Origin: Gemmatimonadales bacterium
Lineage (GTDB): Bacteria; Gemmatimonadota; Gemmatimonadetes; Gemmatimonadales; GWC2-71-9
Direction: 5' to 3'
Assembly (NCBI GenBank): GCA_013140635.1
Contig: JABFSM010000138.1
Location: forward strand, 1-34,434
DNA length: 34,434 nucleotides
Positions 1 through 34,434 of this stretch are shown here, piece by piece. The notes below the pieces were generated by a model, which ran no database searches, had not been told where the DNA came from, and was given only the letters and a program-made list of their open reading frames with translations. The position numbers and the translations under genes are program-made. The stretch's first letter is position 1, and every line of letters begins with the position of its first letter.

Positions 1-1
1 T

Positions 2-961
2 CGGCTCGGCCCCGCAGCGCCGGCCGTCCCACCATCGGCGCTCACCGCACAGGGGTGGCCGCTCGTTTCCGACGGAGTGCGCACCGTCATCCAGCGGCTT
101 CGGCACGCCTGCCCCACCCTGGCCGAGCGATTCACCTGCCAGCTCGGCGTGAAGACCGGTCTCAACCGGGTCTTTCTCGATCCGCCGCCACTGGAACCGG
201 AAATGATGCGGTGGGCCCTTCGCGGGCGGGATATCGGCGCCTTTCGGACTCGGCCCACCTGCCGGCTGCTCTGGCCCTGCGATCGGGCGGGCCGGCCTCT
301 CTCGCGGCTGCCGCCGCTGGCCGCGGCGTACCTGGCGCGGCATGCCGCGGACCTCGGACGTCGAGCGGACTCGAAGCGCGGGCCGCCGTGGACCCTCTTC
401 CGCACCGGGCCGGCATCGGCGCTCTATCGAGTCGTGTGGGCCGATGTCTCCCGCCGGCTGGAGGCGGTCGCCCTTCTTGGCGAGGCAGGGCTCGCCGAGA
501 TCCCTCTCAACAGCTGCTACCTGATCGCAGCACGCGATGCCGCCACGGCGCAACGGCTCACCGCGTGGCTCAACACGACCTGGTGTCGCGCCTTGGCGGT
601 GGCCGGCGCGGACTCGGCGTCAGGCGGGTACGCGAGGTTCAACGCGCGGATCGTCGGCTCCCTCCCCTGCCCCGCCGGTGTTCTGGGGGAGCCGTTCAGG
701 TTTGCCGAGCGCGGCGAGCGAGTCGCCGAGATGCCGCAGGAGGAACTCGATGCCCGAACCGCTTCCCTTCTTTCGCTTGGCCGGGAGGAGCAGCTCGCCC
801 TGGCCGGACTGGCTCGCGAATGCGCCGCGCCTCGTCGCGGAGTCGCTCATCCAGACCCGCGAACCGCTCGCCTCGTGGCTCCGTCCGGGGCCGGTGGCGC
901 CGGCGGAGGAAGTCGCGGCCGCGCTCGCCGCGGCGATGCTTCCGGCCGAGGCGGAGGATGA
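2..961 (+). CDS. N6-adenine DNA methyltransferase, C-terminal part (5' truncated by window)
   Basis: The reading frame is open from base 2, so the gene begins upstream of the window and only about 319 C-terminal residues are visible. They match the target-recognition region of Eco57I/TaqI-type class I N6-adenine methyltransferases: a GVKTGLNRVFL motif near base 140, a PLNSCYLI strand near 510, and the LNTTWCRALA...ARIVGSLPCP stretch (about 565-675) typical of the end of this domain. The catalytic NPPY and SAM-binding motifs would lie outside the window. The last 70 residues are Gly/Arg/Ala rich and overlap the helicase gene by 212 nt; no earlier in-frame stop exists. Inferred role: sequence-specific adenine methylation in a restriction or defence system with the downstream helicase. 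The family call is good; the exact system type is unknown. Confidence 0.75.
   Translation, partial: RLGPAAPAVPPSALTAQGWPLVSDGVRTVIQRLRHACPTLAERFTCQLGVKTGLNRVFLDPPPLEPEMMRWALRGRDIGAFRTRPTCRLLWPCDRAGRPLSRLPPLAAAYLARHAADLGRRADSKRGPPWTLFRTGPASALYRVVWADVSRRLEAVALLGEAGLAEIPLNSCYLIAARDAATAQRLTAWLNTTWCRALAVAGADSASGGYARFNARIVGSLPCPAGVLGEPFRFAERGERVAEMPQEELDARTASLLSLGREEQLALAGLARECAAPRRGVAHPDPRTARLVAPSGAGGAGGGSRGRARRGDASGRGGG
738..743 (+). promoter_or_regulatory. Shine-Dalgarno AGGAGG fixing the helicase start
   Basis: A perfect AGGAGG lies 6 nt before ATG 750, inside the methyltransferase coding region. It argues for a real start at 750 and for translational coupling across the long overlap. Confidence 0.75.
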
Positions 962-3038
962 TCCGCCGGCATGGCTCCGATCCGACCAGCGGCTCTCGTT
1001 CCGGAGAGCCTTGGCCGCGATTCGCCGGTTCGACGGGGCGATCCTCGCCGATCCCGTCGGCAGCGGCAAGACCTTCATCGCGCTCGCCGTGGCCGCCGCT
1101 CTTGCGCCGGGAAGGATCATTTCGGTCTTGGCGCCCGCAGTCGTGCTCCCGCAATGGCGCGAGGCCGCGAGCCTCGTCGGTCTCCCCATTTGCGCCCATT
1201 CGCACGAAACAGTGAGCCGCGGACGCCTACCGGCCGAACGGCGCGGGCCGGTAATCGTCGACGAGAGCCATCGGTTCAGGAATCCGGCTACCCAGCGCTA
1301 TCGGATGCTGGCGCCCTGGTGCACAGGACGGCGCGGCCTCTTGCTCACCGCAACGCCCGCCGTCAATCACCTGTCGGACCTGGCGCACCAACTCCTCCTC
1401 TTCGTTCGCCATAGCGCTCTGGCGGCGAATGGCCTCGCTTCGCTGCGGAGCGACGAACTCGATGGCCACACGGCGGCGCTGGCGCACCTCATCGTTACCG
1501 GTGAGGATCGAGCGGCGAAGGTGCCCGCTCGGCGCACGGTCGAGATACGCGCCGATGAATCGGCGAGTTCTCCGTTTGCGGCGCTGCAGGAAGCTATCGC
1601 CTCGCTCACCTTTTCGTCCGACGCCGGCATAGCGGCGCTCGCGCGCATGAGCTTTCTCCAGGCGCTCGGCTCGAGCCCGCCCGCGCTCCAGGAGATGATT
1701 GCCCGCTACCGCGCGCTCCTCCTCCATGCTCGGGAGGCGCGGGCGGCGGGGTGCTCCCCATCCCGTCAGGCGATTCGCGGCGCCGTCGGCCCTTGCGACG
1801 AACAGCTCGTCTTCTGGGCGCTTATCGGCGATGGCGGCTCCTTCTCCGATTTGGCCGTTCAAGATCTGGCCGCACTCGACTCCTGCGGCATACTGCTTCG
1901 GCGCTGGACCGATGCACCCAACGCAAAACTCACGGCGCTCCGGCGCCTCCTTGCCGACGACAGACCCACTCTCATCTTCACGACCGCCACCGCCACCGTG
2001 CGCCACATTCGCGACCGGCTCGACCGGCGCGGCGTGGCCTGGTGCACCGGCTCCGCGGCGGGGCTGGACGGGGGGCGCCTGAGCCGGGAAAGGGTGCTCG
2101 ACTGGTTCCGGACCAAACCACTGCCTACCGACCTTGTGCATCACCGCCCGACCGTCTTGGTGGCCACCGATGTGGCGTCGGAAGGGCTCGACCTTCCGCG
2201 CGTCGAGCGGGTGGTTCACTACGATCTGCCCTGGACCGCTACCCGGCTCGAGCAACGGAGCGGGCGGGCCCTCCGGCTCGGCTCCCGTCACCGAGAGGTG
2301 GAGATCGTCCGGTTTCGGCTGCCGGCGTTGCTTGAAGAGCAGATTCGTAAAGAGGCTGCGGTCGAGACAAAGGGGGGGCTGCCCAGAGTCTTGGGACTCA
2401 CCCCGGAGGTGAATGCGCCGTGGCGCTTCCGCGCCGACCTCTCGGAGGCGTGGGCAGAGGTTAGGCGGACCGAAGGGGTGGCGAGCCTGGCGGGAGAAGT
2501 ATCGGCGGCGGTGGCGGGATTTCGGATCACGACCTCCGATGGTACCACGGTGGCAACGGTCCTCGCCAAAACCCCGGCGGGCTGGAGCGACGCACCCGAG
2601 GTGGTCGCGGAGGTGCTCGCCGTCGCGCGGGGCGCGCGGGGTGCCGCGCCCCCATCGCGTCAACGGGTGAGGGAGTTGCTGAGGGCCCTTGCCGCGCCGG
2701 CCCGAACGGCGCTTCGGAGTGTCTCGGGTGGCGCCATCGAGTCAACCGCGAGGACGCCGGCGGTTCGGCAGACGATTCGTCGGATCCTTCGGCTCGCCGG
2801 CCTAGCCGCCAGAGCGCGGGATCGGCAACGACTCGAGCTCTTGGGGAGGGGACTCGCCTTCCTGAAGCGAGGGCACACGGCGGGAGAGGAGTGGGAGATC
2901 GTCCGCTGGTGCGGCCTCTCCGACCGGGAGTTGCCGCGGGCCCTGACCGGGCTCCCCCCGGAGGGTCCTCCAGCGCCGATCGAACGGATCTCACTGATCG
3001 GGATCCTCGTGGTGGAGCCAAGGGAGTGGTTCGGCTAG
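750..3038 (+). CDS. SF2 DExH-box (SNF2-like) helicase, defence-associated
   Basis: 762 residues from ATG 750, which has a perfect ribosome site. Superfamily 2 motifs are clear: Walker A GSGKT (104-108), DESH box (171-174), motif III TATP (200-203), motif V around VATDVASEGLD (471-481) and motif VI EQRSGRALRLG (501-511). The N-terminal 95 residues and the region after about 550, rich in Ala and Arg, are not recognised, and no nuclease motif was seen. The gene overlaps the upstream adenine methyltransferase by 212 nt, so the two are probably translated together. Helicase plus N6-methyltransferase pairs occur in DISARM-like, type I/ISP restriction and other defence cassettes; which one this is cannot be told because the 5' side is cut off. 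Inferred role: ATP-dependent translocation on DNA for restriction. It ends 9 nt before the HAD gene. Confidence 0.85.
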   Translation: MPEPLPFFRLAGRSSSPWPDWLANAPRLVAESLIQTREPLASWLRPGPVAPAEEVAAALAAAMLPAEAEDDPPAWLRSDQRLSFRRALAAIRRFDGAILADPVGSGKTFIALAVAAALAPGRIISVLAPAVVLPQWREAASLVGLPICAHSHETVSRGRLPAERRGPVIVDESHRFRNPATQRYRMLAPWCTGRRGLLLTATPAVNHLSDLAHQLLLFVRHSALAANGLASLRSDELDGHTAALAHLIVTGEDRAAKVPARRTVEIRADESASSPFAALQEAIASLTFSSDAGIAALARMSFLQALGSSPPALQEMIARYRALLLHAREARAAGCSPSRQAIRGAVGPCDEQLVFWALIGDGGSFSDLAVQDLAALDSCGILLRRWTDAPNAKLTALRRLLADDRPTLIFTTATATVRHIRDRLDRRGVAWCTGSAAGLDGGRLSRERVLDWFRTKPLPTDLVHHRPTVLVATDVASEGLDLPRVERVVHYDLPWTATRLEQRSGRALRLGSRHREVEIVRFRLPALLEEQIRKEAAVETKGGLPRVLGLTPEVNAPWRFRADLSEAWAEVRRTEGVASLAGEVSAAVAGFRITTSDGTTVATVLAKTPAGWSDAPEVVAEVLAVARGARGAAPPSRQRVRELLRALAAPARTALRSVSGGAIESTARTPAVRQTIRRILRLAGLAARARDRQRLELLGRGLAFLKRGHTAGEEWEIVRWCGLSDRELPRALTGLPPEGPPAPIERISLIGILVVEPREWFG

Positions 3039-3041
3039 CTT
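3036..3041 (+). promoter_or_regulatory. Putative -10 box of a leaderless HAD gene promoter
   Basis: TAGCTT ends 6 nt before ATG 3048, and no Shine-Dalgarno sequence is present. Initiation about 7 nt after the box would put the 5' end at the start codon. The same TAGCTT-N6-ATG arrangement recurs at 26035. No convincing -35 box is seen. Confidence 0.4.
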
Positions 3042-3047
3042 CCCGGC

Positions 3048-3695
3048 ATGACTCGGATCACCACGGTGTTGTTCGATCTCGACGGCACGATCATCGATTC
3101 CGTCCGCCTCATCCTCGATAGCTACCATCACACCCTCGCGACCCACGGACTCGACGCCAAGAGCGACGACTACTGGTTGGCGGGGCTCGGCACCCCGCTC
3201 CGCGTACAGTTCCGGCCCTGGGCTGACGACCCTCCGCGCCTCGAGGCGATGATCGCCACCTATCGCGAGTACAATCTGGCCCACCACGACAGCCGAGTGA
3301 CCGCCTATCCCGGCGTGGTGGAGATGGTCCGGAAGGTGAAGAGCGCCGGGCTTCGAACCGGCCTCGTCACCAGCAAGAACTCCCCCGGGGCGCGGAGGGG
3401 CCTTCGGGTGGTCGGACTCGAAGAGGCGATGGAACTCGTGATCGGCGCCGAGGACGTGCAGAATCCGAAGCCGCACCCCGAGCCGATCGAGCTGGCGCTT
3501 CGGCGCCTGGGGCAAACGGCTGAAGAGGCCATATATGTAGGAGACAGCACCCATGACATGGAGTCGGGCCGCGCGGCCCGGGTCCTGACCGCCGCGGCGC
3601 TTTGGGGTCCGTTCGATCGGGCGCACCTCGCGGCGACCGCTCCCGACTACTGGCTTGAAACGCCCGGAGACCTGCTCACGATCGTTGGATTGTAG
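3048..3695 (+). CDS. HAD-superfamily phosphatase (phosphoglycolate phosphatase / PpaX-like)
   Basis: 215 residues, the usual size for this subfamily. All four HAD motifs are visible: DLDGT with nucleophile D10 and acid D12, motif II T108-S109 in GLVTSKN, motif III K141 in NPKPHP, and motif IV GDSTHD (165-170). The helical cap between residues 20 and 90 is of the small alpha-helical type found in phosphoglycolate phosphatases and PpaX pyrophosphatases. The enzyme should be a cytosolic Mg-dependent phosphomonoesterase; the substrate cannot be read from sequence. It lies 9 nt after the helicase but has its own candidate promoter, so it is probably not part of the defence cassette. Its 3' end overlaps the convergent glycosyltransferase gene by 20 nt. 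Confidence 0.88.
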   Translation: MTRITTVLFDLDGTIIDSVRLILDSYHHTLATHGLDAKSDDYWLAGLGTPLRVQFRPWADDPPRLEAMIATYREYNLAHHDSRVTAYPGVVEMVRKVKSAGLRTGLVTSKNSPGARRGLRVVGLEEAMELVIGAEDVQNPKPHPEPIELALRRLGQTAEEAIYVGDSTHDMESGRAARVLTAAALWGPFDRAHLAATAPDYWLETPGDLLTIVGL

Positions 3696-4872
3696 GGGCG
3701 CGAGCCGCCCACCAGAAGTAAGCCAGCATCGCGAGCCACACCGCCACGTGGCCCCACACGAAGAGCCAGGAGAGCGGAGGCGGCGCCGTCTCGAGCCGAG
3801 CCGGCGCGAGCATCGCCACCACACCGAGGGCAAAGAGCAGAGCCGCAATCACGTCGGCGCCCTTCGGCCGTCCCTCCTTCGCCATGCGGAAGAGCGCCAC
3901 CAGAGGGAGGAGGATCAGCGCGTCGTCGTAGACCCGGTGATAGGTCCACATCCTTGCCACCAGGGCGCCGAACCCGATCTGAATCCAGAGGCCGGCGCTC
4001 CGGTACCGATAGGCCCACAGCCCCGCCGCCAGCAGCACGAGTAAGGCGGCCGGCTGCACCCAAGCGGGCTTACCCAACGACAGCAATCCACTCTGAATGT
4101 CGCCGTACCCTCCGTCAAGATACTCGGCGCTCTGCGCCAGCCATTGCCGAATCAGATTCATGGGAGCGTCATGCTGAAATCGCGACGCGAAGAGCGTGAC
4201 GACGGCGTAGAGCACCCCGGTGAGCAGGAAGGGCCGAAAGCGGCGTGAGGAAAGGAACGCCATCCAGACGAACGGGAGGGTCAAGGTCGGCTTGACGAGG
4301 GCCACGAGCAGCAGTCCCGCGATCGACCAATCCCGGCCCCAACCGACCCTCGAATCGTGAAGCAGGAACAACGCGGTCAGGGTCGGCGGCAAGAGGTGGA
4401 GGACAAGCTGTCCGTTGCCGATCGCCACTCCGACTGAATTGAGCGAGAGCACCACGAGCACGACAAGGAGCCGCTCCGTCCGGGTCGATGCGCCGCTCGC
4501 CTTGACCAATAGCCGCGCCAGCCACGCAAGCATCAGGACGGCGGTGAGTCCGAAGAGCCATCGTGCCGGCGGGAGAGCGAGCCAGCCCAGAATCGGCCAG
4601 AGGAACGGATAGGCCGCGGGCGGATAGGTGATCCGGTGCAGCTCGGTGTAGACCGGCTGCCCGCTGAACCATCGGTGAGTCTCCTCGAACCGAAAAATCA
4701 GGTCGATCGCGCCGGTCGGTCCCGCGTCCAGGAGGAGCCGGTAGAACTCGGTCCCGAGCTTGAGCAAGGCCAGAACGGCGAGAACGGCGCAGGCGGCCGT
4801 CAGCGCGCCGGGCCCGGCGCGGTTCCACCACGCCCGCAATTGGGTCAGCGCGTCGGCGCGAGGGAGGCTCAT
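3676..4872 (-). CDS. GT87/DUF2029-like integral membrane glycosyltransferase
   Basis: 398 residues from ATG 4872; a TTG 24 nt further upstream is in frame but less likely. The protein is strongly hydrophobic with roughly nine or ten membrane spans. After the first span comes a loop with D57 (GAIDLIFRF), then GQPVY (71-75) and YPPAAYPF (83-90), the arrangement expected of GT-C fold, polyprenyl-phosphate-sugar-dependent transferases of the GT87 family, where an Asp in the first extracytoplasmic loop is catalytic. Expected role: adding a sugar, often mannose, to a lipid-linked or envelope glycan on the outer face of the cytoplasmic membrane. It is divergent from the GntR operon with 77 nt between starts, and convergent with the HAD gene. 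The family call is good; the sugar and acceptor are unknown. Confidence 0.75.
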   Translation of the reverse strand: MSLPRADALTQLRAWWNRAGPGALTAACAVLAVLALLKLGTEFYRLLLDAGPTGAIDLIFRFEETHRWFSGQPVYTELHRITYPPAAYPFLWPILGWLALPPARWLFGLTAVLMLAWLARLLVKASGASTRTERLLVVLVVLSLNSVGVAIGNGQLVLHLLPPTLTALFLLHDSRVGWGRDWSIAGLLLVALVKPTLTLPFVWMAFLSSRRFRPFLLTGVLYAVVTLFASRFQHDAPMNLIRQWLAQSAEYLDGGYGDIQSGLLSLGKPAWVQPAALLVLLAAGLWAYRYRSAGLWIQIGFGALVARMWTYHRVYDDALILLPLVALFRMAKEGRPKGADVIAALLFALGVVAMLAPARLETAPPPLSWLFVWGHVAVWLAMLAYFWWAARAPTIQRS

Positions 4873-4879
4873 GGTGCGA

Positions 4880-4885
4880 AAGTTA
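4880..4885 (-). promoter_or_regulatory. Putative -10 box for the glycosyltransferase gene
   Basis: On the minus strand TAACTT lies 7 nt before ATG 4872, with TTGCCG at a 16-nt spacing upstream. There is no ribosome-binding sequence, consistent with a leaderless or near-leaderless transcript. The implied promoter overlaps the divergent gntR promoter. Confidence 0.35.
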
Positions 4886-4889
4886 TCTC

Positions 4890-4918
4890 TTGACAAGCGT
4901 TCGGCAAATTACTACTGT
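4890..4918 (+). promoter_or_regulatory. Sigma-70-type promoter of the gntR-ABC operon
   Basis: A perfect TTGACA (4890-4895), a 17-nt spacer and TACTGT (4913-4918) as the -10 element, about 30 nt before ATG 4950. This is the best consensus promoter in the window. Confidence 0.6.
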
Positions 4919-4929
4919 GTCGGTACAGT
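4914..4929 (+). promoter_or_regulatory. Inverted repeat over the -10 region, candidate GntR operator
   Basis: ACTGT (4914-4918) and ACAGT (4925-4929) form a perfect 5-bp inverted repeat around a 6-nt centre. It covers the -10 box and transcription start of the gntR operon, a placement suited to autorepression. GTGT (4917-4920) and ACAC (4933-4936) give a second, looser symmetry. Confidence 0.4.
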
Positions 4930-4949
4930 GATACACTCATGCGGGGTGC

Positions 4950-5330
4950 ATGTTCGCGGATCTCGATCCTAAGAGCGCGGTACCGCTCTACGAGCAGATC
5001 GCCGTCCGGCTGAAGACCGCCGTGGCGACCGGGGAGCTGCGGGCGGGAGAGGCGCTCCCGTCGGTGCGGCAGCTGGCCGGCAAGCTCCGGATCAACCCCG
5101 CGACCGTCGTGCAGGCCTATCGGGCCCTCGAAGACGAGGGGTTCGTCGAGATGCGCCAGGGGGCGGGGAGCTTCGTGAAAGCGGTGCAGAATGAGGCCAA
5201 GAGCCGAGAGCGCGCGGCGCAGGCGCGGCGGCTGATCCGGCTCCTCCTGGCGGATGCGGCCCGGCTCGGCCTGACGCAGCAGGAATTGCGCGGCGCGCTT
5301 CGACACGAACTGGAAGGAGGATCGCCATGA
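4950..5330 (+). CDS. GntR-family transcriptional regulator, YtrA subfamily
   Basis: 126 residues, the short form characteristic of the YtrA subfamily, which has a winged helix-turn-helix and only a small helical tail instead of a large ligand domain. The DNA-binding domain spans about 8-77: PLYEQIAVRLKTAV, then LPSVRQLAGKLRINPATVVQ as helix-turn-helix and GFVEMRQGAGSFV as wing. In known cases YtrA-type repressors sit first in an operon with ABC transporter genes and control it in response to cell-wall-active antibiotics; here the next gene is an ABC ATPase whose ATGA start overlaps the stop codon. An inverted repeat over the promoter is the likely operator. The inducing signal is unknown. Confidence 0.88.
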   Translation: MFADLDPKSAVPLYEQIAVRLKTAVATGELRAGEALPSVRQLAGKLRINPATVVQAYRALEDEGFVEMRQGAGSFVKAVQNEAKSRERAAQARRLIRLLLADAARLGLTQQELRGALRHELEGGSP

Positions 5331-6226
5331 GCTTGGCCATCGAGACCGCGGGGCTCAGCTACGCCGCCAGCCGAGACTTCGGCATCGACAACCTGTCGCT
5401 CAAGGTGCCGACCGGCGCGCTCTACGGATTCCTCGGCCCTAACGGCTGCGGCAAAACGACCACCATTCGCCTCATCCTCGGCATGCTCCACCCAAAGGCC
5501 GGCACCATCCGGCTGCTGGGCCAGCCGGTGCCGGACGGATTGCCGGCGGCGCTCGCCCGGACCGGCGTCGTTCCCGACCGCCCCCACCTGCATCGCTATC
5601 TGTCGGTGGCCGAGGCGCTCGACTTTCACGGCGCATTCTATCCGAGCTGGGACCGCGCCTGGGCGTTGCAGTTGATGGAAGAGTTCCGGCTCCTGCCCCA
5701 CCAGAAGATTTCCGGCCTTTCCAAAGGAGAGATTGCCAAGCTCATGCTCCTCCTGGCCACGGCTCAGAAACCCGACCTCTTGGTGCTCGACGAGCCGATG
5801 GACGGCCTCGATCCGGTGGTGCGGCGCGACGTCCTCTCGGCGCTCCTCGACTACGTGTCGACCCACGGCGCCACCGTCTTCGTCTCGAGCCATCTGGTAC
5901 ATGAGCTGGAGCGCTTTTGCGACTGGATCGGCGTGATGGACCGTGGCCGCCTCGTGGTCGAGCTGCCGATGGAGGAGTTCCGAAATGGCAACAAGCGGAT
6001 CCGGCTCTCGTCGCTCGGCCCGATGGAGCCGGCCGGCGCCCCGTTTACGCTGCTCGCCCGCGAGAGAGATTCCGGGTCGACCGAAACGTGGGTCGTCCGC
6101 GGGTGGCGCGGCGACATGAGTTCTTGGTTCGACCGGCCGGGCGTCGCGGTGCGGGAAGTGGCCGACCTCGATCTCGAGGACGGATTCGTCGAGCTGTTGC
6201 GCGCCTTCCGGGCGCGGGAGGGATAA
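5327..6226 (+). CDS. ABC transporter ATP-binding protein (BcrA/YtrB-like)
   Basis: 299 residues starting in a 4-nt ATGA overlap with gntR, with AGGAGG a few bases before the start. Walker A GPNGCGKTT (37-45), a signature variant LSKGE (131-135) instead of LSGGQ, Walker B LLVLDEP (151-157) and the H-loop His189 in SSHLVHELE are all present. The Q-loop position reads VVPD (81-84), without an obvious Gln. The C-terminal third (about 215-299) is an extension seen in antibiotic-export and gliding-type ABC ATPases. It should power the permease encoded next, whose start lies 2 nt after this stop. The substrate is unknown; the regulator type suggests a cell-envelope stress or antibiotic function. Confidence 0.88.
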   Translation: MSLAIETAGLSYAASRDFGIDNLSLKVPTGALYGFLGPNGCGKTTTIRLILGMLHPKAGTIRLLGQPVPDGLPAALARTGVVPDRPHLHRYLSVAEALDFHGAFYPSWDRAWALQLMEEFRLLPHQKISGLSKGEIAKLMLLLATAQKPDLLVLDEPMDGLDPVVRRDVLSALLDYVSTHGATVFVSSHLVHELERFCDWIGVMDRGRLVVELPMEEFRNGNKRIRLSSLGPMEPAGAPFTLLARERDSGSTETWVVRGWRGDMSSWFDRPGVAVREVADLDLEDGFVELLRAFRAREG

Positions 6227-6228
6227 CC

Positions 6229-6879
6229 GTGCTGAAAGCGATGATCCGATTGCAGTGGCGGGCGGTCTGGCACATCGTGGCGGCGCTCACCGTGGCGGGC
6301 CTCCTGCTGCCGCTCGCGTCGGTGCGAACCGGATGGAAGGGGGGGCTCACCAACCTGCCCAACTTCCTCACCGAGCTCCAGCTCTGGGGGCTCCTCTATC
6401 CGGCCCTCGCGGCTCTTGCCGGCGTGGCGCTCGCGGCCGGCATCTGGTCCTCGGACCGCCGCGGCCATCATATCTATGCCCTAACGCTGCCGATTCCGCG
6501 CTGGCGCTACGTGCTATTGCGCTACCTCGCCGGCCTGACCCTTGCCCTGCCGATCGTGGCGGCGGTCTGGCTGGGGAGCGTCATCGCGAGCGAGACCCTC
6601 GATCTTCCCGCCGGGCTCCGGATCTTTCCACACGCCCTCGCCGCGAAGTTTGCGCTCGCGCTGATCGTTCTCTTCGGCTTTGCGTTCGCGATCGCCGCAT
6701 CCTCGAGCCGCGCCCTCGGCATCGGCGTCCGGTTCCTCGCCCTTCTAGTCGCGGTGCATCTCGGCGTGGTCATGCTCTACCCGAAGACCAACATCCTCTG
6801 GTCTTTGGTAACCGGGCTGGCGACGTGGCCGGGGCCGTTTGCGGCGCTCGGCGGGCGCTGGATGTTGATCGATGTCTAG
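6229..6879 (+). CDS. ABC transporter permease, small six-span subunit
   Basis: 216 residues from GTG 6229, preceded by a GGGAGGG ribosome site; an internal ATG at 6241 is the alternative. The protein is almost entirely hydrophobic with about six membrane spans (near 10-30, 52-74, 92-115, 135-160, 165-185 and 190-210), and a charged cytosolic stretch SSDRRGHHIYALTLPIPRW (74-92) that resembles the coupling segment of ABC-2 type permeases. It directly follows the ATPase and overlaps the next gene by 8 nt, so it is the likely transmembrane partner. No closer family could be named. Confidence 0.7.
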   Translation: MLKAMIRLQWRAVWHIVAALTVAGLLLPLASVRTGWKGGLTNLPNFLTELQLWGLLYPALAALAGVALAAGIWSSDRRGHHIYALTLPIPRWRYVLLRYLAGLTLALPIVAAVWLGSVIASETLDLPAGLRIFPHALAAKFALALIVLFGFAFAIAASSSRALGIGVRFLALLVAVHLGVVMLYPKTNILWSLVTGLATWPGPFAALGGRWMLIDV

Positions 6880-7834
6880 GGCTCGCGCCTGCGCCGCGAT
6901 CGCGGCGTTGCTCCTCGGCACCGCGCATCGGGTGCCGGCCCAGAGTGTGACGGCGTGGCGCGACTCCACTCTCGCGCTCACCGCTCGCTACAGCGCCTTG
7001 CGCGATTCCATCGGCCGAGCGGACTCCACCCTGGCCGAGGCGGGACGGCGTGGCGATCTGGCAATGGCCTCCACTCTCCCCCAGCGGCAATTCGCCGCCC
7101 GGTTGCTCGAAGACTTTGCCGAGCTCCGGCAGCGCCGGTTCGGGGAAGCGCTGCCGGACGATCGGGGATTCCGTATATCGGTGCGTACTTTCGAGTCCCG
7201 AAGCGTATTCGAGCGATTCGATGGAAGAGATCGCAACCCGGGCAAGGTGCAGCTCACCGGCCTGTCGGGCAGCGGGCGCGACGTGGAGCGGTACGAGCGG
7301 GTCGACCGGGTCTATTCGATACTGGTCCAAGCCTACACGGAGATGATGTTCGAGTCCCTTCCGGTGACGCTGCGAAAGTGGCTCGAATTCCGCCCACCAC
7401 TCGAAATGGAAGAGACCAATCGGCGGTACGTGGCGATGTACTCGGTGGCCACCGGGGTGGGCCGGGCGGAGCGTGGCTGTATTGACAGCCACATCGCCGA
7501 TTGCGCCTACGTCCTCCGGCTTCGCGAAAGCACTGACTCCGCCCCTGGCGGAACGTATCCGCCGTTCGTTCGCGCCGACCTTCTCCTTTTTGCTCTCGAT
7601 CGGGGTGGTGACTCCGCCTGGATTCGGTTTCGGAATGCCGGGGACGTTCTCCCAATTGAGGCGCTCGCTGCCGCCTCACGACTCGAGCCCGACTCACTCA
7701 TTCTAGCGTGGCGGCGCGACATCCTTGGACTCCGGCCGACGGAGGGGGTGCTGGATGGCCGAGGGCTCCTGCTGGCCCTCGGTTGGGGGGCGCTCTTCCT
7801 TGCCGGCGCCTTGGGGGTGTCCAAATGGGTCTGA
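6872..7834 (+). CDS. Exported, membrane-anchored protein of unknown function
   Basis: 320 residues; ATG 6872 overlaps the permease stop. A signal peptide is visible at 1-24 (hydrophobic AAIAALLLG, cleavage after VPAQ) and a single hydrophobic span at about 297-315 lies at the C terminus, followed by KWV. The mature region is soluble, helix-rich early on (repeats of D-S-T-L about 30-60), with two Cys near 203-211 (CIDSHIADC) that could form a disulfide. I recognise no family. Its place between ABC permease and another anchored protein in a tightly overlapping operon suggests an extracytoplasmic accessory subunit of the transporter. Confidence 0.7.
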   Translation: MSRARACAAIAALLLGTAHRVPAQSVTAWRDSTLALTARYSALRDSIGRADSTLAEAGRRGDLAMASTLPQRQFAARLLEDFAELRQRRFGEALPDDRGFRISVRTFESRSVFERFDGRDRNPGKVQLTGLSGSGRDVERYERVDRVYSILVQAYTEMMFESLPVTLRKWLEFRPPLEMEETNRRYVAMYSVATGVGRAERGCIDSHIADCAYVLRLRESTDSAPGGTYPPFVRADLLLFALDRGGDSAWIRFRNAGDVLPIEALAAASRLEPDSLILAWRRDILGLRPTEGVLDGRGLLLALGWGALFLAGALGVSKWV

Positions 7835-9066
7835 TCGTCAAGCGAATCGGATTCGCGGCGGCGGTGATTCTTGCGCTGCTCTTGCCCCTGGTGCAGGACC
7901 GGACTCGGAGCGACGGTGCCGAGTTCGTGGAGTCGGCGTCCAGTGCGCGGCTTGGAGAATTGCAGAGGCGGCTCACCAGCGCGCGGTTCAGGTGGACCGT
8001 GCTCGCGGAACGTGATGCGGCGCTCGCGCTGGCGGAGACACTGGCGCCGGGCTCCGCGCCGCCGGTGCTGCTTCGCGGTTTCCCGAGCGGCGCACATTCG
8101 GCCCTCGCGGTAGAGGAGACGGCGCGCTGGTGGAGGGCGCTCGGCGAGCCGGCCTTCCAAGTGAAGGCGGCGATGGTCGTGTATAACGACAAAGCCTATT
8201 CGAACGGACTGCGCAACTGGAACAGTTATGCCGGGACCGTGATCGAGCGGGCTTCCGGCGCCGTAGCCTGTCTTGCCCTTCTCCCCGGCACGCACCATCC
8301 CGATGGTCGAGTGCATGTCATGAAGAGTCAGGTCAGCTCCACGATGGCGCCCTGTCTCCTTCTTGCCAGGTTCGGGCTGCCGGGCAACGGGATGGGGAGT
8401 TGGCTCGACAAGACCCGCTGGTCGTTCGCCGAATCGAATGGCTGGTTGGTGCGGCCGCGCTCCTTCGTGGAAGCCGACGGCCGGCCGCCCTGGGGGCCGC
8501 GATTCGAGGCGCTCTACTTGGAATCCACATTCCGTGGCCCCCTCCCTTTCGGTGTGTACCTGATGGCCGCGGAGTTGTCTCCGCCCTACATGCTTGGTGC
8601 CCCGGCGTTGCACTGTCTGCTGGGAGATGCCGCCGCCTGCGCGGCGGGGGTGACGAGCATGGCTGATGTGTCGTCACGCCCTAACGAATTGCCGACGGAT
8701 ATCACCCTCCCGCTTCATCGCTGGCAGGCGGCGGGGAGCGGGATTCTCGACCATCAATCGCTTGCCACTTGGTGGGTATCGGATCTGATTCGCGATCAGG
8801 GCACGGAGAAGTTCGTGGCGTTCTGGAAGTCCGATCTCTCACTCGAGGAGGGATTCCGTGCCGCGTACGGCCAGGGGCTTGGCGAATGGACGAGGGACTG
8901 GGCTAGGCGGCAGTGGAATGCGGGCGGCGGGCGCACGGAGCCACGGCGCCAGGTGCTTCTTGGCGTCACGCTCAGGCCCTCTTGGCCGCTGCTGGTCCTC
9001 TTCTGGTCGCTCGTGGCGCTCGTGGTGGCGAGCGGCGTGGCGCGGCGGCGGCAGGTGACGGTGTGA
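7825..9066 (+). CDS. Membrane-anchored exported protein, possible degenerate peptidase-MA-like
   Basis: 413 residues from ATG 7825, overlapping the previous gene by 10 nt. There is an N-terminal hydrophobic segment (7-24) and a C-terminal span (about 385-405) followed by RRR, so the bulk is probably outside the cytoplasm and tethered. The stretch about 311-370 (SLATWWVSDLIRDQGTEKF, then a WKSDLSLEEGFRAAYGQGL pattern) resembles the C-terminal helices of peptidase-MA/M1-like gluzincins, where an 'AF...YG' segment follows the active site. However, no HExxH zinc motif was found, so if related it has lost catalysis. It is the last gene of the gntR-ABC operon. Function unknown; the gluzincin link is an inference. 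Confidence 0.65.
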   Translation: MGLIVKRIGFAAAVILALLLPLVQDRTRSDGAEFVESASSARLGELQRRLTSARFRWTVLAERDAALALAETLAPGSAPPVLLRGFPSGAHSALAVEETARWWRALGEPAFQVKAAMVVYNDKAYSNGLRNWNSYAGTVIERASGAVACLALLPGTHHPDGRVHVMKSQVSSTMAPCLLLARFGLPGNGMGSWLDKTRWSFAESNGWLVRPRSFVEADGRPPWGPRFEALYLESTFRGPLPFGVYLMAAELSPPYMLGAPALHCLLGDAAACAAGVTSMADVSSRPNELPTDITLPLHRWQAAGSGILDHQSLATWWVSDLIRDQGTEKFVAFWKSDLSLEEGFRAAYGQGLGEWTRDWARRQWNAGGGRTEPRRQVLLGVTLRPSWPLLVLFWSLVALVVASGVARRRQVTV

Positions 9067-9175
9067 GGTCGCCTCGGACGCTTCGCGCCCTCGCGATGAC
9101 AGCCAAGCAGTCATTGCGAGCGCAGCGAAGCAATCTTCCGAGATCGCCACGGGCCCTCCGGGCCCTCGCGATGAC
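9067..9175 (+). repeat. Dispersed intergenic repeat, copy 1
   Basis: CTCGCGATGAC occurs at 9090-9100 and again at 9165-9175, and GTCATTGCGAG at 9110-9120 is the inverted form with one mismatch. Between them lies GAGCGCAGCGAAGCAATCTT, the kind of sequence that in many genomes appears as small spurious 'FAALAMT' reading frames. A related piece sits at 31847-31881. It is a non-coding dispersed element that abuts the 5' end of the next gene. Confidence 0.65.
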
Positions 9176-10256
9176 CACCCTCACGATCACCGCGTCCCTC
9201 CTCTCCGGATGCGGCGAAGGCCCGAAGGCGGAACCTCTCGTGATCGGAGAGGTTGCGGAATGGCCTGTCGCTTCGGTTCCGCGCATCTCGGTTGGCGCGG
9301 ACACGCTCGACCTGGCGCACGAACTGGCGGGGGTGTCCAGCGCGCGCAGGCTTGCCGGTCGACTCGTGGTGGCCAACAGCGGTGCGTTCGAGCTCCGGAT
9401 CTACGACTCGACCGGCAAGTACCTCACTACCGTTGGGCAGAAGGGAGAGGGGCCCGGTGAGTTTCGCGGCACACTCTTCCTCTTTCCGGCCCAGGGCGAT
9501 TCGCTCTACGTGCTCGACTCGGGCAATCTCCGCTACTCGGTCCATGACGCATCGGGCAAATACGTCCGGATGCTCGACCGCGGTACCGACGCCCTTGTGC
9601 GGCCCACCTGGCTCTATCGCCGCACGATCGTGGAAAGCAATGTGCCGGGGCAGGCGCCGCGATGGGCGGTTGCGGTGCTCGAGAGGCTTCCTGACGCGCA
9701 GCCGGGCGCGCCGGTCCGGCGTGCCCGCTTCGACAATTCAGGTCTCCTCTGGGTCACCGATTCGGTGTCCTCCAACCGTTGGACGGTGTGGGCCGATTCG
9801 GCGAGGGCGGTGGCGCGAGTCACCTTGCCTCCGGGCTTGGCACTTCTGGAGGCGGGGACGGATTTCGTCCTCGGTGTGGAGCACGATGCGGTCGGCCGGG
9901 AGATCGTGCGGGCCTACGATCTGACCCGCTCGGCGCCTCTGGTCTTTCCCCCACCCGCCGCAGAACCATTTCCGCTTCCCGGTAACCCAGCCGCCGAAGC
10001 TCGGGTCAAGAGTCATCTGCGCAACCTCGTCGTTGCGCAGGAAGTGCATTACGGAGAGCATGGGCACTATACCGCGGCGGCCGACAGCCTAGTCATCAAA
10101 GCCGACTCCGATATCGAAGTTCTGATTTTGGAAGCCGATGGCCGGCATTGGGCGGTGGTCCTTTACGAACGAACATCGAAAACGACCTGCGGCATTTCGA
10201 TCGGATTCCCGCCACCGCCGGGGTGGCTCGACGGGGTCATCGTCTGTGGCCGCTGA
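9171..10256 (+). CDS. 6-bladed beta-propeller lipoprotein with pilin-like C-terminal domain
   Basis: 361 residues if started at ATG 9171. A lipobox LSGC with Cys14 follows a short hydrophobic stretch, so the protein is probably a lipoprotein; an in-frame ATG at 9096 would add a basic n-region but lies in repeat DNA. Residues about 40-270 look like the 6-bladed beta-propeller family of Bacteroidota and Gemmatimonadota, with blades such as LVVANSGAFELRIYDSTGKY and GDSLYVLDSGNLRYSVHDAS. Residues 274-361 (AAEARVKSHLRNLVVAQEVH, then HYTAA..., two Cys near the end, GISIGF) resemble the globular part of type IV pilin-like proteins, without the hydrophobic N-terminal helix or prepilin cleavage site. 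Function unknown; surface binding or sensing is plausible. Confidence 0.75.
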   Translation: MTTLTITASLLSGCGEGPKAEPLVIGEVAEWPVASVPRISVGADTLDLAHELAGVSSARRLAGRLVVANSGAFELRIYDSTGKYLTTVGQKGEGPGEFRGTLFLFPAQGDSLYVLDSGNLRYSVHDASGKYVRMLDRGTDALVRPTWLYRRTIVESNVPGQAPRWAVAVLERLPDAQPGAPVRRARFDNSGLLWVTDSVSSNRWTVWADSARAVARVTLPPGLALLEAGTDFVLGVEHDAVGREIVRAYDLTRSAPLVFPPPAAEPFPLPGNPAAEARVKSHLRNLVVAQEVHYGEHGHYTAAADSLVIKADSDIEVLILEADGRHWAVVLYERTSKTTCGISIGFPPPPGWLDGVIVCGR

Positions 10257-10272
10257 GGCGCGGGGGGATATT

Positions 10273-10289
10273 TCATTTTGACGAAATGA
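10273..10289 (+). promoter_or_regulatory. 17-bp perfect palindrome, likely MarR operator
   Basis: TCATTT (10273-10278), a TGACG centre and AAATGA (10284-10289) make a perfect 6-bp-arm inverted repeat 24 nt before the marR start. It contains a -35-like TTGACG (10278-10283). The AT-rich symmetric site next to a MarR gene fits autorepression. Confidence 0.6.
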
Positions 10290-10313
10290 TCGTGGGAGCG
10301 CCACATTGTTTCT

Positions 10314-10772
10314 ATGCCACTCACCGACGCCGAGCGCATCCAGCGCAGCTATCCCAAGATCTACATTGCCTGTCACGTGCGGCACCTCCGCGCCGCCAGC
10401 ACCGAGCACCGGCTCTCGGCGCAGGACTCTTCCCTCCTGGCACACCTTCACCACGAGCATCCGGTTACCCCCGGGGAGCTGGCGGGGCACCTCGGCGTCG
10501 GCAATTCGACGATCTCCGCGGCGATTCGACGCCTGGCGGGGCTCGGCTATATCCATCGGGATGCGAAGCCGCGTGACCGGCGGGTCGTTTACCTGACCCT
10601 GACCGAGCGGGGCGCCAAGGCGATGGCGGCCACTTCGGTGCTCGATTCCGCCCGCATCCAATTCCTGCTACAGCGGCTTACCGCGGCCGACCGCCGGCGC
10701 GCCATACTCGGGCTCGACCTCCTGGCCCGCGCGGCACTCGAAACCATCGTTCATTACCGAGAGGAGTGCTGA
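10314..10772 (+). CDS. MarR-family transcriptional regulator
   Basis: 152 residues, typical MarR length. The winged helix-turn-helix covers about 36-100: TPGELAGHLGVGNSTISAAI (52-71) contains the recognition helix, followed by LAGLGYIHRDAKPRDRRVVY with the conserved D-x-R-D-R-R wing and LTERG (96-100). Helices at both ends form the dimer interface. MarR proteins usually repress their own operon and respond to phenolic ligands or oxidants. A perfect palindrome lies immediately upstream. The downstream SRPBCC gene overlaps or starts 5 nt after it, so the pair is probably co-transcribed and controlled by this regulator. Confidence 0.9.
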   Translation: MPLTDAERIQRSYPKIYIACHVRHLRAASTEHRLSAQDSSLLAHLHHEHPVTPGELAGHLGVGNSTISAAIRRLAGLGYIHRDAKPRDRRVVYLTLTERGAKAMAATSVLDSARIQFLLQRLTAADRRRAILGLDLLARAALETIVHYREEC

Positions 10773-10777
10773 AACCG

Positions 10778-11317
10778 ATGCTCAAGGCGATTCTGATTGT
10801 CGTCGTCGTATTGGTGGCTGTTTGTGCCGTTGTGGCGCTCATCGGATCGCGTCTTCCGGTGGCGCATGTGGCGTCTCGGTCGATCGATCTCCCTACATCA
10901 CCCGATTCTGTTTTTCGAACCATTTCGGACTTTGCCGCCGCGCCGAGCTGGCGAACGGGGCTCAAGTCGGTGGAGATCTTGAGCGCGCCGGGAGAGCCGG
11001 TGCGGTTCGTCGAGGTCACGAGTCAGGGGCGGATGGAGATGGCGGTGGAGAAGCTGATCCCGGGAGAGAAGATGGTCACGCGGATCACCGACAAGAGCTT
11101 GCCGTATGGCGGGGCGTGGGCGTTCGCGATCGTGCCGTCAGGCACCGGGAGCACGATCACCATTACCGAACATGGGGAGGTCTACAACGTGCTCTTTCGC
11201 TTCATGGCCAAGTACATCTTTGGTCATGAGAAGACGATGGACGACTATCTCAAGGCGCTGGCGAAGAAGTATGGGGTGACGGCGGAGCCGAGGGATGGGG
11301 CGGTGGTGGCGTTGTGA
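10778..11317 (+). CDS. SRPBCC-fold (polyketide cyclase-like) membrane-anchored protein
   Basis: 179 residues from ATG 10778; GTG 10766 is an alternative but sits directly on the GAGGAG ribosome site. One N-terminal membrane anchor (about 3-22, rich in V, L and A) is followed by a soluble domain of about 145 residues that fits the SRPBCC/START-like helix-grip fold: ARSIDLPTSPDSVFRTISDF-like opening (SRSIDLPTSPDSVFRTISDF), beta strands with VEVTSQGRMEMAVEK, and a C-terminal long helix ending FMAKYIFGHEKTMDDYLKAL. Such proteins bind small hydrophobic ligands. It follows marR in the same transcript and ends 4 nt before the convergent tRNA gene. Ligand unknown. Confidence 0.75.
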   Translation: MLKAILIVVVVLVAVCAVVALIGSRLPVAHVASRSIDLPTSPDSVFRTISDFAAAPSWRTGLKSVEILSAPGEPVRFVEVTSQGRMEMAVEKLIPGEKMVTRITDKSLPYGGAWAFAIVPSGTGSTITITEHGEVYNVLFRFMAKYIFGHEKTMDDYLKALAKKYGVTAEPRDGAVVAL

Positions 11318-11321
11318 ACAG

Positions 11322-11394
11322 CTGGGGCGGCAGGGGTCGAACCTGCAACCTCCCGGTTAACAGCCGGGCGCTCTGCCAGTTGAGCTACACCCCA
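11322..11394 (-). tRNA. tRNA-Asn (GTT)
   Basis: 73 nt on the minus strand fold as a full cloverleaf: acceptor stem TGGGGTG/CGCCCCA, D arm GCTC...GAGC, anticodon stem CCCGG/CCGGG with loop CTGTTAA giving anticodon GTT, T arm GCAGG/CCTGC with TTCGACC loop, and discriminator G. The 3' CCA is not encoded. It reads asparagine codons AAC and AAU. Confidence 0.95.
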
Positions 11395-11401
11395 AAGGAC
11401 C

Positions 11402-11422
11402 GCTATTCGCTATTCGCTATTC
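11402..11422. repeat. Three tandem copies of heptamer GCTATTC
   Basis: Three exact copies followed by the variant GCTATCG. They lie just upstream of the tRNA-Asn gene (minus strand). The same heptamer occurs 13 times at 25914-26004. Confidence 0.85.
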
Positions 11423-11569
11423 GCTATCGGCTGAAATGTAATAAGTCATTGGCATGATTGGCTTTGGTGGAGGGCGAGAGGGAGTCCAACTGGAATCCCT
11501 TGGCTCGAATGAGCCCACGACGGCGTCCGTTCGGGCTCGAGCGCGATTCTTCTGCCCTCGGTCCCAGAT

Positions 11570-11575
11570 TATGAT
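11570..11575 (+). promoter_or_regulatory. Putative -10 box before the VOC gene
   Basis: TATGAT, five of six matches to the consensus, lies 35 nt before ATG 11611 within an AT-richer patch. No good -35 was found and no Shine-Dalgarno precedes the start. The 216-nt spacer 11395-11610 otherwise holds only the heptamer repeats. Confidence 0.3.
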
Positions 11576-11610
11576 TGTCCACCTTCAGATCACCTTTACC
11601 CAGAATTGCA

Positions 11611-12021
11611 ATGACCAACACCGCTGCCGTACTCAATGCGACCACCCTGAGTTGCTCGATCACCTGCAAAGATGTCGCGGCCTCCATCCGCTGGTACCAT
11701 GAGGTCTTAGGCTTCAGCGTGGACCAGAAGTTCGAGCACGAAGGAAAGGTCGCCGGCGCAGTCATCAGCGCGGGCGATATCAGCATTGTCCTCAACCAGG
11801 ATGACGGCAAGCTTGGCTGGGACCGGATCAAGGGACAAGGTTTCTACCTGCAGCTCAACGTGGCAGCGTATGCCGATGTCGACTCGGCCGCCGCGCGGAT
11901 CAAGGCCGCCGGCGGGACCCTTCTCGATGAGCCGGCCGATCGCCCGTGGGGCACGCGGATGTTCCAGTTCAAGGACCTGGATGGGTTCAAGCTGGGCGTG
12001 GCAACGCCGCTCAAGGGGTAA
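11611..12021 (+). CDS. VOC-superfamily (glyoxalase/bleomycin-resistance-like) protein
   Basis: 136 residues from ATG 11611; an in-frame start at 11575 adds an unlikely N terminus. The paired beta-alpha-beta-beta-beta modules of the vicinal-oxygen-chelate fold are recognisable: SCSITCKDVAASIRWYHEVL (15-34), then LGFSVDQKF, and in the second half VDSAAARIKAAGGTLLDEPA (90-109), PWGTRMFQFKDLDGFKLGVA. The family includes glyoxalase I, dioxygenases and antibiotic-sequestering proteins, so the reaction cannot be given. It converges on the four-span membrane protein gene 14 nt away. Confidence 0.85.
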   Translation: MTNTAAVLNATTLSCSITCKDVAASIRWYHEVLGFSVDQKFEHEGKVAGAVISAGDISIVLNQDDGKLGWDRIKGQGFYLQLNVAAYADVDSAAARIKAAGGTLLDEPADRPWGTRMFQFKDLDGFKLGVATPLKG

Positions 12022-12035
12022 GAAGCGCGCCGACG

Positions 12036-12596
12036 CTACATCTTCGGCCACATCATCGAGAAGATCCACCCGGTGGCCAGGGCATACAGCAGTGAGTCCA
12101 GGGCGGTCTTGAAGGTCGTGGACCACTTGCGATGGTACCAGATCGACATCGGGACCGCGCCCATCGCGTAGGTGAGGAACGTGATGACGGCGACATGGTG
12201 GAACACCGCGTGCGTGTCGCTGCCGGGAGGCACGATCGTGCCGACGACGCATGCCACGCTCGCCGAGACCACTACGGCGAACACGAACCACAGCCCCATC
12301 ATCTTTCCGATCTTCCACGGTCCGGACGGAAGGACGGTCACGAACATCACCGGACCGGTATCGCGCTTGGCATCGTATTCCGGCGACTTCATGTATTCGC
12401 CTGACCCAGGATGCGGCACCGCATAGTCGTTCGGCGGAATATCGAACAGACGGAGCGCCTTCATCACGCCGTCCTCGTCGGGAAGCCTGGCGTAGTCGCC
12501 CTTGTGCCACGGCGTCATGTGCAAAATCAATGAGAGCACGAAGACGGCAAAGGCGGAGAGGGCGATGGGCAGCAGCAACGACAGGAACGGGGTCAT
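12036..12596 (-). CDS. Four-span membrane protein of unknown function
   Basis: 186 residues. Predicted spans at about 3-26, 99-121, 131-152 and 164-183. Between the first two lies a loop of about 70 residues with HMTPWHKGDYARLPDED and a segment GPVMFVTVLPSGPW. Several His (H27, H31, H129, H133, H134) are close to membrane faces and could bind metal or heme, but I recognise no family. The start ATG 12596 has GAGG-like sequence upstream (GCTTCCATG reads poorly, so this is weak). It is transcribed alone, convergent with the VOC gene and 36 nt downstream of the broken isochorismatase gene on the same strand. Confidence 0.7.
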   Translation of the reverse strand: MTPFLSLLLPIALSAFAVFVLSLILHMTPWHKGDYARLPDEDGVMKALRLFDIPPNDYAVPHPGSGEYMKSPEYDAKRDTGPVMFVTVLPSGPWKIGKMMGLWFVFAVVVSASVACVVGTIVPPGSDTHAVFHHVAVITFLTYAMGAVPMSIWYHRKWSTTFKTALDSLLYALATGWIFSMMWPKM

Positions 12597-12632
12597 GGAA
12601 GCCTCAGGTGGTGTTCTTGGGGATGGAGTATT

Positions 12633-13430
12633 CTAACGCCGATCTTGGCCGCCGTCTCCGGTCGGTCGACACTCGAATGGCGTGCCACCCACGAGTTGAT
12701 CGCTCGTTACCGTCGGGCACCAGTACTGCTCCACGTGCGCAATCATCCGCTCGTTGCCCCAAGGATGCCCCCGTGGATCTCGGTGATACGCGTCCGTCAG
12801 ATCTCGACAAAGAATTGCCCTCTTGCCCCAGTACACCAACTGCCGAATGCCGTACGGGCGCCCGAGCACACATCGGTTGAGGTGTACCCCCATAACGACG
12901 ACGTCCTCGATCCGCCCTTCCTCGAGGAGCGCCAGCAGCTCTTCTCCGTCGTCCGTAACGGCGTCGCTCGGTGAGATCTCGATAGACTCGATCTGATGCG
13001 TCCACGGGTACGGTGGTCCGCCCGTCGTGCACGGCGCGCCGGGCTCGCAGGAGCAGGGGGTGTCATCTCCTAGCGAGGGAGGCAGGGGTGACTCCCGGGA
13101 GGCGTCCCAATCGTGCCAGTCGACGGGCACCGGCGACGGGACCCGAGGCGCTCGCTACGCACGCTCGCGGGCCGGCGTGCCGGCGTAGTATTCCATACAG
13201 CCGGCAGGTGCATGAACGATCAGCGCACCGCCCTGCCGAAGCCGAGCTGCAACCTCGTTGACGCGCGGGCTCATCTCGGCGACCCGCCGCGCGGCCGACA
13301 CGCACTGGGCCGCGTCCCACATGTCGCAGATGACCACTGCGATCTTGGCGTCATTCCAATCACGCCGGATCGCAACGAGCGGCTCGCCGCCGGCCGAGCG
13401 AGACCTGAGCGCTACGGCTCTGACCGGCAC
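12633..13430 (-). pseudogene. Isochorismatase-like cysteine hydrolase interrupted by one amber codon
   Basis: From GTG 13430 one frame of 265 sense codons plus a stop is continuous except for an in-frame TAG at 13157-13155 (codon 92). Before it: KIAVVICDMWDA with catalytic-type Asp36, RRVAEMSPRVNEVAARLRQG and HAPAGCMEYYAGTPARERA. After it: APRVPSPVPVDWHDWDASRE, then WTHQIESIEI, DAVTDDGEE, and GVHLNRCVLGRPYGIRQ with the nucleophile Cys at overall position 187, and a family-typical end. Both halves belong to one protein of the isochorismatase family. In relatives the interrupted position is commonly Gln, so CAG to TAG is the simplest explanation. TAG is used as a normal stop elsewhere here (3038, 6879, 13513), so recoding is unlikely. 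Recent inactivation or a sequence error are the two options. Confidence 0.75.
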
Positions 13431-13512
13431 GCGTCACCGACGCCGATGGATTGAGGTTCGGCAAGCGCCGGCTGGGCGGCACACGAGAAGCCACTCCCGG
13501 ACGAGGTCCGGC

Positions 13513-14010
13513 CTAGACCTTGAGGGAGCATCGGAACCCTCGCGCGGCATAATACGACTCGGCACCGTTATGATACACGAAGATCGTATCGTAGCGGCGA
13601 TCGCAGAACAGCGCGCCGCCGAGTTGCCGCATCGCAACGGGTGTTTGCACCCAGCTGGACGTTGTCGTATCGAACTCACCAAGCTCCTGCAGCGCCCGGT
13701 ACTCGTCCACGGTCAGGAGGGCGGCGCCCATGGCGGTGGCCATGTGAACGGCGCTGCTCTTCGGCTTGTGCTCCTTCCGCGCGTTGAGCGCTTCGCGATC
13801 GTAACAGACGCTCCGGCGTCCCTTGGGGCTCTGCGCGGAACAATCCACGAAGGTGCATGCGCCGACCCCGACGACATCCGGTTCGCCGCCGGACCGTTCC
13901 ATGGTCCAGTCGAGCCCCGCATGGCGATGCATGTGCGCGTCGAAGCGGGCCTGCAGGGTTCCGAGCAAGCTGTCCTGTTGGTTCGCGGCAAGCGATTTCG
14001 CTTTGGGCAT
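13513..14010 (-). CDS. DUF4256 family protein
   Basis: 165 residues from ATG 14010, which has AAGG 9 nt upstream; an in-frame ATG at 14046 is possible. The family pattern is very clear: SGGEPDVVGVG, FVDCSAQSPKGRRSVCYDRE, ALNARKEHKP, TAMGAALLTVDEYRALQELG, FDTTTSSWVQTP, LGGALFCDRRYDTIFVYHNG and ESYYAARGFRCSLKV at the C terminus. DUF4256 proteins are widespread, soluble and without assigned function; the conserved Cys and Asp/Arg residues suggest an enzyme. Nothing in the neighbourhood points to a pathway. The full-length match makes this a confident family call with unknown role. Confidence 0.9.
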   Translation of the reverse strand: MPKAKSLAANQQDSLLGTLQARFDAHMHRHAGLDWTMERSGGEPDVVGVGACTFVDCSAQSPKGRRSVCYDREALNARKEHKPKSSAVHMATAMGAALLTVDEYRALQELGEFDTTTSSWVQTPVAMRQLGGALFCDRRYDTIFVYHNGAESYYAARGFRCSLKV

Positions 14011-14077
14011 TTCAGCCGCCTTGAGCCGGTTCAGAGTCGGGCACATCGCCAGTTGATTTACAGAACGGCGCGGTGAC

Positions 14078-16477
14078 CTACTGTGGTGTTTTTGCGCGTT
14101 CCGCGTCGAAGAGGACACCCCCAAGCGAATCGAGCGCGACATTGAGGTGTTTGGCGAGAAACTCGAGCCGGCGCAGCCAGAAATCCCGCACGTTCGGCTT
14201 CTGCGAGATCACGTGACTTTCAGACTCATAGAGCCGAAACTCAACGGGCTTGCCTAGCCGTTCGAGCGCCGCAAAAACGGCGTTCGGCGGAACCAGGTTC
14301 CCGTCCCGATCTCCCTGACCGATCAATAGCGGTGTCTGGATCCGGTCAAACAGAAAGAGCGGCGAGTTGTCGAAATAGCGCTCCCGACGATCCCAAATCG
14401 ACCCGCCCATATTGCCCTGCCCATGCTCGTAGTAGCCGGTGTTATTCAGATAATCGGCGAACAGGTCAGGGTGCAGGACGACCCCCGTGATGATCGCGGC
14501 TTTGAACCGCGCAGTCTGAGTGATCAGGGCCAGCGTGTTCAGGGAACCGAAGCTCTGCCCCGTCACCGCGAGCCGGTTCGGATCCGCGTATCCCGAATCT
14601 ATCGCGGCATCTACGCCACCCATGACGGCCGGCAGCAGGTCCGACATGCTCCGGCCTTCGCGCAACGGCGCATCGGGATAGAGCACTGCATAGCCGCGGG
14701 TGGCCAACACGTGCATGTTGAACATCGGATTGACGCCGCCGCGCCCGCCGAAGCTGTTCACGTACGCCGACCCCTGCGCACCGCCATACACGCTCACGAC
14801 GAGCGGGACGCGGCGGCCTTTGACGTAGCCTGGAGGCAAGAGCAAGGTACCGCGTAGCGGCTGACCGTCGATGCCGGTCCAGGCAATCAGCCTCGCGGTG
14901 CCCAGCTCGTAACGTTCGAGCGCGGGGTTGTTTCGGGTGGCCTGCCGGACACGATCGTGCCGCGTGTCGAACACCCAGATGTCATCCAGCCGCTGCTGGT
15001 CGGTGCTCACGATGGCGAGCTCTCCCGTCGTCTCGCTGGCCGTGAGGCTGAAGATGCTGGAGTATGACTTGGCCTCGCGCAGGGCCGCGCGGCTCCGGCC
15101 GGTCGTCAGATCGACAGCGAGGAGACCCGCGCCCGAGCCGACGCTCCGGCGAGCCGTCACCCACGCGGTGCGCCCGCCGTCACCCGACCAGATTGTCGGC
15201 CGGCCGAAGGGCGTCACGACCGCGCGGAACTGCCAATCGGGAGTGGCACCCAGCGCACTACCCTGGCCGGAGCGGGCATCGATGCGCCACAGCGCTCCGT
15301 TGCCTATCGCGAACAGCTGGGTCCCATCCGCCGACCAGAGCGGCGCGAACTCGCCATCATCGGGGTCGAAGCTCGGCATGCCATTGCCGCGGAGCCGTCG
15401 CGCCGAGCCATCGGAGAGCGACACGAGCACCATCTCGCCGGAGGCGAGCTGACCGCTCGCGATGTAACCGATGGTTCGGCCGTCGGGCGACCAGCTCCAC
15501 TCGATGCCATACCCCAGCCGGATGTTCGTGCTCAGCGTGCGCGGCGCCCCCGTCGCGAGCTCGAACACGTTGAGATCGAAGTTCGGCTGCTGACTGTTGG
15601 CCTCCCGTCCCTTCAGCACAGTGTAGGCGAGGAATCGCTCATCGGGTGACCACGCGTACCATCGCACCGCCGCCCGTTCCACCACCCGCGTGACCTGCTT
15701 CGTCCGAACATCCATGATGGCGAGGTCGACCGCCAGCCAGTCGGTCTCCGCGATCAGCGGAGCCGCGGCGCCCGGAGTGGGCGCGGCAGATGCGGCGGGT
15801 GCTTGCGCCGGGTCGAAACGCCGCACGATGACCGACGGCTGGCCGGGGGCGACTTGCGGAAAGCGCCGGGTCGCCGACCGACGCGCCCCGTCCTTCGCGT
15901 TCGCTTCGGCGATCGTCATGCCCGCCGGAAGGATCTTGACGATCAGGCGCCGGCCGTCCACGCTCCACCGTACACCTTCGAACCCCAGATACGGCCGGAC
16001 GATCACGCCGGGAAACCGCGTCGCGGTGCGGGTGGCTCGTTCCCAAATCCAAAGTCCCGCCTCACCCCCCTCATCGGAATAGAAGGCGACTCGATTGCCG
16101 TCCGGCGACCACACCGGCGCCCAGCTTGCGCTCCGGCTCCCTCCCAACAGGATCGCCTCGCCGGTCCGGACGTTGGTGAGCGTGGCCTCCATCCGTGCGT
16201 CGCCTTCCGCGAATGGAAAGCCGGTGGGCGAATACGAGAACGCGGTGCTGTCTCGGGGCACGTTCTCGGCGCTCTGCACCGTATGCGCAATCCACTCGCC
16301 GTTGGGCGAGAAGTTGATAGGCGAACGACTATTGTGCCCGCGCAAGGCAAGCGCGACGTCAAGCGGAAGCGGCTCCCGGCTTGGCGCGGAAGCCTGGGCA
16401 AAGAGATTCTCCGGAAAGGCGCCCACGAGTCCAACCACCGCGCAGGCAATCGTCCCGACCGAGAGCGGTCGCAGCAT
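14078..16477 (-). CDS. Exported S9-family prolyl oligopeptidase-like serine peptidase
   Basis: 799 residues from ATG 16477, chosen because GGAGG lies 9 nt upstream and a signal peptide follows (1-29, MLRPLSVGTIACAVVGLVGA, cleavage near LFAQ). Residues about 45-530 form WD40-like PD40 beta-propeller repeats, seen as recurring motifs such as FSPNGEWIAH, WSPDGNRVAFYS, WSPDERFLAYT and WSPDGRTIGYIA. The C-terminal alpha/beta-hydrolase domain has a full triad: Ser642 in GQSFG, Asp725 in GDRDGN and His755 in ESESHVIS. Such enzymes cleave oligopeptides in the periplasm or outside the cell. It is divergent from orphan permease 1 with a 220-nt spacer and shares no operon. Substrate specificity is not predictable. 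Confidence 0.92.
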   Translation of the reverse strand: MLRPLSVGTIACAVVGLVGAFPENLFAQASAPSREPLPLDVALALRGHNSRSPINFSPNGEWIAHTVQSAENVPRDSTAFSYSPTGFPFAEGDARMEATLTNVRTGEAILLGGSRSASWAPVWSPDGNRVAFYSDEGGEAGLWIWERATRTATRFPGVIVRPYLGFEGVRWSVDGRRLIVKILPAGMTIAEANAKDGARRSATRRFPQVAPGQPSVIVRRFDPAQAPAASAAPTPGAAAPLIAETDWLAVDLAIMDVRTKQVTRVVERAAVRWYAWSPDERFLAYTVLKGREANSQQPNFDLNVFELATGAPRTLSTNIRLGYGIEWSWSPDGRTIGYIASGQLASGEMVLVSLSDGSARRLRGNGMPSFDPDDGEFAPLWSADGTQLFAIGNGALWRIDARSGQGSALGATPDWQFRAVVTPFGRPTIWSGDGGRTAWVTARRSVGSGAGLLAVDLTTGRSRAALREAKSYSSIFSLTASETTGELAIVSTDQQRLDDIWVFDTRHDRVRQATRNNPALERYELGTARLIAWTGIDGQPLRGTLLLPPGYVKGRRVPLVVSVYGGAQGSAYVNSFGGRGGVNPMFNMHVLATRGYAVLYPDAPLREGRSMSDLLPAVMGGVDAAIDSGYADPNRLAVTGQSFGSLNTLALITQTARFKAAIITGVVLHPDLFADYLNNTGYYEHGQGNMGGSIWDRRERYFDNSPLFLFDRIQTPLLIGQGDRDGNLVPPNAVFAALERLGKPVEFRLYESESHVISQKPNVRDFWLRRLEFLAKHLNVALDSLGGVLFDAERAKTPQ

Positions 16478-16697
16478 TCGCCATATCCTCCAATTCCCAC
16501 CAGCGTTCATCCGTCGAACCCCCGCACACCCTCGCAAGTACGCCCTCATCAGTGTCGACGATAGAACAAGAAGGACACAGTCGGAAGCCAGCTCGGTAGA
16601 CGATTCAACCTGAAACCTCTCCAGTAAGCCCTCCGTAAGCTTCGGCAACCTTTGCGTTGCCCTTGCTGTCCAACCCCAAAATCCAGGGGATCCCACC

Positions 16698-19124
16698 ATG
16701 TCGACAGCGCTGACCACCGACTTGCGCCATGCCTGGCGCGCCCTGCGGCGCACGCCCGGCTTTCTCATCACCTCGGTCGGAACGCTGGCACTCGCCATTG
16801 GCGCGGTGGCCGGCATGTTCAGCGTCGTCAATACGGTCATCCTCAAGCCACTCCCCTTCCCGGACGCCGACCGGCTCGTCGTCATTGCCGGAACGGCGCC
16901 TGGCTCGGACCTCCCGGAACGTTTCAACCCCGGCATGGAGTTCTATCTCCACTATAAGGAGAACTCCAAGCTGATCGACGGGATCTTCGTGTTCGGCGGC
17001 GGCACCTCCACCCTCCGCACCACGGATCGCGTCGAGCGCATCCCGATGGCCTGGCCCTCCAACGACATGTACGCCACGCTCGGCGTACGGCCGCTGCTCG
17101 GGCGGCTGCCGGTGGCCGAGGATGGCAACGGGGTGGTGCTCATCAGTCACCAGCTCTGGAATGGCTGGTTCGGCGGGGACTCGAGCGTGCTCGGCAAGTC
17201 GTATTTCATTTCCAACGAGATGCGGCGGATCATCGGAGTGATGCCGCCGGGCGTGACCTTCCCCAGCGACGAGACCCTCCTCTGGGTGGCCGGCGAGATC
17301 CGGCTCGACCAGGTGCGGCCGGGCCAGGGGGGGATCCCGATGGTCGCCCGCATGAAGCCCGGGGTGACGCGTGAACAGCTGGCCGCCGAGCTCACCCGCC
17401 TGTCCAAGCAGCTGCCCGAGCGGTTCGGCGGCTCCCCCACCTACGCGCGCACCATCGGGCAGCACTCGGCGCTGGTCGATCCGATGGTCGACCGCCTGGT
17501 GGGACCGACGGCGAGCCGGTCGCTCTGGGTGCTGTTAGGCGCCGTGGCGATCGTGCTGCTGATCGCCTGCGCCAACGTCGCCAACCTCTTCATGGTGCGG
17601 ACCGAAGCCCGGCACCGCGACCTGGCCGTGCGCCGCGCGATCGGTGCGTCACGGGCCCATCTGGTCCGGCTCCAAATGTCCGAGGCGTTCCTGGTGGCGC
17701 TCCTCGCGGGGGTGCTGGCCACCGGACTCACCGCGGTGACGCTGCCGATCTTCCTGCGCGCCGCGCCCGAGGGAATCCCCCGGCTCGCGCAGGTCGGTCT
17801 CGACCTGCCCACCGTGGCGGCCGCGTTCGGCCTGGTACTGATCGCCGCGCTCGCGTGCGGAGCGGTTCCCGCGCTGCGGGGCTCATCGCCCGATCTGGTG
17901 CGGCTCCGCGAAGGGGGCCGCGGCGCCACCGGCCGCCGCCACTGGGGCCGCGACGGCCTGGTCGTGGGGCAGACCGCGCTGGCCCTGGTGCTGCTGATCG
18001 GCTCGTCGCTCCTGGTCCGAAGCTTCCAGAAGCTCCGCACCGTCGACCCCGGCTACGACACCGCTGACATCTACACCTTCCAGTTCGCGCCCGAGCAGGA
18101 GCGCCTGACGGACGGCCCGACCTGGGGCCAATTGCACCTCGACTTCATGGACCGGCTGCGAGCGCTCCCCGGCGTCACCACGGTCGGGGTGGTCAACAAC
18201 CTCCCGCTCGATGAGGGCACGAACGGCGGCCGCTGGTTCACCGATGCCATGACGGACGAAAGCGGCGGCACCCCGTTGGACCAGAACTTCACCGGCGGCG
18301 ACTACTTCAAGGCGATGGGGATCGACCTGCTCCGGGGCCGGATCTTCCTCAACACCGAGGCGGTCACGCCTAACAGCAACATCATCCTGAGCCGCTCGGC
18401 GGCCGAGAAGATGTGGCCCGGACAGGACGCCGTTGGGCAGCGGCTGCGGCGCACATTGGGGGGCCAGTCGCTGGCCTTCACGGTGGTGGGTGTGGTGGAA
18501 GACGTGAAGCAGGACGACTGGCGCGAGGCGGGGGAATCCGTGGTGTACTTCCCGCTCACCGGTCCGACCGCGGCCCTCTGGGGCATGGGCTCACCGGCGT
18601 ACGTGGTGAAGTCACCCCGCGCGGCGAGCCTGGGACCCGAAGTGCGAAACCTGGTGCGCCAGATCGCGCCCGAGGCGCCGGTGTACCGCGAGTTCACGAT
18701 GCAGTTTTTGGCGGAGCGGTCGATGGTCCAGCTCTCCTTCACGATGCTGACGCTGGGTGTGGTGTCCGTCCTGGCGCTGATCCTCGGCGCGGTGGGGCTG
18801 TACGGCGTCCTCGCCTACCTCGTGGCCGAGCGGACCCGCGAAATCGGGGTGCGCATGGCGCTGGGTGCCACACCGGGCGGTGTACGGCGGATGGTGGTGA
18901 CCCAAGGCGCCAAGGTGGTGCTGGTGGGCGTTGCCATCGGAGTGGGCGTGGCGCTGTTCTCGACCCGCGCGCTCGGCACCCTACTCTATGCCGTCGACAC
19001 GACCGACCCGCTCGTCTTCGTGGTGATGTCGGGGATGTTGATCGCGGTCGGCATGCTGGCGAGTTACTTGCCCGCTAGGCGGGCGAGCCGCGTGGACCCG
19101 CTCGAGTCGATGCGGGGGGACTAG
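16698..19124 (+). CDS. Orphan MacB/FtsX-type ABC permease (ADOP), copy 1
   Basis: 808 residues. It opens with DLRHAWRALRRTPGFLITSV and a first span (about 22-44), followed by a large extracytoplasmic MacB-type periplasmic core region, an FtsX block of three spans starting at about 276 (LWVLLGAVAIVLLIACANVA, then RRAIGASRAHLVRLQMSEAF), a second periplasmic region, and a final FtsX block at about 680-800 with EIGVRMALGATPGGVRRMVV. This duplicated layout is that of the acidobacterial duplicated orphan permease family. No ATPase is encoded next to it, as is usual for the family. Likely role: mechanotransmission or export of lipids, peptides or antimicrobials with an ATPase encoded elsewhere. AGGGG about 10 nt upstream may serve as ribosome site. 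Confidence 0.9.
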   Translation: MSTALTTDLRHAWRALRRTPGFLITSVGTLALAIGAVAGMFSVVNTVILKPLPFPDADRLVVIAGTAPGSDLPERFNPGMEFYLHYKENSKLIDGIFVFGGGTSTLRTTDRVERIPMAWPSNDMYATLGVRPLLGRLPVAEDGNGVVLISHQLWNGWFGGDSSVLGKSYFISNEMRRIIGVMPPGVTFPSDETLLWVAGEIRLDQVRPGQGGIPMVARMKPGVTREQLAAELTRLSKQLPERFGGSPTYARTIGQHSALVDPMVDRLVGPTASRSLWVLLGAVAIVLLIACANVANLFMVRTEARHRDLAVRRAIGASRAHLVRLQMSEAFLVALLAGVLATGLTAVTLPIFLRAAPEGIPRLAQVGLDLPTVAAAFGLVLIAALACGAVPALRGSSPDLVRLREGGRGATGRRHWGRDGLVVGQTALALVLLIGSSLLVRSFQKLRTVDPGYDTADIYTFQFAPEQERLTDGPTWGQLHLDFMDRLRALPGVTTVGVVNNLPLDEGTNGGRWFTDAMTDESGGTPLDQNFTGGDYFKAMGIDLLRGRIFLNTEAVTPNSNIILSRSAAEKMWPGQDAVGQRLRRTLGGQSLAFTVVGVVEDVKQDDWREAGESVVYFPLTGPTAALWGMGSPAYVVKSPRAASLGPEVRNLVRQIAPEAPVYREFTMQFLAERSMVQLSFTMLTLGVVSVLALILGAVGLYGVLAYLVAERTREIGVRMALGATPGGVRRMVVTQGAKVVLVGVAIGVGVALFSTRALGTLLYAVDTTDPLVFVVMSGMLIAVGMLASYLPARRASRVDPLESMRGD

Positions 19125-19149
19125 GCGAGCAGATCAACCGCTCGCGGGA

Positions 19150-19171
19150 GTGGCCCCGTGAGCGGGGTCAC
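19150..19171 (+). terminator. GC-rich hairpin after orphan permease 1
   Basis: GTGGCCCCG and CGGGGTCAC pair over 9 bp (one G-T) around a TGAG loop, 26 nt after the permease stop. There is no U-tract directly behind it, so it is a terminator candidate only. Confidence 0.4.
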
Positions 19172-19292
19172 ACGTGCATCCAGCCCGCCGAAAAACCGCT
19201 GAGCCCACAACAGCGTCGTTCGGCACTTTTTGCTTTTCGCGCCGCACCGGCCTGCGCATCTTCCCCGCCACTCACCATGCCGGGGAGGCTTC

Positions 19293-20339
19293 GTGCCGAG
19301 ACTCACAGTGCTGATCGCACAGGTCCTTTCCTCGCCCGCGGCGGCGGCCGACACGACCTGCGCGCGGGACTTCGAGCAGATGACCGCCATCGTCACGCGC
19401 GACTACGCCGGCGCCCCCGCCAAGATCACCCCGGCACGAATGCCGGCCCTGACCGCCCTCACCGACTCGGTGCGCCTAGCGGTGACCGTCACCGATGCGA
19501 ACGGATGCACGGTGCAGCTCCGTCGCTGGGTCGCCTTCTTCCGCGATCCTCATTTGAGTCTAGCGCAACTCTCCCCTCCACCGCCGTCCGCTCCGGCGGT
19601 ATCGGGGCCACCGCGCGACAATCGCCCTTCCCTTCGGCGTGAAGACGACAGCACCCTCGTCGTGACCCTTCCCTCCTTCGGCGCCTCGTCCAAAGCACGA
19701 ATCGACAGTCTCTTCGACGCCAACTGGACCCTCCTCACCGGAACACCGTACCTGATTCTCGATGTGCGGGGAAACAACGGCGGTGGGGCCAGTTCGTACG
19801 ACGCGGTCCTCCGGCTGATCTTCACCGATTCGATGCCGCCAGCCGAGTTCGAGACCTATGCCACAGAGGGCAATGCAGCCCGGCTCGAACAGTTCATGGC
19901 GAATCCCGGTTTTCCCGCCGCGCTCAAGGCCGACATGGGCAAGCTCCACGGCGCGATGCGTGGCAACCCAAACGGGTTCGTGCGCGCCGAGCCGCCGGCC
20001 CGCCGAGGATACGACCGCGTGCATGCGAATCCCCGCCGAGTGGCCGTCGTGATCGACGCGCGCTGCGTGAGCGCCTGCGAGGTCTTTCTGGTCGATGCGC
20101 AGTTCAGCCGCAAGGTGGTGGTCGTGGGAGCGAGCAACAGCGGAGGAATGGTCGACTATGGTAATCTGCTTCCGATACCGCTTCTCGGAGGCCGCCATCG
20201 CCTGAGCCTGCCGATCGCGCGGGCCTGGTGGCTTCCTGCCGTTTCCTACGACAATGTGGGCATCGCACCGGCGCTCCGAATGCCCGACCCGACGGGAGAT
20301 CCGATTGCCTTTGCGCGTCGGGTGTTGGCCGCCCCCTGA
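19293..20339 (+). CDS. Exported S41-family (tail-specific) peptidase-like protein
   Basis: 348 residues from GTG 19293, with GGGGAGG 4 nt upstream; a signal peptide ends around AAAA-D (about 19). The S41 core is recognisable: YLILDVRGNNGGG (153-165), the substrate-anchoring strand-turn, and AVVIDARCVSACEVFLVDAQ with candidate nucleophile Ser260 inside C-V-S-A-C. Then GASNSGGMVDYGN and a C-terminal LPIARAWW. There is no PDZ domain and no obvious catalytic Lys, so it belongs to the short, tricorn/IRBP-like branch rather than CtpA. The two Cys flanking the Ser are unusual. Expected role: periplasmic proteolysis. It ends 2 nt before the convergent response regulator. Confidence 0.8.
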   Translation: MPRLTVLIAQVLSSPAAAADTTCARDFEQMTAIVTRDYAGAPAKITPARMPALTALTDSVRLAVTVTDANGCTVQLRRWVAFFRDPHLSLAQLSPPPPSAPAVSGPPRDNRPSLRREDDSTLVVTLPSFGASSKARIDSLFDANWTLLTGTPYLILDVRGNNGGGASSYDAVLRLIFTDSMPPAEFETYATEGNAARLEQFMANPGFPAALKADMGKLHGAMRGNPNGFVRAEPPARRGYDRVHANPRRVAVVIDARCVSACEVFLVDAQFSRKVVVVGASNSGGMVDYGNLLPIPLLGGRHRLSLPIARAWWLPAVSYDNVGIAPALRMPDPTGDPIAFARRVLAAP

Positions 20340-20341
20340 GC

Positions 20342-21100
20342 CTACTCGGCCTCCCGCCCTTTCCACCGGTCCCAGACGTCGCGATAGCGCCGTCCCACCC
20401 GAAACTGCCGCCCGCCACGCATGATGACGACCAGGTCGCTCTGAAACCAGGGCTGCATCTCCACGATGTGGTCGATGCTCACGATCGTCGACCGATGGAT
20501 CCGGACGAACCGCCATGGGTCGAGGCGGCTCTCGAGCGCGGTGAGCGAGGATCGGAGGAGATGCGTCTTGGCGCCGGCGTGCAGTACCACATGATTGTGC
20601 TGCGCCTCGATCGCCTCGATGGAAGCCACGGCAACAAAAAAGATCCGTCCGCCCTCGGTGATGAGAAGCCGGTCGGGATAGCGCGGCGCGGCGCGCAGCG
20701 CCTCGAGCAGGCCGAGGAGCCGGTCGCGCTCCTCCGGGCCGCCGCGAAGGCGGGCCCCAGCCCGATCGAGCGCTACGCGGAGGCGGGCTCCGTCGAACGG
20801 CTTGAGGAGGTAATCCACCGCGTGGAGATCGAAGGCTCGGATGGCATGTTCGGCGTAGGCGGTAACGAAGACGACGGCCGGTAGATCGTCGGGTGGAAGC
20901 TGGGCCAGCAGATCGAATCCGCTCTCGCGCCGCAGCTGTACATCGAGCAGGATGAGGTCCGGGCGCTCTCGCCGCACCAGCACAAGCGCCGTCGCGACAT
21001 CTTCGGCGGCCCCGACGACCTTCACATTCGGAATGTCGGCCAGCGCACCTTCCAGATACGACCGCGCCAGCGCTTCGTCGTCGACAATCAACACGCGCAT
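20342..21100 (-). CDS. LytTR-family response regulator
   Basis: 252 residues from ATG 21100; GTG 21103 is in frame just before, but GGGAGG is better spaced (6 nt) for the ATG, giving a TGATG overlap with the kinase stop. Receiver domain 1-115: acidic pair D7-D8, phospho-acceptor Asp53 (LILLDVQL), Thr80 and Lys100 (LLKPF). The LytTR DNA-binding domain covers about 145-245: LLITEGGRIFFVAVASIEAI, the H-N-H-V segment and FVRIHRSTIVSIDHIVEMQP. Such regulators bind direct repeats upstream of target genes. It works with the LytS-type kinase encoded just upstream. Targets are unknown, but the EreA-like gene in the same operon is an obvious candidate. Confidence 0.93.
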   Translation of the reverse strand: MRVLIVDDEALARSYLEGALADIPNVKVVGAAEDVATALVLVRRERPDLILLDVQLRRESGFDLLAQLPPDDLPAVVFVTAYAEHAIRAFDLHAVDYLLKPFDGARLRVALDRAGARLRGGPEERDRLLGLLEALRAAPRYPDRLLITEGGRIFFVAVASIEAIEAQHNHVVLHAGAKTHLLRSSLTALESRLDPWRFVRIHRSTIVSIDHIVEMQPWFQSDLVVIMRGGRQFRVGRRYRDVWDRWKGREAE

Positions 21101-22785
21101 CACCCGCCTCCCGAGCGCTCGGGGACCAGCTCTTCAACTCGCGCCGCTGCGACGGCCATTGCATCGAGGTCGGCCGGCGCAGGCGCAGGCCGCGTACCGG
21201 CCCGAGCCACGAGTCGAAGATAGTCTCCGATCGCCACGACCAATTCGATCCCGCGCGCGGGGGCCGGACCCGCCAGCTCCCCTACCCGCGCAAGCCAACG
21301 GTCCACCGCATCGGGCCGCAGCCGGAGTCGCTGCAGCGCAAAAGCCGCCTCCGCTGCCTCACGCTCCCGCGCGGCGGCGGCGCTGTCCGCCGCATGGGAG
21401 CGCCGCGCAAAGTAGGCGCCCTGCACCAGCGCCGCCACCGCAAGGCAGGCGCCGACATGGAAAAACAGCAATGGGAGCGCATGCAGCGCCGGGAGATCCA
21501 CCAGGCGCCGCACCAGCCCGTCGAGCAGGAGATGGATGCCGAACGTTCCCACGGGGATTGCCATATGAAGCAACCCGTTCCGCCGGCGATCGGGGCCGTC
21601 GATGGGCATGCGGCTGAAGAGCCACGCCGCCGCGCCCAGCACCAGGGCAAAAATGGCGTTTTGTACCAGCGCCATGACGACCAGCCGGTCCGGAGACAAA
21701 TCGGTGGCGCCGAGCCGGCGGTATAGGGTCGTAAGCGCCACCCACGCAACCGTGCCGGCCGCGAACCCGATCGAGGCATTCCGCACAAACCGCCGAAGTG
21801 GCACGCGCGGATCATGATGCGAGGCACCGTCGGCCGTGAATGGCGCCGGATCGGCCGGAAACCGGAGCGTGACGGCGCACCCACCGCCGGGCTCGGCGCC
21901 GAGCGCCAACGACGCCCCATTGCCATAGCGATTGGTTAGGCGGCGCCGAGTATTCTCCAACCCAAGCCCCCCTTCCCGGCCGAAGGAGTGGGGTGCGTCC
22001 ACCGCCTCCGGCCCGCGGCCGTTATCCGACACCCGCAGCACGATCTCTCGCCCCACGCGGTTCCCTCGAATGGCGATCCGTCCCGTTCCCGGCGCGCCGG
22101 CCAGCCCATGCAGTATGGCATTCTCGACGAGCGGTTGGAGAATCAGGCGCGGCACAGCCTCCTTCAGCAGCGCCGGCTCGACGTCGATCGTCACCGCCAG
22201 CGCATCGCCGAAGCGCACCCGCTGGATGGCAACATACGCCTCGACGAGCCGCAACTCTTCCTCAAGTGGAACGTCGGGGCGCTCGCGAGGCTCCAAGGTC
22301 AGCGCGAGCAACTGGCGCAGCCGCTCGATCATCCGGGTGGCATCGGCGCCCCGCTGCTGGATCAGCGCGGCAATCGCATGCAAGGTGTTGAAGAGGAAGT
22401 GGGGGTGCAGTTGGGCCTCGAGCACTCGCAGGCGGGCCACCGCGGCGTCGGCCTCCAGCTCGGCCAGCCGCAGCGCCCGGCGGCGCAAGAGAAGCCGTTC
22501 ATCGAACGCCAGGGTCGTCGCCATGATGGCGATGGCGAAGAGGATGTGGCGATCGAGGTTGATGGCGAGCGAAGGGAGAAAGCCGAGCTCCGACGCGGTG
22601 CCAGCGAGGCGGGCGGCGCCATGCCTCACGGCCGACGCGACAAGGACTCCGATACTGACGCTGATCGACAGAAGGATGGTGGCGAGAGGCCACCCGACTC
22701 GCGCCGGCCGCCAGCGCCGAGTCGTGGAAACCAGGAGGGGTGCGGCAACGAGCCACCCGAGCAACGCGCCAATCGCATCGATCAC
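21100..22785 (-). CDS. LytS/YehU-type sensor histidine kinase with a duplicated, degenerate second module
   Basis: 561 residues from GTG 22785. N-terminal spans (about 5-20, 33-52 and 78-95) precede a His_kinase domain with the phospho-acceptor motif QLHPHFLFNTL (His129), the N box EN (221-222), DNGRG (254-258) and GGLGLENTRRRL, ending near 312. Then follows a second set of spans (about 337-356, 368-392, 405-422 and 433-460), a coiled-coil and a stretch from about 484 (LQRLRLRPDAVDRWLARVGE, then VVAIGDYLRLVARAG) that echoes the first dimerisation domain (QLHPHF...MIERLRQLLALT) but has lost the His and lacks any ATPase domain. The protein thus looks like two LytS sensor halves in tandem, the second broken. 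It overlaps the response regulator by 1-4 nt and lies 34 nt after the EreA-like gene. Confidence 0.85.
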   Translation of the reverse strand: MIDAIGALLGWLVAAPLLVSTTRRWRPARVGWPLATILLSISVSIGVLVASAVRHGAARLAGTASELGFLPSLAINLDRHILFAIAIMATTLAFDERLLLRRRALRLAELEADAAVARLRVLEAQLHPHFLFNTLHAIAALIQQRGADATRMIERLRQLLALTLEPRERPDVPLEEELRLVEAYVAIQRVRFGDALAVTIDVEPALLKEAVPRLILQPLVENAILHGLAGAPGTGRIAIRGNRVGREIVLRVSDNGRGPEAVDAPHSFGREGGLGLENTRRRLTNRYGNGASLALGAEPGGGCAVTLRFPADPAPFTADGASHHDPRVPLRRFVRNASIGFAAGTVAWVALTTLYRRLGATDLSPDRLVVMALVQNAIFALVLGAAAWLFSRMPIDGPDRRRNGLLHMAIPVGTFGIHLLLDGLVRRLVDLPALHALPLLFFHVGACLAVAALVQGAYFARRSHAADSAAAAREREAAEAAFALQRLRLRPDAVDRWLARVGELAGPAPARGIELVVAIGDYLRLVARAGTRPAPAPADLDAMAVAAARVEELVPERSGGG

Positions 22786-22819
22786 CGTCTATCGCGGGCC
22801 GCCATAGGATGGCGGGAAT

Positions 22820-24124
22820 CTAGCGACCGGCGGGGACCGCGCCCCATGCGGGCCGTTTGAGCGGGAGCGGCTCGGACGGCTTGCTTCCCCCGAGGACCAC
22901 CAAGAAGTCGAAGCCGAAGATCGCTTGCTGCGCGCCGGCGGCGACCGTTCCCAGCCGTCCTTGCGTAAGCGGCGGCCGGAGCCGCCGGAGATCGAACAAG
23001 GTCCAGGCCGAAGAGTCCGCCAGCGCATAGAAAGGACGGAGCCAGGCCACGTTATTGTAGGCCCCCGGCACCGGGGCATACGAGAAGGTGTTGATGTCAA
23101 AGAGCGCGTCCTGCGATCCGTTGCCCCCGACCAGCATGATGCCGACCGACGTCCGGCCGAGCTCCGCCGCAAGCTCCGGAACCAGCGACCCGACGTCGAA
23201 GGTGTTTACCAGGCTCCGCCCGCGGTAGGAGTGACTGGCGCCGAGCTTGATCATGGCGCGGGGCGCGGGGCCGCTCCGGCTGGCCGCCCGATAGTGGACG
23301 AGGAAGTTCTCCCGCAGATTCTCCGACCGAGCCCGATTCGATTCGTACCCCTGCCCATCATTCCAGAGCCGGTTGATCCGGAGCGTCTGTTCGAGAACGG
23401 CGAGCAGTCGGTCGGCCTCCGATCCCTTGGCCGGCCGAAGGTCGCGCCGGACCGCCGCCACGAGCGAATCGGCGCCGGCAAAGGCGAAGACCCGCGACGG
23501 ATTCTTCGCGGCGAGGGCGGCGGTGTACATCGATTCCGCCACCACCTTGAGCCGGTTGGTCGAGGGACGGGATGCCGGGGTGGCCAGCGCGGCGAGCCGA
23601 TGGAAGAGCTGGCCTTCGGGATTCACATCGTAGTCGATTCCCCAGAGCACGCCGGGCGCCCCGCGCCGCGCCCCCACCGCCTTGCTGAGAAGCTCCGCCT
23701 CTTCGCGGAGCATGTAGAATGGAGCGCCGGGAAAGCGCTCCTCTCCGAAACGCTGTATCTCCGCGACCGGATTCGCGGCGGCGGCGCGGCGATTCAACTC
23801 GACGGCTGTCGGAGGGCTCACCTCGATCGCAAGATGCTTGTATCCGCTCGCAACGAGCCGACAAAAGAGCGCGCCGCTGAAACGGGGCACGTCGCTCACA
23901 CCGTGGGCTTCACCGATGATGGTGAACTGGGCCTGGCCCGCCAACTCCGCCAGTAACTCGCCACCCGCGCCCGAAAGGCCGCAGGTGGTGGCTCCGATCG
24001 GCATCCGTATACCCTGAATGGCCGCACGGAGGAGAGAATCGGATGGGGTGACTTGTTGGGCGCCGGCGGGCATGGCCAGACCGAGGGACAGTGCGGCAAT
24101 GAGGCCAGAGGAGCGTCGCAGCAT
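22820..24124 (-). CDS. Exported erythromycin-esterase (EreA/ChaN)-like protein
   Basis: 434 residues with a signal peptide (1-22, AALSLGLAMPAGAQ). The opening of the mature domain reads FTIIGEAHGVSDVPRF (67-82) with GEAHG (71-75), followed by HLAIEVSP with Glu101; these are the His/Glu motifs of the EreA-like superfamily, which includes macrolide esterases and heme-uptake-like ChaN proteins. The middle shows GIDYDVNP and the C-terminal region IKLGASHSYRGRSLVNTFDV, again with a conserved His. Whether it hydrolyses macrolides is unknown; most family members with this degree of similarity are uncharacterised. It heads a three-gene operon with the sensor kinase and response regulator, so its product may be sensed or regulated by that pair. 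Confidence 0.75.
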   Translation of the reverse strand: MLRRSSGLIAALSLGLAMPAGAQQVTPSDSLLRAAIQGIRMPIGATTCGLSGAGGELLAELAGQAQFTIIGEAHGVSDVPRFSGALFCRLVASGYKHLAIEVSPPTAVELNRRAAAANPVAEIQRFGEERFPGAPFYMLREEAELLSKAVGARRGAPGVLWGIDYDVNPEGQLFHRLAALATPASRPSTNRLKVVAESMYTAALAAKNPSRVFAFAGADSLVAAVRRDLRPAKGSEADRLLAVLEQTLRINRLWNDGQGYESNRARSENLRENFLVHYRAASRSGPAPRAMIKLGASHSYRGRSLVNTFDVGSLVPELAAELGRTSVGIMLVGGNGSQDALFDINTFSYAPVPGAYNNVAWLRPFYALADSSAWTLFDLRRLRPPLTQGRLGTVAAGAQQAIFGFDFLVVLGGSKPSEPLPLKRPAWGAVPAGR

Positions 24125-24254
24125 GCGAGGTCCGGTCGCGAAAGTGAAAAGGGACCGGAAAGGTCGATGGCGGCCGAAGTGCCGGCAACCGAATCGGGCT
24201 GAACGGCTCTATCAGCGGCTCAACGGTTGTACCGAGGGCCGAACGCAGGCCGTC

Positions 24255-24671
24255 TCAGACGCCGATTGTCTCCAACCCCACCGATCGCGCCGCTGTGGCG
24301 AGCGCCTTGTCATGGGTAGCCATCGCGAGGGAGGCGGCCCGGGCATCGCGCCAGGCAAGCGCCGTGGACAGGTGAATGGCGTCGAGCGTACCGAGTGGTG
24401 TGGGAAAAGGTTCCGCCGCACGGCGCAGGACGGGGCGGCCCACATCCACTACTTCCACCGCTTCGAGCAGCCGGTAGACTGCTGTCCGTCGCTCGGCCAG
24501 CTCCTCCCCGGTGAACGCCCCGAGCCGCATCAGGCGGTCGAGCGCCCGAAGGCACTCGACCTCGGTGAGCGCACTCGCGACCGCCGTGTCGATCCGGCGC
24601 CATTCAGCGAGCGGTTTCGGCTCGCCGAGCACGAGCCGCAACACGACCGACGCATCGAGGTATGCGATCAT
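24255..24671 (-). CDS. PIN-domain ribonuclease toxin (VapC-like)
   Basis: 138 residues from ATG 24671, in a 4-nt ATGA overlap with the antitoxin gene; longer in-frame extension upstream lies inside that gene and is not coding. The acidic residues of the PIN active site are in place: Asp6 (YLDASVV), Glu39 (TEVECLRAL), Asp97 (LGTLDAIHLS) and Asp121 (ATHDKAL). PIN toxins are Mg-dependent endoribonucleases that cut tRNA or rRNA and are neutralised by the protein encoded with them. The gene order antitoxin then toxin is standard. Target RNA unknown. Confidence 0.9.
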   Translation of the reverse strand: MIAYLDASVVLRLVLGEPKPLAEWRRIDTAVASALTEVECLRALDRLMRLGAFTGEELAERRTAVYRLLEAVEVVDVGRPVLRRAAEPFPTPLGTLDAIHLSTALAWRDARAASLAMATHDKALATAARSVGLETIGV

Positions 24672-24943
24672 CGCGACGGCTGGCGCTCCTCCAGCAACGC
24701 GGCGAGGCTGTCGATCCGGCGCCCGAGCGGAGCCGGCAGCGCGACATCGCGCAGGCGGCGGATCGGCTTGCGGATGACCAGCGTCTCGGCCTCGGCGTCG
24801 TAGGGCACCAGCCGCGCGATCGGCGTGTCGCGGTCGCACACCGTCACCGGGTGCCCTTGCCGAGCCGCTCGCAGGTACTCGCTCAGCCGCGCCTTCAATT
24901 CGGCCACCTTCACCGTTTTGTCGGGGCGTTTCTTCATGGTCAT
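24668..24943 (-). CDS. Phd/YefM-type antitoxin
   Basis: 91 residues if started at ATG 24943; GTG 24964 and ATG 24937 are in-frame alternatives and no Shine-Dalgarno decides. The core KTVKVAELKARLSEYLRAA matches the Phd/YefM 'prevent-host-death' DNA-binding domain, followed by VCDRDTPIARLVPY and a C-terminal tail likely to fold on the toxin. It should neutralise the PIN toxin encoded in the overlapping gene and repress the operon together with it. Direct repeats around the start are candidate operators. Confidence 0.85.
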   Translation of the reverse strand: MTMKKRPDKTVKVAELKARLSEYLRAARQGHPVTVCDRDTPIARLVPYDAEAETLVIRKPIRRLRDVALPAPLGRRIDSLAALLEERQPSR

Positions 24944-24963
24944 AACATAGTCATATATGGTCA
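24936..24963 (-). promoter_or_regulatory. Direct repeats at the antitoxin start, candidate operator
   Basis: ATGGTCA occurs at 24936-24942 and 24957-24963, 21 nt apart (two helical turns), in an AT-rich patch that spans the possible antitoxin starts. Autoregulation through such repeats is usual for Phd/YefM operons. Confidence 0.4.
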
Positions 24964-25038
24964 CAGCGGCAAACCGTCGCCATACCGAGTGGGCCTGGGC
25001 GGACCCCGGGCAGCCTCCCGGCGAGAGAACGCAGCACC

Positions 25039-25044
25039 TATGTT
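25039..25044 (+). promoter_or_regulatory. Putative -10 box before nadC
   Basis: TATGTT ends 8 nt before ATG 25053 and there is no ribosome-binding site, fitting a leaderless or nearly leaderless transcript. No -35 box is evident. Confidence 0.3.
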
Positions 25045-25052
25045 TCGCCGAG

Positions 25053-25913
25053 ATGCATCAACTCGAACAGCTCCCCGACCTCGCCGCCGACGCGCGGCGC
25101 GTCGCGCAGACGGCGCTCCTGGAGGACGGCGATCGCGACCTCACGACTCAGGTCACCTTCGCGAGCGCCGGCACCGCCGTCGCCACGGGGGTGCTCGAGT
25201 GCCGCGAGCGCGTCGTGGTGGCGGGGGTTCGATACGCCGACGCGGTGGCCGGCCTGGCGCAGGCCACGATTACCTGGAAGGTCGAGGAGGGCCAGGCGGT
25301 GGATCGGGGGCCGCTCGGCGAGATCCGCGGGAGCCTGGCCGCGGTACTGCGGGCGGAGCGCCCGCTTCTCAACCTGCTCCAGCGCGCGACGGGCATCGCC
25401 ACCTTGACGCGCCGTTATGTCGACGCGCTTGCGGGCACCTTGTGCCGCGTCCTCCACACCCGCAAGACCACCCCCGGACTCCGGCTCTTCGACGTGGCTG
25501 CCGTCGTGGCAGGCGGCGGGTCGGTGCACCGGCTCGACTTGGCTCACACCGTGATGGTCAAAGACAATCACTGGGCGGCGCTCCAGGCGACGGGACGATC
25601 GCTCGCAGAGGCCCTCGACGATGCCCGGGCGCTCGGCGTGGTTTCCTGCCAGGTCGAGGTGGAATCGGAGGCGGCGCTCCGGGAGGCCTGTGCCGCCGGA
25701 GCCAACCGACTGCTCATCGACAATCAGAACCCGAGCACCGTGCAGGCGTGGGGAACGCTCGCCCGATCGCTCCGGCCCGGCATCACGATCGAGGCGACCG
25801 GTGGCGTGACGCTGGAGAACGCCCGGCTCTTCGCCGAGGCAGGCGCCGATTTCGTCTCCGTGGGGGAGCTGACGCATAGTGTGCGGGCGGCGAATATTGC
25901 GTTGGAGCTATGA
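25053..25913 (+). CDS. nadC: Nicotinate-nucleotide pyrophosphorylase (quinolinate phosphoribosyltransferase)
   Basis: 286 residues from ATG 25053, the normal length. It catalyses quinolinate plus PRPP to nicotinate mononucleotide, CO2 and pyrophosphate in de novo NAD synthesis. Family hallmarks: LLNLLQRATGIATLTRRYVD (105-124), HTRKTTPGLR (135-144), GGGSVHRLDLAHTVMVKDNH (154-173), VEVESEAALREA, LLIDNQ and IEATGGVTLENARLFAEAGA. Basic and acidic residues that bind quinolinate and PRPP are present in these motifs. No nadA or nadB lies in the window. A TATGTT 8 nt before the start suggests a near-leaderless transcript. The stop codon is followed at once by a 13-copy heptamer repeat. Confidence 0.95.
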   Translation: MHQLEQLPDLAADARRVAQTALLEDGDRDLTTQVTFASAGTAVATGVLECRERVVVAGVRYADAVAGLAQATITWKVEEGQAVDRGPLGEIRGSLAAVLRAERPLLNLLQRATGIATLTRRYVDALAGTLCRVLHTRKTTPGLRLFDVAAVVAGGGSVHRLDLAHTVMVKDNHWAALQATGRSLAEALDDARALGVVSCQVEVESEAALREACAAGANRLLIDNQNPSTVQAWGTLARSLRPGITIEATGGVTLENARLFAEAGADFVSVGELTHSVRAANIALEL

Positions 25914-26004
25914 GCTATTCGCTATTCGCTATTCGCTATTCGCTATTCGCTATTCGCTATTCGCTATTCGCTATTCGCTATTCGCTATTCGCTATTCGCT
26001 ATTC
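25914..26004. repeat. Thirteen perfect tandem copies of GCTATTC
   Basis: 91 nt of exact 7-nt periodicity beginning at the base after the nadC stop codon and ending 42 nt before the next gene. The same heptamer, in three copies, is at 11402-11422. Heptamer tandem repeats of this sort (STRR type) are known in cyanobacteria; their role is unclear. Confidence 0.97.
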
Positions 26005-26034
26005 GCCAAGCTAACGACCGCAGCCAATAGCCGA

Positions 26035-26040
26035 TAGCTT
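26035..26040 (+). promoter_or_regulatory. Putative -10 box of a leaderless gene
   Basis: TAGCTT stands exactly 6 nt before ATG 26047, as at 3036-3048. It is also one arm of an AAGCTA (26008-26013) / TAGCTT inverted repeat. Confidence 0.4.
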
Positions 26041-26046
26041 ACATCA

Positions 26047-26634
26047 ATGTCGACCCTCTGGAACTCAGCCAACCCCCGTGCCTGGCGGGATTCCCTCGCC
26101 ACCTACGACGCCGTCATCGCCCGCCAGGGCGTGGCCAAGCTGCCCGATCGCGACCGCTGGTACCGCGAGGAATTGCCCGCGCTGATCCGGAACCGGAAGC
26201 CGGCCCACGTGACCCTGCCCGACCTGGTGAAGTTGACCGAGTGGAAGATGAGCCGCGGCACCTGGCGCGCGCCGAACTTGCTGCTGGTGGAGCGGAACCC
26301 CGCCGCCACGGTCAAGGCCGCGAGCGCCGCCGCGCTCGCACTGATCCCCGATCCCAAGGCGCCGATCGGCAAGCTCACGGAACTGGCCGGTGTCGGCCCC
26401 GCCACCGCATCCGCGGTCCTGGCCGCTGCGGCTCCCGAACTCTACCCCTTCTTCGACGAATTGGTGGCGGCGCAGATCCCGAACCTTGGAAAGGTCGCCT
26501 TTACGCTCGGTTACTATGTCCGTTATGCGGACGCCCTGCGAGCCCGCGCCGCGGCGCTCGGGACGGATTGGACGCCTGTGTCGATCGAACGGGCCCTGTG
26601 GGCCAACGCCGGCGGAAAGGCGGGAGGGCGCTAG
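26047..26634 (+). CDS. Helix-hairpin-helix, DNA-glycosylase-like protein of unknown function
   Basis: 195 residues. A single helix-hairpin-helix is visible at about 109-128 (KLTELAGVGPATASAVLAAA), followed by PELYPFFDELVAAQI, where Asp137 sits roughly where HhH-GPD glycosylases have their catalytic Asp, though the spacing and surroundings differ. The N-terminal half is helical with WKMSRGTWRAPNLLL (66-80). There is no iron-sulfur Cys cluster and no typical catalytic Lys. The protein may bind DNA or be a divergent glycosylase; I cannot name the family. It follows the heptamer repeat and converges on the penicillin-binding protein gene, 9 nt away, with both stops inside one small palindrome. 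Confidence 0.65.
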   Translation: MSTLWNSANPRAWRDSLATYDAVIARQGVAKLPDRDRWYREELPALIRNRKPAHVTLPDLVKLTEWKMSRGTWRAPNLLLVERNPAATVKAASAAALALIPDPKAPIGKLTELAGVGPATASAVLAAAAPELYPFFDELVAAQIPNLGKVAFTLGYYVRYADALRARAAALGTDWTPVSIERALWANAGGKAGGR

Positions 26635-26646
26635 CCGCTCCGGCTA
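26632..26646. terminator. Palindrome containing both convergent stop codons
   Basis: TAGCCG-CTC-CGGCTA: a perfect 6-bp stem whose outer TAG on each strand is the stop codon of the gene reading into it. It may act as a weak bidirectional terminator; there is no U-tract. Confidence 0.3.
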
Positions 26647-28773
26647 CCGAAGGCCGCGCCGCCTCTCGCGCCGTTCGGCCATCAGCTCCTCCAGCAGCCG
26701 GGCCGCCTCTTTCCGCAGCACGCGTCCCCAGTCACGCGGCACCTCGAACCGTGGGAAGTCGAACGAGCCGCAACTCTCCGCTTCCGGTTCGGTCCCTTCC
26801 AGAAAGAACTCCCGCGACCCGCACTCCGAGCCCCAGTCGCCATGGGCCACAACGGCGTACCCCTCGCTGATGCCGGCGGGAACATCGAAACTTCCCCAAT
26901 CCGCTCCGGTGGCGGCCTCGTCGAGGAACCGAGAAACGATCGGAAGCGCCGCGCCGGCGCCGGTCAACCGAAGGCTCCGCCCGTCGTCGAATCCAACCCA
27001 TACGCCAACGACCAGCGACGGCGAATAGGCCACGAACCAGGCATCGCGCCAATCGTTCGAGGTGCCGGTCTTCCCCGCGAGGGTGCCGAAGTGCCCCTCC
27101 TGATTGAGCGCGCGTCCGGTGCCTCGGGTGACGACCCCTTCGAGTGTCGAGGTCACCAGAAACGCCACGGCGGGATCGATGACCCGCGCCGGATCGGGAA
27201 CGGCGACGGCATCGGGTGCGGAACCATAACGTGCCTGGCCTACCACCGCGCGCGGCGCCGCCAGCCCGCCGCCGCCTGCCAGCACCCCGTAGGCCCGGAC
27301 CAGTTCCATCAGCGTGACCTCCGAGCTGCCGAGCGCCAGGCTCGGCACCGGCACGAGCGGGCTCACGATGCCAAGGCGCCTGGCGGTGGCGGCGATTCGC
27401 TCCGGCCCGATGGCCAGCCCGATCCGCGCGAACGGCACGTTGAGCGATTGCTCCATCGCTTCGCGGACCGTCACCCGGCCGCGGAACTGACGGTCGTAAT
27501 TCTCCGGCTCCCAAGGTCCCGCTCCGGTTCGGACCCGAAGCGGCTCGTCGTCGACGACGGAGGCGAGGGTGAAGGCCGGCGCCCCTCCGTCCCGGCGTTC
27601 CAGCGCGGCGAGCGCCACCATCGGCTTGAAGGCGCTGCCCGGCTGCCGTTTCGCATCGGTCGCGCGGTTGAACTGAGATGCGCCATAGTCCCGCCCGCCG
27701 ACCATCGCGAGTACCTCACCCGTCCGCGGATCGATGGCCACGAGGGCCGCCTCGGCGCCCGGCATAGGCAGCCGGTCGAGGCCGGCACGAATGGCCCGCT
27801 CCGCCGCGCGCTGCAGTGTGGCGTCGAGGGTGGTGTAGACGGCCATACCGCGCCCGGGCAGCCGAACGGATTGGGAGGCGAGAATGAAGTCGCGGAAGTA
27901 GCGCCCGTCCACCGAGCGCGCCGGGTTGGTCCGGGAGGGCATTCCGGCACGCGCCGCCCGCGCCGCCACCGCCTGAGTGATCCGGCCCTGCCCCGCCATC
28001 ACCTGCAATACCAAGTCCCGCCGGCGGCGGGCCGCCTCCGGGTTGCGCTGAGGCGCATAACGATTCGGCGCGCTGATCATCCCGACCAGCAGGGCCGCCT
28101 CGGCGAGCGAGACCCGCCGAGCGTCCTTGCCGAAGTAGTAACGCGCCGCCGCGCCGACCCCGTGAATGGCCCGCTCCCCGTCCTGGCCAAGGTAGATCTC
28201 GTTGAGGTAGGCCTCGAGAATCGCCGGCTTGTCGTGCCGGAGCTCGAGCACGACCGCCATCGCCGCCTCACGGAGCTTTCGTAGCGGTGTACGGCTGGCC
28301 GAAAGGTAGAGGTTCTTGGCGAGCTGCTGAGTGATGGTGCTTCCCCCCTGCGCGATCCCCAAGGCCTTGATGTTCGCGACCATCGCCCCGCCGATCCGGC
28401 GGAAGTCGAGACCATGGTGCCGGTAGAAGCGTTGATCCTCCACGGCGAGCGCCGCCTCCACCAGATGGTCGGGAAGAGCCGAAAGCTCCACCGGCACTCG
28501 GCGCTCCATCGGGCCGCCACCGAGCGTGCCGAGAGCCACCGGCGAGTTCCGCTCCCGGCCTTCTCCCCACCCGATTGGCCGAGTGTAGAGGGCGGTGGGC
28601 ATTCGATCCTGCGGGGTACCGAGTTTGGCGCGAATGAGCGCTTCGGCACCGATGATGACGAATCCGAGCGAAAAAGCGGCGAGGGTGACGCGGACAACCT
28701 GCCGAACGGATACTCGAGCGCGGAGCGCTTGAAGCGCCACGCGGGAACGGAGTGCGATCGCCTGCAAATCCAC
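26644..28773 (-). CDS. Class A penicillin-binding protein (GT51 glycosyltransferase plus transpeptidase, PBP1A-like)
   Basis: 709 residues from GTG 28773, preferred because GGAGGG lies 5 nt before it; the frame is open 17 codons further. A single N-terminal membrane anchor (about 25-45) is followed by the GT51 domain with catalytic Glu112 in VEDQRFYRHHG, GGSTITQQLAKNLYL and EAYLNEIYLGQ. The transpeptidase domain has the three acyl-serine motifs: SAFK (Ser380, Lys383), SLN (443-445) and KTGT (568-571). It polymerises and cross-links peptidoglycan in the periplasm and is the expected beta-lactam target. Near the end, two Cys lie in SECGS and ESCGS. It is downstream of orphan permease 2 on the same strand, with 75 nt between. 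Confidence 0.95.
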   Translation of the reverse strand: MDLQAIALRSRVALQALRARVSVRQVVRVTLAAFSLGFVIIGAEALIRAKLGTPQDRMPTALYTRPIGWGEGRERNSPVALGTLGGGPMERRVPVELSALPDHLVEAALAVEDQRFYRHHGLDFRRIGGAMVANIKALGIAQGGSTITQQLAKNLYLSASRTPLRKLREAAMAVVLELRHDKPAILEAYLNEIYLGQDGERAIHGVGAAARYYFGKDARRVSLAEAALLVGMISAPNRYAPQRNPEAARRRRDLVLQVMAGQGRITQAVAARAARAGMPSRTNPARSVDGRYFRDFILASQSVRLPGRGMAVYTTLDATLQRAAERAIRAGLDRLPMPGAEAALVAIDPRTGEVLAMVGGRDYGASQFNRATDAKRQPGSAFKPMVALAALERRDGGAPAFTLASVVDDEPLRVRTGAGPWEPENYDRQFRGRVTVREAMEQSLNVPFARIGLAIGPERIAATARRLGIVSPLVPVPSLALGSSEVTLMELVRAYGVLAGGGGLAAPRAVVGQARYGSAPDAVAVPDPARVIDPAVAFLVTSTLEGVVTRGTGRALNQEGHFGTLAGKTGTSNDWRDAWFVAYSPSLVVGVWVGFDDGRSLRLTGAGAALPIVSRFLDEAATGADWGSFDVPAGISEGYAVVAHGDWGSECGSREFFLEGTEPEAESCGSFDFPRFEVPRDWGRVLRKEAARLLEELMAERRERRRGLR

Positions 28774-28823
28774 TGGGCCCTCCGATGAACGTCTACTTCT
28801 TCTTGAGACGCTCGAAGGGCCCA
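28774..28823 (-). promoter_or_regulatory. 8-bp inverted repeat covering the PBP ribosome site
   Basis: TGGGCCCT (28774-28781) and AGGGCCCA (28816-28823) are perfect complements around 34 nt. On the minus strand the proximal arm includes part of the GGAGGG site, so pairing could hide it. It lies between the permease stop and the PBP start. Confidence 0.3.
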
Positions 28824-28848
28824 AATGGTTTCATGTTGGAACAGGTGG

Positions 28849-31293
28849 CTACTGTCTCCGGATCGCCACCGCCGGGTCGATCCGCGCCGCACGAAGGGCG
28901 GGGAGCCAGCAGGCGCCGAGTCCGACCACTCCCATCATCAAGGCGACGAAGGCCAGCGTCACCGGATCGCCGGGGGTGACGCCGAACAACAGCCCTCGAA
29001 TCATCCGGGTGGCGAAGAAGGCGCCGCCGATACCGACCAAGAGCCCGAGCAGGAGCAGCGTCCCCCCTTCGGCCAGCACCATCCGCTGCACCGTCCCGCT
29101 GTCGGCGCCCAAGCTCATCCGAATGCCGATTTCGTTGGTGCGGGCGCTCACCGAGAAAGCCAGCACGCCGGCGATGCCGACCGCGGCGATGATCACCGCC
29201 AGAATACTGAACGACGAGACCAGCACCGCGTTGAGGCGCCGCGGGGCGACGCTCTGGTTCCGGATCTCGCCGATCGTTAGGACATTCTCGATCGGCGCCC
29301 GCGGGGCGACGCCCCGAACTAGGCGCGTGGCCGCCGAGACGAGCGCGGTGGGATCGGTGCCGGCCCGAATCACCAAGCCGCCGGCGTAGGTCATCTCCTG
29401 GGCAAAGGGCTGGAAGACGACCGGCAGCGGCGGCGCGTCGAGCCCCCCGTCTTTCGTATCCCCCACCACGCCGACGACGGTACGCCAGTCGCCGCTCACG
29501 CCGATGAACCGGAGCACGTCGCCGGTCCAGGCCACCCGCTGCCCGACCGGATCCTTGTCGGGAAAGAGCTGGTCGGCCAGGGTCTTGTTGAGGATGACGA
29601 CGAGCGGCGCTCCTCGGACGTCGGTGGTGCTGAATTCTTTTCCCTTAAGCATCGGAATGCCGGCCGCCCGGAAGAACTCGGGGCTTGCGGTCCGGAACTC
29701 CGCGCGCGGGATCGGCTGTCCCGGCACCACCGGCCGGCCGTCGGCCTTGATCTCGAGCTGGAACTGGCTCGAGCGGAGCGGCATCGTCGAGCCGACTCCG
29801 ACGTCGCTCACTCCCGGAATAGCGCCCACCTCGAGCCGCATCCGTTCGTAGAGCGCCTTCATGTCGGCGTCGCTCTGGCTTCCCTGGTCGATCGGCACCT
29901 CCATCGTGAGCACCTCCTCCGACTGGAGGCCGGTGTCCACGTCGGAGAGCCGCAGCATGGTGCGGGTAAGCAGGCCCGCACCGGTCAGGAGCATAACGGA
30001 GACGGCGATCTGCGCCACCACGAGGCCGCGCTGCAGCCGCTGCCGGCGGAGGTTGCCGCTCATTCGGTTTGCCCCGGCGGCGATCCAGGCGCCGAGGGTC
30101 CCTTCCTTGGCCAGCTTCGGCGCAAAGGAGAGAATGAGCGCCACGACGAGGGTGAGAACGAGGGTGAAGCCGAGCACCATGCCGTCGAGACGAATCTCGT
30201 TGGCGCGGGGGGAATAGCGTTCAGCAAGCGAGACCAGGAGCCGTACGCCCGCGGTGGCCAACACCAGCCCGAGCGCGGCGCCGAGGGAGGCCAGCACCAG
30301 GTTTTCGGCAAGGAGGAGCCGGCGGAGCCGCGCCGCGCCGGCACCCAGGGCGGCGCGGACCACCAGTTCCTGCTCCCGGCGAACGCCGCGCATGAGCGTC
30401 AGGTTCGCGACGTTGGCGCAGGAGATGATCAGCACGAACGCGGCGGCGCCCATCAGGAGACCGAGGGTCATGCGCGCCCGTTCGCCGAGGACTTCCTGAA
30501 AGGGAATGAGGGTGACGCGATACCCCGAGGCGGGGTCGTAGGCGTCGGGATGGTCGCGCTGCACGGCGGCGCGGAGGGTGCCGACCTCGGACCGCGCCTG
30601 CTCCACCGTGACCCCGGGCGCGAGCCGGGCGATCATCTCGGTCATCCGATGGGTCCGCCCCTGCACCATCATGGCGCTGGTATGGTGCTCGCTGATCACC
30701 ATGTTGAGCAGCGCGTCCATCTTGGTCGGAAAGTAGGGCGCCGGCTGCACCACGCCCACGATCTGGACCCCTTTGCCTCCCACTTTCACGGTCTTGCCGA
30801 TGACGGCGGAGTCGCCGCCGAACCGTTTCATCCAGTACTCGTGGGTGAGGACCATCACCGGAGGAACCGCCGTCCCGTCGTCGCCCTCGGTGAGGAGCCG
30901 GCCGACCACGGGGGAGAGCCCCATGATCTGGAAGTAGTTGCCGGTGACCAGACCGACGTTGATCCGGACGGCGTCGCTCTCCCCCTCCAGGGTGTACACC
31001 TGGGAGGAGTACTCGGCGATCCCGCGAAGCGTCTTGGCGCCGGTGCGGAAGTCGGTGATTTCCGGCACCGAGAAGTTGATGCTCTCCCCGCCGATGCCGT
31101 CGACCGAGTGGCGGAGGTACACCAGCCGCTCACCGTCTTTGTGAGGAAGCGGACGAAGCAGCACCCCGCGAACCACGCTGAAAATGGCGGTGTTCGCGCC
31201 GATCCCGAGCCCGAGCGTGAGCACCACGGCCAGAGTGAAACCGCGGGCGCGCGCGAGGCTGCGAACGGCGTAGCGGAAGTCGCGGAGGAGCAT
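28849..31293 (-). CDS. Orphan MacB/FtsX-type ABC permease (ADOP), copy 2
   Basis: 814 residues from ATG 31293; the open frame continues upstream through another gene and is not coding there. Same architecture as the copy at 16698: start LLRDFRYAVRSLARARGFTL with a first span, a MacB-type periplasmic domain with PVVGRLLTEGDDG and EYWMKRFGGDSAVIGKTVKV, an FtsX block (LGLLMGAAAFVLIISCANVA, RAALGAGAARLRRLLLAENL), a second periplasmic domain and a final FtsX block with EIGIRMSLGADSGTVQRMVL. No ATPase gene is adjacent. It lies 14 nt after the DUF1428 gene, so both are probably co-transcribed, possibly with the penicillin-binding protein gene downstream. Exported substrate unknown. Confidence 0.92.
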   Translation of the reverse strand: MLLRDFRYAVRSLARARGFTLAVVLTLGLGIGANTAIFSVVRGVLLRPLPHKDGERLVYLRHSVDGIGGESINFSVPEITDFRTGAKTLRGIAEYSSQVYTLEGESDAVRINVGLVTGNYFQIMGLSPVVGRLLTEGDDGTAVPPVMVLTHEYWMKRFGGDSAVIGKTVKVGGKGVQIVGVVQPAPYFPTKMDALLNMVISEHHTSAMMVQGRTHRMTEMIARLAPGVTVEQARSEVGTLRAAVQRDHPDAYDPASGYRVTLIPFQEVLGERARMTLGLLMGAAAFVLIISCANVANLTLMRGVRREQELVVRAALGAGAARLRRLLLAENLVLASLGAALGLVLATAGVRLLVSLAERYSPRANEIRLDGMVLGFTLVLTLVVALILSFAPKLAKEGTLGAWIAAGANRMSGNLRRQRLQRGLVVAQIAVSVMLLTGAGLLTRTMLRLSDVDTGLQSEEVLTMEVPIDQGSQSDADMKALYERMRLEVGAIPGVSDVGVGSTMPLRSSQFQLEIKADGRPVVPGQPIPRAEFRTASPEFFRAAGIPMLKGKEFSTTDVRGAPLVVILNKTLADQLFPDKDPVGQRVAWTGDVLRFIGVSGDWRTVVGVVGDTKDGGLDAPPLPVVFQPFAQEMTYAGGLVIRAGTDPTALVSAATRLVRGVAPRAPIENVLTIGEIRNQSVAPRRLNAVLVSSFSILAVIIAAVGIAGVLAFSVSARTNEIGIRMSLGADSGTVQRMVLAEGGTLLLLGLLVGIGGAFFATRMIRGLLFGVTPGDPVTLAFVALMMGVVGLGACWLPALRAARIDPAVAIRRQ

Positions 31294-31307
31294 TGGAATC
31301 CGTCCTG

Positions 31308-31667
31308 TTAGAGATCGACCAGGGTCTTGAACCCGCCCATGGCCATGCGCCGCATGTCGGCGACCTTCTGGGCCGGCTCCATCATCGCGAGCAGCCGCGG
31401 ATCCTTCATCACTTTGGCGTTGACCCGGTCGCGGTGGGCCTTCGACTTGTACACGATCCACGCGAAGAGCACCGTCTCGCCCGGCTTGGCGCGGGCCATT
31501 CGCAGAAAGGAAACGGCGCCTTTGACCCGCAGGTCGTCCCCAACGCACTCGCGGTACTCCAAGGCACCGTACTTCTTCCAAAGTCTCCCGGCGACCCGGG
31601 CAATGCGCAGGTAGGCCTGGACCTTTCTCTTCGGAATCGGCAAGACGAATCCGTCAACATATGGCAT
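31308..31667 (-). CDS. DUF1428 (YbaA-like) family protein
   Basis: 119 residues, full family length. The family signature is clear: MPYVDGFVLPIPKRKVQAYL at the start, then ARVAGRLWKKYGALEYRECV, FAWIVYKSKAHRDRVNAKVM and KDPRLL, with a conserved RMAMGGFKTLVDL tail. DUF1428 proteins adopt a dimeric alpha-beta-barrel-like ferredoxin fold; their role is not established, and similar proteins often accompany stress or transport genes. GAGG upstream of ATG 31667 may serve as ribosome site. It is the first gene before orphan permease 2. Confidence 0.9.
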   Translation of the reverse strand: MPYVDGFVLPIPKRKVQAYLRIARVAGRLWKKYGALEYRECVGDDLRVKGAVSFLRMARAKPGETVLFAWIVYKSKAHRDRVNAKVMKDPRLLAMMEPAQKVADMRRMAMGGFKTLVDL

Positions 31668-31846
31668 GGTCGTCGTCCTCAGTGAGTGTCAACAGGCCGC
31701 CGCGCGCTCGAGGAAGAGAGTTCGCTCCCTTCCATTCCGCGTCAATGCCGCAGCCCTTTGGAATTCCGCCCGGGTATAGTCCCGGCGGTCGAGCCTGGAA
31801 AGTAGGTCGCCACGCACCGTCGGCAAGAAATGATACCACCGCCGCT

Positions 31847-31881
31847 GAAGATCGCTTCGGCCCTGCGGGCCTCGCGATGAC
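31847..31881 (+). repeat. Dispersed intergenic repeat, copy 2 (fragment)
   Basis: GGCCCTGCGGGCCTCGCGATGAC (written in two parts: GGCCCTGCGGGC then CTCGCGATGAC) matches 9152-9175 with one substitution and one missing base. It is preceded by GAAGATCGCTTC, comparable to GAAGCAATCTTC of copy 1. It is the only feature of the 229-nt spacer 31668-31896. Confidence 0.6.
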
Positions 31882-31896
31882 TTCTGCAGAGCCTCC

Positions 31897-33306
31897 CTAG
31901 CGCCCCGCCGGCTCGATATCGACCGCAATCGTCCGCCACCCCCCCTGATTGAATCGGAAGACGCTCAGCGCGCACCGGGTAGCATGGCCGGCCAGGATGG
32001 CGAGCCAGATGTCGATCGCGTCCAGCCGGCCCGCTTTCTGAATGAGAAAACAGATCCCGAGCGGCACGATCACCTGGGAAACGATGGAGATGTAGAGCGG
32101 GCTCTTGGTGTCGCCGGTGCCCTGGAGGCCGCCGGTGTAGGTGAGCGCCCCCGCGATCAGCAATCCGGAAATGCTCAGGACGCGGAGGAGCTCGACCCCG
32201 ATCTCGACCACCGCCGGCTCGTTCATGCCGAAGATGGCAAGGAGTTGCCTCGGCATGACCAGAAAGAAGAAGCCGATGACGGCGGCACCGCCGACACCGT
32301 ACCCGGCGGCGATCCGCACCGCCTTGGCCGCGCGGTCCGCGTGTCCCGCGCCGAGGTTTTGCCCGGCCACCGCCGAGGCGGCGCCCATGAGCCCAACCGA
32401 GGTCCAGGTGATGAGTGAGAAGAGCTGGGTGTACGAGACCGCGAACGCCGCCTGTGCCGCGGCGCTCGCGGCCAGCGAGCCGATGAAGCCGAGCATCAGC
32501 ACGCCGCCGATGTTCATCGCGATTCCCTGGATGCCGCTCGGCAGGCCGAATCGGAAGAGCGACTTGATGATGGCCCAATCGGGGCCGAATCCACTGCCCC
32601 GCGGGAAGGAGACGACCCAACCGCCGCGCCAGAGCTTCCACAGCGCATAGAGCGCGACCAGGCCGGAGGCGATCGAGGTTCCTATCGCCGCGCCGGCGGT
32701 CCCGAAGGCCGGAATCGGTCCGACACCCTCGATGAACACGATATTCAGCACCAGGTTCAGCACCGTCATCGCCACACCGAGGACCATGGGGGTCCGGGCG
32801 TCACCGGCGGCGCGCAGGGCGCCGGCCAGCATATAGAAGACCAACATCCCGCTGCTTCCGAAGAACATGATCCGGAGAAACGGCAGCGCTTCGGCCTTCA
32901 CCGCGGGCGCGGCGTTGACCAGGTCGAGCAACCAGGGCGACGCGAGGTACCCCACTGGCGCCATGACGCCGATCGAGATCCCGATGGCGGTCAGAAACGC
33001 CTGATAGACGACGCGATTCACCTTCGCTTCGTCGCCTGCGCCGGCAAAGCGCGAGACGAGGACGCTCATGCCGGTAAAGAGCGAATTGATGAAGACGATG
33101 ACGATGATGACGATCTGCCACGCCACGCCGATCGCGGCATTGCCGGTGAAGCCGACCAGATGTCCGACGAGCGCATGATCGACGATGCCCTGCAGCCCGC
33201 CGATGATGTTCATGAGCATAGTGGGCCAGGCGATCTTCCAGACCGCCTGGCGCAGGGGACCCTCGACGATGGACCGATCGTACCGCTTGGGAGGAGGCGA
33301 AGACAT
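31897..33306 (-). CDS. MATE-family efflux transporter
   Basis: 469 residues from ATG 33306, with about twelve membrane spans in two similar halves of six. Family features: RQAVWKIAWPTMLMNIIGGL and VDHALVGHLVGFTGNAAIGV in the first half, GMSVLVSRFAGAGDEAKVNR, then FGLPSGIQGIAMNIGGVLML and GAASAVAGQNLGAGHADRAA in the second, including the conserved GQNLGA segment. MATE proteins expel cationic drugs or metabolites in exchange for Na+ or H+. The gene stands alone, divergent from the molybdenum-cluster genes, with a TAACAT 6 nt before its start. Confidence 0.95.
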   Translation of the reverse strand: MSSPPPKRYDRSIVEGPLRQAVWKIAWPTMLMNIIGGLQGIVDHALVGHLVGFTGNAAIGVAWQIVIIVIVFINSLFTGMSVLVSRFAGAGDEAKVNRVVYQAFLTAIGISIGVMAPVGYLASPWLLDLVNAAPAVKAEALPFLRIMFFGSSGMLVFYMLAGALRAAGDARTPMVLGVAMTVLNLVLNIVFIEGVGPIPAFGTAGAAIGTSIASGLVALYALWKLWRGGWVVSFPRGSGFGPDWAIIKSLFRFGLPSGIQGIAMNIGGVLMLGFIGSLAASAAAQAAFAVSYTQLFSLITWTSVGLMGAASAVAGQNLGAGHADRAAKAVRIAAGYGVGGAAVIGFFFLVMPRQLLAIFGMNEPAVVEIGVELLRVLSISGLLIAGALTYTGGLQGTGDTKSPLYISIVSQVIVPLGICFLIQKAGRLDAIDIWLAILAGHATRCALSVFRFNQGGWRTIAVDIEPAGR

Positions 33307-33312
33307 AGCCGA

Positions 33313-33318
33313 ATGTTA
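33313..33318 (-). promoter_or_regulatory. Putative -10 box of a leaderless MATE transcript
   Basis: On the minus strand TAACAT ends 6 nt before ATG 33306, with no ribosome site between. The placement equals that at 3036 and 26035. Confidence 0.4.
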
Positions 33319-33364
33319 GCGGTGTCCCGCCAGATTCCGCGCGAACGATGCTTCGCGACACGCC

Positions 33365-33393
33365 TTGACCCCGCCCCGCCGCATGGGTAGCGT
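33365..33393 (+). promoter_or_regulatory. Putative promoter of the MobA-like gene
   Basis: TTGACC (33365-33370), 17-nt spacer and TAGCGT (33388-33393). A start near 33400 would leave about 30 nt before the CTG at 33431, supporting an initiation site in that region. Confidence 0.4.
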
Positions 33394-33430
33394 GCCGGGT
33401 GGTTCCTTCGGTCTCCGACGATAGGCCCCG

Positions 33431-34066
33431 CTGCGCGTCTATGCACTCGTCCCCGCCGCTGGGCGGGGCACCCGCTTTGGAGGAGAGAAGCTCCTGGCCA
33501 AGTGGCAAGACCGGGAGCTGATCGGGCATGTGCTGCTCAAGCTGGGGGGCGCCCGGGCTGCCGGGCTGGTGAGCCTTACGTTCGTGGTTCATCGGCCTGA
33601 AGACGACGCCATCCGCAACTTGGCCATCGAGTACCGCTGTCACGCCGAGGCGCTTCGGGTGGCCGACGGCGAACTCTCCTACACCCTGCGCACTGGGATC
33701 GAAGCGATCCGCACCCGGGGCTCCACCGATCCCGACCAGGCGCTATTGGTGTGCCATGGCGACCAGCCGATGCTCCGCCTCGATGTGATCCGCGCCCTCG
33801 TTGACGTGTGGAAACAGGGCTCCGCAAAGGCGGTGCGTCCCTCGTATCGCGACACTCCGGGCGAGCCGGGACATCCCTTGCTGATCGACCGAACGCTCTG
33901 GCACCTGGCCGCCGAAATACGGGGCGACACCGGATTCGGCCCCGTGCTGGCCCGCCACGCCGTGCCGGTGCGGACCATTTCGGTGGCCGGCAGCAACCCC
34001 GACGTCGACACCGCGGCCGATCTGGCCGCACTCGATTCACCCGCACCCGCTCCCGCACCCGCCTGA
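33431..34066 (+). CDS. MobA/MocA-like nucleotidyltransferase, apparent CTG start
   Basis: The frame gives 211 residues if read from CTG 33431. The nucleotide-binding signature VPAAGRGTRFGGEKLLA (7-23) lies before the first ATG/GTG/TTG of the frame (GTG 33530), so the true start must be upstream; TAG at 33422-33424 blocks further extension. Later motifs: VCHGDQPML (108-115), with the Mg-binding Asp, GHPLLI (147-152), GDTGFGPVL and DVDTAADL (191-198). MocA and MobA enzymes couple CTP or GTP to molybdopterin. Followed in TGATG overlap by an XdhC-like gene, it most likely makes molybdenum cytosine dinucleotide for a xanthine dehydrogenase or CO dehydrogenase type enzyme. A frameshift upstream is the alternative to a CTG start. 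Confidence 0.75.
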   Translation: MRVYALVPAAGRGTRFGGEKLLAKWQDRELIGHVLLKLGGARAAGLVSLTFVVHRPEDDAIRNLAIEYRCHAEALRVADGELSYTLRTGIEAIRTRGSTDPDQALLVCHGDQPMLRLDVIRALVDVWKQGSAKAVRPSYRDTPGEPGHPLLIDRTLWHLAAEIRGDTGFGPVLARHAVPVRTISVAGSNPDVDTAADLAALDSPAPAPAPA

Positions 34067-34434
34067 TGCACGGACTCCTCGACGACTACCGCGCCCTCGC
34101 GGCTCATGGTGCGGTCGGCCGCGCGGTTGTGATGAAGGTCTGGGGTTCGGCGCCGCGGCCGGAGGGTGCTTCGCTGCTTGCGACCGTGGATGGCCGGATG
34201 GCGGGGTCGGTATCCGGCGGCTGCGTGGAAACGGCGGCGGTGGAAGAGATCCAGGCCGCCATCGCGCGCGGCACGCCGAAGCGCGTCGGCTGGGGGGTGA
34301 CCCATGAGCGGGCGTGGGAGATGGGGCTCTCCTGCGGTGGGACGATCGAGGTCTTCGTCGAACCGGCGGTTGCGCCGGAGCTGCTGGACGCGGCCGCCGG
34401 CGCACGAGACGCCGTCATCGCCACGGTCGTCGGG
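34066..34434 (+). CDS. XdhC/CoxI-family molybdenum-enzyme maturation factor (3' truncated by window)
   Basis: 123 codons are visible with no stop; the gene runs past the right edge. ATG 34066 overlaps the stop of the nucleotidyltransferase by one base (TGATG). The XdhC_CoxI N-terminal domain is unmistakable: MKVWGSAPRPEGASLLATVD (23-42), GSVSGGCVE (47-55) and WEMGLSCGGTIEVFVEP (85-101), with its Cys residues. XdhC proteins bind molybdenum cofactor, protect it during sulfuration and deliver it to xanthine dehydrogenase or CO dehydrogenase-type enzymes. Together with the MobA/MocA-like gene it implies structural genes of such an enzyme, probably to the right of this window. Confidence 0.88.
   Translation, partial: MHGLLDDYRALAAHGAVGRAVVMKVWGSAPRPEGASLLATVDGRMAGSVSGGCVETAAVEEIQAAIARGTPKRVGWGVTHERAWEMGLSCGGTIEVFVEPAVAPELLDAAAGARDAVIATVVG

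What the first reader, a model, noticed from the sequence alone, without database searches (positions are those of the whole stretch)
2..3038. Adenine methyltransferase and helicase fused by a 212-nt out-of-frame overlap: possible defence cassette
The sequence shows a TaqI/Eco57I-type target-recognition domain followed by an SF2 DExH helicase, the second starting at a perfect AGGAGG-ATG 212 nt inside the first gene. Such pairs are known parts of restriction-like systems (for example DISARM, type ISP). No nuclease is visible in the helicase, so the effector would be upstream or in its unknown C-terminal part. The long overlap suggests strict stoichiometric coupling.
Basis: partly seen in the sequence, partly recalled or inferred. 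Interest (0 to 1): 0.7.

Follow-up and report, generated by a model that had tools for sequence, protein, structure and literature searches.

The report
Order-wide nuclease-less methyltransferase–helicase gene pair
The two overlapping genes are a DNA-marking enzyme and a DNA-moving motor that nearly every member of this bacterial order (Gemmatimonadales) has inherited together at a stable chromosomal spot with an unchanging DNA-recognition part, so they look more like a built-in DNA-marking system than a mobile antivirus cassette.

Summary
The reading frames are real: an Eco57I-type adenine methyltransferase (2..961, cut by the contig edge) overlaps an SNF2-type helicase (750..3038) by 212 nt. 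A neighbouring contig supplies the rest of the methyltransferase (~1,036 aa). Only ~92 nt of the overlap is shared with relatives; in the window a conserved TGA stop has become GGA (839-841), adding a non-conserved 40-aa tail. Neither protein has a detectable nuclease, and no DISARM or BREX partner was found at the locus. The pair is not patchy like defence genes: each gene is in 88 of 101 sampled genomes of the order (both in 86), versus type I restriction in 23 and MmeI-type enzymes in 17 of 298. It is usually single-copy, vertically inherited (no supported conflict between MTase and rpoB trees) and often sits by the same housekeeping genes. Its DNA-recognition domain diverges no faster than the catalytic domain (0 of 874 pairs lag by >0.2; MmeI control 30 of 49). 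Distant relatives in other phyla carry an N-terminal HKD/PLD nuclease on the helicase, missing here. Best reading: a restriction-like pair without nuclease that became a lineage-wide, fixed-specificity methylation/DNA-remodelling system. Whether it still blocks phages is untested.

The parts
2..961 (+). C-terminal ~319 aa of an Eco57I/TaqI-type N6-adenine methyltransferase (target-recognition domain); the rest is on contig G000:C176 (L003:3-2291, minus strand)
   Evidence: family alignment A1
738..743 (+). AGGAGG Shine-Dalgarno, 6 nt before the helicase ATG at 750
   Evidence: Read directly
750..841 (+). Part of the overlap shared with relatives; downstream frame encodes a low-confidence, unconserved helicase N-terminus followed by the conserved (I/L)VAES motif
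839..841 (+). GGA in the methyltransferase frame at the site where most f1 relatives have the TGA stop (stop lost here)
842..961 (+). Read-through tail of the methyltransferase frame, not conserved in relatives
750..3038 (+). SNF2-type SF2 helicase/translocase, 762 aa, Walker A GSGKT, DESH, TATP and QRSGR motifs intact, no nuclease motif
3048..3695 (+). HAD phosphatase: conserved neighbour directly downstream in many relatives; also present in genomes without the pair, so not an obligate partner

Best explanation
The locus is a two-gene chromosomal module inherited vertically through the order Gemmatimonadales: a large Eco57I-type adenine methyltransferase with a fixed DNA specificity, and an SNF2-type helicase without nuclease, the two usually produced by overlapping (coupled) translation. 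Shown: anatomy, intact catalytic motifs, co-occurrence, vertical inheritance, recurrent neighbourhood, lack of recognition-domain diversification, absence of the PLD domain that distant relatives have on the helicase. Inferred: the methyltransferase marks one asymmetric adenine motif on the chromosome and the helicase acts on DNA according to that mark (unmarked or hemimethylated sites), moving or displacing proteins rather than cutting. The most likely present role is housekeeping-type (replication, segregation or expression control), derived from a restriction-like ancestor. A residual non-cleaving anti-phage role is possible.
For: Each gene is in 88 of 101 order-level genomes (MTase; helicase 85 plus G064, G088, G097 found by profile); both in 86, one only in 4, neither in 11 (Fisher p = 4e-11, not corrected for relatedness). 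Adjacent in nearly all loci. Defence yardsticks in the same genomes are patchy: HsdR N-domain 23/101, MmeI-type 17/298, MZB 5/101. MTase versus rpoB trees of 24 genomes: no conflict among supported splits, 10 of 12 supported MTase splits shared, patristic rho 0.80; helicase versus rpoB rho 0.87. Recurrent neighbours: HAD directly next to the pair in f1, f2, f3, divergent Nudix upstream, 170-aa gene upstream, and an empty site with MntR-Nudix-u170-HAD in G028. Recognition-domain identity tracks catalytic identity: 0 of 874 pairs with TRD more than 0.2 below, mean difference -0.013, against 30 of 49 in MmeI-type enzymes of the same phylum. Motifs invariant over sequences 35-50% identical. Best structural match of the MTase is CamA, a conserved orphan methyltransferase, then BrxX and MmeI.
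Against: About 11% of sampled genomes lack both genes, including high-completeness ones, so it is not essential. The helicase is almost never kept without the methyltransferase or the reverse, which is also what a restriction-like system would show. Profile relatives are defence proteins. No methylome or phenotype is available. The MmeI control is small (15 sequences). Helicase versus rpoB trees have four conflicting split pairs. Some f1 loci (L185-L188) show none of the tested neighbours.
Confidence: 0.5

Rival explanations
1. A vertically inherited, non-cleaving defence system: the methyltransferase marks self DNA and the helicase strips or stalls processes on unmarked incoming DNA, as BREX blocks phage replication without cutting.
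For: Closest profiles are DrmMI/DrmD, BrxX/PglX and type IIG proteins; distant relatives carry a PLD nuclease on the helicase and some sit beside pAgo-SIR2, GmrSD or OLD-type genes; strict co-occurrence of the two genes.
Against: Near-fixed, vertical and in a recurrent housekeeping neighbourhood; recognition domain does not diversify; no other BREX or DISARM component nearby.
Confidence: 0.3
2. A minimal or decayed class 1 DISARM: DrmD-like helicase plus DrmMI-like methyltransferase without DrmA/B/C.
For: DrmD and DrmMI are among the best PADLOC/NCBIfam hits of the two proteins.
Against: Scores are far below the curated cut-off (81.6 versus 610 bits for DISARM_DrmD); no PADLOC hit in ten large window ORFs; MZB (DrmB-type) domain absent in G000 and in 96 of 101 genomes.
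Confidence: 0.05
3. A restriction system whose nuclease is supplied in trans by an unlinked gene or by the general nucleases of the cell.
For: The helicase lacks the PLD domain seen in distant relatives; the MTase N-terminal region is a small alpha/beta domain without conserved acidic residues.
Against: No nuclease co-occurs at the locus; the most recurrent neighbour is a HAD phosphatase that also exists in genomes without the pair.
Confidence: 0.1
4. The 212-nt overlap itself is functional, for example a programmed +1 frameshift that makes a fused protein.
For: The frames keep mostly the same +1 register in f1/f3 relatives, and L011 has no ATG/GTG/TTG before the helicase domain.
Against: A strong AGGAGG-ATG start exists in the window; starts with Shine-Dalgarno occur at -73 to -112 in several relatives; the helicase frame is the least conserved of the three frames over codons upstream of the last six before the MTase stop (0.112 versus 0.175 for the MTase frame) and that stretch is low-confidence in the model; f2 relatives have short overlaps.
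Confidence: 0.03

Closest known systems
Class 1 DISARM DrmD + DrmMI (defence)
   Same: SNF2-like helicase and adenine methyltransferase encoded side by side; among the best PADLOC/NCBIfam profiles
   Different: No DrmA/B/C; scores far below curated cut-offs; near-fixed vertical inheritance; no recognition-domain diversification
BREX (BrxX/PglX) and BREX-related DUF499 (Hma) systems, PMC12839542
   Same: Structural match of the MTase to BrxX; type 2 BR systems have an HKD + Swi2/Snf2 helicase plus N6-MTase, and type 3 lost the nuclease fusion
   Different: No DUF499 ATPase, PglZ, BrxC or DUF3780 gene was seen among the annotated neighbours; only two genes
PLD(HKD)-SNF2 helicase + Eco57I methyltransferase pairs in cyanobacteria, Woesebacteria, Chloroflexi and others (loci L119, L129, L139, L152)
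   Same: Homologous methyltransferase and helicase, often adjacent
   Different: Those helicases carry a ~260-aa N-terminal HKD nuclease domain; gene order often reversed; scattered distribution
Conserved orphan/housekeeping methyltransferases CamA, CcrM, Dam
   Same: Lineage-wide conservation, no nuclease, fixed specificity (here inferred); CamA is the top structural hit
   Different: They are single genes; here a helicase is an almost constant companion, and the enzyme is about twice as large as CamA
Type IIG/IIL enzymes (MmeI, BpuSI) and type ISP
   Same: Same methyltransferase plus spacer plus recognition-domain layout (MmeI_hel and Eco57I Pfam hits; MmeI/BpuSI structural hits)
   Different: No nuclease domain found; helicase is a separate protein; recognition domain not diversifying

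Membership tests
DISARM class 1 | DrmMI-type methyltransferase and DrmD helicase above curated cut-offs | tested here: not met
   DISARM_DrmD 81.6 bits versus cut-off 610; DrmMI 101.6 bits over partial stretches
DISARM class 1 | Core genes DrmA, DrmB, DrmC at the locus | tested here: not met
   none seen in 10 kb upstream or in ten large ORFs downstream; MZB (DrmB-type) domain absent in G000, 5/101 relatives. DrmA and DrmC not searched genome-wide
BREX | BrxC, PglZ and BrxA/B genes with PglX | tested here: not met
   none at the locus; PglZ-domain hits in 85/101 genomes are almost all ~525-aa, PorX-like in size, and G000 has none; MTase 43 bits versus cut-off 400
BREX-related DUF499/Hma system | DUF499 ATPase beside MTase and helicase | tested here: not met
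   no such neighbour among annotated ORFs; recurrent neighbours are HAD, Nudix and a 170-aa gene
Restriction-modification (type IIG/ISP/I) | Nuclease domain in the complex | tested here: not met
   No nuclease Pfam hit; no HKD motif in the helicase N-terminus; no conserved acidic motif in the MTase N-terminal domain
Restriction-modification | Patchy distribution and diversifying recognition domain | tested here: not met
   against controls 41, 79, 81
Conserved housekeeping methyltransferase (CamA/CcrM/Dam kind) | Lineage-wide vertical conservation and no nuclease | tested here: met
Conserved housekeeping methyltransferase (CamA/CcrM/Dam kind) | Same methylated motif in all members and a non-defence phenotype | not testable with these tools
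   Only indirect: recognition domain tracks catalytic domain
SNF2-type SF2 translocase | Walker A, DExH, TATP, motif V and VI intact | tested here: met
   Invariant columns in A2; Pfam Helicase_C and SNF2-rel_dom above cut-off; fold hits

The most novel reading that the evidence does not exclude
A whole bacterial order carries a core epigenetic system made of a fixed-specificity adenine methyltransferase and a dedicated SNF2 remodeller that acts according to its mark, evolved from a restriction-like ancestor by loss of the nuclease: in effect a bacterial methylation-guided DNA remodelling pair.
Probability: 0.35. Interest if true: 0.82.

Novelty: new variant of a known kind. Interest (0 to 1): 0.6.

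Why it matters
Adenine methyltransferases conserved across a whole order are rare (Dam, CcrM and CamA are the textbook conserved cases), and to my knowledge none of those keeps an SNF2 helicase as a constant partner. If confirmed, this gives a poorly studied phylum its own core epigenetic mark, shows a restriction-like system turned into a resident chromosomal function, and makes a clear prediction (one shared m6A motif in Gemmatimonadales methylomes) that long-read data can check. It also warns that defence-profile hits to MTase-helicase pairs can mislabel core genes as defence.

Tried and rejected
DISARM, BREX and DUF499/Hma membership: tested and not met. PglZ as a defence yardstick: unusable, because the hits look PorX-like. 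HAD phosphatase as a third functional component: the adjacency recurs, but the gene is also present in genomes without the pair and unlinked in others, so it is treated as a conserved neighbour. A dead PLD remnant in the ~190-aa N-terminal region of f9 helicases: suggestive by eye, but neither hmmsearch nor hhalign supports it, so not claimed. A hidden nuclease in the MTase N-terminal alpha/beta domain: no conserved acidic motif found. Programmed frameshift fusion: considered, not supported. Literature on a Gemmatimonadota methylome or on this pair: nothing found in the open library.

Full report
Observation. The window's first 961 bases encode the C-terminal part of a TaqI/Eco57I-type methyltransferase, and a helicase frame starts at ATG 750 behind AGGAGG (738-743) and ends at 3038. 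The mechanical overlap is 212 nt. The window is G000:C267, and contig G000:C176 repeats its first 141 bases with one mismatch, so the two are neighbours in the assembly. Joined in frame, the methyltransferase is about 1,036 aa with motif I DPAAGSGAF and motif IV NPPW. The join is an inference from a 141-base overlap.

What the overlap is. In most f1 relatives the methyltransferase stop TGA is embedded in the helicase codons Ala-Glu of a conserved (I/L)VAES motif (GATCGTCGCTGAG reads D-R-R-stop in one frame and IVAE in the other). In the window this TGA is GGA (839-841), so the frame runs on 120 nt; the tail is not conserved, and the 22 aligned relatives all have a stop in that frame within the next 30 codons. 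Over the codons upstream of the last six before the stop the helicase frame is the least conserved of the three, and in the last six it is the most conserved; helicase residues 1-15 have pLDDT below 50 and the first ~38 are low-confidence. The overlap thus looks like an ordinary coupling geometry: 40-112 nt in f1/f3, about 4-15 nt in most f2 loci, about 4 nt in f9, a ~500-nt gap in f4. (f1 is the window's own family, f2-f3 other families of the order, f4 and f9 other families of the class; f1 and f2 loci correspond to MAGs titled Gemmatimonadales and Gemmatimonadaceae.)

What the proteins are. The methyltransferase hits Eco57I, N6_Mtase and the MmeI spacer; its predicted structure (pLDDT 85, computed for the relative L035) is closest to CamA, then BrxX, M.BseCI and MmeI. 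The helicase has intact SNF2 motifs, a good model (pLDDT 83) and only SNF2/SF2 structural relatives; RapA is the best sequence match among solved structures. No nuclease is found in either. In distant homologues outside Gemmatimonadota (for example L119, L129, L139, L152) the helicase has a ~260-aa N-terminal region with a PLD-type HxK...GSSN motif, and some lie next to pAgo-SIR2, GmrSD or OLD-type genes. The MTase tree places the Gemmatimonadales sequences as one clade with support 1.0 and with f4/f9 at 0.95; other PLD-less members (Myxococcales, gut Proteobacteria) branch nearby with low support, and PLD-bearing lineages lie outside. Loss of the nuclease domain on the way to this group is the simplest reading, but direction is not proven.

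Distribution and inheritance. Of 101 order-level genomes, 88 have the MTase and 88 the helicase (85, plus G064, G088 and G097 recovered with the profile); 86 have both, 2 the MTase only, 2 the helicase only, 11 neither (Fisher p 4e-11, relatedness not corrected). Across a phylum sample the helicase profile hits 172 of 298. Controls: HsdR N-domain 23/101, MmeI-type 17/298, MZB 5/101. MTase and rpoB trees for 24 genomes agree without supported conflict (10 of 12 supported MTase splits shared); the helicase tree has four conflicting pairs but rho 0.87. The neighbourhood recurs: a HAD gene within about 0-100 nt downstream in many f1, f2 and f3 loci (directly upstream of the MTase in an f2 subset), a divergent Nudix gene upstream, and a 170-aa gene upstream in f1/f3. 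G028 has MntR-Nudix-u170-HAD without the pair. The HAD gene has one ortholog in most genomes, also in several without the pair, so it marks the place rather than the system.

Recognition domain. For 90 distinct Gemmatimonadota methyltransferases, 874 pairs have catalytic-domain identity above 0.5; in none does the recognition domain lag by more than 0.2, and the mean difference is -0.013. In MmeI-type enzymes of the same phylum 30 of 49 comparable pairs do lag by more than 0.2. The control is small and domain borders were set by motifs, but the contrast is large. It suggests that the methylated motif is conserved, which is the mark of Dam/CcrM/CamA-like enzymes rather than of diversifying restriction systems.

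Interpretation. The evidence favours a resident, nuclease-less methyltransferase-translocase pair with fixed specificity. I commit to a housekeeping-type methylation-guided DNA remodelling role at 0.5, a non-cleaving defence role at 0.3, and restriction with a nuclease in trans at 0.1. The mark, the complex and any phenotype are inferred, not shown. A related published frame is the BREX-related systems of PMC12839542 (type 2 with HKD-helicase, type 3 having lost the nuclease fusion), but the defining DUF499 ATPase was not seen here. No paper on a Gemmatimonadota methylome or on this pair was found; subscription literature and REBASE could not be searched.

Noticed in passing
L230 (G028:C113:1-9000): Empty site: same MntR-Nudix-170 aa-HAD neighbourhood as in the window's genome but without the methyltransferase-helicase pair.
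   Followed up: partly
L231 (G096) and L232 (G045): G096 (7.5 Mb) has the methyltransferase without a helicase next to it; G045 has the helicase with only the C-terminal part of the methyltransferase.
   Followed up: partly
L160 (G075:C3): The one fetched Gemmatimonadales genome in which the two genes are far apart, by about 12 kb on the same strand.
   Followed up: no
L182, L183, L088 (f9 type): Helicases here carry a ~190-aa N-terminal region without HKD motif and without detectable PLD similarity; origin unknown.
   Followed up: partly
L135:4231-14125 (Nitrospirae): PLD-helicase and methyltransferase homologues followed directly by pAgo and SIR2-like genes.
   Followed up: no
L127:4116-14796 (Soonwooa) and L119:7575-16061 (Aphanothece): Homologous pairs flanked by SMC-like/GmrSD (HEC-05) or OLD-type ATPase genes; in L119 the ATPase lies between the methyltransferase and the helicase.
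   Followed up: no
Relatives of G000: PglZ-domain proteins of ~525 aa (PorX-like in size) occur in about 85 of 101 genomes, so PglZ hits cannot be used as BREX markers in this order; only G087 has a high-scoring BREX-size one.
   Followed up: no
L011 (G001:C170): No ATG/GTG/TTG in the helicase frame between the preceding stop and the conserved domain; unusual start codon, frameshift or sequence error.
   Followed up: no
Window 1-141 versus L003 end: Contig-end overlap of exactly 141 bases with one mismatch (position 33), typical of a k-mer assembly graph edge; the window's left edge is an assembly break inside the gene.
   Followed up: yes
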